Below are positions 1 through 64,000 of a stretch of DNA of 64,000 bases, one piece after another. The stretch is from assembly GCF_008932115.1 (NCBI RefSeq), contig NZ_CP044543.1, positions 496,001 through 560,000 on the forward strand. Reading direction: 5' to 3'. The position numbers and the translations under genes are program-made. Position 1 is the stretch's first letter. The number at the start of each line of letters is the position of its first letter. Source of the DNA: Bradyrhizobium betae. Its GTDB lineage: Bacteria > Pseudomonadota > Alphaproteobacteria > Rhizobiales > Xanthobacteraceae. Under the pieces are notes generated by a model, which worked only from the letters and a program-made list of their open reading frames with translations, did not search any database and was not told the DNA's origin.

Positions 1-1105
1 GTGCTCAGCGACAACGAGATCAAGGACGGTCTGATCTTTGCCGCCGCTACGCTCGTTGTCTTACCCTTGCTTCCGGATCAGCCTGTCGGCCCGTTCGGCG
101 CGCTCAATCCGCGTGCAATCTGGATCATCGTCATTTTGGTGATGGCCATCGGCGCCGCCGGACACATTTCAATACGCCTGCTCGGCGCAAAAGGAGGCCT
201 CGCGATCTCAGGCTTCGCCTCGGGCTTCGTCTCCAGTACAGCTACCATCGGAGCGATGGGGGCCCGCGCTCGCAAGGCCCCGGAGTTGCTGGGAGCCGCT
301 ACCGCCGGCGCAACGCTTTCGACCGTCGCAACGATCGTGCAGCTTTTCGCGGTTCTCGCAGCAACGAGTCTATCCACGCTGCAAAGCCTGCTCGTTCCGC
401 TCCTTTGCGCCGGTGCGGCGGCAACGCTCTATGGCGTCATCTTCACGGTCAAGGGCATAAGGGAGACCGGGACAGCCGAAACTCGAGCACGGACGAGCTT
501 TCAGCCTGCCTTCCGCCTTGTTGCTGGCTTTGACGCTCTCCGGAGTGCTCCTGCTCTCCGCCAGCCTGCGGGAGACCTTTGGTGAAATCGGCCTAGTGGT
601 CAGCGCGGCTATAGCTGGGTTCGCCGATACGCATTCGCCAGCCGTGGCGGCGGCCACCCTCGCCGCCTCAGGCAAGATCAACTCGACGGACGCTGTCACT
701 CCGATTCTGGCGGCGCTGTCGACCAATACCCTCAGTAAGATCGTCGCAGGCTGGGTCAGCGGCGGACGCTCTTTCGCGCTACGGCTGATCCCTGGCCTGG
801 TCTTGGTCATCGCTGCCGCATGGGGCGGCGCCTGTTTGGTCTCGATCTTCTGGTGGCTTAGCGCTGCTACTGTCACGACCGACCCAGACATTCGGTCCGC
901 TGTTGGACGAGCCTCGGGGAAATCCGCTCTTACACCTGCCGTTCGATCCCGCCGGGGAGATTCATACCTGCGCTTACTGCTGCGGGACCACGCTCTTGGT
1001 TCCTCGGATGAACGCCATCATCTCCGCTGGCGTGAGCTTTCCATCCTTATTGCTGTCCACTGCCTTGAAAATACGTTCGTGGGCGACCTGAAACTCCGGC
1101 AATGA
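1..1105 (+). pseudogene. DUF4010 (MgtC/SapB-associated) membrane protein, 5'-truncated by the window and frameshifted
   Basis: Very hydrophobic protein matching the DUF4010 membrane domain that follows MgtC/SapB in a family of inner-membrane proteins. The start lies left of the window. Family features are the FVSSTATIGAMGARAR segment and, later, GRAFSLPSALLLALTLSG and FADTHSPAVAAATLAASG. The first half is in the frame of base 1 up to about base 480. Homology then continues one frame over from about base 485, so a single-base indel lies around 470-490. Homology fades after about 845, and the open tail to 1105 runs antisense to the EF-hand gene, so it is probably not real coding sequence. Substrate unknown. 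It may be a decaying gene or a sequencing error. Confidence 0.7.
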
Positions 1106-1408
1106 GACGGTCCCGTCGCCATCGGCATCCATCAGCGCGAAGATCATCCGGAACATGGGCGGTGGACCCATCGCCTCGCCCATCATGGTATGCCCTTTCA
1201 TCCCGCGCCCCATCATTTCCATCATATCTCCCCCACGCATCGTGCCCTGCCGCTCCGCGCCTTGGTTTGCGGGAGCATTCGTCTGCGGGGATGCGGTTGT
1301 CTGGTCCTGGCCAGGATGATGGGCCTCGTGGTCGGCTGCCGATTGAGCGAAAGCAGGATGGCTCAAACTGGCGAGTAGCAGGCCTGCAGCAATGGTTCGG
1401 CTTCGCAT
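974..1408 (-). CDS. Secreted EF-hand calcium-binding protein
   Basis: About 144 residues with an N-terminal signal peptide (MRSRTIAAGLLLASLSHPAFAQ). A His/Met/Gln-rich linker follows (HEAHHPGQDQ; then MMEMMGRGMKGHTMMGEAMG). Two EF-hand loops sit at the C-terminus: DADGDGTVSLPE and DSNKDGKLTPAE, both with Asp/Asn at the coordinating positions and the closing Glu. Start chosen at 1408 because GGAGAA lies just upstream; a longer frame has no such signal. It lies 126 bp downstream of the sensor kinase on the same strand and may be co-transcribed with the two-component system. Periplasmic calcium binding is the family expectation. The Met/His-rich middle could also bind a soft metal such as copper, which is inference only. 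Confidence 0.8.
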   Translation of the reverse strand: MRSRTIAAGLLLASLSHPAFAQSAADHEAHHPGQDQTTASPQTNAPANQGAERQGTMRGGDMMEMMGRGMKGHTMMGEAMGPPPMFRMIFALMDADGDGTVSLPEFQVAHERIFKAVDSNKDGKLTPAEMMAFIRGTKSVVPQQ

Positions 1409-1534
1409 GACATTTCTCCGGCTTTGGTGTGCCGTAACAACCTGTCGAACGCCTCCGAGTTTGCGTTGAGCCAAGTCAAAACGCGGCTTTGGGGAAAGAA
1501 GCTCCTACCTGCAATCAGTTCCGCGCTGACGCGA

Positions 1535-2851
1535 TTAGGCGGGGAAGGTCAATTCCGACCTTGTGCCGCTGCGGCCCTCCCGATTGGAGATCGTGACCTG
1601 AGCGCCGATCTTCGCCACCGCGAGCTTGACGATGGCCAGGCCGAGCCCGCTTCCGATCGGACTTCTCAGCCTGCCGCGGAAGAAGCGGTTGCCGAGCTTA
1701 TCGAGTTCATCGGAGGGGATGCCAGGCCCCTCGTCCTCGACCGAGATCGTGCTCGGCCCAGCCGACCAAAGGATGCGTCCGTCGCGGGTGTGTTGGACTG
1801 CGTTTTCATGCAGGTTGCGCAATGCGAGCTGAAGGCATTCGGCGTTTGTGTTGAGCACCAAGCCCCGGACACTGTCGTCCATCGTGACACTCGTCCCCTG
1901 GTGTTTTGGGGTACCGGCGACGATCTCCTCCAGGAGAGGCCCGACCGCGACACGCTCGAGCGGCGCGTCGACGGCATCGGCATCCAGCCTTGCGATCGTC
2001 AACAACTGACGCACCAGGCGCGTGCTCCTGTCGACGGCAGCCACAATCTGCTCGAGCGCGCCGCGCACCACCTTCGGATCGTCGGCCGCCAGGGCCACCT
2101 GGGCCTGCGTCTTCAGCCCCGCCAGGGGCGTGCGTAGTTCATGTGCGGCAAACGCCGTCACTTCCCGTTCGTGCCGCCGGGCCGCCTCGACCTTGGTGAG
2201 GAGCCCGTTGAGGGCGATGGCCAAAGGCCTCACCTCGGTCGGCGCCTGGTCGGCTTCGACGTGTCGCATGTCATCCGGCTCCCGCGCGCCCAGGTCCTGG
2301 GCCATCCGCCGCAGCGGCCTCAAGCCCTGCCCGACGCTCGCCCAGATCGCCGCGCCGAGCAGCGGCGCGATCAGGAGTGCGGGCAGCATCAGTCCCTTGA
2401 TGAGATCGGTCACCAGGCGCTCGCGTAATCCGACCCGATCTCCCACCATGACGCGCAAATTGTGGCCGGCGTCCTCAACCGTGAAGACACGCCACGGCTC
2501 GCCGTCGATCGTCCGATCGGAGAAACCTGATGAAGCGGTCGATAGCTGCTGGTCGGGAGCGCCGCTCGACTTGGCGACCATCCTCCCATCGAGCGACCAT
2601 ATCTGGCACGACAGTTGGCGTTCGTAGCTTCCGAGCAGCGGAACAGTGGTCAATGCTGCGTTACCCCCCGGAAGACTGTCGAAGCCGGAGGCAAGCGAAG
2701 CGACCATGCGTGCCGCTTCCTGCAGGCGGGTATCCAGGACATGCTCCACCTCGTCGCGGCTTCCGACATAGATCCAGACCACCGCGGCCAACCAGACGAT
2801 GCCGGTTGCCGCGATGAGCGTCGCGAACAGTCTCAATCTCAGAGATCTCAT
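1535..2851 (-). CDS. Two-component sensor histidine kinase, QseC/PmrB/TctE type
   Basis: 438-residue inner-membrane kinase. TM1 is at about residues 8-30, a periplasmic sensor loop runs to about 150, TM2 is at about 155-175, then a HAMP-like linker. The H-box is HELRTPLAGL with the phospho-accepting His at about residue 237. It is followed by an N-box (LRNLHENAVQHT) and G-boxes (DEGPGIP, GSGLGLAIV). Its ATG overlaps the stop of the response regulator gene by 4 bp (ATGA), so the two are translationally coupled. Architecture and partner place it in the QseC/PmrB group. The signal is unknown; the neighbours (Dsb proteins, L,D-transpeptidase, cytochromes) suggest periplasmic redox, metal or envelope stress, which is inference. 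Confidence 0.93.
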   Translation of the reverse strand: MRSLRLRLFATLIAATGIVWLAAVVWIYVGSRDEVEHVLDTRLQEAARMVASLASGFDSLPGGNAALTTVPLLGSYERQLSCQIWSLDGRMVAKSSGAPDQQLSTASSGFSDRTIDGEPWRVFTVEDAGHNLRVMVGDRVGLRERLVTDLIKGLMLPALLIAPLLGAAIWASVGQGLRPLRRMAQDLGAREPDDMRHVEADQAPTEVRPLAIALNGLLTKVEAARRHEREVTAFAAHELRTPLAGLKTQAQVALAADDPKVVRGALEQIVAAVDRSTRLVRQLLTIARLDADAVDAPLERVAVGPLLEEIVAGTPKHQGTSVTMDDSVRGLVLNTNAECLQLALRNLHENAVQHTRDGRILWSAGPSTISVEDEGPGIPSDELDKLGNRFFRGRLRSPIGSGLGLAIVKLAVAKIGAQVTISNREGRSGTRSELTFPA

Positions 2852-3510
2852 CGTATGGCTCCCATGCGGTATCCGATGCCGCGCAGCGTCTGGATCGCAT
2901 CCTTACCGATCTTGTTGCGGAGATTGTGGATGTGCACCTCGACCGCATTGCTTTCGACGTCCTCCTGCCAACCGTAGAGACGCTCCTCCAGTTCGGAGCG
3001 AGAGCGCACTTGCTCCGGATGCTCCATTAGCGCTGATAGAATAGCGAACTCGCGCCGCGACAGATTGATCGGCTCGCCGGCGACGGTTACCGAGAGGTCC
3101 GCTGGCGAGAGCACGATGGCGCCGTATGTCAGCGTCGGTGCCGCGCGACCTCCTTCCCTTCGGACGATGGCGCGGAGCCGGGCGGCGAGCTCGCCGAGAT
3201 CGAATGGCTTGGCCAGATAGTCGTCGGCTCCGGAATCCAATCCCGACACCTTGTCGCTGATGCTGTCGCGCGCCGTAAGAAGAAGAACGGGGGTAGCATC
3301 GCCGCGGCCCCGCAGCTTCCGCAGCAGGTCCAGGCCGCTCCCGTCGGGCAGCATGATGTCGAGCACCACCGCCGAGTACCGCGACGTCGCGAGCGCGGCT
3401 TCGGCATCTTCGCAGGTCTCGACAGCATCGACGGTAGCACCCGTCAGCGACAGGCCCGCCCGCAGACCGTCGGACAGGATCGGATCGTCTTCGATCACGA
3501 GTATGCGCAT
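2848..3510 (-). CDS. OmpR/PhoB-family response regulator, QseB/PmrA type
   Basis: 220-residue regulator. The receiver domain has the acidic pocket (EDD at 7-9), the phospho-acceptor Asp at about 51 in VVLDIMLPDGSG, and the conserved Thr and Lys (LLTARD, AKPFD). A winged-helix DNA-binding domain follows (SRREFAILSALMEHP, VEVHIHNLRNKIG, TLRGIGYRM). Start 3510 is set by a strong GGAGGT Shine-Dalgarno; an upstream in-frame extension lacks one. It is first gene of the operon, followed by the kinase with an ATGA overlap. A CTTAAG-N5-CTTAAG direct repeat lies 32 bp upstream of the start, matching the known PmrA/QseB box layout, so autoregulation and control of the divergent dsbD are likely. Confidence 0.93.
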   Translation of the reverse strand: MRILVIEDDPILSDGLRAGLSLTGATVDAVETCEDAEAALATSRYSAVVLDIMLPDGSGLDLLRKLRGRGDATPVLLLTARDSISDKVSGLDSGADDYLAKPFDLGELAARLRAIVRREGGRAAPTLTYGAIVLSPADLSVTVAGEPINLSRREFAILSALMEHPEQVRSRSELEERLYGWQEDVESNAVEVHIHNLRNKIGKDAIQTLRGIGYRMGAIR

Positions 3511-3541
3511 TTTACCTCCGAGCCCTCCTTTGCTCGCCTGC

Positions 3542-3558
3542 CTTAAGGCTGGCTTAAG
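3542..3558. promoter_or_regulatory. Putative PmrA/QseB-type operator (CTTAAG direct repeat, 11-bp period)
   Basis: CTTAAGGCTGGCTTAAG: two CTTAAG hexamers starting 11 bp apart, in the divergent promoter region between the regulator/kinase operon and dsbD. A 15-of-17 match recurs at 6131-6147. PmrA and QseB are known to bind CTTAA-N5-CTTAA half-sites on one helix face. CTTAAG is its own reverse complement, so the box gives no orientation and could serve both flanking promoters. Confidence 0.7.
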
Positions 3559-3612
3559 GTAGCCCATCCAAGTCGCGGCAACCGCTCACAAGACGCAAGG
3601 TCGCCGCAGAAG

Positions 3613-5433
3613 ATGCCGGGCTTTCAACGACTTTCCATCATCACGCTCATTCTCCTGTCCTCCCTCGCGACGGCTGGGGCAGGAACGCCGCCGCCGGCCG
3701 ATCAGGCCTTCCAACTGAAGGTTTCGCGCGACGACGCCGAGCTGTCGCTGCTTTGGACCATTGCGCCCGGAAGCTACCTCTACCGGGCGATGATCGGCGC
3801 CAAGAGCGCCACGCCGCCCGGCGCGCTGCTCGCGGTTCGCACGACCCAGGGAGAATCCAAAGACGATCCGGACTTCGGTCCGCAGGAGGTCTACCGCGGC
3901 TCGGCGAAGGCCGAGATCGCATCGGCCGACCTGCAAGGGATACGCGAGATCTCAGTGACCTACCAAGGTTGCGCTGAGACTTATCAGATCTGCTATCCGC
4001 CCGTCTCGAAGGTAATCGACCTGCAGACGCTGGCGGTCAAGGACCGTGACGCCGCGAGCTCCGCTTCGCCTTCGTTCTCCTTCGTGGACCCTCCGCAAGA
4101 CGCCGCGGGCGGAACAGGCGGCGGCAAACCGATGACGCCCCCGCAAGGGTCCAACATGGACATCTCCTCCTGGGTGACGCTCGGCGGCATGTTGGCGTCG
4201 TTCTTTGGATTCGGACTCCTGCTGTCGTTCTCGCCGTGCACCTTCCCCCTGGTGCCGATCTTCTTCGGCCTGATGGCACGATCTCAGGAGCCTCTCTCGT
4301 TCGGCCGCGGTCTCGCTCTCGCGGCGATATTCGTGGGCGCCTCGGCGTTGGCCTACGCGATGCTCGGCGCTTTCGCCGCATGGTCCGGATCTGGAGAAAA
4401 TCTGCAGATCCTGCTGCAGACGCCGATCGCGCTGGGCATGATGAGCGCCGTCCTCGTTTTGCTCTCGCTCTCGATGTTCGGTCTGTTCCAGATCCAGTTG
4501 CCGGCAGCATTGGTCGACAGGATTTCGGGTGCCGCCTCTGGAAGTCGTCGCGGGCCGCTGGCGGCCGCCGCCGTGCTCGGCTTCGGATCGGCGCTCATCG
4601 CCGGCCCGTGCGTCACGCCACCGCTTGCGACCGCCCTGCTCTACGTCGCGCGCACCGGCGAGGTCGCGCGCGGTATGGCCGCGCTCTTCCTGTTCGGCAT
4701 CGGTATGGGCGTCCCGCTTCTCGTCTTCGGTGCGCTCGGGCCCCGTTTCCTGCCGAAGCCCGGGCGCTGGCTGGTCCGCGTCCGGCACGCCTTCGGATTC
4801 ATCCTCCTGGGCGTTGCGATCAGCATCTTCTCGCGCGTGCTGTCGCAGCAGACCACGCTGCAGCTCTGGGGGGCACTCGCGACAGCCCTCTCGGTCTACT
4901 TCGGAACGGAGTTCCTGATGGCGCATACCGCTTGGAGGTTCGCGTCGATGGGCTTGGCGAGCTCTGCTTTGCTGATCGGCGCGGTTCTTCTGGTCGGCTC
5001 GGCGGGCGACGATAATCTCGGCGCGACTCGCATTCTCGACCAGTTTGTGACGCTGGAGCCCGGATCCGGAACTCCGGTTCGAACGATCCGATCTGTCACT
5101 GCTCTGGAGCACGAACTTGCAGCGGCACGGACTGAGGGTAAGCCGGTCGTGGTCGACTTCTCCGCCGAATGGTGCGTCGAATGCCGGGCGATGGACGCGA
5201 TGCTGCGCCGGCCTGACGTGCGCGAGCGGCTGCAGGACTTCCGGATGGTGCGCGCCGACGTGACCACGGTGGACGACGCGAGCCGCGACTTGATGCAGCG
5301 CTTCGAGATCGTCGGACCCCCAACGATCCTCCTGTTCGCCGCGGAGAACGCCGATCCCATGACCAAAATCGTTGGTGCGATCGATGCCAACGCCCTGCTT
5401 GCGAAACTGTCGGCCGTCCCATCGGTCGACTGA
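3613..5433 (+). CDS. dsbD: Thiol:disulfide interchange protein DsbD
   Basis: 606 residues with the full three-part DsbD architecture. A signal peptide (1-23) precedes the periplasmic alpha domain with its cysteine pair at about C120 and C127 (GCAETYQICYPP). An eight-helix membrane domain carries SFSPCTFPLVP (C209) and GPCVTPPLAT (C333). The C-terminal thioredoxin-like gamma domain carries WCVEC (C521/C524). The protein moves electrons from cytoplasmic thioredoxin to periplasmic substrates. It is followed 33 bp later by a DsbA-like protein, and its upstream region holds the CTTAAG box. In this setting it probably keeps the CPYC partner or the cytochrome thiols reduced. The pairing also resembles ScsB/ScsC of copper-tolerance loci. 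Confidence 0.93.
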   Translation: MPGFQRLSIITLILLSSLATAGAGTPPPADQAFQLKVSRDDAELSLLWTIAPGSYLYRAMIGAKSATPPGALLAVRTTQGESKDDPDFGPQEVYRGSAKAEIASADLQGIREISVTYQGCAETYQICYPPVSKVIDLQTLAVKDRDAASSASPSFSFVDPPQDAAGGTGGGKPMTPPQGSNMDISSWVTLGGMLASFFGFGLLLSFSPCTFPLVPIFFGLMARSQEPLSFGRGLALAAIFVGASALAYAMLGAFAAWSGSGENLQILLQTPIALGMMSAVLVLLSLSMFGLFQIQLPAALVDRISGAASGSRRGPLAAAAVLGFGSALIAGPCVTPPLATALLYVARTGEVARGMAALFLFGIGMGVPLLVFGALGPRFLPKPGRWLVRVRHAFGFILLGVAISIFSRVLSQQTTLQLWGALATALSVYFGTEFLMAHTAWRFASMGLASSALLIGAVLLVGSAGDDNLGATRILDQFVTLEPGSGTPVRTIRSVTALEHELAAARTEGKPVVVDFSAEWCVECRAMDAMLRRPDVRERLQDFRMVRADVTTVDDASRDLMQRFEIVGPPTILLFAAENADPMTKIVGAIDANALLAKLSAVPSVD

Positions 5434-5466
5434 TCCCTCACCAATCATCGAAGAAGGAATTCGATC

Positions 5467-6114
5467 ATGTCGCCGAATATTTCCCGACGCACGCTCGCCC
5501 AGATCATCGCAGCCGCAGGCGTCGGCTATCTCGTCGGCCCCGCGCGGGCCGATGACCGCCCCACTGAAGCTGACGTGTCGCGCGAAGCCATACTCTTCGA
5601 CCCCGCGACGCCCACCGCCGGAAACCCGAAAGGCGATCTGACGATCGTGGTGTTCTTCGACTACAACTGTCCCTACTGCAAGCAATCCGAGCCGGAACTG
5701 ACGCGGCTGGTCAAGACAGACGGCAAGATACGCCTCGTCTACAAGGACTGGCCGATCCTCACGCCGGACTCGATCAAGGGCGCGCAGTGGGCGCTGGCCG
5801 CAAAGTATCAGGGCCGCTACGACGACGCGCACCTTGCGATGATGGCCATTCCGGGGACGAAGATTCCCGCGGCACGGATGCGCGAGGCAATCGCCAAATC
5901 GGGCGTCGACATGGACCGTCTCGATGCCGATCTGCAGACCAGCGGCGACGACATCACCAAGCTTCTGAGGCGAAACCTCGCGCAAGCGGACTCGCTCGGA
6001 CTGCAGGGCACCCCAGCCTATATCGTCGGCGACTACCGGGTGACACAGGCACTGAACTACGAAGGCTTCAAGCGCGTCGCCGCTGACGCGCGCGCACGCG
6101 CGGCCAAGAAGTAG
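5467..6114 (+). CDS. DsbA-family thioredoxin-fold protein with CPYC active site
   Basis: 215 residues. The N-terminus SRRTLAQIIAAAGVGYLV has a twin-arginine followed by a hydrophobic core and an AxA-like cleavage site (ARA), so Tat export is possible. The thioredoxin-fold active site is CPYC at C68/C71 in FFDYNCPYCKQ. The DsbA helical insertion follows, and the cis-Pro motif is GTPAYIVG near the C-terminus. It is in the family that includes ScsC, Com1 and other DsbA-like proteins, which act as periplasmic thiol oxidases or isomerases. A GAAGGAA Shine-Dalgarno lies upstream. Its position directly after dsbD makes DsbD its likely redox partner. Whether it oxidises, isomerises or reduces cannot be read from sequence. 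Confidence 0.88.
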   Translation: MSPNISRRTLAQIIAAAGVGYLVGPARADDRPTEADVSREAILFDPATPTAGNPKGDLTIVVFFDYNCPYCKQSEPELTRLVKTDGKIRLVYKDWPILTPDSIKGAQWALAAKYQGRYDDAHLAMMAIPGTKIPAARMREAIAKSGVDMDRLDADLQTSGDDITKLLRRNLAQADSLGLQGTPAYIVGDYRVTQALNYEGFKRVAADARARAAKK

Positions 6115-6130
6115 CTGTCGCGGTCGGCGC

Positions 6131-6147
6131 CTTAAGCGTGGCTTAAG
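6131..6147. promoter_or_regulatory. Second CTTAAG-N5-CTTAAG operator
   Basis: CTTAAGCGTGGCTTAAG, with hexamers 11 bp apart, in the gap between the DsbA-like gene and the L,D-transpeptidase/cytochrome genes. It differs from the 3542 copy at two spacer bases only. It probably places the transpeptidase-tsdBA transcript under the same response regulator. Confidence 0.7.
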
Positions 6148-6227
6148 CTGAACATCAAGACTGTGCGAGGTCGGGCGCATCGGGACGGTCCGCCCCGACG
6201 TGGCTTCATTTCGGAGGGCGGAAGGCA

Positions 6228-6343
6228 TGGAGCGAAGGATCTTTCTCACATTGACTGCCGGCTTGCCGCAACACGCTCGACTACGGCGGCTTCCGCGGCC
6301 CCGTCGAGCACGCAAGCCGACAAACCGCCCGGGGGCATCATGA
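6228..6343 (+). other. Possible leader ORF or displaced N-terminus before the L,D-transpeptidase
   Basis: An ATG at 6228 follows a purine-rich GGAGGGCGGAAGG and opens a 37-codon frame starting MERRIFLTLTAGL. Its TGA overlaps the ATG of the transpeptidase gene (ATGA at 6340). It may be a translationally coupled leader. Alternatively it may be the genuine signal-sequence start of the transpeptidase, put out of frame near 6260: the downstream frame continues LAATRSTTAAS directly, which would read naturally after TAG(L). Both readings are inference. Confidence 0.35.
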
Positions 6344-7038
6344 CAGCCAACAAGCGACGCGCTGCGCTCGTCGCCCCCCTGATTCTGACGATATTACTCG
6401 GAGGATGCGTATCCGACTCCGGCATCATGCCGATCGCTGCGGCCGCGTCGCATCCACCTGCCGTGGATGCCCGCTACAGCGCAGTTTCGGACGGCGCCTA
6501 CGTCGTGCCGGCCGTCCCCGCCGGCGACCTCAAACAGCGCTACATGCGCCAGCTCGTTGATGACCCAACTGGTCAACCGCCCGGCACCGTCGTTGTCGAT
6601 CCGAGGAACCGCTTCCTCTACTTTGTCCGAGAAGGCGGCAAGGCGCTGCGCTACGGCGTCGGCGTAGGCAAAGCCGGCATGGCCTGGTCCGGCACGGCCG
6701 ACGTACAGATGAAACGCGAATGGCCGCACTGGACCCCGACGGATAATATGATCTCGCGGGAGCCGGAGAAGTATCGGAAGTGGGCGAAAGGTATGGATGG
6801 CGGCACGGGCAATCCGCTCGGTGCGCGGGCGCTGTACCTTTTCAAGAATGGTAAGGATACGCTGTACCGGATTCACGGCACCAACGAGCCTTGGTCGATC
6901 GGCCAGGCCGTGTCGTCGGGCTGCATTCGGATGATGAACCAGGATGTGATCGACCTGTACGGTCGCGTGTCGACGGGAGCGAAGGTCGTGGTGCTACCCG
7001 TGAATGGCTCGGATAGCGCCGCGGCGGTCGCGCGATGA
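6340..7038 (+). CDS. L,D-transpeptidase (YkuD domain), lipoprotein
   Basis: 232 residues from the ATG at 6340. A lipoprotein signal ends in LLGGC (acylated Cys about 23). The YkuD catalytic domain starts near TVVVDPRNRFLYFV and carries the conserved IHGTNEPWSIGQAVSSGCIRM region (given here only by its key residues: His of HGT, Cys of SSGC, Arg of IRM). L,D-transpeptidases make 3-3 peptidoglycan crosslinks or attach proteins to peptidoglycan in the periplasm. The catalytic Cys must stay reduced, which may explain its position downstream of dsbD and a DsbA-like gene. Its stop overlaps the following cytochrome gene by 4 bp. The start could lie further upstream (see the 6228 leader). Confidence 0.88.
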   Translation: MTANKRRAALVAPLILTILLGGCVSDSGIMPIAAAASHPPAVDARYSAVSDGAYVVPAVPAGDLKQRYMRQLVDDPTGQPPGTVVVDPRNRFLYFVREGGKALRYGVGVGKAGMAWSGTADVQMKREWPHWTPTDNMISREPEKYRKWAKGMDGGTGNPLGARALYLFKNGKDTLYRIHGTNEPWSIGQAVSSGCIRMMNQDVIDLYGRVSTGAKVVVLPVNGSDSAAAVAR

Positions 7039-7709
7039 GCAGTCGTCCGACCTCGCTGCCGTGGATTGTCGCGCTCGGCCTCGTCGCCATATCGGTCCCG
7101 CGGGCCGACGCGCAGGACGCGGCGAGCATCGTACGCGACGGTAACGCAAATGGTGCGCCCGCCTGCAGGTCCTGCCACGGCGAATACGGCGAGGGAAATC
7201 CCGACGGCGGCTTCCCTCGCCTTGCGGGTCTGCCGCGCGATTACATCCTCCACCAGCTCCGCAGCTTCCAAGACGGCAGTCGCGCCAGCGACATCATGCA
7301 GCCCGTGGCCAGCTCGCTCAGCGACAGCGAGCGCGAGGCTCTCGCGACCTACTACGCCAGCCTTCCTACGGCGCGCACCGAGGGGGGCGAAGCGCCGGAC
7401 GCAAGACTGGTCATGGAAGGTAAGCGCCTCGCCCAAAAAGGGGACTGGCACAAGGAGATGCCCGGCTGCGGACAGTGCCACGGCCCGTCCGGACAAGGGG
7501 TCGGCCCAAACTTCCCGCCGCTCGCAGGCCAACCTGCCCTCTACCTGTCGGCCCAGTTAAGCGCCTGGAAGAGCAAGACCCGAAAGAATGATCCGCTTGG
7601 GCTGATGGCAGGTGTAGCCGGCAAGCTGACCGATGGCGAAGTCGCCGCGGTTTCGGCCTACTATGCGAGCCTGCCGGCGCCGGGCTCCAACAAGGAGCTC
7701 GCGCGATGA
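7035..7709 (+). CDS. Diheme cytochrome c, c4/TsdB-like
   Basis: 224 residues. A signal peptide (to about residue 26, ADA) is followed by two similar cytochrome c domains: CRSCH (44-48) and CGQCH (145-149). Each domain has the FPRLAGLP or FPPLAGQP motif and a C-terminal YYASLP helix, typical of class I c4/c553 diheme cytochromes. It is coupled by ATGA to the next gene, a TsdA-like thiosulfate dehydrogenase. In organisms with tsdBA, TsdB is a c4-like diheme protein that takes electrons from TsdA, so the order and type match. The tsdB assignment is inferred from context; a general electron-carrier c4 is the alternative. Confidence 0.85.
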   Translation: MSSRPTSLPWIVALGLVAISVPRADAQDAASIVRDGNANGAPACRSCHGEYGEGNPDGGFPRLAGLPRDYILHQLRSFQDGSRASDIMQPVASSLSDSEREALATYYASLPTARTEGGEAPDARLVMEGKRLAQKGDWHKEMPGCGQCHGPSGQGVGPNFPPLAGQPALYLSAQLSAWKSKTRKNDPLGLMAGVAGKLTDGEVAAVSAYYASLPAPGSNKELAR

Positions 7710-8667
7710 GCGGACACGTACCAGATGCGAAGATCTGGTTCGCGGGCATCGTCTTCTTCGGCCTCGTTGGCGTCGTCGGCTACAGCCTGCCGCACCTCCA
7801 GGCTGCGGCGCCCGTCGAAGCAGCCGCCGAAACGATCGCCAAGCCCGCGCCGCAGGCCTTCAGGCCGCCGCTCGACGCAGAGCCCACCGACGACAAATTC
7901 GGTGAAATGGTGCGGCTTGGCGAGCGGATCTTCAACGACACGGCAGCGAACGCCGGCGAATTCGTTGGCAACGACCTGCGTTGTGCCAACTGTCACCTCG
8001 ACGGTGGCCGTCTTCCGAACTCGGCGCCTCTGTGGGCCGCGTTCGTGAACTTCCCAACCTACAGACCGAAGAATGACCACGTGAATACCTTCGCGGAGCG
8101 GCTCCAGGGCTGCTTCAATTACAGCATGAACGGCAAGGCCCCCCGCTCGGCGACAAGGTGCTGGTGGCCCTGGAAAGCTACGCGGCCTACCTTGCGAAGG
8201 GCGCGCGCGTCGGCGACAACCTTCCTGGCCGCGGATACCTGAAGCTCGCCAAGCCTCCGGAGCTCGACGTCGCGCGTGGCGAGCAGGTTTACGCCGCCAA
8301 ATGCGCAGTGTGCCACGGCGGCGGCGGCGAGGGCCAGGTGACCGCCGACGGAGATGTCGTCTTCCCGCCCCTATGGGGATCGCGTTCTTACAATTGGGGG
8401 GCAGGCATGAGCTCCGTCACGAACGCCGCGGGCTTCATCAAAGCCAACATGCCGTTGAGCCAGGGCGGCACTTTGAACGATGAAGATGTCTGGGCGGTGG
8501 CGGCCTACATCGACAGCCGCGAGCGTCCGCAGGATCCGCGCTTCAGCGGTTCCGTCGCCGAGACGCGCAAGGCTCATCACGACAGCGACTACGACTTCTA
8601 CGGCAAGATGGTGGATGGCCGACTGCTCGGCGAGAATTCGCCGCCCTCCGGCACCGTGCCGCGATGA
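7706..8667 (+). pseudogene. tsdA: TsdA-like thiosulfate dehydrogenase (diheme cytochrome c), frameshifted
   Basis: Two overlapping frames make one protein of about 320 residues. The first has an N-terminal TM/signal anchor, CANCH (93-97), the FPTYRPKNDHVNTFAERLQGCF segment (key residues Tyr, Arg, Cys136) and YSMNGKAP. Homology then continues one frame over (VLVALESYAAYLAKG) with a second heme motif CAVCH and PPLWG. The Cys of RLQGCF sits where TsdA has the unusual Cys axial ligand to heme 1. The break is at a run of six C at 8139-8144; one more C restores the frame. TsdA oxidises two thiosulfates to tetrathionate in the periplasm. Homopolymer location makes sequencing error or very recent inactivation plausible. 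Confidence 0.82.
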
Positions 8668-8733
8668 GCCGCCCGCGGCACAACGGCTTACCGAGCGGCA
8701 CGAACTGAGAACCGGCGCGCTGGTATCGCCTTC

Positions 8734-9618
8734 TTAAAGACCGAGTTCAGCGTCGCCCCTCATTTTCACGGGAATCTGCAGGTAATGCACGCCATTGGCC
8801 TGCTTGGGCGGGAATTTCCCCGCCCGGATATTGACCTGGATCGAGGGCAGGAGAAGACGCGGCGCGGCGAGCGTGGCATCGCGCTTGGAGCGCATGCCCA
8901 CGAACTCGTCCTCGGTCACGCCTTCCTTCACGTGTACGTTTTTGTTGCGCTGCTCCGCGACTGTGGTCTCCCAGGCGTATTCGTCACGACCTGGGGCCTT
9001 GTAGTCGTGGCACATGAACAGCCGGGTCTCGGGAGCCAGTGCGAGCAGCCGCCTGATCGAGCGGTACAATCGCTGAGCATCGCCCCCAGGAAAGTCGGCG
9101 CGCGCCGTGCCGTAGTCTGGCATGAAGATCGTGTCGCCGACAAACACCGCATCGCCGATCTTGTAGGAAATGTCTGCCGGTGTGTGACCGGGCGTGTGCA
9201 GAACTTCGACGTCGAGCTCACCTAACAGGAAATGCTCGCCGTCCTTGAAGAGGTGGTCGAAGTCGCTGCCGTCCGTCGCCAAATCGGTTGCGTTGAAGAC
9301 CGGCCGAAAGATTCGCTGTACGTCCCTGATGTACTCGCCGATGCCGATCCGAGCGCCGGTCTTCGCCTTGATGTACGGCGCCCCGGACAGATGATCGGCG
9401 TGAGCATGTGTTTCCAACACCCAGATGACGCGATAGCCCGCCTCCTCGGCCGTGTGAAGAATGGCCCTGACGGAACGCGTATCGACCGCGCCCGAATTGT
9501 GGTCGTAATCGAGCACGGGATCGATGACGGCGGCTGCCTGGGTCGCCGGATCGGCAACCAGATAGCTGATCGTATTCGTCGGCTCGTCGAAAAAGGCCCT
9601 GATGATCGGCTTCGCCAT
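8734..9618 (-). CDS. Persulfide dioxygenase, metallo-beta-lactamase fold (ETHE1/Blh-like)
   Basis: 294 residues from the ATG at 9618, which has AGGAG upstream. The metal site is in THAHADH (H71, H73, D75, H76), with further ligands in LHTPGHTPADIS, GDTIFMPDYGTARADFPGGD and MCHDY. This is the pattern of ETHE1-type persulfide dioxygenases, which convert glutathione persulfide to sulfite with O2 and a mononuclear iron. It is transcribed away from the ArsR gene, with the palindromic operator between them. This is the arrangement of the bigR-blh loci of rhizobia and xanthomonads. The rhodanese and TauE genes across the operator supply sulfite use and export. Unlike some Blh proteins it has no fused rhodanese domain. 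Confidence 0.9.
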   Translation of the reverse strand: MAKPIIRAFFDEPTNTISYLVADPATQAAAVIDPVLDYDHNSGAVDTRSVRAILHTAEEAGYRVIWVLETHAHADHLSGAPYIKAKTGARIGIGEYIRDVQRIFRPVFNATDLATDGSDFDHLFKDGEHFLLGELDVEVLHTPGHTPADISYKIGDAVFVGDTIFMPDYGTARADFPGGDAQRLYRSIRRLLALAPETRLFMCHDYKAPGRDEYAWETTVAEQRNKNVHVKEGVTEDEFVGMRSKRDATLAAPRLLLPSIQVNIRAGKFPPKQANGVHYLQIPVKMRGDAELGL

Positions 9619-9664
9619 CGCCTCACTCCTATCTCGTTTCGATGCCTCGGTTCTTGACAGACAT

Positions 9665-9696
9665 ATTAGCATTTCCTAATTTAGCAATATCTAAAT
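9665..9696. promoter_or_regulatory. ArsR/BigR-type operator: two overlapping inverted repeats
   Basis: In an A+T-rich island within GC-rich DNA, ATTAG-N6-CTAAT (9665-9680) is followed by ATTTAG-N6-CTAAAT (9679-9696). Both are perfect TTAG-N6-CTAA inverted repeats with centres 15 bp apart. They sit between the divergent persulfide dioxygenase and ArsR genes, ending 16 bp before the ArsR start, so binding would cover both promoters. Confidence 0.75.
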
Positions 9697-9712
9697 AACA
9701 TGTGAGGCAGAT

Positions 9713-10039
9713 GTGCCGACGGTCGTCTTCAACTCGCAAAGCGTCGAAAACGCCGCCCAGGAAATCGCAACCCTGTTGCGAGCCGTGGCAAACGAGCGGC
9801 GGCTGCTTATCCTTTGTAGGCTCGTGGAACTAGGAGAGGCGAGCGTGAACTCCCTCGCCGATGCCATCGGCCTGTCCCAGTCGGCGCTGTCGCAGCACCT
9901 AGGGAAGATGCGTGACGAAGGCCTGGTGACCTACCGCCGCGAAAGCCAGACCTCTTGGTACCGGATCGCCGACGCGCGCATCGAGCGGCTCTTGGCAACC
10001 CTGCACGAACTGTACTGCAAACCGACCAAACGACGTTGA
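9713..10039 (+). CDS. ArsR-family repressor with two-cysteine persulfide sensor pair (BigR/SqrR-like)
   Basis: 108 residues, GTG start with GAGGCAG upstream. Winged helix-turn-helix with recognition region LSQSALSQHLGKMRDEGLV and wing YRRESQTSWYRI. Only two cysteines are present: C35 (LLILC) at the start of helix 2 and C102 (ELYC) near the C-terminus. They are 67 residues apart, the geometry of the dithiol pair in BigR and SqrR, which form polysulfide bridges and release DNA when persulfides rise. No ArsR-type metal motif (CVC) is seen. It should repress both the dioxygenase and its own operon through the inverted repeats at 9665-9696. Confidence 0.9.
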   Translation: MPTVVFNSQSVENAAQEIATLLRAVANERRLLILCRLVELGEASVNSLADAIGLSQSALSQHLGKMRDEGLVTYRRESQTSWYRIADARIERLLATLHELYCKPTKRR

Positions 10040-10052
10040 ACAGGAGCAGACC

Positions 10053-10358
10053 ATGTCACTTCCGAAAATCGATCCCGCGACCGCGCGCCACCTCGTCAAT
10101 CAGGGCGCGATCCTCGTCGATATCCGCGAAGCAGAGGAATTCGCTCGCGAGAACATTGTCGGCGCTTACCATCTTCCGCTGTCCAGATTGCACGAAGCGG
10201 CTTTGGCTTTGAAAGCTGGAAAAGCCTTGATCTTCCACTGCAAGAGCGGCGCTAGGACTTCAATGAACGCCGCCCGTCTCGCAGCGAAAGTGAACGGCGC
10301 TTGCGAAGCCTACATTCTTGACGGTGGGCTGGACGCCTGGAAGCGATCGGCCGGCTGA
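10053..10358 (+). CDS. Single-domain rhodanese sulfurtransferase
   Basis: 101 residues, start 13 bp after the ArsR stop and preceded by AGGAG. Rhodanese fold with VDIREAEEFARENIVGA near the N-terminus and catalytic Cys63 in FHCKSGARTS. Rhodaneses move sulfane sulfur between thiosulfate, glutathione persulfide and acceptors. Beside a persulfide dioxygenase the likely job is making thiosulfate from glutathione persulfide and sulfite, or the reverse. Thiosulfate made this way would be the substrate of the TsdA system just upstream once it reaches the periplasm. Part of the ArsR operon. Confidence 0.92.
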   Translation: MSLPKIDPATARHLVNQGAILVDIREAEEFARENIVGAYHLPLSRLHEAALALKAGKALIFHCKSGARTSMNAARLAAKVNGACEAYILDGGLDAWKRSAG

Positions 10359-10458
10359 CAGGCTGATGACTCCGTAGAAGCCCGCACGCCCGTAGGGTCT
10401 GCAGCACGTACTCGAGGCCAGGCCGCCGTCCCGCAAGGACCGACCTTGGAGTTCCGCA

Positions 10459-11241
10459 ATGCAATCACTGTTGACGCAAGCCGCCCTCTCGGCGGCTTCC
10501 GGCTCTGTCGTCGGCTTCTCGCTCGGTCTTGTGGGCGGAGGCGGGTCGATCCTGGCTGTTCCACTTCTGGTGTACGTCGTCGGTGTAAACGATCCGCACG
10601 TGGCCATCGGGACGAGCGCGATCGCCGTGGCGGTCAATGCCGGCGCCAACCTCGCAGCACATGCGCGCAGCGGCAATGTGAAATGGCGCTGCGCCACGAC
10701 TTTTGCCGTCGCCGGCGTTGCCGGGGCCTACTTCGGGTCCACCCTCGGCAAGATCATGGACGGGCAACGACTGCTCGTCCTTTTCGCCGTGTTGATGATT
10801 GTCGTCGGCGGATTGATGCTGCGCAACCGCGCTCACGTCGGCAACTCGGCCGTCAGCTTGTCCAAGGAGAACCTCCCGAAACTGATCGCATCGGGTCTGG
10901 GCGTCGGTGTGCTGTCCGGATTCTTCGGGATTGGCGGGGGATTTCTCATCGTCCCTGCGCTCATGCTTGCGACCGGCATGCCTATGCTCAATGCCGTCGG
11001 CTCGTCGCTGGTCTCGGTGACGGCATTCGGACTGACCACTGCCGCGAATTACGCCCTTTCCGGGCTGATCGACTGGCAGATCGCCTTCCTCTTCATCGCA
11101 GGCGGAATCTTTGGCGGGTTGATCGGGGCGCGGTTGGCGAAGTCGCTCGACTCCCATCGGGGTGCTTTGACCTTCGTCTTCGCGGGGCTGATATTCGCGG
11201 TCGCCGTTTACATCCTGTTCCGCTACCTATCGCCGACTTAA
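10459..11241 (+). CDS. TauE/SafE-family sulfite/organosulfonate exporter
   Basis: 260 residues, eight predicted membrane segments in two repeats. The glycine-rich TauE motifs are GFSLGLVGGGGSILAVPLL at the start of the first half and GVLSGFFGIGGGFLIVPAL at the start of the second. Start set by TTGGAG upstream. It is third in the ArsR-rhodanese-TauE operon, where such permeases remove the sulfite made by persulfide dioxygenase. A second TauE-family gene at 32032 has no sulfur neighbours. Direction and exact substrate are inferred from context. Confidence 0.88.
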   Translation: MQSLLTQAALSAASGSVVGFSLGLVGGGGSILAVPLLVYVVGVNDPHVAIGTSAIAVAVNAGANLAAHARSGNVKWRCATTFAVAGVAGAYFGSTLGKIMDGQRLLVLFAVLMIVVGGLMLRNRAHVGNSAVSLSKENLPKLIASGLGVGVLSGFFGIGGGFLIVPALMLATGMPMLNAVGSSLVSVTAFGLTTAANYALSGLIDWQIAFLFIAGGIFGGLIGARLAKSLDSHRGALTFVFAGLIFAVAVYILFRYLSPT

Positions 11242-11951
11242 GGCTGGTCGGTTTCTTCGCAGGCTGTTCATGCACTCTGGCCGGAGCGGGTTGGAGCCGG
11301 ATCACGCGGACCTACTCGGCATAGTGCGTGCAACAGGCGCAAAACTCGATACGGTCACCGCATTAACCATATCGTCCCAACGGGACTGGAATGTCTCCGC
11401 GCATATCCGCATATTAGACTAGGACTGGGAACGGCAGCACACAGCGCAGAGCAAAGCCATCCTGATTGACACCGATCCGACCTGATTATGACTTGAAGAA
11501 CGCCCTGAACCTTTTGGTCTGTGCCATTTGGCCGCCAAACTGGGTGAAAAGCTGTCAAGCGGCGTCAACTTCCATTGTTCCGGCCAGCTTGCTGTTCAGG
11601 GTCGCGCGAGACGGGCGCAATTCTCTCGGTCCGCCTCCTGGCCACGGCGTTTGGCATCGGCCGCCAACTATCAAGGATCGCTAACCGTAGAAGGCTTCAG
11701 TACGCTGTTAGCCAGAACGTTGCGCAAGCATGCTGGAGAAATCTGGCGCCCGGCCCCCCCATTTGCGTTCAATTAAGCTCGAATTGGAATGATGGTGCTC
11801 CAATCGAGGGGCTTGGCTTGCTGTCCAAAGAAGATTTCTTCGTATTCATTCAATTGCAAAACTTTCGGCGGCCTGGAAGGCCAGAGTAACTCGCATATCG
11901 ATCGCGAGCGGCGGCGGTGTATTGCGATGAGTTGTTGTAAGGCAGTTTCGG
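11242..11951. other. No recognisable gene (710 bp)
   Basis: Only short frames without family features or good ribosome sites are visible, and codon use is unlike the neighbouring genes. One minus-strand frame at 11773-11955 (60 codons) overlaps the next small gene's stop by ATGA and could be translated, but its sequence looks non-coding. Probably decayed accessory DNA. Confidence 0.5.
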
Positions 11952-12155
11952 TCATTCAGGTAGCCGCGATCCGGAAGACTGGAGCCAACCGCTGAGATGC
12001 GCGCCCGTCTCGGCAATTCTGACTCGCTTAAGCAGGGCCTCGCGCTCTGCTCCAGCGGGGAGCCCGCTGGCTTGGTCTCGCAGCCTTTTGGCCTGTTCGG
12101 CCATTCGATCTTCAAGGGAGCGGGTCTGTTGCACCCGGCGGCGCTTCTCGGTCAT
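11952..12155 (-). CDS. Small conserved hypothetical protein, charged helical
   Basis: 67 residues from the ATG at 12155, which has GGAG seven bases upstream. Starts MTEKRRRVQQTRSLEDRMAE, rich in Arg, Glu and Lys, predicted all-helical, with LRDQASGLPAG and a C-terminal AETGAHLSGWL stretch. It is the style of a small protein family common in Bradyrhizobium genomes (RLREQA...LP...AETA.H...WL). Function unknown. It stands alone in a gene-poor stretch. Confidence 0.6.
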   Translation of the reverse strand: MTEKRRRVQQTRSLEDRMAEQAKRLRDQASGLPAGAEREALLKRVRIAETGAHLSGWLQSSGSRLPE

Positions 12156-12575
12156 GGCGATAGGCTCCAAAGCCCCACCATCAACGTTCCAGCTCACTGA
12201 CGGTTCGAACAGCACGTAACGTCTTAACTTAGGAACCGGTAGGACAACCACTGCATTGAATCGCGCTGGCCCGCCGACCGAGCTGGCGGAGCGGCCCAGG
12301 CCTCCAGCCCCCAAAAGCCCCAAGCCGGGGCCGTCTCTCCGCGTAGGATATCGGAAAATACGTATGCGTTTCTCTCCCTTGATCGCGCCGGCCGATCGCC
12401 CAGATCGTAACATCCTTGAAGACTTCGGCGCCCGAGTGACGCGGCCTCACTTCTTGTAGAGAAGGAGCCTCAATTGTCGAGCCTGACGGCGGACCGAACC
12501 GACGCGACGACCGAACAACAGTCGTGCTCTCGTGGGCTAAGTTAGAAGCCGCTAACCGTACGGTCACGCAGTTGG
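12156..12575. other. No gene seen (420 bp)
   Basis: Intergenic between the small hypothetical and the outer-membrane protein gene. All frames are short or broken, and no RNA gene or hairpin with a T-tract is visible. Confidence 0.5.
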
Positions 12576-13457
12576 TCAGAAGTGGTAGTTCACGCCAATA
12601 CGCGCGACGTGAAAATCCGCCCGACCAAAATTGGCGTTGTAGCTAGCGAATGCCGTGCCTGCCCTTTTGAGCGTATTGGCGACCGAGTTCACCGAAGCAT
12701 TGCCGAGATCGACGTATAGATACTCGGCTTTGACCGTCCAGTTATGCGTCCACCGCCACTCGCCACCCGCGCCCGCGGTCCAGCCCGTCTTCACACTCGA
12801 AGTGGAGCCCGAAAAGCAGGTGACGTTGACCGCGCATAGAAACGAGCGTCCGGCCAAGTCGCCCAATAAACCGGCGGGCGGCGCTCCGTTGAACACGTAA
12901 CTGTCGGACAACATGACCCGACCATAGGCAAACCCGGCAGTGCCGTAGAGCAGCAGGTCTGGAGTGGCGAGCACTCCTAAGCGCGCGCGCACGGTGCCCC
13001 ACCAATCGATCTTCTCCTGGCCCGCGACGGTCTGAGTAAAGAAACCTGGCGCCGCCGTGGCCAGCACGCTTGTGCCGCTGCCGCTGCCCTTAATGTCAGA
13101 GCCGCTGAAGTCGGCCTCGACCCCGATGACCCAGCTGCGGTCGATCTGCAGATTGTAGCCCGCCTCGAGGCCGCCGGTAACACCACTGATATTTACGCGG
13201 TGGCTGGCAAACGGTTGCTCGCCAACAGCTCCGAGTCCGCCATTGACGAGGAGCGTGGCAATGGGATCGTTACCGACATAGGTGACCGTGCGGTCGCTCC
13301 AGCCGCCGCCGATCTGCCCGCCAACATAGAATCCCGTCCAGCTCGGCAGCGCAGTTATAGGCGGCGCCTTGAGCGGCATATCAGCAGCGTGGGCCGGAAG
13401 TCCAATTGCTAGCGCCAAACTGCTGAGGATGGCAGCAAAACCCAATGCGCGGTGCAT
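12576..13457 (-). CDS. Outer-membrane beta-barrel protein, Omp25/Omp31 family
   Basis: 293 residues. Signal peptide to AHA/AD, then the family opening DMPLKAPPITALPSWTGFYVGGQIGGG. Alternating beta strands follow, with IGVEADFSGSD, RARLGVL, YGTAGFAYG and KAEYLYVDLGN, ending in VARIGVNYHF. The terminal Phe is the BAM recognition residue. Small porin-like barrels of this kind are abundant in Rhizobiales. Divergent neighbours give no functional hint. Two related barrels lie at 49946 and 51350. Confidence 0.88.
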   Translation of the reverse strand: MHRALGFAAILSSLALAIGLPAHAADMPLKAPPITALPSWTGFYVGGQIGGGWSDRTVTYVGNDPIATLLVNGGLGAVGEQPFASHRVNISGVTGGLEAGYNLQIDRSWVIGVEADFSGSDIKGSGSGTSVLATAAPGFFTQTVAGQEKIDWWGTVRARLGVLATPDLLLYGTAGFAYGRVMLSDSYVFNGAPPAGLLGDLAGRSFLCAVNVTCFSGSTSSVKTGWTAGAGGEWRWTHNWTVKAEYLYVDLGNASVNSVANTLKRAGTAFASYNANFGRADFHVARIGVNYHF

Positions 13458-13623
13458 CCGACGGTCCCCATGAATCTAATCGCGGAAAATATCAGGCCGC
13501 GGTCATGCCGTCTGTGGCTTCAAAACCACACCGCCTGGAAGATTCCAAGCCAGTTAACTCAATACTTCATCTGTCCCTGGCGCGCCGCTTGTGCGCGGAT
13601 CGCTTGATCCAAGGTGCGGCTCT

Positions 13624-14410
13624 TCACGGCATCCACTCCAGCTGGCTCAAGAGCCAATCCGTCACCCTGCGCACTTCGCGCGCTGCTTCACCGTGCGGGT
13701 GATACTTCGTCACTCCGAGCCCCCGGAGGGCAGAGTCCTGATAATCGACGCGATACCCGAGGAAGGCGTCCACGATCTCGCCCAGCTCCTGGTGCCTCGC
13801 GAGCCACCCGCCAGCCGGGTGTTCATCGTCGCGGGCGTATGCGAGAAATCTCAAGCAAGAGCGCCTTGCCGTGAGTGGGCAGCTCAGCAACTTTTGCTGC
13901 TGCCACCCTGCTCTCGAATGCATCAAATATTTCTCGAAACTCGGGGGTGTCAGACAACGTCACTTGGTGCCCAAGGCAATACAACCCGCCAACTCGCCAG
14001 ATTTTAGACAAGTCGAACTCGGGGATTTTATCGTCCTTTGCCAATGCGTCCAAACATTGCTCGCATTCAGTGACGACATCGCGCTTTGTTGCAGCAATAG
14101 CGCCGATTTCAGCAAATTGAAGCCGCAACTCAAAAATATGCAGCATTTCCTCGGACGAGCCGAACTCGCGTTTATTGAATATGTTCTCTAGCTCATCCAC
14201 TACTGCTTTGTACTCGTCGTCTGTGAGGTCCCATCCGCGCCACGCGCGCAACCACACAGGTTCTGAGGCCGGGTCAGAATAATAGCGACCGCCGTCCAGC
14301 GCCTTAGCTGTCTCTTCTGGGTCGATCCAGCCCTCAAATAGAAGCGTCCGAACGTGTTCAAATGCCAATGGCGTTTCTTCGAGACGAAGGCCGCTGCATT
14401 TCTTCTCCAC
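13624..14410 (-). pseudogene. Hypothetical protein split by a frameshift
   Basis: A GTG at 14410 opens a 195-codon frame (VEKKCSGLRLEETPLAFEHV...) ending at 13823. A second frame to 13624 continues plausibly (RFLAYARDDEHPAGGWLARH...VTDWLLSQLEWMP). Joined near 13850 they make one acidic, Trp-rich soluble protein of about 260 residues. No family is recognised. Codon use is less GC-biased than the chromosome average here, fitting horizontally acquired DNA. The joining point (a CTTG at about 13853) needs read support. Confidence 0.5.
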
Positions 14411-14677
14411 TCTCGTTGCAGCGCTGTCATCGTCTCCATTTGCCGACGCCCCAAGGACCTCTCAGGAGCACCGCATAGTCAAAGTCACTGCCTTGATCGC
14501 AATAGTAATTTAGATAATCGATGACGTGCTTATTTGGGGTCAGTGACCGACGCCATAGTAGCCATTAATTGGTGCAGCAGTGAGAAATTGAAAAGATTTT
14601 GGCCGATTCCATTTAACGCTGTCGAAATCCGGCAAGTTTACTATCGATGAAAGTTACCACCAAATCGGGCTTCTATT

Positions 14678-14839
14678 ATGCTTATGGTCAAGCGCTTCAT
14701 CGAAGACGAAAGTGGTGCAACCGCTATCGAGTACGGGCTGATTGCGGCTGGAATCGCACTGGCAATCATAACAGTCGTCAACAATCTGGGCACTACGTTG
14801 AATGACAAGTTCGGATCGATTAGCAGCTCGCTTAAATAA
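14678..14839 (+). CDS. Flp/Fap-type pilin subunit
   Basis: 53 codons (or 51 from the second ATG at 14684). A short N-terminus MVKRFIEDESG is followed by ATAIEYGLIAAGIALAIITV and then NNLGTTLNDKFGSISSSLK. The G-A-T-A-I-E-Y motif with Glu and Tyr after the processing Gly, followed by a single hydrophobic helix, is diagnostic of Flp pilins assembled by the Tad machinery after prepilin peptidase cleavage. No tad/cpa genes are nearby, so it is an orphan copy. The Shine-Dalgarno is weak. Too short for standard ORF cutoffs. Confidence 0.85.
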   Translation: MLMVKRFIEDESGATAIEYGLIAAGIALAIITVVNNLGTTLNDKFGSISSSLK

Positions 14840-14912
14840 GGCCTCCAGTGCCCCTCACCGAAGACGATAATTCGGTGGCGGGTTCTAAGATGCTGCAGCA
14901 CCACATCGATTA

Positions 14913-15038
14913 TCAAGGCACGTTCCCGGCGGGCATATCTGCCGTCGCGAGCGGCGTGAATGGGCCACTACGAAGGGCGACTATCGCGACGAGTGCGAAA
15001 ACCAAAACAATGATAGCGCGTATGACGAGGCCCCTCAT
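14913..15038 (-). CDS. Possible small membrane protein (41 aa)
   Basis: MRGLVIRAIIVLVFALVAIV then ALRSGPFTPLATADMPAGNVP and a stop. It has one hydrophobic segment with positive N-terminus and a plausible signal-peptide-like cleavage after ATA. There is no clear Shine-Dalgarno. Convergent with the Flp pilin gene. Function unknown; could be chance. Confidence 0.35.
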   Translation of the reverse strand: MRGLVIRAIIVLVFALVAIVALRSGPFTPLATADMPAGNVP

Positions 15039-15153
15039 AGGGATCAACTCTAGGCAAGTCCCATCGACGCCATTGTGAATTAGGCCACAAGTGCAACTGT
15101 TGTTACTGCAACTGGCAGTACGCTAACCGAAACAAGAGCCTCGCAAAAAGAAA

Positions 15154-15177
15154 GGCCGCCCGAAGGCGGCCTTGTTT
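15154..15177. terminator. Rho-independent-type terminator
   Basis: GGCCGCC-CGAA-GGCGGCC followed by TTGTTT, preceded by AAA: a perfect 7-bp GC stem (9 with flanking A-T pairs) on a stable tetraloop. It would terminate plus-strand transcription coming from the Flp pilin side, and possibly both strands. Confidence 0.65.
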
Positions 15178-15483
15178 GAAGCGGCTACCGAGTTTCCCAC
15201 CTGTCGCCATGCCAATTAGACGAGGCTGAACGAAACCGACTGCTCTATCTCGCAGACCTTGGCACCGCGCTCTGTATGGCGGGATTGGCGGTCGCCATCC
15301 TCCAAAGCCTCGGAAGCATGTTCATCGGGTGACTTTTTGAAAGTTTGAAGCTTTCACCGTGCGGCGATTGAGGGTGCTCTAGTAGTGCGCGGGACACCGT
15401 CTTCTGCACAGTAGACGGGAAGCATCAAAAGGCGGACAGCTTGCGGTGCTGTCTTTGCAATCCAAAGAGGGCACGACGGAACG

Positions 15484-15521
15484 AAAGGCCTCAACCCCGC
15501 CAGCCCCGGGTTGGGGCCTTT
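15484..15521. terminator. Long hairpin, terminator-like
   Basis: 14-bp stem (AAAGGCCTCAACCC against GGGTTGGGGCCTTT, one G-T pair) with a 10-base loop. There is no long T-tract, but the A and T ends of the arms give a terminator-like shape on both strands. Confidence 0.5.
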
Positions 15522-15540
15522 CCATTCTCAGAAGCAAAAA

Positions 15541-15575
15541 CGCCGCCCGCTTAAATGACCGCGGGCGGCGGCTTT
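15541..15575. terminator. Perfect 10-bp GC hairpin
   Basis: CGCCGCCCGC, loop TTAAATGACC, GCGGGCGGCG, preceded by AAAAA and followed by GCTTT. With the adjacent 15484 hairpin it forms a double terminator-like element. Confidence 0.5.
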
Positions 15576-15707
15576 CCAGCTCCGGAAGGTGATGCAAAAT
15601 CCGGTAAGCCATTCTGGCACAAGTTGTGCCAAGATTTTGTGAAAGGACCGTTCGCAGGGCAAGTCTGCATACTGCGAACCGTGGCTGGGAAGAGGCCGCA
15701 AACCCGG

Positions 15708-15908
15708 TCACCCCAACTGTCTTGCGGGCCGCAAATCTGACGGTTGTACGGTGAGCCGATAGGCGACCTCGCTAGAGCCGTCGAAGATTTCCAGCACGCG
15801 GTCGCAAACCAGACATTTGTAATGCCCCGGCCGTCCTTTTCTGGACTCCAGTTCGATCCGCCGATAACCAGCAGAGCAATCAGGACAGGTCACGTCGCCC
15901 TTTTTCAT
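15708..15908 (-). CDS. Small zinc-ribbon-like protein with two CxxC pairs
   Basis: 66 residues from the ATG at 15908. MKKGDVTCPDCSAGYRRIEL and later YKCLVCDRVLEIFDGSSEV: two CxxC knuckles separated by about 26 residues, as in small zinc-ribbon proteins common in Bradyrhizobium. A longer frame upstream (to 16085) has no homology, so the internal start is preferred, although no good Shine-Dalgarno is visible. Function unknown; nucleic-acid or protein binding is possible. Confidence 0.65.
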   Translation of the reverse strand: MKKGDVTCPDCSAGYRRIELESRKGRPGHYKCLVCDRVLEIFDGSSEVAYRLTVQPSDLRPARQLG

Positions 15909-16137
15909 GTGACAATAGTGCGATGGACAGCCGCAGGTATCCAGACAAACTAGCACACTGCGAAACCCAACCTGACGCCACCCGCTGGCGGAAACCGGAA
16001 ATAACGCGGGTAGAATGCGATCATCCCGCGCTATAGCATTGCCGTGAAGCAGCGAAGTGTCCTGTGCACTTGGGAGGTGCATCACTCAGCCGAACCGTGG
16101 GTAAAGGCCACCCGAGGTGAGCGGTAACCTTCAATCC

Positions 16138-16320
16138 TCACCCGACGGTCTTGGCACAGGACGTGGTGAACACGTTGCCCCGGCATTGCCAGCCGTTGCC
16201 CAATTCTGTGCGGTCGATGCGGTGGGGAAAAAGGGCAACAGCCGTGAGAAGCAAAGTAGCTGCCGCCGAACCAAGCATCAAAACTCTGATCATGATGCGC
16301 TCCATCAATTCAAGCATCAT
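16138..16320 (-). CDS. Small exported or membrane-anchored protein
   Basis: 60 codons or about 51 from an internal Met. IRVLMLGSAAATLLLTAVAL forms one hydrophobic segment. A short tail with two Cys (WQCRGNVFTTSCAKTVG) follows, which could form a disulfide in the periplasm. No family recognised. Modest coding evidence. Confidence 0.4.
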   Translation of the reverse strand: MMLELMERIMIRVLMLGSAAATLLLTAVALFPHRIDRTELGNGWQCRGNVFTTSCAKTVG

Positions 16321-16424
16321 GCACCCGGTCTGCTTCGGCCGAATGTCGCCTCACCCCATATCGTGTTTCAGCAACGTTTCGTCCGCAATTGCCGAACAAA
16401 CCCATCTAGAAGCCGAAGGCAACT

Positions 16425-16535
16425 TGGGTCCAGCTGAAGTTCTATGCTGAAGTTGAGTACCGTGACATCACGTCGGAGGGGCTGTTGCGTGCCAGCTCGT
16501 TCAAGGGGCTGTCGCGAGGAACGCGGCGACCGTGA
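16425..16535 (+). pseudogene. Remnant of the C-terminus of an ATP-dependent DNA ligase (LigD type)
   Basis: Reading W-V-Q-L-K-F-Y-A-E-V-E-Y-R-D-I-T-S-E-G-L then LRASSFKGLSR. This matches the OB-fold end of the LigD ligase domain (WV.P.LVAEVEYR..T..GLLRHASFKGLR), which acts with Ku in non-homologous end joining. An in-frame TAG at 16407 shows the rest is lost. Only about 37 codons survive. Confidence 0.6.
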
Positions 16536-16790
16536 GCGCGTTCTCCAAGCAATCGTCAAACCGGCCGGCGATGGGTCGACTTCATGATGAGATTCGAATT
16601 GGGGCTCGAGCGTCCGGATCCGAAGCGTGCCGCGATCGGAGGCTCGTACGTGATCGGCGGTCTGATTCCGCTCGTGCCCTCATATTCGCCCACGACATCG
16701 GAACGGCGCTGTATATCTCGGTCGCGCCGACCGGCGTGGCCCTGCTCTGCTTCGGAGCCGTCAAAAGGGCACTTCACCATTGAAGCGGAA
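16536..16790 (+). pseudogene. Decayed VIT1/CCC1-family (iron/manganese) transporter
   Basis: WVDFMMRFELGLERPDPKRA and VIGGLIPLVP in one frame, then IFAHDIGTALYISVAPTGVALLCFGAVK in the next, then KGHFT in a third. Together they follow the order of VIT1/CCC1 membrane proteins (WVDFMM.FELGLEKPDP ... GG.IPL.PY ... V..TG.ALL.FG..KG.FTG). At least two frameshifts and a deletion of a membrane segment are needed, so the gene is dead. Confidence 0.6.
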
Positions 16791-17167
16791 GAGCGAGTGA
16801 GATTGGTGCAGCGAATTTTGCCCGCGATTTTAGGTGTACGGAGGTCGAGAAATTCGAAGCGCTCGATTTGTCGCCGCAGCGGTCGCGCTTTCCGCATCCC
16901 GCAGCAAGGATAGCGCCTGGACGCTGACGCGTCACAAACCTCAATGACGCGCGGGAGGTGCTTGGCACTAACGTAGCGAGACAAACAAGGCCCGGCGGAA
17001 TATGCCCCTTAGGGGCGATGCGACACTCGGCCGTGCGCCCGTCAGGACGCGGGATAGCTTTGGCACCGGTTGCATGGTCCACGAGTGTGGTCCAAGATGG
17101 CGTTGACGGTCCATCTTCTGCGGCAAAAAGCCTGTTCGGATCAAGCGCTTGATTAGGTTGCCGAGTC
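16791..17167. other. No gene seen; tRNA 3' flank
   Basis: 377 bp between the VIT1 remnant and the tRNA 3' end. A 14-bp palindrome ATCAAGCGCTTGAT at 17140-17153, with TTTTT beyond it on the minus strand, may terminate the tRNA transcript. No integrase gene is visible here. Confidence 0.45.
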
Positions 17168-17241
17168 TGGCTGGGGAACCTGGATTCGAACCAAGACAAA
17201 CAGAGTCAGAGTCTGTTGTGCTACCGTTACACCATTCCCCA
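17168..17241 (-). tRNA. tRNA-Gln (anticodon CTG)
   Basis: On the minus strand, a 7-bp acceptor stem TGGGGAA/TTCCCCA, discriminator G and encoded CCA. The D-arm contains GTAACGGTAG and the anticodon loop is CTCTGAC, giving anticodon CUG (Gln, codon CAG). The T-loop is TTCGAAT in a 5-bp stem. All arms pair. The 3' end faces the accessory region to the left, the side on which integrative elements insert. Confidence 0.95.
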
Positions 17242-17414
17242 ACGGAATAGCCAAACAGATTCAATGACTTAACGATCTGTCCGGCTGCGGCCGGAAGCGC
17301 TTTTGGGCGCAAATCACGGCTCAGGCGTGGCAGCCTTCTACCCGCTCGTCCCGGGACTGGCAAGCGTTGCGGTGCACGGAGCTGTTGACCCGACTGTGGG
17401 TCCTGGGGACGCGC

Positions 17415-17618
17415 CTATTCCGGCGCGAGCGTCGCGAGCCCGGCTTCGATGATCGTGATCTCCTCGCTGACCTGCGCGATGGCCTGCCTGGGGTCGACGC
17501 CGGTCACCGATACCAGCTGCCGCAGCAGGTCCTGCCGATGCGTCAGGATATCGTGGAGTGCATCGAGATCATTCAGCCGCACATATCCTTCGACGATCAA
17601 TTCAACGGAACGAGACAT
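17415..17618 (-). CDS. Small conserved hypothetical protein
   Basis: 67 residues, MSRSVELIVEGYVRLNDLDA, then a helical segment (LHDILTHRQDLLRQLVSV) and an acidic helix (AIAQVSEEITIIEAGLATL). Predicted all-helical and soluble. Lies 150 bp downstream of another small gene on the same strand (17769-18089), perhaps in one transcript. No known family recognised. Confidence 0.6.
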   Translation of the reverse strand: MSRSVELIVEGYVRLNDLDALHDILTHRQDLLRQLVSVTGVDPRQAIAQVSEEITIIEAGLATLAPE

Positions 17619-17768
17619 CGTGCTCTCAAAACATGGGTTACTGTCCAGGCGCCGAACCTATCGCGATCGGCGCCCCCATGTGAGCACGATGTCACGTCAA
17701 CCTTGACCGGTAAGGCTAACGCGCGGACCCGGACCGCAGTGCGCTGGGATCGTGCCCTTCCCGGCCCC

Positions 17769-18089
17769 CTAATGCGGGCGCCCGATGTCAACGACGATTT
17801 CGCCCTTGCCGGTCGCGATCATCACCTGCCCGTACTCGTCCTGCGGCGGACTTTCCTCGTAGCGAAGCGGGATCGTGGTGATCTCCTCCGGCACTTCGCC
17901 GCCCGGCTGCTGTGTATTGACGTCGAGGATCAGGATCTTTGGATTGATGCCCTGCGGCGAGCGCTTGGTCAGGCGGGCCTGGCAGCCATGGGTCGGCACC
18001 CGCACGTCGCCGATCATGACCAGCTTGGGCGGGGCGCCCGGTGCGCGGTCGATCCAGGCCTTGAAGGTGTTTCTCAGCAGGACAGTCAT
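17769..18089 (-). CDS. Conserved hypothetical protein (106 aa)
   Basis: MTVLLRNTFKAWIDRAPGAP, then KLVMIGDVRVPTHGCQARL and NPKILILDVNTQQPGGEVPE, ending GKGEIVVDIGRPH. Mixed alpha/beta, soluble, no signal peptide. The ATG is preceded by GGAGGGACG on the minus strand, a good ribosome site. Divergent from the BTAD regulator across a region with four tandem repeats. Function unknown. Confidence 0.6.
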   Translation of the reverse strand: MTVLLRNTFKAWIDRAPGAPPKLVMIGDVRVPTHGCQARLTKRSPQGINPKILILDVNTQQPGGEVPEEITTIPLRYEESPPQDEYGQVMIATGKGEIVVDIGRPH

Positions 18090-18608
18090 GACGCGTCCCT
18101 CCTATGCCAAGTTGCGCGATCCTTCGGTCACGGACGCAACATAGGCCGGCGAAGCGAAGCGGAACGTGAATGCCCCGCGAATTGGACACGCGCGCGAGGC
18201 GAACAGGTCAAGCCGCACACGCGAACAAGCTCACCCACGAGCCGCAACCGGATCGCACGCGCCGCACAGGTCACCCAGGACTTCCCCATTCAGGACTTCC
18301 CCATTCGGGACTTCCCCATTCAAGACTTGTCCATTCACGCTCATTTCACGCTCGTCGGCTCGAAATGAGAAGCGCTTCCAATTCGTCCGCCAGGTCGCGT
18401 GTCGATCATTCAGCAACCCTTGACCATCTGACAGCCCAAGATGTACCATTCAGAAATTGCAAAAGATCTGGCGGGCTGCACTCCTGAGCTCACGTGTCAT
18501 TGGTTTCGCGAACAGCGCAAGCCGATCATTTTCATCTCGCCAAGCCTAAGCTCCCGGGACCTGCCCTCCTGCACTGTCGTCGACGATGTCGACGGGGAAT
18601 GGGACGAG
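18090..18608. other. Long upstream region of the BTAD-regulator operon
   Basis: 519 bp separating the hypothetical gene at 17769 from the preferred regulator start. It holds the 15-bp tandem repeats at 18278-18337. An in-frame ATG at 18441 would extend the regulator by 56 residues that look unlike the rest of the protein (Cys- and Trp-containing, no domain), so translation there is doubted. Confidence 0.45.
18278..18337. repeat. Four 15-bp direct tandem repeats
   Basis: Unit GGACTTCCCCATTCA: copies at 18278-18292 (exact), 18293-18307 (last base G), 18308-18322 (exact) and 18323-18337 (AGACTTGTCCATTCA). They lie upstream of the BTAD-family regulator gene, within the divergent promoter region. 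They look like a multi-site operator, possibly for that regulator itself. Confidence 0.85.
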
Positions 18609-20642
18609 ATGTCGGGAGTCAACGATGACAAGGCAGTTGGCAAGGCCGAGACCGGCCGGCTGAGGCTCAACATCATCGGAGCATTTTCGGCGTCGGTGGA
18701 TGGACACGAGATCGGCCTCAGCCGAAAGGCGCAAGCGCTTCTCGGTTACATGGTGCTCTCCTCCGCACGCCAATTGCCCAGGACAAAATTGGTCGGGCTG
18801 CTCTGGAGCGAGAAGGAAGACCCGCTCGCGAAAGGCTCGCTGCGTCAATCGCTCAGTCAGATCCAGCGCGAGTTCAAGGCGCGCGGCTGCACGCATTTCC
18901 ATGCGGACCAGATGCATGTGGCGCTCGAGATCGAACGGGTGGCCTGTGATGTGATGGAAATCGTCGCGGATGCCGAACGCGGCATCGTTCATCCGACCCT
19001 GCTGGCGCGCGAACGCCTGGCCGACGACATTCTCGACGATCTGGAGGGTGTCGATCCGGCGTTTTCGGAGTGGCTTGCGGAGACGCGACCGCTGATCCAC
19101 GAGCGGTTGATCGATGCGCTGACAAGGCTGTTGCCCGACGAGACCGCGACGATCGTTACGGCCACAGCGGAGGCTGCGGCGAAGGCCATCCTCCGGCTGG
19201 ATTCAGAGAACGAACGAGCCGTTCGTGTCCTCATCAGGAGCCACATCACGGCTGGCAGTATCGGCGCGGCGCTCGCGATCTACGCGCGGCTCTGGCGCCA
19301 GTTGGAAGACACTTACGATATCGAGCCGCACAAGCTCACGCAGGACCTGATAACCGGCTTGCGACAGCAGCAGCCGGAAATTGTCGCACGGCCGGCGCCG
19401 CCCCCCGTTGCGGCACCCGCGGTCGGCATGGTTGGATTTGCTGCCAGCCGACCGTCGGTCGCCGTTCTCCCCTTTCGCGCACTGTCGCCAACGCTGGAGC
19501 CTCAATTCACGATCGGAATCGTCGACAGCGTCGTCCAGGCCTTGTCGAGCTTGAAGGAGCTGCTCGTCATCTCCCGGGGATCGACGATGATCCCGATATC
19601 GCAGACGCTGGATCTGCGCGCAATTGGCCGCGATCTCAATGCCCAATATCTGCTTCATGGGAGCATTCAGCGTGCCGGAAATCAGATCCGGATTTCGACC
19701 GAACTCGTTGCCGCCGAGACGGTTGAGGTCGTCCGCGTCGATCGTCTCAGCGGAACCGCAGCCGACGTCTTCGACCTGCAGGATCGCATCGCCGTCGAGG
19801 TCATACGCTCGCTGGCGCCCCAGGTCCGCGACCGGGAGCTTCATCGCGCAATGCAAAAGAGGCCCGACGATCTCGACGCCTACCAGCTGGCCCTGGTCGG
19901 CTACGATCAGATGTTCAGTCCGGATTACACCACGTTCGTGACGGCGCGAACCAATTTCGAGCGCGCGCATGTGCTCAGCCCGGGCTGGGCGCCGCCTCTC
20001 TCCGACAGCGCCATCTGGCACATGCAGCGCGTGGCGCGCGGATGGTCTGCGAACGCGCCGGCCGAGCTCGACACCGCGCGGTCGCTCGCCGAACGTGCGC
20101 TCGATCGCAATTCGTCCGATCCACTCGCCAATGCCGTCGGCGGCTACACGCTGTCGCAATGCAAGCATGATCACGCCGGAGCCCTCAAGCAGCTCGACCG
20201 TGCGATAGAGCTCACACCCAACCTGGCGCTCGCATTCGCATATCGGGCTGCGGTCCATGTTCGCTGCGAGAACCACCAGGAAGCACTGTTCGATACAGCC
20301 ATCAATCTGCGCCTGTCGCCGCGGGACCGGCACGCCTGGTTTGCGGAGATGATTGCGGCTCAGGCACACTTTGCCATGAACGATCTCGACCTGGCGATAG
20401 AACACGCGACGCGCGTCGCGACGCTGCTGCCAAGCAATCAGGTGAACCTGCGCGTTCTCGTTGCCGCACTCGTGGAGAGCGGACGTCTCGACGATGCGCG
20501 GACCTTTGCTCGGCCGCTCGTGACCGCAGGCGAGCTCGACCTGAAGTGGATCGCAACCTCGCCCTGGCCGAAACCGACCCTGGCGCGCATCGGAGCTGCG
20601 CTCTCGCGGCTGGCATCGACACTCCGGCATGGAAACATCTAA
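18609..20642 (+). CDS. BTAD/SARP-like transcriptional regulator with TolB-like and TPR domains
   Basis: About 677 residues from the ATG at 18609 (733 if the ATG at 18441 is used). A winged-helix N-terminus (RLRLNIIGAFSASVDGHEIG, RKAQALLGYMVL, LVGLLWSEKE, LRQSLSQIQREF) is followed by a bacterial transcriptional activator (BTAD) helical domain. Next comes a TolB/FlgO-like domain (RPSVAVLPFRALSP, IGRDLNAQYLLHGSIQRAG), often found in adenylate-cyclase-like regulators. A C-terminal TPR array (LDRAIELTPNLALAFAYRA) ends the protein. It is first in a three-gene operon, 20 bp before the PAP2 gene, and probably controls it. Ligand unknown. Class II of the SARP-like and CadC-like regulators is the nearest match. 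Confidence 0.85.
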   Translation: MSGVNDDKAVGKAETGRLRLNIIGAFSASVDGHEIGLSRKAQALLGYMVLSSARQLPRTKLVGLLWSEKEDPLAKGSLRQSLSQIQREFKARGCTHFHADQMHVALEIERVACDVMEIVADAERGIVHPTLLARERLADDILDDLEGVDPAFSEWLAETRPLIHERLIDALTRLLPDETATIVTATAEAAAKAILRLDSENERAVRVLIRSHITAGSIGAALAIYARLWRQLEDTYDIEPHKLTQDLITGLRQQQPEIVARPAPPPVAAPAVGMVGFAASRPSVAVLPFRALSPTLEPQFTIGIVDSVVQALSSLKELLVISRGSTMIPISQTLDLRAIGRDLNAQYLLHGSIQRAGNQIRISTELVAAETVEVVRVDRLSGTAADVFDLQDRIAVEVIRSLAPQVRDRELHRAMQKRPDDLDAYQLALVGYDQMFSPDYTTFVTARTNFERAHVLSPGWAPPLSDSAIWHMQRVARGWSANAPAELDTARSLAERALDRNSSDPLANAVGGYTLSQCKHDHAGALKQLDRAIELTPNLALAFAYRAAVHVRCENHQEALFDTAINLRLSPRDRHAWFAEMIAAQAHFAMNDLDLAIEHATRVATLLPSNQVNLRVLVAALVESGRLDDARTFARPLVTAGELDLKWIATSPWPKPTLARIGAALSRLASTLRHGNI

Positions 20643-20662
20643 TCGCAACTGAGGAGGCACAT

Positions 20663-21604
20663 ATGGCAGGCGGATATGGCGGTTATGGCGGCTACGGGGG
20701 CTATGGCGGATACGGCGGCTACGGTGGGTATGGAGGATACGGCGGGACTGGCGGATCAGGCGGCGCCATATTCGCCGATCGTGTCAGTCTCCCGTTCGCG
20801 GGGGATCCCGGAATCGAGGGCGCGAGGTTCAATTCCAGCGGCTTTGGCACGAGGCTCTGGTCGACCCGGTGGTACGCGTGGGTGGTGATGTCCGATCTTG
20901 CCCGCCGGGCAGATTGGTTCGACCGCCTCGGCGGGTTTGCACTGTTCGGCACGGGGCCGACACCATGGGACGGAGACCTTGAAGCCGACATCGCCGCATT
21001 GAGAAAGATGACCGAGATACCCTTCTCCGAGCGCGCCGATGCAATCGACGAAATCGTAACGGAGGCCGACGAATTCATCAGCAAGTTCCTGCACCTCGTA
21101 TCCGCGACGGCGACGACCCACCCGGCGACATCGCGCATGCTGATCGTCGCCGACGCGCTCACGGCCTTGATCACGATGCACTACAAGGCTCATTTCAATC
21201 GTCCACGCCCCACGCAGGTGGCCCCCGCATTGATGTCGCCGATCCAGCATGGCGGGCACGCGTCATTCCCCAGCGGCCACGCCGCCCAATCTCACGTCTT
21301 TGCGGCGCTTCTGACGGAAGTCATGCCGAAGTCGCTCAATGCCCCTGCATCGGAAGCTCCCGAGAGAACCACGATCGAGAAGTCGCTTGGCGTCCTTGCC
21401 GACAGAATTTCGCGGAATCGCGAAATCGCCGGCCTTCACTATCCCTCCGATACCAGAGCCGGAGTGACGCTCGCAGCAGCGATCATCGCGAAGATCCTCC
21501 TGGATCGGGCATACCTGCCGAAATTCGCGGAGCTCGTCGAGAATGCGCGGCGCGAGTGGAAGGACACCGGCGTCTTCTCGGGAGGAAAAGATGTCGGAGA
21601 ATGA
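20663..21604 (+). CDS. PAP2/vanadium-haloperoxidase-superfamily protein with N-terminal (GGY)8 tract
   Basis: 313 residues, ATG after GAGGAGG. Residues 3-26 are eight GGY repeats, then GGTGGSGG. The catalytic core has all three superfamily motifs: K175-x6-R182-P183 (KAHFNRPRP), PSGH (203-206) and SR-x7-H-x3-D (S250, R251, H259, D263). These bind phosphate or vanadate, so the protein is a phosphatase or a vanadium-dependent haloperoxidase/chloroperoxidase. It lacks obvious membrane helices and a signal peptide, favouring the soluble haloperoxidase-like group. The Gly/Tyr tract is unusual for the family and may be an oxidisable or adhesive tail. Gene 2 of the operon; its end overlaps the G1-peptidase gene by 14 bp. 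Confidence 0.88.
   Translation: MAGGYGGYGGYGGYGGYGGYGGYGGYGGTGGSGGAIFADRVSLPFAGDPGIEGARFNSSGFGTRLWSTRWYAWVVMSDLARRADWFDRLGGFALFGTGPTPWDGDLEADIAALRKMTEIPFSERADAIDEIVTEADEFISKFLHLVSATATTHPATSRMLIVADALTALITMHYKAHFNRPRPTQVAPALMSPIQHGGHASFPSGHAAQSHVFAALLTEVMPKSLNAPASEAPERTTIEKSLGVLADRISRNREIAGLHYPSDTRAGVTLAAAIIAKILLDRAYLPKFAELVENARREWKDTGVFSGGKDVGE
20669..20740 (+). repeat. In-frame 9-bp tandem repeats encoding (Gly-Gly-Tyr)8
   Basis: Eight consecutive GGN-GGN-TAY triplets of codons with varied third bases. The array is selected at protein level rather than being a fresh slippage product. It encodes residues 3-26 of the PAP2-family protein. Confidence 0.9.
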
Positions 21605-22574
21605 CAGCTACGGCTTCTACGAAGTCGTGCCCGACGGGTTCAATCTCCTCGACGCGACACCTGACAAGCTCGATCTCTACGGCATTCCGCAAAGGCCGGA
21701 TGCCGTCACCGAGCCGCGCCTGTTCGCGTTCTGGAAACGGCTCGTTTCATCGCCGTTCACAGCAAGGCAACCGACGTTCAGCAGCATCGATTCCCCGTCG
21801 CTTGGAGGTCCGCCACAATCGCTGTTGAACTGGTCAGGCGCGCTCATCTCCTCGCCCTCACCCGAGCGGATCGTCTTCGCGACCGCCGGGTGGACGGCAC
21901 CGAACGTGAGTCTACCGTCTTCACCGGCACTCTTTACGCCCTTGAACGATCCAAGATCGTTGTTATGGATAGGCCTCGACGGCCACAATGGCGCGTTGCC
22001 GAACATTTCACTCCCTCAAATCGGCACCGCCCACTGGCCCAATCACAAGCCCCAGCACTTTGCCTGGTGGGAGTGGTGGCGCAACTCTGCGTCGGACGAG
22101 ACGCCAAGGACATCACAGCAAGCAATTACGTTGATCGCCAACCTCCCGATCGATGCCGGCGACGAGGTTCTCGCAGGGCTTGCGGTTCAGGTCAGTGGAG
22201 ACGTCCTGTTCTTCATCAAGAACCAGAGCACGGGTGAATTTCGTTCATTTCTTGCTCGGCCGCCCGGTGTGATCCTGCCGCTTGGATCATCGGTGGAATG
22301 GGTGGTGGAGCGGCCGACAGATCCGCCTAGCCGGAAATTGTACCCGCTTCCCGATTATGGTTCTGTCGATTTCAGATACTGCCTGGCCCGAGCGGCAGCC
22401 AATGGGCCACTCGCGCCAGGGCGTTTGATGACGCTGAACGAGAAGGCACTCATGATCCATATGCGCGAGGCTTTCGCAGATCCCTATCGCACGGCCACGG
22501 TCTCAAGCCCGGCGCTACGCCAGGACCCGGACGGCTCGGTTGGCTTGACATGCAGCTTCAAAGAACCGACATGA
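21591..22574 (+). CDS. G1-family (eqolisin) glutamic peptidase homologue
   Basis: 327 residues, start set by GGAGGAAAAG, overlapping the PAP2 gene end. From residue 80 the protein follows the eqolisin fold in order: NWSGALI, AGWTAPNVSLP (like G-W-T-A/V-P), SLLWIGLDG, LPQIGTA, AWWEWW, IDAGDEV, FIKNQSTGE, VEWVVERP and LPDYGSVDF. The catalytic dyad of scytalidopepsin-type enzymes (Gln53 and Glu136) corresponds to Gln143 (LPQIG) and Glu236 (VEW). Both are present, as is the Glu of W-x-E-W. These acid peptidases are best known from fungi, with bacterial members rare. No signal peptide is seen, which is odd for a family normally secreted. The operon suggests joint work with the PAP2-like protein. 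Confidence 0.78.
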   Translation: MSENDSYGFYEVVPDGFNLLDATPDKLDLYGIPQRPDAVTEPRLFAFWKRLVSSPFTARQPTFSSIDSPSLGGPPQSLLNWSGALISSPSPERIVFATAGWTAPNVSLPSSPALFTPLNDPRSLLWIGLDGHNGALPNISLPQIGTAHWPNHKPQHFAWWEWWRNSASDETPRTSQQAITLIANLPIDAGDEVLAGLAVQVSGDVLFFIKNQSTGEFRSFLARPPGVILPLGSSVEWVVERPTDPPSRKLYPLPDYGSVDFRYCLARAAANGPLAPGRLMTLNEKALMIHMREAFADPYRTATVSSPALRQDPDGSVGLTCSFKEPT

Positions 22575-22580
22575 GCGGCC

Positions 22581-23564
22581 TCACCGCCCCCAATGCCACG
22601 CGAGCAGCAGCGCGTACAGGCCCATCGATCCCGCATAGAGCGTGGCGAGCAGCGCGTATCCCGCGATCTGACGGCCGAGCGCCGCCTTCGGTGTAATCCA
22701 CCAGTCGAGCGCCCTGAAGGCAGCTGGCACCAGCCACCAGCCGAGCAGCTGGGTGCTGACGAGATTGCCGACGAACAGCGACAGCCAGACCGGCACGCCA
22801 TGGCCGTCGATCAACGGCGCGCTGACAAAAAAGCCCCAGAGGAAGACCACGGGATAGAGCACCAGCAGGACGATCAGGTTGCTCTTCCAGATCAGGGCCG
22901 GTCCCTGCTCGGGAGCCTGCGTCTTGCCGGCCGGGAACCAGAAATTGAAGCCATAGCTCGCCCGCTTCACGCTCATGCCGGCGTTGAATCGCGCGCCGTC
23001 CGTCAGCAGGGTCTGCCGCAAGGAGGAATCGAGCCACGCATTGAGATTGGCATCGCTGTCGAACGACAGGATGATGATCCATTCGTCGTGCAGGCCCGGG
23101 ATTGGCCGCTCGATCTTGTGGCGCAGGAATCCCTTGAACTCAGCCTCCGCGGCCTGGATCCGCTGTTGCCATTTCAGGAACGCGTCCTCGAGTCCGTCAG
23201 GCACCTTGAAGGAGATAACGGCCGAGACCGCGCTGTCGCGCTGAACGCCGGTGTCCGGCAAGATATGGACATCCTCCGAACCGACGAAAAAGCGCTGCAC
23301 CTCCGCGATCAGCCGCGCCCGCACCTCGCTCTGAAGCCACGCCCGCGCGGCCGCCGGGCTGGCGAAACGCAGGATCGTCACCCAGTCGACATGCGCCGGC
23401 GGCTGCGGCGGCACGACTTCCTGGCTGAGAAAACCCGGCCATGTCTTGAGCGCCTCGCCTACCTCGCCGTTCCAGCGCGCGAACGCGGCAAAGCCGTCGT
23501 CCGCGATGCGGCGCTGGATGACGAGGGCGACCGGCTGGCCTGCTCGATCCGGTGATCCGTTCAT
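22581..23564 (-). CDS. Two ABM (antibiotic biosynthesis monooxygenase-like) domains fused to membrane helices
   Basis: 327 residues. The first ferredoxin-like ABM domain is at about 10-100 (VALVIQRRIADDGFAAFARW, GFLSQEVVPPQPP, WVTILRFASPAAARAWL). A second is at about 110-205 (VSAVISFKVPDGLEDAFLKW, GFLRHKIERPIPG, WIIILSFDSDANLNAWL). Three or four TM segments follow (LIVLLVLYPVVFLWGFFVS; LSLFVGNLVSTQLLGWWLV; ALLATLYAGSMGLYALLLAW). ABM domains act as small oxygenases or heme-degrading enzymes, but many are uncharacterised. It starts 14 bp after the guanine deaminase stop, so it is third in an MFS-guaD-ABM operon. Function unknown. Confidence 0.8.
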   Translation of the reverse strand: MNGSPDRAGQPVALVIQRRIADDGFAAFARWNGEVGEALKTWPGFLSQEVVPPQPPAHVDWVTILRFASPAAARAWLQSEVRARLIAEVQRFFVGSEDVHILPDTGVQRDSAVSAVISFKVPDGLEDAFLKWQQRIQAAEAEFKGFLRHKIERPIPGLHDEWIIILSFDSDANLNAWLDSSLRQTLLTDGARFNAGMSVKRASYGFNFWFPAGKTQAPEQGPALIWKSNLIVLLVLYPVVFLWGFFVSAPLIDGHGVPVWLSLFVGNLVSTQLLGWWLVPAAFRALDWWITPKAALGRQIAGYALLATLYAGSMGLYALLLAWHWGR

Positions 23565-23578
23565 CGCGGCCGTCCGTC

Positions 23579-24976
23579 TCAGCTTTTCTTGTAGAGGCGC
23601 TTGCCCATCACCCAGGTCTCGTCGACGCAGCGATCGTCGCCGACCATCATGACGGCGAACAGCATGCTCGCGGCTTCGTCCATCGTGCGCGGGCCGGCGC
23701 CGTCGGCGATCAGCGACTGGTGCCAGGGCTGCGCTGCCGGGCCGCCATTGGGATCGAGCGCGACGAAATCGGCCTCCTTGCCCGGCTCGAAATTGCCGAG
23801 CTTGTCGTCGATATAGAGACCTTCGGCACCGCCGAGCGTGATCGACCAGAAGCCACGATAGGGCGACAGCTTGTTGCGTTCGGCCTCGGCGAGGTCCTTG
23901 CGTACGGGATCGATGCTGCCATCAAGCAGCGTGTTGTTGCACATTCCGACCTTGTAGGCGTCGTCCAGAACGTTGATCATCGAGAAGCGGTTGCCGCCAC
24001 CCATATCCGTGCCGAACGACATTTTCACGCGGTGCTCCGGATCGGTGGCGCGGCCGAGGCGGAACAGGCCGCTGCCGAGGAACAGGTTTGAGCAGGGGCA
24101 GAACACCACTGCCGCGCCCTGCTTCGACATGCGGCGGAACTCGTTGTTCGAAAGATACACACCGTGGCCGCCGGAGAATTTCGGGCCGACCAGGCCGAAC
24201 TTCTCGTAGACGCCGAGGTAGTCCTGACAATCCGGATGCTCGACCAGCACGCCGCTGCATTCGGCGGGGTTCTCGGAAATGTGGGTGTTGACCCAGCAAT
24301 CCGGGTGCTCGTGCTTGAGGCGCTGACACGCCTTGAGCAGCTCAGGCGAGGCGCCGAAGGCGAAGCGCGGCGTGATGGCGTAGAGGTTGCGGCCCTTGTT
24401 GTGATACTCCGATATGAGCCGCTTACTGTCGCGATAGAAATTCTCGGGCGTGTCGACATAGTCGGCCGGCGCGTTGCGATCGATACCGGTGAGGCCCGCG
24501 ATCACCCGCATGTTGCGGCGGGCGGCTTCCTCGAACAATTCCTCGGTCGAGACCGGAGAAGAACTGGTGAACGCCTGACAGGTGGTGGTGCCGGAGGCCA
24601 GCAGCGCGTCGAGGAAGCGCTTCACGCCCTCGCGCGCGTAGTTGCGATCCCTGTACTTCAGCTCTTCCGGGTAGATCCACATCTGCAGCCACGGCAACAG
24701 CTGCTCGCCATAGGCACCTAACACCCGGGTCTGCGGCAGATGGATGTGGCCGTCGATGAAGCCCGGGACGATGATGCGGTCCTTGATGTGGGTGATCTGC
24801 ACGCCCGGATGCGCGGCGGCGACCGTCTCGTAGGAACCGAACGCCTTGATGACGCCGTCGGTGACGACCATGAGGCCGTCCTTGTGAAAGCGCGCGGCGG
24901 CCTGCTCGTTGCCGACGTGCTTCCAGGGATCGTCGACGAAGTCGAAGAACGTGCCGCGAATACCGACAGTGGTCAT
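23579..24976 (-). CDS. guaD: Guanine deaminase
   Basis: 465 residues from the ATG at 24976, which has AAGGA upstream (an in-frame ATG at 24994 is less likely). Amidohydrolase-fold enzyme with the metal-binding PGFIDGHIHLPQTRVLGAYG and the guanine-deaminase signature WLQMWIYPEELKY. It also has TTTCQAF, NTHISENPAE, GHGVYLSN, FCPCSNLFLGSG and FGTDMGGG with the late metal Asp. It converts guanine to xanthine and ammonia in purine salvage or degradation. The MFS gene ends 14 bp upstream and the ABM-domain gene follows, so the three are one transcript. Confidence 0.93.
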   Translation of the reverse strand: MTTVGIRGTFFDFVDDPWKHVGNEQAAARFHKDGLMVVTDGVIKAFGSYETVAAAHPGVQITHIKDRIIVPGFIDGHIHLPQTRVLGAYGEQLLPWLQMWIYPEELKYRDRNYAREGVKRFLDALLASGTTTCQAFTSSSPVSTEELFEEAARRNMRVIAGLTGIDRNAPADYVDTPENFYRDSKRLISEYHNKGRNLYAITPRFAFGASPELLKACQRLKHEHPDCWVNTHISENPAECSGVLVEHPDCQDYLGVYEKFGLVGPKFSGGHGVYLSNNEFRRMSKQGAAVVFCPCSNLFLGSGLFRLGRATDPEHRVKMSFGTDMGGGNRFSMINVLDDAYKVGMCNNTLLDGSIDPVRKDLAEAERNKLSPYRGFWSITLGGAEGLYIDDKLGNFEPGKEADFVALDPNGGPAAQPWHQSLIADGAGPRTMDEAASMLFAVMMVGDDRCVDETWVMGKRLYKKS

Positions 24977-24990
24977 GATGGATTCCTTCT

Positions 24991-26208
24991 TCAAGTCTGT
25001 GCCGCGCGGCGCGCCGCAGGCAGCGAGATGGCGAGCAGCGCGCCGGCGACGGCGCAGAGGCCGAGATAAAGCCAGCCGATCGGCGCCTGCGTCGCTTCAG
25101 GCAGCACGGCCGCAATCGCCATTGCGCCGCTCACCGCGAGATAGCAGAGCGCGCTGATGAGGCCGCCGATCAGGCCGTGGTCGCGCTCGAACAGGCCGAG
25201 CGCCATGCCGTACATCATCGGGCACAGCACGCCGCAGCCGCCGAGCACCAGTGCGCCGCCGAGCGTGATCGACGCAAAATCGAGACCGAGAGTCATGCCC
25301 GTTGCGGTCAGCGTCGCGGCGCCGGCGAGGAACAGCGCGAAGGCACCGAAGCCCATCACACGGGCCGGCATCCAACTCGCGAAATGCGCGCAGCCGAGCT
25401 CGCCGGCGAGATTGACGCCGCCAAGGCCGAGCGCGACGAGGCCATAGATGGCCGCCGAATAGCCGAGGCCGGTCTGGTAGAAGAACGGCGCGACGACGCA
25501 GAATGCGAGTTGCGCGCTGGCCGCGGCGGCGAACACCAGCACGAAGGCCAGGAAGCCCGGACGGATCAGCGCCTCGCGCAAGATGCCTGCCGTGCGGCGC
25601 GGATCGAACGGGGCGCGTCGCTCGGGCGGCAGCGTCTCGGGCAGCAGCAGCACGACGATCGCGGCAATGATAGCCGCGGCGATCGCAATGATGACGAAGA
25701 CACCGCGCCAGGATGTCAGCTCGACGATGAAGCCGCCGGCGGCCGGCGCCAGCACGGGTGCAAGGCCCCAAGCCGCGCCAAGCAGGCCGGAGATCGCGGT
25801 AAGCTCACGGCCGCGAAAGCAGTCGGCCGCGACCGCATAGGCGACCACGAGGCAGGTGCAGCCGCCGATGCCTTGCAGGAACCGCAACGCCAGCAGCAGC
25901 GAGGCGCTGGTGGCCAACGCGCAGGCAATGCTCATCGCGACGAGCACCGTCAGGCCCGCGAGCAGAACGCTGCGGCGACCGAGCGTGTCGGAGGCGATTC
26001 CGACCGGCACCAGCGCCAGACTCATGCCGAGCATGTAGGCGGTGACGGTGTTCTGCATCGAGGTGGAATCGGTAGCGAGATCCACCACCATCTGCGGCAG
26101 GCCGGGCGTGTAGGCATCGAGCGGGATCTGGCTGAACGGCACGACGCACAGCAGGATCGGCACGATCCCGCGCTTCGCGCAACCGGCGTCCGAAGCAAGT
26201 GCAGTCAT
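24991..26208 (-). CDS. MFS transporter, Bcr/CflA drug-resistance type (12 TM)
   Basis: 405 residues. MFS family signatures include GIASDTLGRRSVLLAG between TM2 and TM3, the QGIGGCTCLVVAYAVAADCF segment typical of Bcr/CflA proteins, and LLGAAWGLAPVLAPAAGGFI. Exports small molecules by proton antiport. As first gene of an operon with guanine deaminase, it may move purines or analogues rather than antibiotics (inference). No dedicated regulator is directly adjacent; a TetR gene lies 415 bp upstream on the same strand. Confidence 0.88.
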   Translation of the reverse strand: MTALASDAGCAKRGIVPILLCVVPFSQIPLDAYTPGLPQMVVDLATDSTSMQNTVTAYMLGMSLALVPVGIASDTLGRRSVLLAGLTVLVAMSIACALATSASLLLALRFLQGIGGCTCLVVAYAVAADCFRGRELTAISGLLGAAWGLAPVLAPAAGGFIVELTSWRGVFVIIAIAAAIIAAIVVLLLPETLPPERRAPFDPRRTAGILREALIRPGFLAFVLVFAAAASAQLAFCVVAPFFYQTGLGYSAAIYGLVALGLGGVNLAGELGCAHFASWMPARVMGFGAFALFLAGAATLTATGMTLGLDFASITLGGALVLGGCGVLCPMMYGMALGLFERDHGLIGGLISALCYLAVSGAMAIAAVLPEATQAPIGWLYLGLCAVAGALLAISLPAARRAAQT

Positions 26209-26623
26209 GAAGCAACGCCCCCTCAGCGTCCGCGGGCCCCGTCTTTTCGTGCGCGCGTTGAGACGCGACGATGCAGGTTGCGGATATTGACGCGCGGGAG
26301 CGTGCCAGAACTGTGTGTAAAATCTCTTAGGGGGTTCCGATCAATCCTGCCGGCTGATGCCCCGAGCCCTGTGGCGTGATGACGCTCTAACAGGAATGCG
26401 AAAACAACCCCATGCACAGTAGAGATCGTATCGAAATCATTGACCTTTCCCAAAATTCTGGCAAAACGAAATACTTACTTGCTCCGTCGGGCAAAACAGG
26501 CGCAGAATTGCATCATCGCCGATCGTGAGTTCTCCGCTGGCCGAGGGACTTCCCCCTTCGGAAGGCGTCGCGCACGAGGCGGGCCTCGACGTCAATCCGG
26601 TGTCGAAGGCGCGAGGCAGAGCA
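26209..26623. other. Upstream region of the MFS-guaD operon, no gene
   Basis: 415 bp with no supported frame. Part is A+T-rich around 26400-26480, where the operon promoter (minus strand) is likely. Inverted GC stretches near 26540-26580 follow the TetR stop. Confidence 0.45.
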
Positions 26624-27226
26624 CTATGCTCGCTTCGACTGCGCCTCAACCGCCTGCACTGCCACGCTCGCCACCTGACGCAGCGCCTCGCGATCAGAGC
26701 CGGATGACGCCATCACGCCCATGCCGACTGACACCGCCGACACATAGCGCGCGAGCGCGGCGGGATCGGAGGTCGGCTTGAGATCGCCTTCGGCCTTGGC
26801 GCGGACAAAACGGTCGCGGAGCTGGTCTTCGTTTTCGGCGCGGCGGGCGGCAAGCTCGAAGGGGACATTCTCTGAGCCGCTGCCGCAGGCAATGCCGCCC
26901 TGCACGAGCAGGCAGCCGGGCGGATTGGCGGGATCGGTCTGCCTGTCGGCGATGCCCATCAGCATTCGCTCGGCGACATCGCGGGCAGTCGGAGCCGCCA
27001 CCACCTCGCTCATCCAGACATTGCGCAGCTTGGTGTAACGGTCGAGCGCAGCCTTGAGCAGGCCTTCCTTGTTGCCGAAACAGGCGTAGAGGCTGGGTGG
27101 ATTGATACCCATGGCCTCGGTGAGCTGGGCGATGGTGGCGCCCTCATAGCCATGGCGCCAAAACACTTCCATCGCCTGGTCCAACGCCGTTTCGGCGTCG
27201 AATTCTCGGGGGCGTCCCATGCCCAT
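26624..27226 (-). CDS. TetR-family repressor of the adjacent RND pump
   Basis: 200 residues from the ATG at 27226 (GAGGAG upstream). N-terminal TetR helix-turn-helix: REFDAETALDQAMEVFWRHG, GATIAQLTEAMGINPPSLYACFGNKEGLL. A C-terminal ligand domain with PGCLLVQGG follows, as in the AcrR/YxaF-like group. It is divergent from the RND membrane-fusion gene with a perfect TGTAGTG-AA-CACTACA palindrome in between, so it probably represses the pump and is released by a pump substrate. Confidence 0.9.
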   Translation of the reverse strand: MGMGRPREFDAETALDQAMEVFWRHGYEGATIAQLTEAMGINPPSLYACFGNKEGLLKAALDRYTKLRNVWMSEVVAAPTARDVAERMLMGIADRQTDPANPPGCLLVQGGIACGSGSENVPFELAARRAENEDQLRDRFVRAKAEGDLKPTSDPAALARYVSAVSVGMGVMASSGSDREALRQVASVAVQAVEAQSKRA

Positions 27227-27395
27227 GTGCCTGTTCTCCTCGGAATCGGCGTCGTCCCTCAATCTAACGCTTGATCCTATCTATTTGTTCTATCTTTCTT
27301 TTCTCTTCCGCCTTCCCATTCTTGCGGTAAGCGGCTACAATTTTCTTAGTGAATGGTACATAAGTATCTTGCACTGCGACATCCAGCTCCACATC

Positions 27396-27411
27396 TGTAG
27401 TGAACACTACA
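27396..27411. promoter_or_regulatory. Probable TetR operator
   Basis: TGTAGTGAACACTACA: 7-bp perfect arms around AA, ending 16 bp before the membrane-fusion-protein start codon in the divergent region. Repressor bound here would block transcription into the RND operon. Confidence 0.7.
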
Positions 27412-27427
27412 TATCTGGAGCGCGCAA

Positions 27428-28672
27428 ATGCATCCCTCGCAAAACTCCCCCCGCACCGGCCGTTTCCGCCGCCTTCTTGGCGGCGTCGCGGTCGTAGGCG
27501 CCCTCGCCGTGGCCGGCTCGATCGCGACCGGCCATTATTTTCGTGCCGCGCAGGCCACTGCAACGGCCGCCGCAACCGAGCAGGCCGTGCCTGTCACGGT
27601 CGCGCTGATCGAGCCAAAGCAGACCGTGCTGTGGGACGATTTCTCCGGCCGGCTCGAGGCCATCAACCGGGTCGAGCTTCGACCGCGCGTCGCGGGTGCG
27701 ATCCTTGCGACCAACTTCACCGAAGGCGCGCTGGTGAAGGCCGGCGACGTGCTGTTCAAGATCGATCCGGCGCCTTACGCGGCAGAGGTCGACAAGGCCA
27801 ACGCCCAGCTCGAAGCCGCCAAGGCCCGCGTGGTCTTCACGCAGAGCGAGTTCGAGCGTGGCGCGCAGCTGGTCGGCAACGCCGTGGTCACGCGGCGCGA
27901 CTACGACCAGCGCGACAACGCCAATCGGGAAGCGATTGCCAACGTGAAGGCCGCCGAGGCAACGCTCCAGACCGCAAAGCTCAACCTCGACTACACCGAG
28001 GTGCGTGCGCCGGTGGACGGCCGCGTCGGCAAGTTCGAGATCACCGTCGGCAATCTCGTCGCCGCCGGGACCGGCTCACCCGTCCTGACCTCGCTGGTCT
28101 CGGTCAATCCGATCTACGCCTCGTTCGACGCTGATGAAGAGGTTGTGCTGCGCGCGCTGAACTCGATCGCGGATGCCTCCGGCCAGCGCGGCAAGCTCGA
28201 CCAGATCCCGGTCGAGATGGCGACGTCAGGCGGTCTTTCGGCCAAGGGCCACATCCAGCTCATCGACAACCAGGTCAACGGCCAGAGCGGCACCATCCGC
28301 GTCCGCGCAGTGTTCAGGAATGAAGACGGGCGTCTCATCCCCGGCCAGTTCGCCCGCGTTCGCATGGGCCAGCCGAAGCAGCAGTCGCTGGTGATGATCG
28401 ACGAGCGCGCGATCGGCACCGACCAGGACAAGAAGTTCGTGATGGGGGTCGGTGACGACAGCCGCGCAGTCTACCGGCCAATCACGCTCGGCGGTTCGGT
28501 CGATGGTCTTCGCATCGTCACCGCGGGCCTGAAGCCCGGCGACCGCATCGTGGTCAACGGCCTGCAGCGCGTGCGTCCAGGCGCCCTCCTCAAGACGGAG
28601 ATCGCCGCGATGGGTGCGCGCGGGCCGCAGCAGGCCTCCAACCACAGCAACCAGGACGTGGTGCAGCGTTAG
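27428..28672 (+). CDS. RND efflux membrane-fusion (periplasmic adaptor) protein
   Basis: 414 residues. N-terminal hydrophobic anchor, then a lipoyl half-motif (RPRVAGAILATNFTEGALVKAGDVLFKIDP) and an alpha-hairpin coiled coil (KANAQLEAAKARVVFTQSEFERG). The second lipoyl half (LNLDYTEVRAPVDGRVG) and beta-barrel follow. Closest in style to MexE/AcrA-type adaptors. Links the inner-membrane RND pump encoded next to an outer-membrane channel. No outer-membrane factor gene is in the operon, so a channel encoded elsewhere must be used. Controlled by the divergent TetR regulator. Confidence 0.92.
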   Translation: MHPSQNSPRTGRFRRLLGGVAVVGALAVAGSIATGHYFRAAQATATAAATEQAVPVTVALIEPKQTVLWDDFSGRLEAINRVELRPRVAGAILATNFTEGALVKAGDVLFKIDPAPYAAEVDKANAQLEAAKARVVFTQSEFERGAQLVGNAVVTRRDYDQRDNANREAIANVKAAEATLQTAKLNLDYTEVRAPVDGRVGKFEITVGNLVAAGTGSPVLTSLVSVNPIYASFDADEEVVLRALNSIADASGQRGKLDQIPVEMATSGGLSAKGHIQLIDNQVNGQSGTIRVRAVFRNEDGRLIPGQFARVRMGQPKQQSLVMIDERAIGTDQDKKFVMGVGDDSRAVYRPITLGGSVDGLRIVTAGLKPGDRIVVNGLQRVRPGALLKTEIAAMGARGPQQASNHSNQDVVQR

Positions 28673-28678
28673 TTACCT

Positions 28679-28776
28679 CATTCCGGGCCGCGCCCGGAAT
28701 GATCAGGTCTCGAAACTCCGAGCACATCATCTCTGGATTCCGGGTTCGCGCTCTGCGCGCCCCGGAATGACAGCGG
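28679..28776. repeat. REP-like palindromes between the two RND genes
   Basis: Two imperfect palindromes: CATTCCGGGCCGCGCCCGGAATG (arms CATTCCGGGC/GCCCGGAATG, 28679-28701) and a longer ATTCCGGG...CCCCGGAAT at about 28736-28773 with a GCGCGC core. The ATTCCGGG/CCCGGAAT ends are typical of abundant Bradyrhizobium intergenic repeats. Lying inside an operon, they may form mRNA stems that set the adaptor-to-pump ratio. Confidence 0.7.
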
Positions 28777-28818
28777 AGCTGTGTGGAGACGACCAAGATA
28801 TTGCCCAGGGGCGAAGCC

Positions 28819-31800
28819 ATGAATCTCTCGAAATTCTTCATTGATCGTCCGATTTTCGCCGGGGTGCTGTCGGTCCTGATCTTCCTCGCGGGGCTGATCT
28901 CGCTGTTCGCGATGCCGATCTCGGAATATCCCGACGTGGTGCCGCCCTCGGTTCTGGTGCGCGCGACCTATCCCGGCGCCAATCCGAAGGTGATTGCCGA
29001 GACGGTGGCGACGCCGATCGAGGAGCAGATCAACGGCGTCGAAGGCATGCTGTACATGTCGAGCCAGGCAACCACCGACGGCGCGATGACGCTGACGGTG
29101 ACGTTCCGCCTCGGCACCGATCCCGACAAGGCGACCCAGCTGGTGCAGAACCGCGTGCAGCAGGCCGAGCCACGCCTGCCGGCCGTGGTGCGCCAGCTCG
29201 GCATCATCACCAAGAAGTCCTCGCCCGACCTCACCATGGTCGTGCATCTGTTGTCGCCGAACGGCCGCTACGACATGACATATTTGCGCAACTACGCGGT
29301 GCTCAACGTCAAGGACCGGCTGGCGCGGATCGACGGCGTCGGCGATGTCCAGCTTTACGGCGCCGGCGACTATTCGATGCGGGTCTGGGTCGATCCGCAG
29401 AAGGCGGCCGAGCACGGCCTGACCGCGAGCGACATCGTCAAATCGATCCAGGCGCAGAACGTCGAAGCGGCCGCCGGCGTGGTCGGCTCCTCCCCGAACG
29501 TCAGGGGTATCGACCTGCAAATGTCCGTCAACGCGGAAGGGCGGCTTGCGAACGAGGACCAGTTCGGCGACATCGTCGTCAAGACCGGCACGCGTGGCGA
29601 AGTGGTGCGGCTGCGCGACGTCGCACGCATCGAGCTCGGGGCTTCCGAATACGGCCTCCGCTCGCTGCTCGACAACAAGCAGGCGGTGGCGATTCCGATC
29701 TTCCAGGCGCCGGGCTCCAATGCGCTGGAGATTTCCGACCACGTTCGCGCCACCATGGCCGAGATCAAGAAGAACATGCCGGAAGGCGTGTCCTACCAGA
29801 TCGTCTACGATCCCACCCAGTTCGTGCGTTCCTCGATCGAGGCCGTCATCCATACGCTGCTGGAGGCCATCGCGCTGGTGGTGCTGGTCGTGATCCTGTT
29901 CCTGCAGACCTGGCGGGCGTCGATCATTCCACTGCTGGCCGTGCCGGTGTCGATCGTCGGCACCTTCGCCGTGATGCATCTGTTCGGCTTCTCCATCAAC
30001 GCGCTCAGCCTGTTCGGCCTGGTGCTCGCGATCGGCATCGTCGTCGACGACGCCATCGTCGTGGTCGAGAACGTCGAGCGCAACATCGAGGGCGGACTGT
30101 CGCCGCGCGACGCCACCTATCAGGCGATGCGCGAGGTCTCGGGCCCGATCATCGCCATCGCGATGGTGCTGATCGCGGTGTTCGTGCCGCTCGCCTTCAT
30201 CTCCGGCCTCACCGGCCAGTTCTACAAGCAGTTCGCGCTGACGATCGCAATCTCGACCGTGATCTCCGCCGTCAACTCGCTGACCTTGTCGCCGGCGCTG
30301 TCGGCGCTGCTGCTCAAAGGACACAATGAGCCGAAGGACAGGTTGACGATCATCATGGAAAAGGGCCTTGGCTGGTTCTTCCGTGGCTTCAACAAGGCGT
30401 TCACGCGCTCGTCGGAGAATTACAGCGGCACCGTCACAAAGGTGATCTCGGGCAAAGCGGCGGTAATGGGTCTCTATGTGGTGCTGGTCGGCCTCACCGC
30501 CCTTCTGTTCCAGCAGGTGCCGAGCGGTTTCGTGCCGGGCCAGGACAAGCAATATCTGGTCGGCTTCTCGCGCCTGCCCGATGGCGCCGCGCTCGACCGC
30601 ACCGAAGAAGTGATCCGCAAGATGAGCGACATCGCGCTGACCCAGCCCGGCGTCGAGAGCTCCGTGGCCTTCCCGGGCCTGTCGATCGCCGGCTTCACCA
30701 ACTCCTCCAACGCCGGCATCGTGTTCTCGACGCTGAAGCCGTTCGGCGAGCGCAAGGGTCCGGCCCTGAGCGGAAATGCCATCGCCGCCGACCTCAACAA
30801 GAAGTACGCCGGCATCCAGGAAGCCTTCATCGCCATGTTCCCGCCGCCGCCGGTCAACGGCCTCGGCACCATCGGTGGCTTCAAGCTTCAGATCGAGGAC
30901 CGGGCCGGTCTCGGCTATGAGGCGCTTAACGAGGCGACCAAGGCATTTACGGCGGCGATGCAGAAGGCACCGGAGATCGCCGGCGTGTTCTCGAGCTTCC
31001 AGGTCAACGTACCCCAGCTGTTCGCCGACATCGACCGCACCAAGGCGCTGCAACTCGGCGTCCCCGTGACGGAGGTGTTCAACACGCTGCAGATCTATCT
31101 CGGCTCCTACTACGTCAACGACTTCAACAAGTTTGGCCGCACCTACTCAGTCTATGTCCAGGCCGACGCGCCGTTCCGCGCCCGCGCCGACGACATCAGG
31201 CAGTTGAAGGTGCGCTCGGCCTCGGGTGACATGGTGCCATTGTCGGCGTTGCTCACGATCCGGCAGAGCGCGGGTCCGGAGCGGGCGATCCGTTATAACG
31301 GCTTCCTGTCCTCCGACATCAACGCGGCGGCTGCCCCCGGCTTCTCGTCCGGCCAGGCGCAGGAGGTCGCGACGCGGATCGCGGCGGAGACGTTGCCGCC
31401 CGGCTTTGCCTTCGAATGGACCGACCTGACCTATCAGGAGTTCATCGCCGGCAATTCCGGACTCTGGGTATTTCCGCTGGCGATCCTGCTGGTGTTCCTG
31501 GTGCTGGCCGCGCTCTACGAGAGCCTGACCTTGCCGTTGTCGATCATCATGATCGTGCCGATGGGATTATTGGCAGCGATGTTCGGCGTCTGGATCTCGA
31601 AGGGCGACAACAACGTCTTCACCCAGATCGGCTTGATCGTGCTGGTGGGTCTCTCGGCCAAGAACGCGATCCTGATCGTCGAATTCGCACGCGAGCTCGA
31701 ATTCGCCGGGCGCACGCCGATCCGGGCCGCGATCGAGGCGAGCCGGCTGCGGCTGCGCCCGATCCTGATGACGTCGATGGCGTTCATCATGGGCGTGCTG

Positions 31801-32022
31801 CCGCTGGTGCTCTCGACCGGCGCGGGCTCGGAGATGCGGCGGGCGATGGGTGTCGCCGTGTTCTCCGGCATGATCGGCGTCACCGTATTCGGCCTGTTCC
31901 TGACGCCGGTGTTCTACGTGCTGCTGCGGACCGTCACCGGCAACAAGCCTCTGGTGCATCATGGCAGCGACATCAGCGCGGCCCCGGTCCAGGGACTTCA
32001 TCACGAGGGCGCGGGTCATTAG
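28819..32022 (+). CDS. RND multidrug efflux pump, HAE1 family (MexF/AcrB-like)
   Basis: 1067 residues from the ATG at 28819 (AGGGG upstream). Twelve TM segments and two large periplasmic loops. N-terminal FFIDRPIFAGVLSVLIFLAG, proton-relay Asp pair in GLVLAIGIVVDDAIVVVENVERN (TM4), the FVPGQDKQY segment in the porter domain, and GLSAKNAILIVEFAREL in TM10. It expels hydrophobic compounds using the proton gradient. Partner adaptor lies immediately upstream, separated by REP-like palindromes. Confidence 0.95.
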   Translation: MNLSKFFIDRPIFAGVLSVLIFLAGLISLFAMPISEYPDVVPPSVLVRATYPGANPKVIAETVATPIEEQINGVEGMLYMSSQATTDGAMTLTVTFRLGTDPDKATQLVQNRVQQAEPRLPAVVRQLGIITKKSSPDLTMVVHLLSPNGRYDMTYLRNYAVLNVKDRLARIDGVGDVQLYGAGDYSMRVWVDPQKAAEHGLTASDIVKSIQAQNVEAAAGVVGSSPNVRGIDLQMSVNAEGRLANEDQFGDIVVKTGTRGEVVRLRDVARIELGASEYGLRSLLDNKQAVAIPIFQAPGSNALEISDHVRATMAEIKKNMPEGVSYQIVYDPTQFVRSSIEAVIHTLLEAIALVVLVVILFLQTWRASIIPLLAVPVSIVGTFAVMHLFGFSINALSLFGLVLAIGIVVDDAIVVVENVERNIEGGLSPRDATYQAMREVSGPIIAIAMVLIAVFVPLAFISGLTGQFYKQFALTIAISTVISAVNSLTLSPALSALLLKGHNEPKDRLTIIMEKGLGWFFRGFNKAFTRSSENYSGTVTKVISGKAAVMGLYVVLVGLTALLFQQVPSGFVPGQDKQYLVGFSRLPDGAALDRTEEVIRKMSDIALTQPGVESSVAFPGLSIAGFTNSSNAGIVFSTLKPFGERKGPALSGNAIAADLNKKYAGIQEAFIAMFPPPPVNGLGTIGGFKLQIEDRAGLGYEALNEATKAFTAAMQKAPEIAGVFSSFQVNVPQLFADIDRTKALQLGVPVTEVFNTLQIYLGSYYVNDFNKFGRTYSVYVQADAPFRARADDIRQLKVRSASGDMVPLSALLTIRQSAGPERAIRYNGFLSSDINAAAAPGFSSGQAQEVATRIAAETLPPGFAFEWTDLTYQEFIAGNSGLWVFPLAILLVFLVLAALYESLTLPLSIIMIVPMGLLAAMFGVWISKGDNNVFTQIGLIVLVGLSAKNAILIVEFARELEFAGRTPIRAAIEASRLRLRPILMTSMAFIMGVLPLVLSTGAGSEMRRAMGVAVFSGMIGVTVFGLFLTPVFYVLLRTVTGNKPLVHHGSDISAAPVQGLHHEGAGH

Positions 32023-32031
32023 AACGGGCCG

Positions 32032-32763
32032 TTAGATAAGGGAAATCCCCGACAGCAACAACAGAACGAGCACGGTCTTGCGAAAGACCGTCTCGTTGAC
32101 CCGGTGAAAGGCGATCACGCCGAGCGCTGAGCCCGCAAACAGCGCCGGCAGGCTGATCGCGAGATCGACGAAGACCTTCGACGACAAGTCCTCGTGTCCG
32201 ACCAGCAGCGCGATCCCGAAGATCTGCATCGCGGCGATGAAAGGCTGCACCAGGCCGCGCTGCTCGCTCTTGGGCATGCCGCGCATGTCGCACCAGATCG
32301 TCGGGATCGCGCCCGGCATGGCGGTGAGGCCGCCGACCAGCCCTCCCCCAAATCCGATCAGCGCCACCCAGTGCCGGCCGACGGCCTCGCCGGCGGTGAC
32401 CAGCGTCGGCCGCAGCAGCATGTAGGCGGCATAGAGCGCGACGATGACGCCGAAGCCGCGCCGCAGCAGATGCGTATCCGTGCTCTGCAGCAGCGATACC
32501 GCGATGGGAACACCGATCAATCCGCCGACGATCAGCAGCAGGCTGCCCTCCCAGCGGATGCTGCGCCGGAGCGCCAACAGATTCGTGGCCTGCACGCCGA
32601 TGCTGCACGCCATCATCAGCGGCACCGCCTCCAGCGGCTGAAACACGCGGAGCAGAATGGCGCCAGCCACCGCCGAGAAGGCAAACCCCGAGAGCCCGGA
32701 GACGAAGGCTCCGGCAAAGACGGCGACGCTGAGCAGAAGGCTGGTCGTGATGTCAGGCACCAT
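32032..32763 (-). CDS. TauE/SafE-family permease
   Basis: 243 residues, about eight TM helices. VAGAFVSGLSGFAFSAVAGAILL-type opening glycine motif (key residues G-x-S-G-F-A-F) and an internal second half beginning GFGGGLVGGLTAMPGAIPTIW. Anion or sulfonate export is the family theme. Here there is no sulfur gene next to it; it lies convergent to the RND pump and downstream of two small genes. Substrate unknown. Distinct from the better-placed paralogue at 10459. Confidence 0.83.
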   Translation of the reverse strand: MVPDITTSLLLSVAVFAGAFVSGLSGFAFSAVAGAILLRVFQPLEAVPLMMACSIGVQATNLLALRRSIRWEGSLLLIVGGLIGVPIAVSLLQSTDTHLLRRGFGVIVALYAAYMLLRPTLVTAGEAVGRHWVALIGFGGGLVGGLTAMPGAIPTIWCDMRGMPKSEQRGLVQPFIAAMQIFGIALLVGHEDLSSKVFVDLAISLPALFAGSALGVIAFHRVNETVFRKTVLVLLLLSGISLI

Positions 32764-32773
32764 GTCTCTCCGC

Positions 32774-33037
32774 TCAATCGTAGGGCGTCTGTGTTGTGGA
32801 AATTTCGGCGCTCTCGGCGCAACTCGTCTGGGACGACTTCATCGGCGATGGCGGAACCGATTGCGCGTGCGAGCGCTCCAGCATTGCCAGTCCCACCAGT
32901 TGAAGCATCACCAGTGCCGCGGTCAGCGCGATGGCGACGATGTTGAAATTACGCGCGTTCGAACGTCGACTGCCCGGCCGCGCGCTCGCGCGGATCAACT
33001 CGGTTGGCATCTCTGGAAGAATCCTCTTCAATGGCAT
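32774..33037 (-). CDS. Small single-span membrane protein
   Basis: 87 residues (or 78 from the Met at 33010). Basic N-terminus (RASARPGSRRSNARN) followed by FNIVAIALTAALVMLQLVGL as one TM helix and a short Ser/Pro/Thr-rich tail. Overlaps the upstream small gene by 89 bp in another frame. No strong Shine-Dalgarno. Unknown function. Confidence 0.42.
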   Translation of the reverse strand: MPLKRILPEMPTELIRASARPGSRRSNARNFNIVAIALTAALVMLQLVGLAMLERSHAQSVPPSPMKSSQTSCAESAEISTTQTPYD

Positions 33038-33206
33038 CGGGAATCATTTCACTTGAACGCGACGTTTCCGGCGGCTGCTCCAGCAGTTCGCGATAGCGTT
33101 GCAACGCGCGCCGCGCGTCGATTTCGCGCTGCGCGCGGAATGCCGCGCCGATACGCGTGAAGATGTCGCGGAACCTGCTTGTCAGGACTGATGACGCCGT
33201 CGGCAT
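32949..33206 (-). CDS. Small basic hypothetical protein
   Basis: 85 residues starting MPTASSVLTSRFRDIFTRIG and continuing AAFRAQREIDARRALQRYRE, an amphipathic helix reminiscent of DUF1127-type small proteins. A very good GAGAGGAG Shine-Dalgarno lies 6 bp before the ATG. A perfect TGTGA-N6-TCACA site lies 54 bp upstream, suggesting cAMP-receptor-type control. Function unknown. Confidence 0.6.
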   Translation of the reverse strand: MPTASSVLTSRFRDIFTRIGAAFRAQREIDARRALQRYRELLEQPPETSRSSEMIPDAIEEDSSRDANRVDPRERAAGQSTFERA

Positions 33207-33259
33207 GACAATCTCCTCTCAATCTGCACGAGAGATTGCTGGGATTTACTTCCGCCTGC

Positions 33260-33275
33260 TGTGAGTTGCTTCACA
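33260..33275. promoter_or_regulatory. Perfect CRP-type site
   Basis: TGTGA-GTTGCT-TCACA, flanked as GC...CGAC. Lies upstream of the small minus-strand gene starting at 33206. A second perfect copy with similar flanks is at 41103, and a weaker one (TGTGC-GTTGCG-TCACG) at 42496. Confidence 0.65.
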
Positions 33276-33440
33276 CGACAATCGAACGCGTCGAACAAGT
33301 GATCGTGTGACGCTCTCGTAAGTGAGAACGCAAAACGTCGCGTCATTCGATCGAACGACGCGCGATAACTTTCTAATGATGCTTCTGATTGAACCTATTG
33401 CGAGCTGGAGCGACTCGCCTCGCGCGCCCTGGCGCGCGCG

Positions 33441-34559
33441 TCAGTGCACGAGCGGATTGGAGAATCCCGCGGCGAGCTTGACGAGATCGGCCTGACGCGA
33501 AACGCCGGTCTTTGCGAACACGCGATGCAGATGCGTCTTCACCGTCGTCTCGGCAATACCGAGCGCGACCGCCGTCTCCGGCACGCCGCCGACGTCCACG
33601 ATCGACTGCACGACCCTGAGTTCCGCAGGCGTCAGCTCGAACGTGCGGTCCAAGACACCGGCACAGGAGTGCCCGTCGAGTTCCGCCTTCCAGACGAACA
33701 AAGCGCCCACCGCCGAGGTGCGCTCGGCCGCGGCTTCACGCAGCAGCGACGGCAGCGCGATGACGTGCGCGATGTAGTGGGAACCGTTTTGCGACATCAG
33801 CGAGATCTTCCGCCCCGCCGCTGACGCCAGGGCAACCTCGTTTGCATCACGGAATATCTCGCGCAGGGCTGAATTCGCCGTGGTGGATCTCGCCGCCAGC
33901 CGGCCCGCGACGGACCGCAGGACATCATCGGCGCCGAGCAGCGTGTCCGCGGCCGGATTGCTGTGGACGATGCGGCAGGACGTGTCGAGCAGGATGACGC
34001 CGGCATTGAGCTGGTCAACGACATCTGCGAGCGCGATCGCCCGTCGCTGCTTGCGCTCGATCGCCCGGTTGATCAGCAGTGCCCGGCTGACATGCGGAAC
34101 GAGGAACTGCATGCGCGCCCGCTGCTCGGCATCGAGCATGTCCCTGCCCGGAATCACGGTCATCAACATCGGGCTGGGTGACTTCGACTGCTCCAGCACC
34201 ACGTTGGCGACATCGACGCTGCCCTGGGGGCGCAACCATTCCTGATAGAAGCGGCCACGGCGATACTCGTCGTAGTCCACGAGATCGGGGATGTTCCGCA
34301 CCTCGCCGTATTTCGGAAGCCGGGCAAGCGGATCGTACCGGGCGTAAGTCTCGGCATAGAGCTTGATGTAGCGCGGATCGACACCGCAGTAATAATGCGT
34401 CGCGCCGGACTTGCTGACGGGGTCCTTTGAAATCAGGCCGCAGGCGCGGCTGCCGATGAACGCATTGAGCATGACGATAACGTCGCTCCACGACTCCGGG
34501 TGGAGGCCCGCATCATAGATGCTCTCGATCAACTCGGACTGTCTTGGAAGTCGGGGCAT
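33441..34559 (-). CDS. LuxR-type (GerE HTH) transcriptional regulator, copy 1
   Basis: 372 residues from the ATG at 34559. N-terminal ELIESIYDAG domain without autoinducer-binding signature, a central PAS-like stretch (LNAGVILLDTSCRIVHSNPAAD), and a C-terminal LuxR HTH (LTPAELRVVQSIVDVGGVPE, IAETTVKTHLHRVFAKTG). Strongly similar to the next gene (34670) and less so to the one at 41114. Tandem arrangement with copy 2 points to gene duplication. No luxI-type gene is present, so ligand sensing through the PAS-like domain is more likely than quorum sensing. Confidence 0.85.
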   Translation of the reverse strand: MPRLPRQSELIESIYDAGLHPESWSDVIVMLNAFIGSRACGLISKDPVSKSGATHYYCGVDPRYIKLYAETYARYDPLARLPKYGEVRNIPDLVDYDEYRRGRFYQEWLRPQGSVDVANVVLEQSKSPSPMLMTVIPGRDMLDAEQRARMQFLVPHVSRALLINRAIERKQRRAIALADVVDQLNAGVILLDTSCRIVHSNPAADTLLGADDVLRSVAGRLAARSTTANSALREIFRDANEVALASAAGRKISLMSQNGSHYIAHVIALPSLLREAAAERTSAVGALFVWKAELDGHSCAGVLDRTFELTPAELRVVQSIVDVGGVPETAVALGIAETTVKTHLHRVFAKTGVSRQADLVKLAAGFSNPLVH

Positions 34560-34669
34560 CGGAACAGCCAATCATCACACACGGAGATTGCGAAATCTCG
34601 TTCATGCCTTGCGGCTCCTGTGAGTTTGTCACGCCAGCAAAAGGTTCAATCGCGGAATTGATCGGCCGA

Positions 34670-35788
34670 TCAGTTCACGAGCGGATTGGAGAATCCCGCG
34701 GCGAGCTTGACGAGATCGGCCTGACGCGACACGCCGGTCTTGGCAAAGACGCGATGCAGATGCGTCTTCGTGGTTGTTTCCGCGATGCCGAGCGCGGCCG
34801 CCGTCTCCGGGACGCCCCCGACCTCGACGATCGACAGGAACACGCGCAGTTCAGCCGGCGTCAGGTCGAAGGTCCGCGCGATCAGTTCGCCATAGGACTG
34901 GCCGCCGAGCGATACCCTGCGCAGCAGCAGAGCGCCGGCGGCATCGGCGACCCGCTCGCTGCCATTGCGAAGCACCGACGACAGCGGCAGGACATGCGCG
35001 ACGTAGCGCTCGCCGCTCGGCGACAGCAGTGGAATCGCGTGGCCTCTCGCAGCGAGCAGGGCAATGTCGCTTCCGGCCGCAAACGCCTCGCGCAAGGTCT
35101 GATTAGCTTCAGTGCTGCTGGTCACGAGTTGCCCGGCGACGGATCGGACCACGTCGTCGGCCGCCAACAGGGCGTGCCCTGCGGAATTCGCATGCACCAC
35201 CCGGCAGGCGGCATCGAGCAGGAAGATGCCGGAGGCCAGATTGTCCAGGACGTCCGCCAGCGCCGTCGCCAGGGTCAGCTGCGAGGTGATGGCACGGTTG
35301 ATCAGCAGCGCGCGGCTGGCGTGGGGGACGATGAGCGAGAGTCGCTGCTTCATCGCGGGATCGACCATGCGCCGGCCCGACAGCACCGTCATCATCACGG
35401 GGCAGCTCGCATTCGACTTGTCGAGCACGACATTGGCCGCATCGCTGCAGCCCTGCGGCTGCATCCATTCCTGGTAAAAGCGCCCTCTGCGGTATTCGTC
35501 AAAATTGACGAGATCGGGGATGCTGACGATCTCGCCCTGCGGCGGCAGGACGCTCAGCGGATCGAACTTCGAATGGGTCTCGGAATAGAGCTGGATGTAA
35601 TGCGGGTCCGCCCCGCAATAATAGTGTGTGACGCCGAATTTGCTGATCGAATCCTTGGAAAACAGCCCGCAGGCCTGCCCGCCGACGAAATCGCGGATGC
35701 CGGCGACGGCGTTGTTCCATAGCGTGGGATCCAGCCCGGCGTCATAGATGGACTCGACCAATTCCGGCAGCTTCCGAGGTCCGTGCAT
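34670..35788 (-). CDS. LuxR-type transcriptional regulator, copy 2
   Basis: 372 residues from the ATG at 35788. Same layout as copy 1: LVESIYDAGLDPTLWNNAVA, GLFSKDSISKFGVTHYYCGAD, PAS-like LASGIFLLDAACRVVHANSAG, and HTH LTPAELRVFLSIVEVGGVPE with IAETTTKTHLHRVFAKTG. The last 30 codons are almost identical to copy 1 in DNA as well as protein (for example AAGFSNPLV), indicating recent duplication or gene conversion. Probably cross-regulating paralogues. Target genes unknown; the autotransporter gene lies directly upstream on the same strand. Confidence 0.85.
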   Translation of the reverse strand: MHGPRKLPELVESIYDAGLDPTLWNNAVAGIRDFVGGQACGLFSKDSISKFGVTHYYCGADPHYIQLYSETHSKFDPLSVLPPQGEIVSIPDLVNFDEYRRGRFYQEWMQPQGCSDAANVVLDKSNASCPVMMTVLSGRRMVDPAMKQRLSLIVPHASRALLINRAITSQLTLATALADVLDNLASGIFLLDAACRVVHANSAGHALLAADDVVRSVAGQLVTSSTEANQTLREAFAAGSDIALLAARGHAIPLLSPSGERYVAHVLPLSSVLRNGSERVADAAGALLLRRVSLGGQSYGELIARTFDLTPAELRVFLSIVEVGGVPETAAALGIAETTTKTHLHRVFAKTGVSRQADLVKLAAGFSNPLVN

Positions 35789-35867
35789 GGCTGTCACTGG
35801 CCTGAGTGATCAATATGACCCAACATAGCACAACCGCAGCATGCAACATCCTCCGATCGGATGAGGC

Positions 35868-35895
35868 GCCGGCCGGGCGGAGGGGCCCGGCCGGC
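35868..35895. terminator. Perfect 11-bp GC hairpin after the autotransporter gene
   Basis: GCCGGCCGGGC, loop GGAGGG, GCCCGGCCGGC. It follows the autotransporter stop by about 40 bp on the minus strand. There is no T-tract, so it may act as an mRNA 3'-stabilising stem or a weak terminator. Confidence 0.5.
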
Positions 35896-35933
35896 CAGCG
35901 TCGTGCTCAAAGCCGCCGGGGCTGGGTGCCGGC

Positions 35934-38827
35934 TCAGAACGCGACGCGAACGCCACCCTTCGCCGTGCCTGTCCGGCTCTGGTCCGACATGATCATGCCC
36001 TCGACCGCGCCGAACACGGACACGTTGCCGCTGGTGCGATAGTCGAAGCCGAAGCCGGCGACGGCGCCGACGGTGCTGCTTCTGCCGGGCGTGACGAAGG
36101 ACAGATTCTGGCCGATGAGCACCGCATTGATATTGCTGTCGCCGGCGCGCTGAAGCGCGATGACGCCGCCATGGACATTGGCCTTGAGCTCGCCGCCGGC
36201 GAGACTCGTCACCCGCGACAGATCGACCTCGCCGCGCTCCTCGAAATCCTGCAGCGTGCGGCCGCCGACCGACAGCCCCTGTGCCGAGCCGGTTTCGCTG
36301 TAGCCATCGAACCGGCCCGCGACGTAGCGCAGCCGCGCCGTCGGCGTCAGCAGGTAGCCATTGCCGAGAGCGAGCTTGTAGCCGTAGGCGACTTCCGGGC
36401 TGACATACCAGCCGCTGTAATTCGCGGTCGCTGTCTCCATGCCGCCGGCGGCGGCGCTGTTCAGCACCAGACGGCGCGACTTGTTGTCGGCATTGCCGCC
36501 CTGGAAAGTGAAGTCGAAGAATTGCGACGCCCATTCGAAGCGGCTGTAGACACCGGCGAATGCGTAGTTGGTATCGACCGACTGCGAGTTGAGATCGACC
36601 GAAAGGCTGCCCTGCCCGCCGCCGAGGAAGGCGCCGACCAGCCAGTTCGGCTGCACCTTGCGATCGATGCCGATCGCCCCGCCCCACGCCGTCGAGGTCG
36701 CGCGCAATGTCGCCGCCGTCTCGTCCTGGATACGCTGGCCGCCAAAGCTGTTGGCCCAGACCGTGATCGGCGCCGGATCGGTCCACAGGCTGCGCGGCGC
36801 CTTGGCGAAGGGACCGGCCTGCGCCGTCTCGGGTGCATAGGCCATCGCCATCATGTTGCTGCCGGCTGCACCCGCACCGCCGTTCAGCCGCCCCTGCACC
36901 AGCGAAGAGGCACCGCCGGTGAAGTCCATCAATGTGCGGTCGGCTTGTGCCAGCGCGGTGGGATCGAGCGTTGCGAGCGTCGTGCCGGCGGCGACCGACG
37001 GGCCGCTGAACCTGCCGCCCGATGTGATCGTGTTGATGGTGCCGGTGAAGTTGACGAAGGTCGGCAGGTCGACGGTCGTCAGCGACGACACCCGGCTGGT
37101 CGGAGCCAGACTGATGTTGACCACGTCATTGCCGAAGCCGAAATCAACCACGCCGTTGATCTTCGATCCCGGCAACAACGTCAGCGTGTCGGCCGCATTC
37201 GACAATTTGATCGCGATGCCGCCGGTCCCGGTGATGGTGCCGGCGTTCGCAATCGTCGCCGCGCCCCCGGAGGCAACGCCGGAATTGCCGGTGATCGTGC
37301 CGGCATTGAAGAGATTGAGACCGCCACTCGTACCCACGACGGCAGTGCCGTTAGCTGCAGTGGCCTGGATCAGACCAGTATTATTTACGTAGCCCTGATT
37401 CGTGTTGATGCCCTGGAACGAGCCGGTGATCGTTCCGGAATTGGAGATCGTTGCATCGACCGCGCTGATGGCCTGGAGTCCGGCCACCGTTCCTGAATTG
37501 TCGAGGCTCAGCGTGGTGGCGCCTACGGCAACGCCGTTGTTGGCCAGGATCTGTCCCGTATTGGTCACACTGACCGTCGAAGCGGAGATTCCAATATTGG
37601 TGCCCGAGACGATGCCGCTGTTGACCACATTGGCCGTCAGGTTCGCGACGATGCCACGATCATCTCCCGAGATCGTGCCGCTGTTACGGATGGTCGCATC
37701 CCTGACGTCCGCGACGATGCAGACACCGCCGCCGCCGGTACCGGTAATTCTGCCGGCATTGTCCACGACAGCGGACTTGTCGGCTAAGACGGCGACCTCG
37801 CCTGATATCTTGCCGTCGGCCAGGTTCGACAGGATCACGTTGTCGCCCGAGATGCCTGCAAGGCCGCCCTGGATGATCCCCGAATTGGTTACATTTGCCA
37901 GGTTGGAAGCTGAGATCGCGTTTGCCGTGAAGGCGCGGATCAGGCCGGCATTGTTCACCGTGATATTGCCCTTCCCGGTCGCCGGATTGCCATTCGCCAC
38001 GATCGTGTCGGCGCCCGAGGAAATCACGCCAGACGCGGCGTTCGTCAGGTTCACGTCGCCGGTCTGTGCGACCACGGCGTTGCCAGTCGACTGAATCAGC
38101 CCCGCATTGGCGACCGTGACGGATTGATCCGCGATCACCGCATCGGTGGCTTTGACGCCGCCAGTTGCGGAATTCGTCAGGCTTATGTTTTGGGCCCTTA
38201 TGCCGAACTCATGGCCGGAGATCGAACCGGAGTTGTTCACCGTCAACTGCCCACCGGCGGAAATCGCACCACCGATATTACTCGTCTGCGTAATGTTTCC
38301 CGTACCAAGGTTGGTGATGGTCCCGTCCGAGGCGATCGCAACCGCGCCCTTTCGCCAAAGATCAAGCCGGCATTGCTGAGATTGATTGACGACGGCGTGA
38401 TGGCGAAGTAGCCGGAAATCGTGGCGCCGGACAGATTGGTGATAGTCGCCGCACCGGTTGAAATGCCCGCCGCACTCGTTCCGCTTATGGTGCCGGCGTT
38501 GATGAAAACGCTGTTCGTCCCGGTCGTGAAGCCGAAGGTGCCGCCATGAACCGTGACGCCCGCTGCGATGGTGTAGGTGTTGTTATTGTCGTGATCCGTG
38601 CCGTAGCCGGTGTTTCCACCTTGCTGGTTGTCCGTATCGCTCGCGCACACCACGTTCACGTTGCTGACGGGTGCCACCGGTGTGCAAGCCGCCTCGGCCC
38701 GCTCGATCGTGAGCAATGGCGCAATCAAGATCGTGGGCGCGAGAACGCATGTTGATCGCCACATCAAACGCCAACGCACTACCCTGCTCACAACTGTCGC
38801 ATTCATTTCCAGTTCCTCGGTCGTCAT
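35934..38827 (-). pseudogene. Autotransporter (type Va) with NxGxIxG repeat passenger, frameshifted
   Basis: Signal sequence (APTILIAPLLTIERAEA) and N-terminal passenger in the frame from 38827. The frame is lost near 38343-38352 at an AGGGCG stretch and resumes in the frame ending at 35934. Passenger made of many strands with [23 protein letters not shown] repeats, typical of beta-helical AIDA/pectin-lyase-like autotransporters. The C-terminal 12-strand barrel begins near [20 protein letters not shown] and ends GGVRVAF with the terminal Phe. Restored length is about 964 residues. The downstream half has no good start, so the protein is lost unless the frameshift is a sequencing error. The RBS lies in a hairpin (38829). 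Confidence 0.8.
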
Positions 38828-38828
38828 C

Positions 38829-38856
38829 CCGGCCTCCTCCAGTTAGAGGAGGCCGG
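38829..38856 (-). promoter_or_regulatory. Hairpin sequestering the autotransporter Shine-Dalgarno
   Basis: On the mRNA (minus strand): CCGGCCTCCTC, loop TAACTG, GAGGAGGCCGG, then G and the ATG at 38827. The 11-bp stem is perfect and its 3' arm contains the whole GGAGG Shine-Dalgarno. Translation from 38827 would need the stem to be opened. An alternative start at 38806 with GAGGAA would escape it. Confidence 0.65.
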
Positions 38857-39008
38857 CCCACGCGAATTTGGATTCGCTGAACGCCAAGGTAGAAAGGGTT
38901 CTCGTGACCGACTTGGACATACGCGACCGGGCCTTGTCCTCGAACGCGCACGACGCTGCTTCGTGCCGCACTGATGCACAGCCGCGACAATTTCCTCCCC
39001 CAATTGCA

Positions 39009-39257
39009 TTACGCCTGGTCCCAGCCGACCTTCTCCTCGCTCTCCGCCCAGACGGCCGCGCGATAGATCTCGCGTCCGCCGGAATCCCTGACGCGGATCC
39101 AGGCATCGCGATCGCGCAAATCGTCGCGCCAGACGAACAGATGCCGCGCCATCTCGTCGGCGACGACGACCGTCGCCTTGGCCTGCTCGAACACCATGCC
39201 GCCGGGATCGATCTTCACGACATTGTCGACCAACAGATCAAAGAAGAAACGGTGCAT
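39009..39257 (-). CDS. DUF6894-type small protein
   Basis: 82 residues from the ATG at 39257 (GGAG upstream). Opens MHRFFFDLLVDNVVKIDPGG, the characteristic start of a small alpha/beta family very common in Bradyrhizobium. Then VFEQAKATVVVADEMARHLF, ending with RDAWIRVRDSGGREIYRA-type strands (I-R-V-R-D). Function unknown. Lies between the autotransporter and a DUF3455 gene, all minus strand. Confidence 0.8.
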   Translation of the reverse strand: MHRFFFDLLVDNVVKIDPGGMVFEQAKATVVVADEMARHLFVWRDDLRDRDAWIRVRDSGGREIYRAAVWAESEEKVGWDQA

Positions 39258-39301
39258 TCCAAACTCCACTCTCGACGCCGCCGGGAAAGCGGCGCCACAA
39301 A

Positions 39302-39856
39302 CTATTCCGCACGCCAGAACACGTAGTCGGCCGAATACGGTACGCTGCGATAGGCGCCGGCTTGCTCGCAGGAGCCGCGCAGCAGGCCGCCTTGGGTGTC
39401 GATGCGCTGGACGTGAGTGACGCCGTAGAACAGGCCGTTGCCCGCCTGCGCGACGACCTTCAACTTCAGCCAGGGAAGATCATCCGCGGCGCGGCCCGCA
39501 ACGCGCGCGACGATCCTCGCTTTCACCGAGCTGCCGTCCTTGTGCTCCCAGACCAGCGTGCTGGCATCGACCGCCTCCCAATGCAGCGCCACATAATGGC
39601 GACCGACCGAGTTGCCGCCCTCCATCAGGGTCGCTGCGGGCTCACGCGGCTGCCAGACCAGTTGCTTGGCCGCATCAGGCTGGCATTCGTAGATCTGCGC
39701 GCCCTCGGCATGCAGCGCGATACCCGGAATTTCGCCGGGCACCCGGATCTCGTCGGGCGTGCCCGCCAGCGCCGAGGCCCCGTAGAGAAGGCCTGCAAGA
39801 CTGAGACTGCGGCAAAGGCACTGCGCCATGGCCATGAGTCTGCGATCAAGGATCAT
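39302..39856 (-). CDS. DUF3455 domain exported protein
   Basis: 184 residues. Signal peptide (LCRSLSLAGLLYGASALA), then PGIALHAEGAQIYECQPDA, LVWQPREPAATLMEGGNSVG and a tail with GLLRGSCEQAGAYRSVPYSADYVFW. The order (GAQIYEC ... HY.....W...DGS.V ... S.PY.ADY.F) is that of DUF3455 proteins, which are periplasmic or secreted and uncharacterised. Two cysteines could form a disulfide. Upstream of the DUF6894 gene, with an AraC regulator 54 bp further upstream on the same strand. Confidence 0.8.
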   Translation of the reverse strand: MILDRRLMAMAQCLCRSLSLAGLLYGASALAGTPDEIRVPGEIPGIALHAEGAQIYECQPDAAKQLVWQPREPAATLMEGGNSVGRHYVALHWEAVDASTLVWEHKDGSSVKARIVARVAGRAADDLPWLKLKVVAQAGNGLFYGVTHVQRIDTQGGLLRGSCEQAGAYRSVPYSADYVFWRAE

Positions 39857-39910
39857 GTCAAATCATTCCCTGCTTGAACCGATATTTCGCTGAAATTCAG
39901 TTGGGCGCGG

Positions 39911-40885
39911 TCACAACGCCTCGCCGCTCCTGATGGCGCTCGGCGTCGCGCCATAGGCCCGCCGGAAACAGCGGTTGAAATAGGAGAGATCGCCGAAGCC
40001 GACGTCGTAGGCAATCGAGCTCACCGGCCGCCCGGCGAAATCGGGCTCGCGCAGCATGCGATGGGCGCGCTTGAGACGCTGCTCGGTCAGGAAGGACGAG
40101 AAGGTCTTGCCGTCGGCCTCGAACAGCCGCTGGAGATAGCGCGTGGTCACGCCGAATTCCTGCGCCACGGTCGCGACCGATAGGTCCTGCTGCCAGCAAT
40201 TGTTGACGATGAAGGATTTCACCTTGCGCAGCCGCGCCGCCCTGACGCCCCGCCGCCCGGCCAGCTCGTGCACATCATCCGTCGCGCCGAGAACGCGCGC
40301 CATCAGATCGTGCAGATGTGTCACGCCAAGCTGGCGCAGTGCGGGCACCGAGAACGCGCGCTCTCGCACCAGAGCCGCCGCGTAATCGACCAGCAGCCGA
40401 AGCCCGGCGGCGCGCTCCGGAATGACGCGCATCACCGTGTCGTCGATGTCCACGATCATGGGTGCCAGCACCCGCCGCGGCACGCGCAGCGACAGGCAGT
40501 TTCCCAGCGAGAAGCGCTCGTAGGTCGTCACGTCCTCCGCGCTGGTCAAAACCGCATCACCCGGATGAAGCTGGAGATCTCGCCCCCGCGCGGATATCCC
40601 GACGACTCCGGAACGATTGACCATCAGGCCGAGGCTGTCGTCGCCGTCGATGACCAATTGCCTGGTGCGGATGACGCGCGCCCCGATCAGCCCACCGATC
40701 ACGAGCTGCGCGTCCGGCACACCATGAGATACGAGGCTCGCTGCGAACAGCTTGCCTTCCGTAGCCTCGACCTCTGCCTTCAGCACGCCGCGGCAGTAGA
40801 ACTCCCGCAGCAGCGGTACGCGCTCGTCCTCGGGAATATGGTCCGTTGAAACGTCGAGAATGGAAACTTCTTCCTTGCCGCTCAC
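39911..40885 (-). CDS. AraC-family transcriptional regulator
   Basis: 324 residues from the GTG at 40885, chosen for GGAGAAA eight bases upstream; starts further up (ATG 41005 or 40990, GTG 41020) lack this. N-terminal cupin-like or ligand domain (LQLHPGDAVLTSAEDVTTYE). Two C-terminal helix-turn-helix units: DLSVATVAQEFGVTTRYLQR and PVSSIAYDVGFGDLSYFNRC, with the AraC ending FRRAYGATPSAIR. Similar to the AraC/FeaR group with an N-terminal effector domain. A perfect CRP-type site lies 218 bp upstream. Targets unknown; the DUF3455 and DUF6894 genes are downstream. Confidence 0.85.
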   Translation of the reverse strand: MSGKEEVSILDVSTDHIPEDERVPLLREFYCRGVLKAEVEATEGKLFAASLVSHGVPDAQLVIGGLIGARVIRTRQLVIDGDDSLGLMVNRSGVVGISARGRDLQLHPGDAVLTSAEDVTTYERFSLGNCLSLRVPRRVLAPMIVDIDDTVMRVIPERAAGLRLLVDYAAALVRERAFSVPALRQLGVTHLHDLMARVLGATDDVHELAGRRGVRAARLRKVKSFIVNNCWQQDLSVATVAQEFGVTTRYLQRLFEADGKTFSSFLTEQRLKRAHRMLREPDFAGRPVSSIAYDVGFGDLSYFNRCFRRAYGATPSAIRSGEAL

Positions 40886-41102
40886 TGCAATTTCTCCAAC
40901 CGACGAGCAAGCCTGGCCATGCGCTGTTGCATCCCCGCACCTGTTCAGTGCCGGTGCGCTCCGTTCCGTGGCACACGCTGCCCTTCTCATTTCAAGTGGC
41001 GCCATATACGAAAGTCTCACGCGGCATGCGTCCTACGTTCGGAGGACCCGATAGTCCTGCTCATCACAATGGATTGAGATTGCATCGTCTGACGGCGCGC
41101 GC

Positions 41103-41118
41103 TGTGAAATGAATCACA
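41103..41118. promoter_or_regulatory. Perfect CRP-type site
   Basis: TGTGA-AATGAA-TCACA with flanks GC and CGGC. It overlaps the stop codon of LuxR copy 3 and lies upstream of the AraC gene on the same strand, so AraC is the likely target. Confidence 0.6.
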
Positions 41119-42271
41119 CGGCGTCGTCGTTGCTGCTCGCTCGCGGCGCGAACGGAGCGGAGAATCCTGCCGCGATCTTCACGAGATCTGCCTGCCTTCC
41201 AGCACCAGTCTTCTCGAACAGCCGGCCAAGATGCGTCTTCACGGTCGTCTCGGCGATTCCGAGCTTCGCTGCGATGTCGGGAACGCCGCCAATCTCGACG
41301 ATCGCCATCAACACGCGCAATTCGGACGGCGTCAGCCTGAAGGCACTGGCAATGGCGTCGGGCACGAGCGAAGGCGCCATCGTTGCCCTTTGAACGAGCA
41401 GCACCGCTGCGGCGCTGTCTCTCGGCTGGAGCCGTTCCCTCTTCAATGGCGAAGCGCAGAGGAGATAGTGTTGACCGGCCGCCGATGTCACGAGCTCGAT
41501 CCGGCGCGGACCCGGCACATGAGTTCCATCATCTGCAGCAATTTCGAACAGGCTGCGGAATATCTTGTCTGTCTGGGTGTTGCGCGCGACGATCCTGTCG
41601 CCGACCATCGACAACAGACTGCCATCGACGAACAGCTCGCGGCACGCCGCGTTGGCATGGACGACCCGGCCGTCAGCGTCGAGCAGGCAGATCGCCGTGC
41701 TCAGGCCGTCGAGGACATCAGCGAGATCGTCCACGGTATGAGAACGCGCCCTGATCTGCCGGCCCATGATCCTTGAACGCTGGATGTGCGGCGCGAGCAG
41801 CCGCATGCGCTCGCGCATCGGCTCGTCGACCGTCCCGCGCGACCGGTGACGCAGCACCTGCAGGATCGTGGTGCGCACGTCCGACTTCTCGATCGCGACC
41901 GTGGCGAGGTCGATCGCGCCCTGCGGCTCGACCCATTCGCGATAGAAGCTCGTCGCCAGAAACTCCGCGTGGGGCATGATGTCGGTGACGCCGATCGTCT
42001 GCTCGGCGGCGAGATCGAGATGACGATCGAGCAAGGGATCCTGCTCGACATAGCGGTCACGATAGAGCTGTCGAAAGCGGGATTCGGTGCCAAAATGCTG
42101 GTGAATCTCGATCGACAACCTAGCGGCATCACGGGACAGGATGGTCGCGGCACACCCGCCGACGAAGTTCGAAACCTGCTCCAATACGCCGCTGCGCAGC
42201 GCGGGGTCGGCCGCCGCATCGTAGATCTCGCCGACGAGCGAGGAAAAACGGTTTGCCTGAAGGATTGTCAT
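41114..42271 (-). CDS. LuxR-type transcriptional regulator, copy 3
   Basis: 385 residues from the ATG at 42271. Same domain order as the 33441 and 34670 genes: FSSLVGEIYDAAADPALRSG, PAS-like LSTAICLLDADGRVVHANAA, and HTH LTPSELRVLMAIVEIGGVPD with IAETTVKTHLGRLFEKTGAG. More diverged than the tandem pair, so an older paralogue. No autoinducer motif. A degenerate CRP-like site (TGTGC-GTTGCG-TCACG, 42496-42510) lies about 225 bp upstream of the start. Confidence 0.85.
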   Translation of the reverse strand: MTILQANRFSSLVGEIYDAAADPALRSGVLEQVSNFVGGCAATILSRDAARLSIEIHQHFGTESRFRQLYRDRYVEQDPLLDRHLDLAAEQTIGVTDIMPHAEFLATSFYREWVEPQGAIDLATVAIEKSDVRTTILQVLRHRSRGTVDEPMRERMRLLAPHIQRSRIMGRQIRARSHTVDDLADVLDGLSTAICLLDADGRVVHANAACRELFVDGSLLSMVGDRIVARNTQTDKIFRSLFEIAADDGTHVPGPRRIELVTSAAGQHYLLCASPLKRERLQPRDSAAAVLLVQRATMAPSLVPDAIASAFRLTPSELRVLMAIVEIGGVPDIAAKLGIAETTVKTHLGRLFEKTGAGRQADLVKIAAGFSAPFAPRASSNDDAV

Positions 42272-42571
42272 CGAAGCGGCGATGCGATCGGCGCCCTGGC
42301 CCGGAGACAACGGGGACGCGCACGCTGGGAATTTGCAGAGACGACAGGCCGGTCAATCGTCGCTTTGGACGATGAAAAATAGTTACAACGATATGCTGGA
42401 ATATCGAACATCGTCCTTGCGTAACGTCAACCGCAGGGTGCGGCTTGGACGTTTTCGCCAAAGACTAGGATAAATGCGAACAGCAAGCGGGGCTGTGTGC
42501 GTTGCGTCACGCGGCTGCGCGTAGCCACCGAACTTCATTGCCACCAATTCCCGCCCGCCGGCGCTGGCAAT

Positions 42572-43069
42572 TTACTTCCGGTTCTCCTCGCAGAACTTCA
42601 GCGCGGCAAGCGCTTCGCCGGCGCGCGGGATCTGCATCTCGATGCTGTCCTCATCATCATCCTCGAAATCGAGCGAGAGGCGCCTGGCCTTCGAGAGGCG
42701 GTCCATCATCGACTGGTCGTATTCGAAGATGCCGCGCACGGTGGTCTTGTCCATGACCTCCCACTTCGCCTTCTTCATGATGTCGGCGTCATCGGTGCCG
42801 ACGTCGGCGCGCAGGATCTCGCCGACCTTGTCCCACTCCCAGCCGTCATAGATCATCACGATCACGATGGCTTTCTCGGAATAGGTGATGACGATGACGT
42901 AGTCGCGGTTCTCGTCGTCCTTGTCCTTGTAGCCGCGGCTCGCATTGCAATGCGTGTCCTGCGTACGCTTCTCGATGGTCCAGTCGCCGACCCTGGATTG
43001 TTGCGGGAGCGCTGGCCCGGCGGCCAAGGCACCTGCGGCCAACAAAGCGGCGAAAAAGACTCTTTTCAT
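42572..43069 (-). CDS. Small exported protein, uncharacterised
   Basis: 165 residues from the ATG at 43069 (GGAGG upstream). Signal peptide FFAALLAAGALAAGPALPQ, then RVGDWTIEKRTQDTHCNASR and a second Cys near the end (LKFCEENRK), so one disulfide is likely. An acidic cluster FEDDDEDS lies near residue 138. Resembles the W-x-x-x-C exported proteins of rhizobia with unknown role. Alone between LuxR copy 3 and the MaoC gene. Confidence 0.75.
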   Translation of the reverse strand: MKRVFFAALLAAGALAAGPALPQQSRVGDWTIEKRTQDTHCNASRGYKDKDDENRDYVIVITYSEKAIVIVMIYDGWEWDKVGEILRADVGTDDADIMKKAKWEVMDKTTVRGIFEYDQSMMDRLSKARRLSLDFEDDDEDSIEMQIPRAGEALAALKFCEENRK

Positions 43070-43164
43070 GTCGGCCTCCAGCGTGTTCCCCGCGTGGAGA
43101 TGACCACCTCTGCCGGCGGCCTGCAAGGGTTTGAGGAGGCTGACCAGGGCCGATGGCGACGGAC

Positions 43165-43611
43165 TTACGCTCGCCTGGGGATGATGGCGATCGGGGTGAA
43201 GGTGTAAACCTCCTCGTCGTTCTGGTTGAACATCGTCCATTTCACCAGCGCGACGCCCTGCGGCTTCGATTTCGACGGCGTCAGGCTCATGACCTCGCCG
43301 ACCAGATGCAGGCGGTCATTCGGTCGCACCGGAATGGTCCAACGCAGGCCGTCGACGCCCGCGCCGATCAGCGGATGCGGGCCGAACGGGCGAGTCTGGA
43401 TCGCGAGGTTCATGGCGATCGCAGCGGTATGCCACCCGGACGCGGCCAGCCCCTTGAACAGGGTCTCCTTGGCGGCTTCATGGTCGAGATGCATCGGCTG
43501 CGGATCGAACTCGGCCGCGAAGCGCTTGATGTCGGCCTCGGTGACCTCGACCTCGGGCGATTTGAACCGCATTCCGATGGTGAGATCGTCGAACCACTCG
43601 ACCAGCGCCAT
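43165..43611 (-). CDS. MaoC-family hotdog-fold dehydratase/hydratase
   Basis: 148 residues from the ATG at 43611. FDDLTIGMRFKSPEVEVTEA followed by the hydratase-2 motif FAAEFDPQPMHLDHEAAKE with Asp and His catalytic residues, then GWHTAAIAMN and an S-K-S-K-P-Q-G loop. Single-domain enoyl-CoA hydratase-like proteins act on acyl-CoA intermediates. No fatty-acid operon flanks it. A longer frame upstream shows no homology. Confidence 0.88.
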   Translation of the reverse strand: MALVEWFDDLTIGMRFKSPEVEVTEADIKRFAAEFDPQPMHLDHEAAKETLFKGLAASGWHTAAIAMNLAIQTRPFGPHPLIGAGVDGLRWTIPVRPNDRLHLVGEVMSLTPSKSKPQGVALVKWTMFNQNDEEVYTFTPIAIIPRRA

Positions 43612-43807
43612 GATTTTGCCTCGCAATGTGACGTGTGGCCCGCGGGGAGCGCGGCCGACGGGATGGATCGGAAGCGGGATGTAGCGGGTCCGCAGCGCAC
43701 AAACCAGCCCCGGGTTCCCCGCGAAACCCGTTTCCACAATCGACGAAACACGCCTGAAACAGACGGCCGGTTAAGTAGCCGTCAAAATAAATACAGGGAC
43801 GGCCACC

Positions 43808-43900
43808 ATGCAATTCCTCCTCGACCTGATCTACGATTTTTCCTGCTGCCGGAACCTCGTCGCAGAGCCGCTACGGGAGGACGAGTCATGGTTGAGCTGA
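43808..43900 (+). CDS. Possible 30-aa leader peptide
   Basis: MQFLLDLIYDFSCCRNLVAE then PLREDESWLS and a stop. The ATG opens shortly before the membrane peptide gene at 43888 and its stop overlaps that gene in another frame. Weak ribosome site. Could be a coupling leader or chance. Confidence 0.25.
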   Translation: MQFLLDLIYDFSCCRNLVAEPLREDESWLS

Positions 43901-43980
43901 TCTCCGCCCTCCTCGTCCTCTGCAGCATCGGTGTCTTTGCGGCACATGCGCTGGATGCCTATCGCACCACGCACTTCTGA
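43888..43980 (+). CDS. 30-aa single-span membrane peptide
   Basis: MVELISALLVLCSIGVFAAH then ALDAYRTTHF and TGA. Preceded by GGGAGGA at the right distance. One TM helix with a short polar tail. Too short for usual gene callers, but the ribosome site and composition support it. Function unknown. Confidence 0.55.
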   Translation: MVELISALLVLCSIGVFAAHALDAYRTTHF

Positions 43981-43992
43981 TCATCCCGGGCG

Positions 43993-44415
43993 CTAGAACG
44001 GGCGCCGGTAGAAGTGATCCGAATGTGTCGCCGGCGGAAACCGGTTGGCGAGCGCGAGTGCGCCCTTTTCATCCGTCTCGAGCGCGATCTTTTGCGCCAG
44101 CATCACATCGCCCGGCACCAGGAAGCCCGACGGGACGAAGCACCAGCCCATCGTCGCGTGCCCGTCGCGGTCAATCTCGTGGACGTTTGCGGCGGTGCCG
44201 TAGTGAATGCGATACGTCCTGCCGGTATCGCAGCCGATGACATCGAAATAGCGATGCTGCTCGAATTGCGCGCGTTGCGCCGGCGACAGCCATTCGGCCA
44301 AAAGGCGGCGGCCCCGCGCATCCGGCGTGTTCTCGCCGAAGAAGCGTCGGTAGAGTTCGCGCAGCGCATGCAGACGCGCACGCGCCGGCGTGCGGAACCA
44401 GTATGCCGCGAACAT
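43993..44415 (-). CDS. Conserved hypothetical protein (140 aa)
   Basis: Starts MFAAYWFRTPARARLHALRE and has a well-formed coding pattern. Later blocks: WLSPAQRAQFEQHRYFDVIG, GCDTGRTYRIHYG, MGWCFVPSGFLVPGDVMLAQ. The D-V-I-G-C-x-T-G-R-T-Y-R-I pattern resembles short proteins encoded widely in Bradyrhizobium. No catalytic motif recognised. Follows the 44428 gene by 12 bp on the same strand, so likely one operon. Confidence 0.7.
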   Translation of the reverse strand: MFAAYWFRTPARARLHALRELYRRFFGENTPDARGRRLLAEWLSPAQRAQFEQHRYFDVIGCDTGRTYRIHYGTAANVHEIDRDGHATMGWCFVPSGFLVPGDVMLAQKIALETDEKGALALANRFPPATHSDHFYRRPF

Positions 44416-44427
44416 GAGCAGCTCTGA

Positions 44428-44649
44428 TCAGCCGCCGACCAGACGGGGATAGAACAGTGTTTCCTGTGCGGTCGGATCGAACGATCTGATACGGGTCACT
44501 TCGCCGGGCCCGGTCCGGAAAGCGGCGGTGAAGCCGGCACCGGTCAGCTCCCGAAAGCGCTGTTCGGCCCGCGCCAGCGCTTCGGCATTGCCAGGATCAA
44601 ACTCGTGGCGTGTGTCGCCGGTCTGATCCATCACGATCTGGGTTGCCAT
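44428..44649 (-). CDS. Small conserved hypothetical protein (73 aa)
   Basis: From the ATG at 44649 with GAGGAG upstream. MATQIVMDQTGDTRHEFDPG, then a helix (AEALARAEQRFRELTGAGF) and TRIRSFDPTAQETLFYPRLVG. Similar in style to proteins that hold a ubiquitin-like mixed fold of unknown role. Co-directional and closely spaced with the 43993 gene. Confidence 0.7.
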   Translation of the reverse strand: MATQIVMDQTGDTRHEFDPGNAEALARAEQRFRELTGAGFTAAFRTGPGEVTRIRSFDPTAQETLFYPRLVGG

Positions 44650-44763
44650 TGTGAGTCTCCTCATGCCCAGCCCCGAACCTGATCAAAGCAAACCTCATGC
44701 CGTGCGTTCCTGATGGCAACAACTTTCTTGTGCCGGCGCATCACGCCTTGCTGAACAAGCGCG

Positions 44764-45579
44764 CTAACGCGAGGCGGCCGCACCTCCTTCGTCGATCTGC
44801 CGTCCCATCAGCGCGATCGCCTTCTGATAGACGCCTGCGGCGTTCCAGGCCTCGATCGCGACGAAGTTCGGCTCGCCCGGCTGGTAACCGGCCCCCGCAC
44901 GCCAGCCATGGGCCTTGAGGAAATTCGCGGTCGAGTTCAGCGCGTTGGCGGCGACCTCGAGATTGCCGGTGCCATAGGCCAGGATGTTCTTCGGCATGAA
45001 CTGGGTCTGGCCGACCTCGCCATGCATGGAGCCGCGGGTTGATCCCGACAGCGTGCCGCGGTCGATCAGCTTGAGGGCGGCATAGAGCTGGTCGGTGAAG
45101 AATTCGGGACGGCGGCAGTCATAGGCAAGGGTTGCGATCGACGACAGCATGTTCTGGTTGCCGCGCTGGCTGCCGAAACCGGTCTCCATGCCCCAGATCG
45201 CGATCAGCGGCCCGGGCGGCACGCCATAGCGCTGCTGGATCGAGGCGAACAAGGCGGCCTGCGACTGCTTGAGCTGCCGGCCCTTGGCGACGATGGTGGT
45301 GGCGCCGCGCTTGGCGAGGAACTGGTCGAGCGTCAGCGAGAAGCTGCGCTGGCCGCGGTCGGCTGCGATCGTGGCACTGGCGTAATTGGCCTGCATCAGC
45401 GCCGACAGCGCGGTCTGGCCGACGCCCTTGCCCTGCGCCTCCGCGCTGAACTCCCGCTTCCAGGCCTCGAAACCCGCCGGCGAGCTGCCGCATGTGGCGG
45501 CTTGCGCGGCGGGCGCCAGGCAACCAAGCAGCGCCATCGCCCGAAAAACCGCCCCAGCTACGGTCCTGCCCTTGATCAT
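44764..45579 (-). CDS. Lytic murein transglycosylase, MltB-like
   Basis: 271 residues. Signal peptide (AMALLGCLAPAAQA). SLT_2 domain: FEAWKREFSAEAQGKGVGQT, TLDQFLAKR, GPLIAIWGMETGFGSQRG with the catalytic Glu at about 132, then GEVGQTQFMPKNILAYG. Cleaves peptidoglycan glycan strands to 1,6-anhydromuramyl products in the periplasm. Shorter than full MltB because it lacks a C-terminal peptidoglycan-binding domain. Lies 41 bp after the monooxygenase gene, perhaps independently transcribed. Confidence 0.9.
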   Translation of the reverse strand: MIKGRTVAGAVFRAMALLGCLAPAAQAATCGSSPAGFEAWKREFSAEAQGKGVGQTALSALMQANYASATIAADRGQRSFSLTLDQFLAKRGATTIVAKGRQLKQSQAALFASIQQRYGVPPGPLIAIWGMETGFGSQRGNQNMLSSIATLAYDCRRPEFFTDQLYAALKLIDRGTLSGSTRGSMHGEVGQTQFMPKNILAYGTGNLEVAANALNSTANFLKAHGWRAGAGYQPGEPNFVAIEAWNAAGVYQKAIALMGRQIDEGGAAASR

Positions 45580-45620
45580 GTCCGACGTCCTCTCTGTCTG
45601 CGGCGATCCGATGCCCGAGC

Positions 45621-47474
45621 TTACCCGGACGAAGGCGCCGACTCCATGGCGTGATCATACGACAGTTCGAGTCCTTCCAGATTGCCCGCCTTGCGCCACT
45701 TGTCGAGCAGCCGCAGGAACGCCACCGGCCCGCGCCAATATTGGCTGTTTCTGGCCGCGATCGGATCGAACACGCCCTCATTGTTGTAATAACCGGGCGT
45801 GCATTCGGCCAGATAGGTCTGGCGGCCGAGTGCGGCCTTGACGACCTCGTCGACCCAGGCGTTCTCGGCGGCGAGCGTCGGCTCGAGCGTTCGCGCCTTG
45901 CGCTTGCGCGCCTCCTTGATGACGTAGGCGATGTGCTGCGACTGCTCATCGATGATGTGCGGAAAATTGGCGCTCTGGCCGGCCTGAACGGTGACGATCA
46001 GAAAGCAGTTCGGGAAGCCGCGGCTGTAGAAACCGTGCATCGTCTTGACGCCATCGCGCCAGCGTTCGGACAGGCTCGTGCCGCCTCGGCCGTAAACCTC
46101 GAAGCCCATGCGGCGAGCATAGTCGGTCCCGACCTCGAAGCCGCTGGCATAGATCAGGCAATCGAGCTCATAGGCCCTGCCGTCAACCACGACGGCGTTC
46201 TCGGTGATGCGCTCGACGCCCTGCCCTTTGGTGTCGACGAGATGCACGTTGGGGCGGTTGAACGTGTCGAGATATTCGTCGTGGAAGCACGGCCGCTTGC
46301 AGAACGCCTTGTACCAGGGCTTGAGCGCCGCCGCGGCCGCCTCGTCCTTCACCACGGCATCGACGCGGGCGCGGATCTCCTCCATCTTGCGATAGTCGGC
46401 CTGCTCGATCACCTTCAGCGCCTCCTCCATCGAGGTCACCGGCTGCGGCTGACGGCGCGGCGCCAGCAGGATCTCGCCGAGCAGGCCGGTCCAGCCGTCC
46501 TGCACCAGATCCTGCTCGAACGGCTCGCCGGAGATGACGGCGGTGAAATTGTCCATGCGCTCGCGCTGCCAGCCGGGCTTGAGGCCCTGCGCCCAGCTCT
46601 GGTCCGTCGGCCGGTCGTCGCGGACGCCGATCGCCGACGGCGTACGCTGGAAGACGTAGAGCTCCTTCGCGGAGCGGCCGAGATGCGGCACGCATTGCAC
46701 GGCGGTGGCGCCGGTGCCGATGATGCCGACGCGCTTGTCGGCAAGACCGGTGAGACCGCCTTCGGCGGTCCCACCGGTGTAGCCGTAATCCCAGCGGCTG
46801 GTGTGAAAGCTGTGGCCCTTGAACGTCTCGATGCCAGGAATGCCCGGCAGCTTCGGACGGCTCAGCGGGCCGCCGGCCAGGATGACGAAGCGCGCGCGGA
46901 TGCGATCGCCGCGATCGGTCTCGACCAGCCAGCGCGCCTCCGGCTCCTGCCATTCCATGCGCGCGATGACGGTCTGAAACAGCGCGCGCTCATAGAGACC
47001 GAAGTGACGGCCGATACGGCGGGAATGTTCGTAGATCTCGGGAGCCCGCGCATATTTACGCACAGGCATGTAGCCGGTCTCTTCCAGCAGCGGCAGATAG
47101 ATGTAGCTTTCGGTGTCGCAGGCCGCACCGGGATAGCGATTCCAGTACCAAGTGCCGCCGAAATCCGCGGCCTTTTCCACCATGCGAAAATCGTCGATGC
47201 CGGCTTCGCGCAGTCGCGCGCCGCAGAGGAGGCCACCGAAGCCCCCGCCGACGATGAGCACTTCAGTCTCTTCGCTGACAGCTTCGCGCGCAAATGCGGG
47301 ATCGGCCCAGGGATCGTCGAGGTAGCGGCCGAAGTCGCCGGTCGCTTCGACATATTGCGCCTTGCCTTCGCTGCGCAGACGGCGATCGCGCTCGTCGCGA
47401 TAGCGCGCGCGGAGTGCGTCAATGTCGACCCTAGATTCGCCGGCTGCACCGGTCTTGTGTCTTTCCGCTGACAT
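45621..47474 (-). CDS. Flavin-dependent (Baeyer-Villiger-type) monooxygenase
   Basis: 617 residues, GGAGGAC upstream of the ATG. FAD-binding [17 protein letters not shown] at about residue 72, then [14 protein letters not shown]. The BVMO fingerprint is [13 protein letters not shown] (F-x-G-x-x-x-H-x-x-x-W-D). The NADPH-binding Rossmann motif is [15 protein letters not shown] later [11 protein letters not shown] and [13 protein letters not shown] are also typical. Converts ketones to esters with O2 and NADPH. Divergent from an acyl-CoA ligase, suggesting a shared catabolic route for a cyclic or aliphatic ketone (inference). Confidence 0.9.
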
Positions 47475-47651
47475 CGATGTCCTCCACCGCGAACGCTGCT
47501 TCGCCGGCAGCTCGGATCAGTTAGCCCCGAAAAAGCGCCGCACGCAATCATGCCTCTCGCTTTTTGCGTGAACGCCGCGTGGCGTTCCGCTAACCTTCCG
47601 CGCAAATCACAAGCATACGCCACGCAACGACGTGGCGGCCTGGAGGAGACG

Positions 47652-49277
47652 ATGCAGGGATTGATGATGGACATGCCGCTCTTGATCAGCGGCCTGATCC
47701 AGTATGCCGCCGACTATCACGGCGAAGCGGAGATCGTCGCGCGCGAGATCGAAGGCGACATCCACCGCTATACTTATGCGGACGCCCATCCGCGCATCAA
47801 GCGCATGGCGCTGGCGCTCAAGCGGCTCGGCATGAAGCAAGGCGACCGCGTCGGCACGCTGGCCTGGAATACCCATCGCCATTTCGAGATGTTCTATGCC
47901 GCGCCGGGCATGGGCTATGTGCTGCACACCGTCAATCCGCGACTGTTTCCCGAGCAGCTCGTCTACATCATCAATCACGCCGAGGACCGGCTGCTGTTCG
48001 TCGACCGCGCCACGCTGCCTCTGGTCGAGGCGATCGCACCGCAGCTCAAGACTGTCGAGGCCTACGTGATCATGTCGTCGCGCGAGCGGATGCCGGAGAC
48101 CAAGCTTGCGAACGTGCATTGCTATGAGGAGTTGCTGGCCAAGGAAAGCGACGCCGGCTTCGCCTGGCCGGAGTTCGACGAAAAATCCGCCTCCACCATC
48201 TGCTACACCTCTGGGACGACGGGCAATCCCAAGGGCGTGATCTATTCGCACCGCGCCGCGATCCTGCAGACGATGACCTGCAGCAGCTTCGACTTCCTGC
48301 CGGGCCATCTGGAAGGAGTGCGCGAGGTGATGATGCCGATGGCACCGCTGTTCCACGGCAATGGCTGGAACATGCCGTTCACCGCGCCCTATACCGGCTC
48401 GAAGCTGGTGCTGCCCGGCCGGAACTACGAACCCGACAAGCTCTATGAATTGCTCGAAGGCGAGAAGGTGACGCTGTCGGCGGGCGTGCCGAGCTTCTGG
48501 CTGATCCTGCTCGACTGGCTGGGCCGCACCGGCAAAAGGTTCTCGACATTGCGCGCGACGCTGTCGTCGGGCTCCGCACCGCCGCGCGCGATGGTCGAGA
48601 AGCTCAAGCGCGACTATGGCATCGACTATATCCAGGCCTGGGGCATGACCGAGGCGCTGGGCTGCTCGATGCCGGGCTTGAGGCCCGGCTCGGAGCATCT
48701 CACCGACAAGGAGAAATTCGACCGGCGCCAGGTGTCGGGCCGCGCCTGTTTCGGCACTGCGCTACGCATCGTCGACGACGGCGGCGCTGAGCTGCCGCGC
48801 GACGGCAAGACCGTCGGTCATCTGCGTGCGCGTGGGCCGTGGGTCGCCTCCGGCTACATGAAGCTGGAGGAAGGCCTCGACCGCGACGGCTGGCTGATCA
48901 CCGGCGACATGGCGGTGATCGACCCCCAAGGCCACGTGACGCTGACCGACCGTTCCAAGGACGTCATCAAATCCGGCGGCGAATGGATCTCCTCGATCCA
49001 GCTCGAGGACGTCGCCCTGTCTCATCCCGACGTGCTGCAGGCCGCGGTGGTCGCGATCAACCACGAGAAATGGCAGGAGCGTCCCCTGCTTCTCGTCGTC
49101 CGCAAGAAGGGCGCGACGGTCGACGGCAAGACGCTGCTCGACCACATGCGTCCGAAGATCGCGAGCTGGTGGATGCCGGATGCGGTCGAGTTCCTGGACG
49201 AATTCCCGATGACCGGCACCGGCAAGGTCCTCAAATCCGCACTGCGGGAGAAATTCAGGGAGTACCGCGCGGGTTGA
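47652..49277 (+). CDS. Long/medium-chain acyl-CoA ligase (AMP-forming)
   Basis: 541 residues from the ATG at 47652 after GGAGGAG. Adenylate-forming motif [18 protein letters not shown], then GMTEALGC, the hinge [20 protein letters not shown] and the C-terminal catalytic Lys region [18 protein letters not shown]. Activates a carboxylic acid to its CoA thioester. Matches the fadD-like group annotated as long-chain fatty-acid CoA ligase. Divergent from the BVMO with 177 bp between, so the pair may be co-regulated. A strong hairpin follows at 49325. Confidence 0.92.
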
Positions 49278-49324
49278 CGACGCGCGCACGACAGCAAGCC
49301 CGCTCTTCCCTTCGCTCGATATCT

Positions 49325-49362
49325 GCGCCACCCGGACGTCACGTCGATCGTCCGGGTGGCGC
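49325..49362. terminator. Bidirectional terminator hairpin
   Basis: GCGCCACCCGGACG, loop TCACGTCGAT, CGTCCGGGTGGCGC: a perfect 14-bp stem between the convergent acyl-CoA ligase and the small outer-membrane gene at 49381. No strong T-tract. Confidence 0.65.
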
Positions 49363-49380
49363 CTTCGCATTTGGGACCCG

Positions 49381-49914
49381 CTACCAGGAATACTGGAGGC
49401 CGACCCGTCCAAGTGCCCTGATGTCGCTCCACGACTGTGCTGGGATCGCCAGCCCGAACTCCGTCGCGGTCCGGTTGGAGTTGGACGTCAGGCTGCCGCG
49501 ATCGAGGCCGAACGCGATGCCCATGGTCAGGGACAGGTTTCCCTGGATCCTGATCATGCCGACGGCTCCGGCGGCATGCTGCCCGTCGAACACGGCCCAA
49601 TGGGTCGAGATCGCGTAGTTGGTCCCGTCAGGCAGGAACGGATTGACGAGCGAAGCGGCCATGGCCGTTCCAGTTGCTGCACGGGTGACCTGGCGTGCGA
49701 TGTCGAACTGGCTCTGCACGGTCTGCGCCGCGTTCACGCAGGTGTCAGTCCCCGGGATGTAGAAAAAGCCGGCGCCGTAGAGTGAGCAGACCTTTTCGTA
49801 CTCGACCGCGGCATGGCCCGGCGTCGGGATCGCCAGAGCCAGGGCAGCAGTCGCTAGCATCGCGCGCAAGCTTCGTCCAAGGACGCGCCGTGCCGCGTTG
49901 GTTTGCTTCCACAT
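49381..49914 (-). CDS. Small outer-membrane protein with porin-type N-motif and YadA-anchor-like C-terminus, copy B
   Basis: 177 residues from the ATG at 49914 (GGAG upstream). Signal peptide (LATAALALAIPTPGHA). Then KVCSLYGAGFFYIPGTDTC, the Cys-bounded opening motif of rhizobial Porin_2 proteins. The rest has no porin barrel; it reads FDIARQVTRAATGTAMAASL, then THWAVFDGQHAAGAVGMIRI, SLTMGIAFGLDRGSL and ends LGRVGLQYSW. The tail resembles the trimeric autotransporter (YadA) membrane anchor, with aromatic last residue. Paralogue of 50758. Downstream of an Omp25-like gene in a duplicated pair. Confidence 0.72.
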   Translation of the reverse strand: MWKQTNAARRVLGRSLRAMLATAALALAIPTPGHAAVEYEKVCSLYGAGFFYIPGTDTCVNAAQTVQSQFDIARQVTRAATGTAMAASLVNPFLPDGTNYAISTHWAVFDGQHAAGAVGMIRIQGNLSLTMGIAFGLDRGSLTSNSNRTATEFGLAIPAQSWSDIRALGRVGLQYSW

Positions 49915-49945
49915 GGTTGTCTCCAATCAATGATGGGAACGCGGC

Positions 49946-50704
49946 TCAGTAACGAGCAACGATGGCATCGCCGTTGAAGCGGTAGTTCACGCCGAGCTTC
50001 ACGAGATGCAGCTCATGGTCGACGTTCTGGGTGCTGATCCGTGTGTTCAGCGCGATCGCGGCCGGCCCGAAATACAGGTAGTCGTATTCGAGGCGGGCCG
50101 AGAGATTTCTCGTCAGCGCGTATTCGAGGCCGACGCCGCCGGTCAGGCCGGTTCGCTGATGGTTCACGTCGAGCGGAGCAACCGTGCCGACGAAGGACTG
50201 ATAGGCGACATTGGCCCATGCCACGCCGCCCTTGGCGTAGACCAGCACGTTATCAAATGCGTAGCCGATGCGACCGGTGCCCGTCGCCAGCGCCTGGTAC
50301 GACAATGAAATGCCGGAGAAGATGGGGTTCGCCGGATCGACCGGGCGATTGCCCTTGATCGACGCCCAGGAGAGATCGAGCTCGGCACCAACCACGATGT
50401 TGTCGAACTGCCAGTTGCCGCCGACCTGCGCACCTGCGAGCGCGCCCTTCGTGTCCATCGTGAAGCGGTCCTGCGCGAAGACGAAGCTCGGATCGACCAG
50501 ACGGCTGCTGCCGGCGCCGTAGCCGCCGTGAGCACCGATGTAGAAGCCGTTCCAGAGCGGCACCGGAGCAACGACGGGGGCCTTCACGGTCATGTCGGCC
50601 GCATTCGCCGGCGTCGCGGTGAGCGGTGCGATCGCGATGAGCGTGGTGACTGCAGCGGCACAGGAGAGAAGGCGGCGCGCCGATCGGAGGATGGAGATTG
50701 TCAT
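49946..50704 (-). CDS. Outer-membrane beta-barrel protein, Omp25/Omp31 family
   Basis: 252 residues from the ATG at 50704. Signal peptide to NAA, then DMTVKAPVVAPVPLWNGFYI, GAHGGYGAGSS, VGAELDLSWASIKG, RIGYAFDNVLVYAKGGVAWA, LTRNLSARLEYDYLYFG and a final VKLGVNYRFNGDAIVARY. The usual terminal Phe is followed by about eight extra residues. Upstream longer frame is not homologous. Precedes the small copy B gene by 31 bp, so the two form an operon. Confidence 0.87.
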   Translation of the reverse strand: MTISILRSARRLLSCAAAVTTLIAIAPLTATPANAADMTVKAPVVAPVPLWNGFYIGAHGGYGAGSSRLVDPSFVFAQDRFTMDTKGALAGAQVGGNWQFDNIVVGAELDLSWASIKGNRPVDPANPIFSGISLSYQALATGTGRIGYAFDNVLVYAKGGVAWANVAYQSFVGTVAPLDVNHQRTGLTGGVGLEYALTRNLSARLEYDYLYFGPAAIALNTRISTQNVDHELHLVKLGVNYRFNGDAIVARY

Positions 50705-50757
50705 GAGATGATCTTTCAAAATGTCGGAATGAATGTTCGGTGCGAATGTCGGGTGCT

Positions 50758-51300
50758 TCACCAGGCGTACATGAAGCCCGCGCGGCCGAGGCCGCGGACG
50801 TCGCTCCACGATTGCGCCGGGATCGCCGTGCCGTATTCCGTCTGCGTCCGGTTGGTGAGGGAGGTGAGGCTTCCCTTGTCGAGGCCGAGCGAGAAGCCGC
50901 CCGAGAACACGAAGTTGCCGGAGACCCGCACCAGGCCCGAGAAGCCCGCAGCGTGCTGGCCGTCATAGGTCGCCCAGTGGGTCGAGACGGCGTAGTTGGT
51001 GCCGGTCGGAAGCCACGGCGCGACGAGCGACGCAGCCATCGCCGTGCCGGTCGAGGCGCGGGTCTGCGCACGCGCGATGTCGAACTGGTTCGTCTGGATC
51101 TGGTTGGCGTTGCTACAGGTGTCGGTACCTGGAATGTAGAAGAAGCCGGCGCCGTACAACGAGCAGACCCTGACGTACTCGACCGGAGCCGCGTGGCTCG
51201 GCGCGGCGATCACGGCAGCAAAGCCGATGGTGACGGCGGCAGCGACCGTATGGGCGGCGCGGCGGTTGCTGGAGCGGTGGTTGCTGGAAATGATGGACAT
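50758..51300 (-). CDS. Small outer-membrane protein with porin-type N-motif and YadA-anchor-like C-terminus, copy A
   Basis: 180 residues from the ATG at 51300 (GGAG upstream). Signal peptide, then RVCSLYGAGFFYIPGTDTC followed by FDIARAQTRASTGTAMAASL, THWATYDGQHAAGFSGLVRV, FSGGFSLGLDKGSLTSL and GRAGFMYAW at the end. Same build as the 49381 protein with about half the residues identical. Downstream of an outer-membrane barrel gene (51350). Two such pairs side by side point to tandem duplication. Confidence 0.72.
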   Translation of the reverse strand: MSIISSNHRSSNRRAAHTVAAAVTIGFAAVIAAPSHAAPVEYVRVCSLYGAGFFYIPGTDTCSNANQIQTNQFDIARAQTRASTGTAMAASLVAPWLPTGTNYAVSTHWATYDGQHAAGFSGLVRVSGNFVFSGGFSLGLDKGSLTSLTNRTQTEYGTAIPAQSWSDVRGLGRAGFMYAW

Positions 51301-51349
51301 GATGTTCTCCAAATTTCTGCTGAATGCTGTTTCGATTGAGCTCGGGGCG

Positions 51350-52090
51350 TTAGCGCAGCGGGCCATCGTCGCCGTTGAAGCGGATGTTGATGCCGGCCTT
51401 CACCACCTGGACGAAGTGCTTGATCTCGGACGTCGTGTCCGGGGTCGCCCAGCGGAGCGTCTCGGCCGGGAGAAAGATCGCGTTGTATTCGACCTTGGCC
51501 GAAACGTTGCGCAGGAAGGCCACTTCAAGGCCAACGCCGCCCACGGCTCCGAACAGGTCCCTGTTGTAATTGGTGACCTCGGGCGTGAACCTCGACGAAA
51601 GCTCCATGCGGGCATAGGCGCCGCCGCCCTTCGCGTAGGCGAGCCATTGGCCGGACGCGTAACCGACGCGTCCCGTCGCGGTCGCAAGCGCCGTGTAGCC
51701 GACCCCGTTGTTGGTGCTCGACGTGAGGAGGGGCGAGGTGCTGGTGTTGCCCTTCACAAAGGACCAGGAGCCGTCGATCTCGGCGCCGATGACGTAGTTG
51801 CCCTGCTGCCAGTTGTAGCCGAGCTGCCCGCCGGCGAGCGGCCCGTTGTAATAGGCGAAGAACGGATTGTTGGAGGGATTGTTGGCGGGATCGCGAAACT
51901 CGCTCTTCCCCCACCCCCAACCACCGTGAACACCGGCATAGGCGCCAGTCCAGGAGACGACGGGTGCGGGCAGCGGACCGCCGGCAAGAACGGGTGAAGC
52001 GATGATCGCGGTTGCCGCTGCAACGGCGGCCGCGAATCCACGGCTGTGAGTTACGAATCGTCCTGAATGTGTGGGCATGTCGAGGTCCAT
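51350..52090 (-). CDS. Outer-membrane beta-barrel protein, Omp25/Omp31-like
   Basis: 246 residues. Signal peptide (AAAVAAATAIIASPVLA), then VVSWTGAYAGVHGGWGWGKS, GGQLGYNWQQGNYVIGAEID, GRVGYASGQWLAYAKGGGAYA and VKAGINIRFNGDDGPLR. Start at 52090 chosen for AGAAGGAA next to the ATG; ATG 52078 is the alternative. First gene of the four-gene minus-strand cluster. The barrel is more diverged than the 49946 protein but has the same order of strands and the same partner gene downstream. Confidence 0.85.
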   Translation of the reverse strand: MDLDMPTHSGRFVTHSRGFAAAVAAATAIIASPVLAGGPLPAPVVSWTGAYAGVHGGWGWGKSEFRDPANNPSNNPFFAYYNGPLAGGQLGYNWQQGNYVIGAEIDGSWSFVKGNTSTSPLLTSSTNNGVGYTALATATGRVGYASGQWLAYAKGGGAYARMELSSRFTPEVTNYNRDLFGAVGGVGLEVAFLRNVSAKVEYNAIFLPAETLRWATPDTTSEIKHFVQVVKAGINIRFNGDDGPLR

Positions 52091-52630
52091 TTCCTTCTCT
52101 TGATTTAAGATTGTATATCTGAATGACGCTATTTTAGATTGTATTCGAGGTTACGACGTATGGGTCAAGCCCCTGCTGGTTTTTGAACGAACGAAGCCGG
52201 CGATCACGCACCAGCGGATCGACGGGAAGACTTATTGGGTGTTGGAAAAGCCCGAGCGCGGTTCAGGAAAATGCGCCCGTGGCTGGTCGATGGGTGAACT
52301 AAAGACGAGCGATCCGCACGGATGCGCGTCCAAAGCCCCCTTGTCTTGTCATGATTGCATGCCCCCGCTTCTAATTGAGGCTGATCTTAGGCACAGCGCG
52401 GTGAATAGCCAGTCCCGCAAAAGCAACAGTTGCTGTTTGTTGCTGCCGGTTGTCTTGCCCGCCTCTTAATCGCGGCACGACACAAGACAGACTGTGAATG
52501 ACCATTAACATGGCAGCGTGCCGGGCCGGCTCTGACGCAAGTTGCGGCAGACCAGTTGGTGAAGATGTGGCGCCGATTCGAAGCCAGCCTGCCCCGAACG
52601 CAGGCAAAGATCTACCTGCAGGAGACCCAG
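52091..52630. other. 540-bp region without a recognised gene
   Basis: Holds the promoter of the outer-membrane cluster (A+T-rich near 52090-52140) and that of the acyl-CoA dehydrogenase. An open stretch on the plus strand at about 52160-52320 reads HQRIDGKTYWVLEKPERGSG but has no start codon and no known family. Confidence 0.45.
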
Positions 52631-53842
<1,212 letters not shown>

Positions 53843-53856
53843 AGCCCAATGGCGAC

Positions 53857-54723
53857 CTAATCCAGCACCTCCACCGTCGCCGAACGTCCGGCTACCAGCG
53901 ACATCCCCGCCGGCACCGGATCCAGCGCGATGCGCACGGGCACGCGCTGGGCGAGGCGCACCCAGCTGAAGGTCGGGTTGACGTTGGCGAGCAGGCTGGT
54001 GCCGTCGGCGCGGTCGCGGTCCTCGATGCCGGCGGCGATGCTCTCGACATGGCCAGACAGCGTGACCTTGTCGCCCATCAGGCGGATCCGCACCTTGTCG
54101 CCCACCCGAATGCGCGCGAGTTTGGTCTCCTCGAAATAGCCTTCCACATGCAGCGTGTCGGTATCGACCAAGGCCATCACGCCCTTCCCGGCCGTGACGT
54201 AGGCACCCGGACGCAGATCCATGTTGGTGATCACGCCGTTCACGGAGGCATGGACCTCGCTGCGGTCGAGATTGAGCTGGGCGACCGCGCGGTCGACGAC
54301 GGCCTGATCGACGGCCGCCTTGGCCTGGAGCTGGGTCGCCAGCACCTGCTCCTGCTTCTGCTGCGATACCGCGTCGGTCGTCAGCGCGCTGTAGCGCTTC
54401 AAATCGGCATTGGCCTGATCGAGCGTGGCCTGATGACCGGCCACTGCGGCATCGGCCTGCCGCAGCGCCAGCGCGAAACGTTCGCGGTCGATCCGGAACA
54501 GCACGTCGCCGCGATGGACCTTCTGGTTGTCCTTGACCAGCACTTGCGTGACGAAACCGGACACGTCGGGCGCGACCTGCACCACGTCGGCGCGGACGCG
54601 GCCGTCGCGGGTCCACGGCGATTCCATGTAATACACCCAGAGCTCGCGGCCGACGGCGAGCGCCGCGACGACGGCAAGCACTGTCAGCGCTAGGCGACCG
54701 AGCCAGCGAAAATTCCCCTTCAT
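53857..54723 (-). CDS. HlyD-family periplasmic adaptor, AaeA-like
   Basis: 288 residues from the ATG at 54723, overlapping the DUF1656 stop by 4 bp. N-terminal TM (LALTVLAVVAALAVGRELWV), then SPWTRDGRVRADVVQVAPDV (the AaeA/EmrA opening), a lipoyl segment (VLVKDNQKVHRGDVLFRIDR), a coiled coil and VHASVNGVITNMDLRPGAYV. It bridges a FUSC-type inner-membrane exporter to the outer membrane. Last gene of marR-FUSC-DUF1656-hlyD. Confidence 0.9.
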   Translation of the reverse strand: MKGNFRWLGRLALTVLAVVAALAVGRELWVYYMESPWTRDGRVRADVVQVAPDVSGFVTQVLVKDNQKVHRGDVLFRIDRERFALALRQADAAVAGHQATLDQANADLKRYSALTTDAVSQQKQEQVLATQLQAKAAVDQAVVDRAVAQLNLDRSEVHASVNGVITNMDLRPGAYVTAGKGVMALVDTDTLHVEGYFEETKLARIRVGDKVRIRLMGDKVTLSGHVESIAAGIEDRDRADGTSLLANVNPTFSWVRLAQRVPVRIALDPVPAGMSLVAGRSATVEVLD

Positions 54724-54926
54724 GAGAGATACTCCGAGAGATAGACGACGCCGCCGAGAAGGCAGACGAAAATTGCGAAATCGAACAACGCCCGGTGCCA
54801 GACCAGCCGGTAGAGATCGAAGCGATGCATGAGCCGGCGGAGAATCGCGCTCAGGATATAGGCGACGATGATCCACAGCAGCAGCGCCGGCACGAGCACG
54901 CCATAGATGTCGATCACATATCTCAT
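54720..54926 (-). CDS. DUF1656 small membrane protein, AaeX-like
   Basis: 68 residues, two TM segments: YGVLVPALLLWIIVAYILSA and LFDFAIFVCLLGGVVYLSEY. Between them the charged RRLMHRFDLYRLVWH, as in AaeX. Overlaps both neighbours by 4 bp. In Escherichia coli AaeX accompanies the AaeAB aromatic-acid efflux pump; its own role is unknown. Confidence 0.88.
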   Translation of the reverse strand: MRYVIDIYGVLVPALLLWIIVAYILSAILRRLMHRFDLYRLVWHRALFDFAIFVCLLGGVVYLSEYLS

Positions 54927-56974
54927 GCCGCAACACTCTCGCCTGCGCGCGGCCGGTAGGCCGGCGCGTCCGGAAACAGGCCGCGGCGGATGCCGACGAG
55001 GCCGATCAGGGCGTCTTCCCGCGCCTTGTCGTTGGGATCCTTCACCGCCCCGGCCAGCGCCCGATCGATGCTCGTCAGCAGTTCGACCGGCATCCCATCG
55101 CCTGCAAATTTGCGGCAGGCGATGGCGAGCTGGTCGAGCATGTGGTCGATCACGGAAATGGTCGATGCCGCGAGCCCGTAGCGGGCCCGGCGAAGGTCGA
55201 TGATGTTGAGGCCGATGCGGAGCTGGACGAGGCTGTCGGTATCGCGGCGGTCGCTCTCGGACAGAAAGGCGATCCGCTGCACCAGGAGCCCGAGCCGGTG
55301 CAGCATGAGGCCGGCAAATTCCGCGCGATCACGCTTGCCGCGGCGTTCGGCGGCGACCGCAAGCGTCGTCCAGCTCGACAGCACAAGGCGATTGGCAATC
55401 CACTCGGCGCCAACGCCGCGCGCGATCCGCGTCACGAGCTCGGCGATGACGACGCCGACGAAAAAGGCGACCGCGGAATTCGCATAGGACGCAAAGTCCG
55501 CGCTGTAGGTCGATTGCAGCGCCAGCAGCGTCGCCGTGTTGGCCGCCAGCGCCATGCCGGTGCCGGCTGTCGCCGGTCGCGCGATCAGGAAGCCGTAGAG
55601 CAGGAATGCCGGCGCCAGCGCCACGACCAGGACCTCGAGATGGGAGATCGCCGGCACCAATGCGAACAGATAGATCGCGACAACGACGATGGCGACCAGC
55701 GACCACAGGCCGAAACTGCGGATGAAGCGCGCGGGCTCGTCTTGCGCGGCAAAGAACGAGCACGCCACCGCCGCCATCATCGGCGCCGACGCGCCGTCGG
55801 GCCAGCCGGTGCCGATCCAGAACGCGCAGCAGATCAGGATGGCGCCGGCCGCACCGGCCGCGGACCACAGCGCAAGGCCGCGGTCCCGGTGGCGCACGGG
55901 CGCGGCGCCGGTCTCGGGATGAAAAGCAAGATCGAGCGTCGAGACGTCCTGGCCCTCGGCAATCGCCTCGGTCAGCGCGCGGCAGTCGCGCGAGAGGTCG
56001 ACCAGCTCGCGCAGCCGCGACAACAGGCTGGTGGTGATGATCCGCTCCCAGGAGGCGTCGTCATCGAGCACGGCTTGCCGCTCCGCGATCATGGAGCGAA
56101 TCCGCTCGGCCGGCTGCCGCGCACCGACGTCTCTCACGATCCATTGCGCAAGATCCTCCAGCAGCCGACTCAGCTCCGGCTGCCGGCGCAGAGCCTCCTC
56201 CCCCAGCGCAGCCAGACGGTCCTCGAGCGAGGCGACGACCGGCAGCAGCATCAGCATGCGCAGACGGATTTCGCCGAGGCTGCTCACGGCATTGCGATCC
56301 GCCAGCCGGTCATAGGCAAGATGGGTCGAAAGCGTATCGATCTCGACGATGTCAGTTGCGAGCTTGAGGCGCCTGGCGCGGTGCCCTTCGCTGGTACCAT
56401 CGCGCAGCAACACCGCTCGGCTGAGATTGCGCGCATCGGACAGCCAGCTATCGACGCGGTGCGCGACGGCGGGCGCGACGCTGCGGGGAAAGACGATGGT
56501 GGAGACGAGGCTGGCGCAGATGATGCCGAGCGATATCTCCTCCAGCCGCGCCACCGCCGTGTCGAAGATGGCGGCTGGCTCAGACACGGACGGAAACCCG
56601 ATCAGCGCCACGGTGTAACCGGCCAGCATGAAGACGTAGCTGCGTGGTGTGCCGTCGAGCAGCGACAGATAGAGGCAGAGCCCGACCCAGAGCGCGATCG
56701 CGAGGCAGAGCAGCTCGGGCGCATCGATCAGGTTCGGCACCAGCGCCACCGTCATGATCGCGCCGGCCAGCGTGCCCATGACGCGAAAGAACGCCTTCGA
56801 GCTCGTTGCGCCCGCCAGCGGCTGCGAGGTGATGTAGACCGTCGCCATCGCCCAGTAGGGCCGCGGCAAGTCCATCGCCAATGCGATGACGAGCGCGAGG
56901 ATCGACGCGGCAAACGTCTTCAACGCGAAAATGAGGTCCGCGTGGCGGACCAGGAAAGGCTCGTCTGCGCGCAT
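54923..56974 (-). CDS. FUSC-family inner-membrane efflux protein, AaeB-like
   Basis: 683 residues. Two blocks of TM helices (first: LKTFAASILALVIALAMDLP, GAIMTVALVP, SYVFMLAGYTVALIGFPSV; second from about residue 370: AAGAILICCAFWIGTGWPDG) flank a cytoplasmic helical domain. The ordering and length fit the FUSC/AaeB exporters of aromatic carboxylates and fusaric acid. Starts 3 bp after the MarR stop and overlaps DUF1656, so it is translated from the marR operon. Substrate probably a phenolic acid (inference). Confidence 0.9.
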   Translation of the reverse strand: MRADEPFLVRHADLIFALKTFAASILALVIALAMDLPRPYWAMATVYITSQPLAGATSSKAFFRVMGTLAGAIMTVALVPNLIDAPELLCLAIALWVGLCLYLSLLDGTPRSYVFMLAGYTVALIGFPSVSEPAAIFDTAVARLEEISLGIICASLVSTIVFPRSVAPAVAHRVDSWLSDARNLSRAVLLRDGTSEGHRARRLKLATDIVEIDTLSTHLAYDRLADRNAVSSLGEIRLRMLMLLPVVASLEDRLAALGEEALRRQPELSRLLEDLAQWIVRDVGARQPAERIRSMIAERQAVLDDDASWERIITTSLLSRLRELVDLSRDCRALTEAIAEGQDVSTLDLAFHPETGAAPVRHRDRGLALWSAAGAAGAILICCAFWIGTGWPDGASAPMMAAVACSFFAAQDEPARFIRSFGLWSLVAIVVVAIYLFALVPAISHLEVLVVALAPAFLLYGFLIARPATAGTGMALAANTATLLALQSTYSADFASYANSAVAFFVGVVIAELVTRIARGVGAEWIANRLVLSSWTTLAVAAERRGKRDRAEFAGLMLHRLGLLVQRIAFLSESDRRDTDSLVQLRIGLNIIDLRRARYGLAASTISVIDHMLDQLAIACRKFAGDGMPVELLTSIDRALAGAVKDPNDKAREDALIGLVGIRRGLFPDAPAYRPRAGESVAA

Positions 56975-56977
56975 GAG

Positions 56978-57451
56978 TTACTTCGCCTCTGGACCGGTCT
57001 TGCTGTCCTGCAGGCGACTGGCCCGCCGTTCGATGCGCTGAAGCGTCTCGAAGGTTATCGCAAGTTCGTCCGCGCCGATATCCTTCAACAGGCTCGCCCG
57101 CACCCGGCGCAGCACGCGGTTGGTCTCCTCGACCTTGGCCTCGCCCGTCTTGGTCAAATGGAGCGTCTTGGCGCGGCGGTCGGTGGGGTCTTCCCTGCGC
57201 TCGACCAGCCCCTCGGCCTGGAGCAGGTCGATCAGGCGCACGAGCGACGGCCCCTCGATGCCGAGCTCGTCGGCAAGCACGCCCTGACGGACGTTTTCAC
57301 CCTGCCTCGACAGTACCAGAAGCGGAATCGCGGTCGCATAGGACAGGCCGTGATCGGACAAGGCCTGATCGGACTCGCGGCGCCAGATTCGAGCAAGGCG
57401 CGCGATGAGCCGGCCGAGTTCGGCATGGATATGAGCCTGCGAGGGAGCCAT
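56978..57451 (-). CDS. MarR-family repressor
   Basis: 157 residues from the ATG at 57451 (a GTG at 57469 would add six). Winged helix: VRQGVLADELGIEGPSLVRL, IDLLQAEGLVERREDPTDRR with the MarR wing D-x-R. MarR proteins respond to phenolic ligands. It heads the operon with the AaeB/AaeX/AaeA-type genes and is divergent from an MFS gene. The CGAACTA-T-TAGTTCG palindrome 18 bp upstream is its likely operator, controlling both directions. Confidence 0.9.
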   Translation of the reverse strand: MAPSQAHIHAELGRLIARLARIWRRESDQALSDHGLSYATAIPLLVLSRQGENVRQGVLADELGIEGPSLVRLIDLLQAEGLVERREDPTDRRAKTLHLTKTGEAKVEETNRVLRRVRASLLKDIGADELAITFETLQRIERRASRLQDSKTGPEAK

Positions 57452-57468
57452 GCAAATTAGATAGGACA

Positions 57469-57483
57469 CGAACTATTAGTTCG
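57469..57483. promoter_or_regulatory. Probable MarR operator
   Basis: CGAACTATTAGTTCG: perfect 7-bp arms around one T, between the divergent MarR and MFS genes. Placement at the start of both transcripts fits repression of both exporters. Confidence 0.7.
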
Positions 57484-57530
57484 CAACTATATTGCAGCCG
57501 ATCACGCAAAAGCGAACGAGAACGACGCAG

Positions 57531-58757
57531 ATGGGACCGGGTTCCGCGACACAGGCAAGGGAGGCGATGGCGGGCGCAGGCACGCTGACTCTGATCCCGA
57601 CCTTCGTCGTCGTGGCCGTGGATGCCACCGGCATGGGAATCATCCTCCCGCTGCTGCCGTTCTACTCGGAGCGGCTCGGCGCCACGCCGGTCCTGCTGGG
57701 CGCCCTGATCTCGGTCTATGCCGTCTGCCAGCTCATCGCCGGTCCCGTGGTCGGCATGCTCTCGGACCGCCATGGCCGGCGCAAGGTGCTGGTCGTCAGC
57801 CAGATCGGGACCCTGATCGGATTTGTCCTGCTGGCGCTGGCCGGCAATCTGACGCTGGTGTTTCTGGCGCGCATCATCGACGGCCTGACATCGGGCAACA
57901 TCTCGGTGGCGCACGCCTATGCCGCCGAGCACAGCGCGCCTGCGACGCGTAAGCAGGCGCTCGGCATGACCAGCGGCGCAATCGGGACCGGGCTGCTGCT
58001 CGGCCCTGCACTCTCGAGCTTCCTCGTGCATTACGGCCAGACCGTGCCGGTGTGGGCCGCGGCCGCGCTTTCCCTGGTGAGCATCGTCGCGACAATCGCC
58101 CTGCTCCCGCCGGATCACCCGGCGTCCGAGCCGCTCCACCAGCATCGCGTGCCCGAGCCGACGTTCACCCGCGGCCTGCTCGGGATGCGCTACGCCTGGC
58201 GCCTGCTCGGCCTGCTCATCGTATTCTTCTTCGTCAACTCGATGTTCCTGTCGCAGATCGCGCTGTTCCTGTCAGCACGGTTCTCCTGGGACGGTCACCC
58301 CTTCGGCGCGCGCGAGCTCGGCTGGATGTTCGCCTATGCGGGCTTCATCAACATGGTGGTCCAGGGCCTCTTGATCACACGCGCCAACCTGGTCGCCTCC
58401 GATCGCAACATCGTCATGGCCGCGTTCGCCTGCATGGGACTGGGATTTGCGGGGCTTGCGGCCGGCAACAATGTCAGCCTGCTCGCGATCGAGCTGACGC
58501 TCATCATCGCCGGCACCATGTTCGCACGCAGCACGCTGACCGCGGAGCTGTCGCGCTCGACCGCGATCAATCGTCAGGGCATGATCATGGGCCTCAACCA
58601 GTCGCTGATGTCCGGCGCGAACATCAGCGCCCCGCTGGTGAGCGGCGCGCTGATCGGTCATCGGCTGTTCGTCCCGTGGGCGCTGGTCATGGCCGCCATC
58701 GCGGTGATCGGTGCGGCGCTGGCCGGCCAGCTATTGGATATGCCGCGGACGCGCTAG
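57531..58757 (+). CDS. MFS drug-type transporter, TetA-like
   Basis: 408 residues from the ATG at 57531 (421 if the TTG at 57492 is used). Twelve TM helices. GMGIILPLLPFYSERLGATP in TM1, then the MFS motif GMLSDRHGRRKVLVVSQIGT, and GLTSGNISVAHAYAAE. This is the tetracycline-resistance subgroup of MFS, which exports drugs by proton antiport. Divergent from marR with the shared palindrome, so probably controlled with the AaeB-type pump and recognising similar compounds. Confidence 0.88.
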   Translation: MGPGSATQAREAMAGAGTLTLIPTFVVVAVDATGMGIILPLLPFYSERLGATPVLLGALISVYAVCQLIAGPVVGMLSDRHGRRKVLVVSQIGTLIGFVLLALAGNLTLVFLARIIDGLTSGNISVAHAYAAEHSAPATRKQALGMTSGAIGTGLLLGPALSSFLVHYGQTVPVWAAAALSLVSIVATIALLPPDHPASEPLHQHRVPEPTFTRGLLGMRYAWRLLGLLIVFFFVNSMFLSQIALFLSARFSWDGHPFGARELGWMFAYAGFINMVVQGLLITRANLVASDRNIVMAAFACMGLGFAGLAAGNNVSLLAIELTLIIAGTMFARSTLTAELSRSTAINRQGMIMGLNQSLMSGANISAPLVSGALIGHRLFVPWALVMAAIAVIGAALAGQLLDMPRTR

Positions 58758-58766
58758 CGCCCTCGC

Positions 58767-59675
58767 CTAGTTCACCACGTAAACGTCGGGATCGGCGCTC
58801 GAGCTCGGCTTCTTGAAGGCGTTGCGCAGCGCGGGCGAGATCGGGACGTTGTAGTTGAGACCGTTCGGCGGCGTCGGGGATTCCAGCCACTTCCTGTAGA
58901 GGATTTCGATCTCCGGGCTGGCGTAGAGCTCTGCCGTGGCGCGATCGGCCAGCGCCTTGAACGGCGCGTCCTCCCGCCGCAGCATGATTCCGAACGGCTC
59001 GGCCTTCGAGAACGTCTCCTCGCTGATCATGAACAGGGCCGGCTCCTTCGCGCGCGCGATCGCAACCGCGAGCTGGACGTCGTCGAGCGCGTAGGCCTGG
59101 GCGCGGTCGGTCTCCAGCAACAGGAAGGCCTCGGCCTGGTCCTTGGCCGGCATGATGTTGATGCCGAGATTGCGCTCGGTGTTGACCTTGGCGAGCTGGG
59201 TCAGGTTGACCGAACCCGCCACTGCCGTGACGGCCTTGCCCTTGAGATCGTCGATGGTGTTGATCTTCGCCGCCTTCTTGGCCGCAAACCGCGTTGCACT
59301 GAGGAAATGCGTGTTGGTGAACGCGACCTGCTTCTGGCGATCGGCATTGTTGGTGGTCGCCGAGCAGTGCAGATCGAGCGTGCCGTTGACCATCAGCGGA
59401 ATGCGGTTGGACGAGGTCACCGCGAGATACTCGACGCCGATGTCGGGCATGCCGAGCTGCTTCTTCACGGCGTCCACGATTCTGAGGCAGATGTCCATGG
59501 CAAAGCCGACAGGCTTCTGGTTGCCGTCGAGGTAGCTGAACGGCACGGACGCTTCCTGGTAACCCAGCGTGATCTTCCTGGTCTCCTTGACCTTCTGGAG
59601 CGTGCCCGACAGGTCTTCGGCGGAAGCAGCGCCCGCAAGACATGTGACGGCGAGGAGAATGGCGGGAAGACGCAT
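58767..59675 (-). CDS. Amino-acid-type ABC transporter periplasmic binding protein
   Basis: 302 residues. Signal peptide (AILLAVTCLAGAASA). SBP_bac_3 fold with GYQEASVPFSYLDGNQKPVG, FAMDICLRIV, SSNRIPLMVNGTLDLHCSAT and VTAVAGSVNLTQLAKVN. These are the features of GltI-like glutamate/aspartate binders. A GGAGC ribosome site precedes the ATG. No cognate permease genes are adjacent; the neighbouring LIV operon has its own binding protein. It may be an orphan receptor. Confidence 0.9.
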   Translation of the reverse strand: MRLPAILLAVTCLAGAASAEDLSGTLQKVKETRKITLGYQEASVPFSYLDGNQKPVGFAMDICLRIVDAVKKQLGMPDIGVEYLAVTSSNRIPLMVNGTLDLHCSATTNNADRQKQVAFTNTHFLSATRFAAKKAAKINTIDDLKGKAVTAVAGSVNLTQLAKVNTERNLGINIMPAKDQAEAFLLLETDRAQAYALDDVQLAVAIARAKEPALFMISEETFSKAEPFGIMLRREDAPFKALADRATAELYASPEIEILYRKWLESPTPPNGLNYNVPISPALRNAFKKPSSSADPDVYVVN

Positions 59676-60020
59676 CGGGGGCTGCTCCTTGAGGGGATCA
59701 TGGGCCGCGCCGGCGCGCAGCCGTGCACGGTGTAACTCAGGGGCGAACCAATCGCCAGACGAGGTTCCGTCTATCAGCTATCGCTGTTTTATATGTACCG
59801 ATGCGGGAGGAGATATCGCCCGGCACCGTCAGGGTTGAGACCTCTGCGGCGCAAAGCCTTCTGGTCTGACAACCAGTCAGCACAAGTTTTCATCGGGGGC
59901 GCGCAATACCTTGCCTTCCGCGAGGCCGCCTCTCTCCTGCGATTTTATCCCGCTCCGATTGCGGCGCATTGCCCCGCCAAAAATGACTGGCTGCCGTCAG
60001 CGCGGCCGCGACAACGAGGG
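59676..60020. other. Divergent intergenic region with a short inverted repeat
   Basis: 345 bp between the binding protein and the LIV-type operon. Holds CTGGT-N6-ACCAG at 59861-59876, overlapping CTGAC-N5-GTCAG at 59866-59880, a candidate operator. No gene seen. Confidence 0.4.
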
Positions 60021-60827
60021 ATGAACGGCCGAGTGGCAAGTTCCGGGGAAACGCGTCGCGGCGCGAGCGAGGTGCTGCGCGTCGAGGGGCTGACCGTGCA
60101 GTACGGCGCGCTCGTCGCCCTGCGCGACGTGAGCTGGTCGGTCCATAACGACGAGATCCTCGGAATCATCGGCCCGAACGGCGCCGGCAAGAGCAGCTGT
60201 TTTGCCGCTGTCACCAATGCAGTCACCCATCGCGGCAGCACCTTTCTCGACAGCAATGACGTCTCGGCGCTTCGGACATTCGATCTTGCCGACCGCGGCC
60301 TGCGCCGCACGTTCCAGCAGAATTCGTTCTTCGGCGAGCTCACGGTCCTGCAGAACGCGGTCTCGGCCGTCTTCCGCGATTTCTCGACCAGTCTGGCGAC
60401 ATCGCTGTTCGCGCCGTGGCGCGAGGCCACCACGCGCCGCGCCGCCGAGATCGCCGCCGCGCAGCTGCTCGACTTCTTCGGCATCGCCCGTCAGTACCAC
60501 GACCAGCTTCCCGGCGACATTCCCTACGGCGTGCAGCGCCTGCTCTCCGTTGCCCTCGCCTACGGCACCGGCGCAAAAGTGCTGCTGCTCGATGAACCCG
60601 CCGCGGGCCTGAGCGGCGGCGACATGAAAAAGCTCGCCGACGTCCTGATCGGCCTGCGCAAGCGCAACCTCGCCCTCGTCGTCATCGAGCATCACATGGA
60701 CCTGATCATGTCGATCGCCGACCGCATCGTCATGATCGACCAGGGGGCCATGCTGGCGACGGGAACGCCGGCCGACATCCAGCGCGATCCCCAAGTCCGC
60801 GAAGCCTATCTGGGGCGCGACGAATGA
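60021..60827 (+). CDS. livG: Branched-chain amino-acid-type ABC transporter ATPase, LivG-like
   Basis: 268 residues from the ATG at 60021. Walker A IIGPNGAGKSSCF, Q-loop RTFQQNSFFGELTVLQN, signature region IPYGVQRLLSVALAYGTGAK (weaker than canonical LSGGQ), Walker B VLLLDEPAAGLSG and H-loop VVIEHHMDLIM. First gene of a five-gene operon whose members overlap or nearly touch. In HAAT transporters LivG and LivF form the ATPase dimer. Substrate could be branched-chain amino acids, urea, amides or aromatic acids. Confidence 0.92.
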   Translation: MNGRVASSGETRRGASEVLRVEGLTVQYGALVALRDVSWSVHNDEILGIIGPNGAGKSSCFAAVTNAVTHRGSTFLDSNDVSALRTFDLADRGLRRTFQQNSFFGELTVLQNAVSAVFRDFSTSLATSLFAPWREATTRRAAEIAAAQLLDFFGIARQYHDQLPGDIPYGVQRLLSVALAYGTGAKVLLLDEPAAGLSGGDMKKLADVLIGLRKRNLALVVIEHHMDLIMSIADRIVMIDQGAMLATGTPADIQRDPQVREAYLGRDE

Positions 60828-61567
60828 GCGGCGTGCTCCAGAGCGACAATCTTTCGGTCCGCTACGCCGGCAACGTGGCGGTATCAGGCGTCAATATTGG
60901 CGTGCCGGCAGGGTGTATGGTCGGCCTCGTCGGCGCCAACGGCGCGGGCAAGACCACGCTCGTCAACGCGCTCGCGGGCTGGTCTCGTGGCCGCGCCATC
61001 GTCACCGGCAGCGTCCAGCTCGAAGGACGCAGCATCGAGAAGCTTGCCGCTCACGAACGGGTGGCACGCGGCCTCACGTTGGTGCCGGAAGGCAAGAACA
61101 TCTTTGCCGAACTCACCGTCGATGAGAACCTGACGCTGGTGCGGCCGCCCGCGGACATCACCGGCCGGCATCTCTTCACCATTCCCGAGGTGTTCGAATT
61201 CTTCCCCCGGCTCGCGGAACGCCGCTCGCACAAGGGCGCAGCGCTCTCCGGCGGCGAACGCCAGATGCTCGCGGTCGGACGCGCCTTGCTGGCCGGCCCG
61301 CGCGTGCTGATGCTCGATGAGCCCTCCGCAGGTCTTGCGCCCCGGCTGATCACCGATCTGCTGTCCCGCATCCGCCTGCTGGTCGATCGCGGCCTGCCGG
61401 TGCTGCTGGTCGAGCAGAACGTGAAGGCGGCGCTGAAGGTCGTCGACCATCTCTATCTGCTCGAACGCGGCAAGATCGTCGGGGAAGGCCCAGCCGACGT
61501 GATGGCCGCCGATCACCGCATCATCGAGGCCTATCTCGGCACCATCGCGGATGGAACGCCGGCATGA
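60824..61567 (+). CDS. livF: Branched-chain amino-acid-type ABC transporter ATPase, LivF-like
   Basis: 247 residues, start overlapping livG by 4 bp. Walker A VGANGAGKTTLVNALAGW, Q-loop LVPEGKNIFAELTVDENLTL (the LivF signature E-G-x-x-I-F), ABC signature LSGGERQMLAVGRALLAGPR, Walker B VLMLDEPSAGLAP and H-loop VLLVEQNVKAALK. Second ATPase of the HAAT-family importer. Overlaps livH by 4 bp. Confidence 0.94.
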   Translation: MSGVLQSDNLSVRYAGNVAVSGVNIGVPAGCMVGLVGANGAGKTTLVNALAGWSRGRAIVTGSVQLEGRSIEKLAAHERVARGLTLVPEGKNIFAELTVDENLTLVRPPADITGRHLFTIPEVFEFFPRLAERRSHKGAALSGGERQMLAVGRALLAGPRVLMLDEPSAGLAPRLITDLLSRIRLLVDRGLPVLLVEQNVKAALKVVDHLYLLERGKIVGEGPADVMAADHRIIEAYLGTIADGTPA

Positions 61568-62418
61568 ATGTCGCGCAGCAGATCATCAACGGCATCGTCC
61601 TCGGCTCCGGCTATGCCTGCATCGCGCTCGGCTGGACCATTCTGCTCGGCGTGGCGCGGCTCGTGAATTTTGCCCACGGCCAACTCTATATGCTCGGCGC
61701 GTTCGTCACCTGGTACGCCACCACCAGATTGGGCCTGCCCTATCCGCTCGCCATCCTCGTGGCCATCGTCGTGCTTGGTGCCATCGGCCTGTTGATGCAG
61801 GGCGCGATGATGCGCCTGGTCATGACGCAGAACCTGACCAGCCTGATGATCGTGACGCTCGGCCTCGGCTACGTCCTGCAGGGCGGCAGCGCACTCATCT
61901 TCGGCGGCAATCCGCAGACCCTGCCGGGAACACTGGCGCGCGCCAAGGTGGATCTCGGCCCGCTCTGGTTCACCTGGCAGGATGTGCTGGTTCTCGTCGT
62001 CACGCTGTTGCTCTATGGCGCGGTCTGGCTATTCACCCAGCGCACCCGGTTCGGCTCGGTCATCCGCGCCGTCGCCGAGGACCCCAAGCTCTCGGAACTG
62101 TTCGGCATCAACGCAAAATTCGTCTACCTCGGCGTCTTCGTGTTCGAATGCGCGGCGGTCGCGCTCGGCGCCGCGCTGGTAGCGCCCCGCTCGCCGATCC
62201 TCACCAGCATGGGCTTCAACGAGGTCATCATGACTTTCGTCGTGGTCGTGCTCGGCGGCATCGGCTCGATCGGCGGCGCGCTCGCGGCCGGACTCGGGCT
62301 TGGCCTGTTCACGGCCTTCTTCGGCGCGTTCGTGGCGCCGGCCTATACGACGGCGGCGGCCTTTGCGTTGTTGCTCGCGCTGCTCGTGATCCGACCCGCG
62401 GGGCTTGCGACCAAATGA
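61564..62418 (+). CDS. livH: Branched-chain amino-acid-type ABC permease, LivH-like
   Basis: 284 residues, about eight TM helices. LGWTILLGVARLVNFAHGQL at the N-terminus is the LivH hallmark (NFAHG). The cytoplasmic coupling loop is RAVAEDPKLSELFGINAKFV, and the end GLGLGLFTAFFGAFVAPAYT is also conserved. Forms the inner-membrane pore with LivM. Overlaps both neighbours by 4 bp. Confidence 0.93.
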   Translation: MNVAQQIINGIVLGSGYACIALGWTILLGVARLVNFAHGQLYMLGAFVTWYATTRLGLPYPLAILVAIVVLGAIGLLMQGAMMRLVMTQNLTSLMIVTLGLGYVLQGGSALIFGGNPQTLPGTLARAKVDLGPLWFTWQDVLVLVVTLLLYGAVWLFTQRTRFGSVIRAVAEDPKLSELFGINAKFVYLGVFVFECAAVALGAALVAPRSPILTSMGFNEVIMTFVVVVLGGIGSIGGALAAGLGLGLFTAFFGAFVAPAYTTAAAFALLLALLVIRPAGLATK

Positions 62419-63392
62419 CCGCGATCGAGTCCCCTCGCCCCGCCTCGATCCCGTTCCTGCGCTGCGCCGCGGTCGCGGCCCTGGTGGTGATCGGCTTCTT
62501 CCTGCCGCGCCTGCTCGGCGGCACCTCGGTCGCCTATTCGACCCTGACCACGATCGCGATCTTCGCCGTGATGTGTTACGGCGCGGACATCGTGCTGTCC
62601 TATCTCGGCGAGGTCAGCCTCGGGCATACGGTGTTCTGGGCCATCGGCGGCTATGCGGCGGCGAACCTCTCGGTCAAATACGGACTGAACGGCTGGGTCA
62701 CGGCGGCTGCCACGATCGCGCTGTGCCTTGCCGCAGCGGCCTTCCTCGGCGCCGTCACACTGCGCACCCGCGAGTTCGTGTTCTCGCTCGTGACCTATGC
62801 TGCCGCGGTCGTTGCCTACGAGATCGCGTTCAACTGGGACGCCGTCGGCGGCTCCGACGGCATCGTCGGCATTCCGCCGCTGAAGCTCCCCATGCTCGTC
62901 ACCAATTTCTCCGGCGCCATGCAGGAAGACCTCTGGCCGATCGCCTTCATCCTGCTGCTGCTGACGCTCGCCTTCATCGCCCGCTTCCGCCGCTCGCGCC
63001 TCGGCACCACCGCGCTGATGGTGCAGATGAACCCGGCGCTGTCCGCGAGCCTCGGCGTCGATCCGCGCCGTATCAGGCTCGCCGTGTTCGTGATCTCCGC
63101 GCCGATCACCGGGCTTGGCGGCTGGCTGTACGCCTATCAGCGCGCCTATGTCGGCCCCGACATGTTCGAGTCCTACTTCCTCGTGATGATGCTCACCGCG
63201 ATCGTGCTGGTCGGGCGCCGTATCCTGCTCGGCCCCCTGATCGGCACCGCTTTGCTGATTGCGCAGCAGAACCTGCTGTCGCTCGGCGGCGACTGGAACA
63301 AGATCGTGCTGGGATCGGTGCTGGCGCTGGTCCTGATCTTCTGGCCTGCGGGTCTCGTGGGCCTGTACCGCCGCATCACCAGGAAAACATGA
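62415..63392 (+). CDS. livM: Branched-chain amino-acid-type ABC permease, LivM-like
   Basis: 325 residues, about ten TM helices. YGADIVLSYLGEVSLGHTVF and VGGSDGIVGIPPLKL are typical LivM segments. The coupling loop is TALMVQMNPALSASLGVDPR, usually A-x-x-x-N-x-x-x-A-x-x-x-G-V. GPLIGTALLIAQQNLLSLGG is near the end. Partner of LivH. Followed 20 bp later by the binding-protein gene. Confidence 0.93.
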   Translation: MTAIESPRPASIPFLRCAAVAALVVIGFFLPRLLGGTSVAYSTLTTIAIFAVMCYGADIVLSYLGEVSLGHTVFWAIGGYAAANLSVKYGLNGWVTAAATIALCLAAAAFLGAVTLRTREFVFSLVTYAAAVVAYEIAFNWDAVGGSDGIVGIPPLKLPMLVTNFSGAMQEDLWPIAFILLLLTLAFIARFRRSRLGTTALMVQMNPALSASLGVDPRRIRLAVFVISAPITGLGGWLYAYQRAYVGPDMFESYFLVMMLTAIVLVGRRILLGPLIGTALLIAQQNLLSLGGDWNKIVLGSVLALVLIFWPAGLVGLYRRITRKT

Positions 63393-63412
63393 AACACATT
63401 GGGAGGACGCGC

Positions 63413-64000
63413 ATGCACAAGACGAAACTCGCTCTCGCGCTGCTGTTGGGGCTCGCATCCGTGCCGGCGACAGCGCAGGACATCAAGGTCGGCACCATCT
63501 TCCCGCTCAGCGGCGGCGCCGGCCCCGACGGCCAGACCGTGACCAATGCGGTCAAGCTGATGGTCCAGCAGATCAACGACAAAGGCGGTCTGCTCGGCCG
63601 CAAGCTGACCGTGATCTCCAAGGACGATGAAAGCACGCCCGCAGTGGGCGTCAGCCGCGCCAACGAGATGATCGCCGAGAAGGCCGACGTCGTGATCGAG
63701 GGCTGGAATTCGCCGGTCACGCTGGCGATGCAGCCGATCCTCGCGCGCGGCGGCGTCCTCGATATCACCGCCGTCTCGAAGTCGGACCTGATCCTCAGCG
63801 GTGAAACCAACCCTTACGCAATGCGCATCAACAGCTCGAATGGCTTCGACGCGGAGGTGATCGCCAGATACGTCGTCCAGACCATGAAGGCGAAGAAGGT
63901 CGCCTTCCTGACCCAGAACGACGTCTACGGCAACGGTTTTCAGACCGCGGTCGAGGCCGAATTCAAGAAGCTGAACTTCTCGGGCCACGTCGTCATGACC
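63413..64000 (+). CDS. livK: Branched-chain amino-acid-type binding protein, LivK-like (5' part; runs off the window)
   Basis: At least 196 residues, ATG after GGGAGGA. Signal peptide MHKTKLALALLLGLASVPAT-A-Q. Then IKVGTIFPLSGGAGPDGQTV, VQQINDKGGLLGRKLTVISK-D and DESTPAVGVSRANEMIAEKA, the Periplasmic_BP_6 pattern. NSPVTLAMQPILARGGVLDI and NDVYGNGFQTAVEAEFK follow. Completes the livGFHMK set. The 3' end is beyond base 64000. Ligand specificity cannot be told from this part. Confidence 0.93.
   Translation, partial: MHKTKLALALLLGLASVPATAQDIKVGTIFPLSGGAGPDGQTVTNAVKLMVQQINDKGGLLGRKLTVISKDDESTPAVGVSRANEMIAEKADVVIEGWNSPVTLAMQPILARGGVLDITAVSKSDLILSGETNPYAMRINSSNGFDAEVIARYVVQTMKAKKVAFLTQNDVYGNGFQTAVEAEFKKLNFSGHVVMT

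Follow-up and report, generated by a model that had tools for sequence, protein, structure and literature searches.

Organization of the locus

The window, a stretch of 64,000 nucleotides of Bradyrhizobium betae contig NZ_CP044543.1, contains three genes that run together on the forward strand and encode a regulator, a PAP2-fold enzyme and a glutamic peptidase. Their features are:

18609..20642, + strand: regulator gene (677 residues), with a winged-helix/BTAD N-terminal region, a TolB/FlgO-like middle and C-terminal TPRs
19047..19355, + strand: BTAD domain (regulator residues 147–249; Pfam)
20166..20540, + strand: TPR region of the regulator (about residues 520–644; Pfam)
20663..21604, + strand: PAP2-fold enzyme gene (313 residues)
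20669..20740, + strand: N-terminal (Gly-Gly-Tyr)8 array, 8 copies in 7 different codon spellings
21185..21451, + strand: PAP2 active-site stretch (Lys175, Arg182, Pro-Ser-Gly-His206, Arg253, His259 and Asp263)
21591..22574, + strand: G1 (Peptidase_A4) glutamic peptidase gene (327 residues)
22017..22019, + strand: codon of the predicted catalytic Gln143, aligned with Gln24 of the aspergillopepsin II heavy chain
22308..22310, + strand: codon of the predicted catalytic Glu240, aligned with Glu110 of the aspergillopepsin II heavy chain

The coordinates and spacing confirm the operon proposed in the initial annotation, with a 20-bp gap between the first two genes and a 14-bp overlap between the PAP2 and peptidase genes. 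An in-frame ATG is also present at 18441, but regulator homologues align from 18609. No signal peptide or transmembrane segment is apparent in the three window proteins (19-residue Kyte-Doolittle maxima of 1.35–1.45), as had been remarked before.

The three proteins

Pfam identifies BTAD and TPR regions in the regulator; matches to FlgO and Trans_reg_C lie below their cut-offs. The domain order resembles that of HilA/EilA-type regulators, but the partial match to that family (NCBIfam NF009037) scores 18.4 bits against a cut-off of 589 bits, and membership was rejected.

The second protein belongs to the PAP2 family (PF01569, 1.6e-11; Pfam), and the K-R, PSGH and R-x5-H active-site motifs agree with a place in the PAP2 superfamily. 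The catalytic Lys, both Arg, both His and the Asp (K139, R146, H170, R217, H223 and D227 in PAP2 core numbering) are invariant in 15/15 diverse members, while the Ser and Gly of the PSGH motif vary in some. These K...RP, PSGH and R-x5-H-x3-D residues are common to class A acid phosphatases and vanadium haloperoxidases, although we know of no member of either group with a repeat tail or a peptidase partner. A PAP2 profile searched against the PDB matched acid phosphatases best (6.6e-13), and bromoperoxidases as well (best 6.3e-07). Both fold families match the profile, and the window protein, which may be a phosphatase or a haloperoxidase, is not classed as a haloperoxidase.

The third protein is a G1 peptidase homologue (Peptidase_A4, PF01828, 1.1e-21; 77.7 bits against a cut-off of 22.3; Pfam). 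A search with the single sequence matched no G1 structure; the family profile (11 rows) matches aspergillopepsin II (6.7e-11) and scytalidopepsin B (2.3e-05). Gln143 and Glu240 align with Gln24 and Glu110 of aspergillopepsin II, which we take to be its catalytic dyad, and are invariant in 43/43 G1 homologues. The description of this protein as an eqolisin homologue with both catalytic residues is thus upheld. AlphaFold2 models from six-row alignments had a pLDDT of about 32 (PAP2, 32.1; G1, 31.4), and for the G1 protein it is the sequence profile that supports the β-sandwich fold.

The G1 domain and its Gln/Glu dyad are common to the window peptidase, the eqolisins and the characterized bacterial G1 peptidase pepG1. 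According to the available part of the source, the G1 family is acid-active, and pepG1 carries a signal peptide, is secreted and was assayed at acid pH (PMC3009609). In contrast, no signal is apparent in the window peptidase, whose close relatives occur fixed in an operon with PAP2. Solitary G1 genes also occur: by annotation, no PAP2 or regulator gene lies within 8 kb of plasmid-borne G1 genes of Burkholderia and Caballeronia, and no tblastn match to either was found in the 5–20 kb surrounding G1 genes of other genera of the family (L019–L024). Thus, G1 peptidases can exist outside the module.

Distribution of the module and replacement of the peptidase

The initial annotation had made its proposal depend on co-occurrence in other genomes, and 41 of the 265 host-genus genomes indeed carry the three genes side by side. 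Gene order and the G1 dyad are kept in 43/43 complete G1 modules read, 42 of them in the host genus and one (L102) in another family. With PAP2 profiles, this three-gene plan was recovered across Proteobacteria. The 126 PAP2 loci scanned, drawn mainly from the stronger profile matches, comprise 120 module members, 117 of which have a peptidase nearby. The partner is a G1 peptidase (43), a C70 cysteine peptidase, an S8 serine peptidase or an HExxH protein unknown to Pfam. Non-G1 partners within the host genus number 12 C70, 19 S8 and 14 HExxH; outside the genus set, S8 was found at 10 of the 16 loci read in an order-level search, and a phylum-level search gave 17 S8 and 1 HExxH among 20 loci read; one further S8 locus lies on a plasmid. 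PAP2 and the regulator are retained as the peptidase changes; in divergent modules, a class III nucleotide cyclase takes the place of the N-terminal half of the regulator.

In PAP2 trees, the G1, C70 and HExxH sets each form one clade among S8-bearing lineages, which points to repeated displacement of the peptidase at one operon position. Nine host-genus genomes in one of the searches carry two or three modules, and their peptidase classes differ in 9/9. One conserved position is filled by several unrelated peptidases, three of known class and one a putative metallopeptidase family unknown to Pfam. From these assignments, the need shared by the modules looks like proteolysis rather than one peptidase fold. 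The pairing of a haloperoxidase-like protein with an eqolisin singled out earlier is real and conserved as a trio, but was drawn too narrowly, since PAP2 pairs with several peptidase classes.

At one locus (L155), a regulator and a PAP2 that ends in SLSLSLSL occur with no N-terminal tail and no recognized peptidase, so PAP2 may work without them. P0004 (17769–18089, minus strand), which has no Pfam match, clusters with proteins beside 16 of 42 G1-module loci, those of BTAD type; it was rejected as a fourth gene of the general module.

An exact but variable repeat

Residues 3–26 of the window PAP2 form a perfect Gly/Tyr tandem of 24 residues. Among 2000 composition-preserving shuffles, the longest tandem had 10 residues, and a chance origin was rejected. 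Exact tandem arrays are present in 116/120 module PAP2s and in 0/6 PAP2s without regulator and peptidase neighbors, a small set. They are built from 39 unit types (e.g. GGY, GNT, GM, GGNWF, FD and NK).

Across the 116 arrays (996 units), the DNA of adjacent units is identical in 127 of 880 pairs, compared to 115.8 expected from codon usage. On average, this rejects recent slippage as the sole cause; the peptide repetition looks selected rather than freshly slipped, as the DNA is scrambled at the codon level. Some arrays have few codon spellings, such as that of L088 (5 copies, 2 spellings). Repeats that are perfect in protein and scrambled in DNA call for a function of exact repetition regardless of residues, and no family known to us explains such a pattern.

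The tail could instead be a targeting, scaffolding or condensation segment (a solubility tag, multivalent anchor or filament former), with the peptidase acting on other substrates alongside PAP2. The tails are of low complexity, and Gly occurs in 30/39 unit types. However, a role of composition alone needs no perfect units, and units as different as FD, NK, AGR and polyG share no chemistry. This reading is unlikely.

The initial annotation had the haloperoxidase-like enzyme halogenating or oxidatively cross-linking its own tyrosine-rich tail. Every unit in the window contains Tyr, and vanadium haloperoxidases share the PAP2 fold. GGY, however, is the sole Tyr-containing type among the 39 and is confined to 18/43 G1 modules; the other 25 have GNA, GNT, GDT or GDM units, and no non-G1 array found has Tyr. 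As Tyr is dispensable, unit diversity largely refutes this chemistry, which we consider extremely improbable.

The tail as a proposed substrate of the partner peptidase

The trio and its conservation, the peptidase replacement, the tails, the DNA evidence for kept exact repetition and the conserved catalytic residues are directly supported. The reading that we tentatively prefer, at somewhat less than an even chance, is that of a widespread modular trio in which the partner peptidase would specifically recognize and cut the repeat tail. The operon would be induced by a TPR regulator whose output domain, winged-helix/BTAD or class III nucleotide cyclase, can be exchanged. The second component would be a soluble PAP2-superfamily enzyme whose N-terminal repeat is hypervariable between modules yet internally perfect, and the third a cognate endopeptidase of replaceable catalytic class (G1 here; S8, C70 or the HExxH protein elsewhere). 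Cutting of the repeats by this peptidase would switch the PAP2 enzyme, by release, unmasking or relocation, and/or free short repeat peptides. Of the two roles first imagined for the tail, that of peptidase substrate thus survives as the best explanation and tyrosine chemistry does not. A plan that relatives keep while changing both repeat and protease type hints at a signalling or self-activation system not yet described. The reading predicts that each partner peptidase cuts its repeat, and the modules offer many natural candidate protease-substrate pairs.

The natural pair L152/L153, in which all units change from GGM to GGF, supports this reading. Their PAP2 cores are 96% identical and their peptidases 79%, whereas peptidase identity is at least 87% in all 87 same-tail pairs of like PAP2 identity; the differences concentrate in the N-terminal 200 residues of the S8 peptidase. 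The wider comparison covered 629 pairs that share a peptidase class and have PAP2 proteins at least 0.5 identical (435 with the same tail, 194 with different tails). It gave this one strong pair and no general trend, with no consistent excess of peptidase divergence among the other different-tail pairs; peptidases generally diverge faster than PAP2. As tail type follows PAP2 phylogeny, the matching of tail and peptidase rests on few independent events. The units that accompany S8 peptidases are highly diverse, and glycine-rich tails are found with every one of the four kinds of partner. The acid activity of the G1 family and the signal peptide of pepG1, as given in the available part of PMC3009609, sit awkwardly with window proteins that show no export signal.

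The repeats may also be many copies of a short peptide that the peptidase frees and the regulator TPRs bind, changing transcription or cyclic-nucleotide synthesis, with PAP2 as carrier or output. RRNPPA receptors are TPR proteins, and in the modules a TPR regulator stands together with a peptidase; copies within an array do not differ, which a peptide read by a receptor would require. Between L152 and L153, the regulator has hardly changed outside its last 100 residues (0.72 versus 0.97), alongside the tail switch, and the L178/L184 regulators show a similar C-terminal drop (0.72 versus 0.90). However, the wider comparison gives no excess of C-terminal regulator change when tails differ, and in the 0.68–0.80 bin the change is greater in same-tail pairs (0.113 versus 0.004). 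Since the regulator end adjoins the tail in the DNA, one recombination tract could explain L152/L153. Known pheromones are longer than units of 2–3 residues, and no route into or out of the cell is visible. RRNPPA systems do use protease-cut, tandemly duplicated propeptides, as the available part of PMC11343458 describes. Overall, such peptide sensing is possible but rather unlikely.

Two further readings were considered. In the first, PAP2 and peptidase leave the cell by an unrecognized secretion route with the repeats as export signal. Disordered N termini can serve in this way. The G1 relative pepG1 is secreted (PMC3009609). The window proteins show no Sec-type signal, and no secretion genes are found among the clustered neighbors of G1 modules; export of the pair is thus very unlikely. 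In the second, the array is a multicopy RiPP core, joined to PAP2 as its tailoring enzyme and processed by the neighboring peptidase. Some RiPPs do have multicopy cores and dedicated peptidases, and the trio is conserved together. The units, however, have no shared modifiable residues, and beside the trio there is no further gene common to all clades, the flanks changing (as clustered for the G1 modules). This idea is slightly less probable again.

Comparison with known systems

No system of this kind was found in the literature, in agreement with the initial annotation. Protease-effector pairs provide the closest likenesses. Bacterial bGSDM operons and fungal HET-Q1/HET-Q2 place a gasdermin effector beside a cognate subtilase or caspase-like protease; the protease cuts a terminal segment of the effector (PMC10989679). 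The gasdermin effector is a pore former, whereas that of the module is a PAP2 enzyme. For gasdermin pairs, the available part of that source mentions neither a hypervariable, internally perfect repeat nor a TPR regulator of cyclase or BTAD type. In the nuclease-protease pairs of the antiviral systems Hachiman, AVAST and canu, a pro-enzyme is unmasked by an interchangeable partner protease, as proposed here, but these join an MBL nuclease to trypsin or caspase proteases, and the available part of the source mentions no tandem-repeat tail (PMC12799240). RRNPPA quorum sensing resembles the module in its short tandem-copy peptides and protease processing (PMC11343458, available part). Its propeptides are secreted and belong to Bacillota, whereas the module repeats sit on a PAP2 enzyme of Proteobacteria with no export visible. 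Under our preferred reading, the module may be likened to the pairs of a gasdermin or a nuclease with a protease, or to an RRNPP-like system with multicopy peptides.

A more speculative and unlikely extension is that the tail is a hypervariable peptide code on PAP2, cut by a private peptidase and read by the TPR regulator, with code, cutter and reader changing together. If true, it could keep channels insulated from one another within a cell, or allow strains to tell self from non-self. The module itself places PAP2, G1, C70, S8 and cyclase-TPR genes, currently annotated separately, in a common context. The PADLOC models of known anti-phage defence systems gave no match for the window genes P0001–P0003 (8 proteins scanned in all); weak matches were to PycC (8.5e-06) for one cyclase-type regulator and to a subtilase (6.1e-05) for one S8 partner.

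The PAP2/G1 operon and its host genome

The initial annotation described a three-gene operon of regulator, repeat-bearing haloperoxidase-like protein and eqolisin. This arrangement is borne out, as the coordinates, the spacing (a 20-bp gap between regulator and PAP2 genes and a 14-bp overlap between PAP2 and G1 genes) and the Pfam domains all agree:

18609–20642, same strand as the other two, regulator (Pfam: BTAD, TPRs)
20663–21604, same strand, PAP2 enzyme (Pfam: PAP2)
21591–22574, same strand, G1 glutamic peptidase (Pfam: Peptidase_A4)

The PAP2 protein begins with MA(GGY)8, a tandem of 24 residues that compares with at most 10 in all 2000 shuffles. The interpretation offered there, with this tail as a possible target of halogenation, crosslinking or the peptidase, is partly supported and greatly widened; the same plan occurs with other peptidases and other tail units. 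The catalytic-site Lys, two Arg, two His and Asp are kept in 15 of 15 diverse PAP2 members, with the Ser or Gly of the PSGH motif variable in some of them, and a profile search of the PDB returned acid phosphatases first, with bromoperoxidases among the next matches. On these matches we name the protein a PAP2 enzyme rather than a haloperoxidase.

The Pfam model finds one Peptidase_A4 gene in the host genome, which also carries a second repeat-tailed PAP2 at 6.81 Mb. This belongs to a second module on the chromosome (L164, G000:C1:6803500–6817500), with an (SGE)8 tail, an overlapping S8 peptidase and a divergent regulator of winged-helix/TPR type, judged by eye and by a weak profile match. Beside the window trio, a conserved 106-residue hypothetical protein (17769–18089, minus strand), with no match in Pfam, is divergent from the regulator; it occurs at 16 of 42 loci, those of the BTAD type. 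A tRNA-Gln (ctg) at 17168–17241 (minus strand), 1.4 kb upstream of the module, is a possible integration site.

The G1 module across the genus

A profile search for G1 picked out 46 of the 265 genus genomes, and all 46 neighbourhoods were read. Regulator, PAP2 and G1 genes are adjacent in 41. Four loci (L086, L104, L105 and L106) retain only a 3′-terminal G1 remnant, with neither PAP2 nor regulator, which suggests that the whole module was lost together; the last, on a 5-kb contig (L107), holds a lone, distant G1. With the Pfam model, which is less sensitive than the genus profile, the peptidase family turned up in 9 of the 296 genomes from the host's family and in 3 of the 398 from the phylum. 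The G1 modules read number 43 (the 41 triad genomes, one further strain, L026, and L102 from another alphaproteobacterial family), and the catalytic dyad is present in all 43. Flanking genes vary between clades, so the trio itself is the unit. Solitary G1 genes also occur in Burkholderia and Caballeronia, on conjugative plasmids (L030, CP000617.1; L031, NZ_CP084275.1) that have the same replicon and relaxase types.

The same plan with other peptidases

At an E-value of 1e-30 or better, the PAP2 profile hit 77 of the 265 genus genomes, with 87 matches in all. The top 41 (335–401 bits) are exactly the triad genomes; below them the scores fall through a gap to 193 bits, followed by 46 weaker matches, all of which were fetched and read. 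The same kind of regulator lies upstream of PAP2 in 45 of these, the exception being L124, where the contig begins inside PAP2. The partner is a C70 (AvrRpt2-family) cysteine peptidase in 12, an S8 subtilase in 19 (divergent and upstream of the regulator in L109) and a convergent HExxH protein of ~815–930 residues in 14; in L125 the contig ends too soon to hold one. Nine genomes carry two or three modules by this profile and threshold, and the peptidase classes differ in all nine.

Pfam, applied to 55 non-G1 partners, assigned 28 to S8, 12 to C70 and 15 to neither, in agreement with the 14 HExxH proteins plus one S8-like protein (L167). Simple motif searches recovered the C70 motif in 12 of 12 and HExxH in 14 of 14; among 29 S8 partners the Ser box was found in 28 (the sole miss reads GTSAAT by eye), the His box in 28 and the Asp box in 26. 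The HExxH protein, which has no Pfam match, is possibly an undescribed metallopeptidase family; examples are L116:7260–9728 and L154:7085–9862 (both minus strand) and L174.

Beyond the genus, a 15-row PAP2 profile (A8) found 51 places in 47 of the 367 order genomes and 41 places in 36 of the 398 phylum genomes. Sixteen further places read in the order comprise ten with regulator, tailed PAP2 and S8, one with regulator and tailed PAP2 at a contig end (L166), one with a regulator and a PAP2 lacking both N-terminal tail and recognised peptidase (L155), and four with PAP2 alone (L157–L159, L168). Among 20 further places in the phylum, 18 have a tail, a peptidase (17 S8, one HExxH) and a regulator-type gene within 4 kb; L187 and L191 have a PAP2 with none of these. 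The order places read were mostly the best matches, and most of the 29 order and 12 phylum places left out scored lower. Plain PAP2s are therefore under-represented, and the proportions given here should not be taken as unbiased frequencies. On a plasmid of Paracoccus lie genes for a SARP regulator, a PAP2 with NAH-TAQ repeats and an S8; a broken, solitary PAP2 on a Bosea plasmid is outside the counts. L155 alone among the modules lacks a recognised peptidase; its contig does not end nearby, and its PAP2 ends in SLSLSLSL. An adjoining 417-residue protein (L155:9944–11197) we take, by eye, to be a candidate relative of DyP-type peroxidases.

Repeat tails

A script scan found an exact tandem array in 116 of 126 PAP2 ORFs, totalling 996 units of 39 types, with periods of 3 (72 arrays), 2 (20), 5 (13), 4 (8) and 1 (3). 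Arrays are present in 116 of 120 module PAP2s and in none of the six PAP2s without regulator and peptidase; the other four array-less ORFs are L121, L124 (contig edge), L145 (degenerate GGNWF) and L155. In L121 the frame is broken near a poly-Gly array, through either a mutation or a misassembly of the G-rich sequence.

Recent slippage would be expected to leave neighbouring units often identical in DNA. Such identity was seen in 127 of 880 pairs; codon usage pooled over loci predicts 115.8, an expectation that ignores dinucleotide bias and treats related arrays as independent. The 18 GGY arrays spell their 155 units in 25 ways. Because neighbour identity is close to expectation and the spellings are many, the protein repeat looks old and held exact by selection.

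Is the tail a target of the partner peptidase?

Two closely related S8 modules, L152 and L153, have PAP2 cores 96% identical and flanking ORFs 94–98% identical, with GGM changed to GGF in every tail unit. Their S8 peptidases are 79% identical overall, with windowed identity of 0.50–0.68 in the N-terminal 200 residues, 0.46 at 451–500 and 0.80–0.98 elsewhere; the peptidases of 87 same-tail pairs with comparable PAP2 identity never fall below 0.87. This is the best single datum suggesting that the peptidase acts on the tail, although a single pair does not prove it. Over wider bins, pairs with different tails have no consistent excess of peptidase change, and in a same-tail S8 pair (L162/L163) variation is likewise greatest in the N-terminal part. 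As part of the same datum, the regulators of L152 and L153 differ most at the end (0.72 in the last 100 residues versus 0.97 before); against it, in the middle bin the regulator C terminus changes more in same-tail than in different-tail pairs. The best explanation, which we put forward tentatively, is that the partner peptidase has the tail as its cognate substrate, with the TPR regulator in control. A bolder reading, which we regard as unlikely, is that the repeats form a peptide code and the TPR regulator reads it.

Among the matches listed in a search of open-licence PMC papers, no description of a PAP2–peptidase–regulator association was found. Analogues, going by extracts of the sources, include gasdermin–protease pairs (PMC10989679), nuclease–protease pairs (PMC12799240), RRNPPA tandem propeptides (PMC11343458) and peptidase-rich conflict systems, the extract for which mentions neither PAP2 nor haloperoxidase (PMC7159879); in the extract of a further paper (PMC12419801), PAP2 appears solely in other contexts.

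Evolution of the module

In PAP2 trees of 105 and 66 rows, midpoint-rooted and both with long branches flagged, G1, C70 and HExxH partners each fall on a single branch, and S8 partners occupy the rest. Read most simply, these trees point to an S8 ancestor and three displacements by other peptidases. The output domain of the regulator is also swapped, since 29 of the 44 regulators scanned (from 100 extracted) contain Guanylate_cyc and six contain BTAD.
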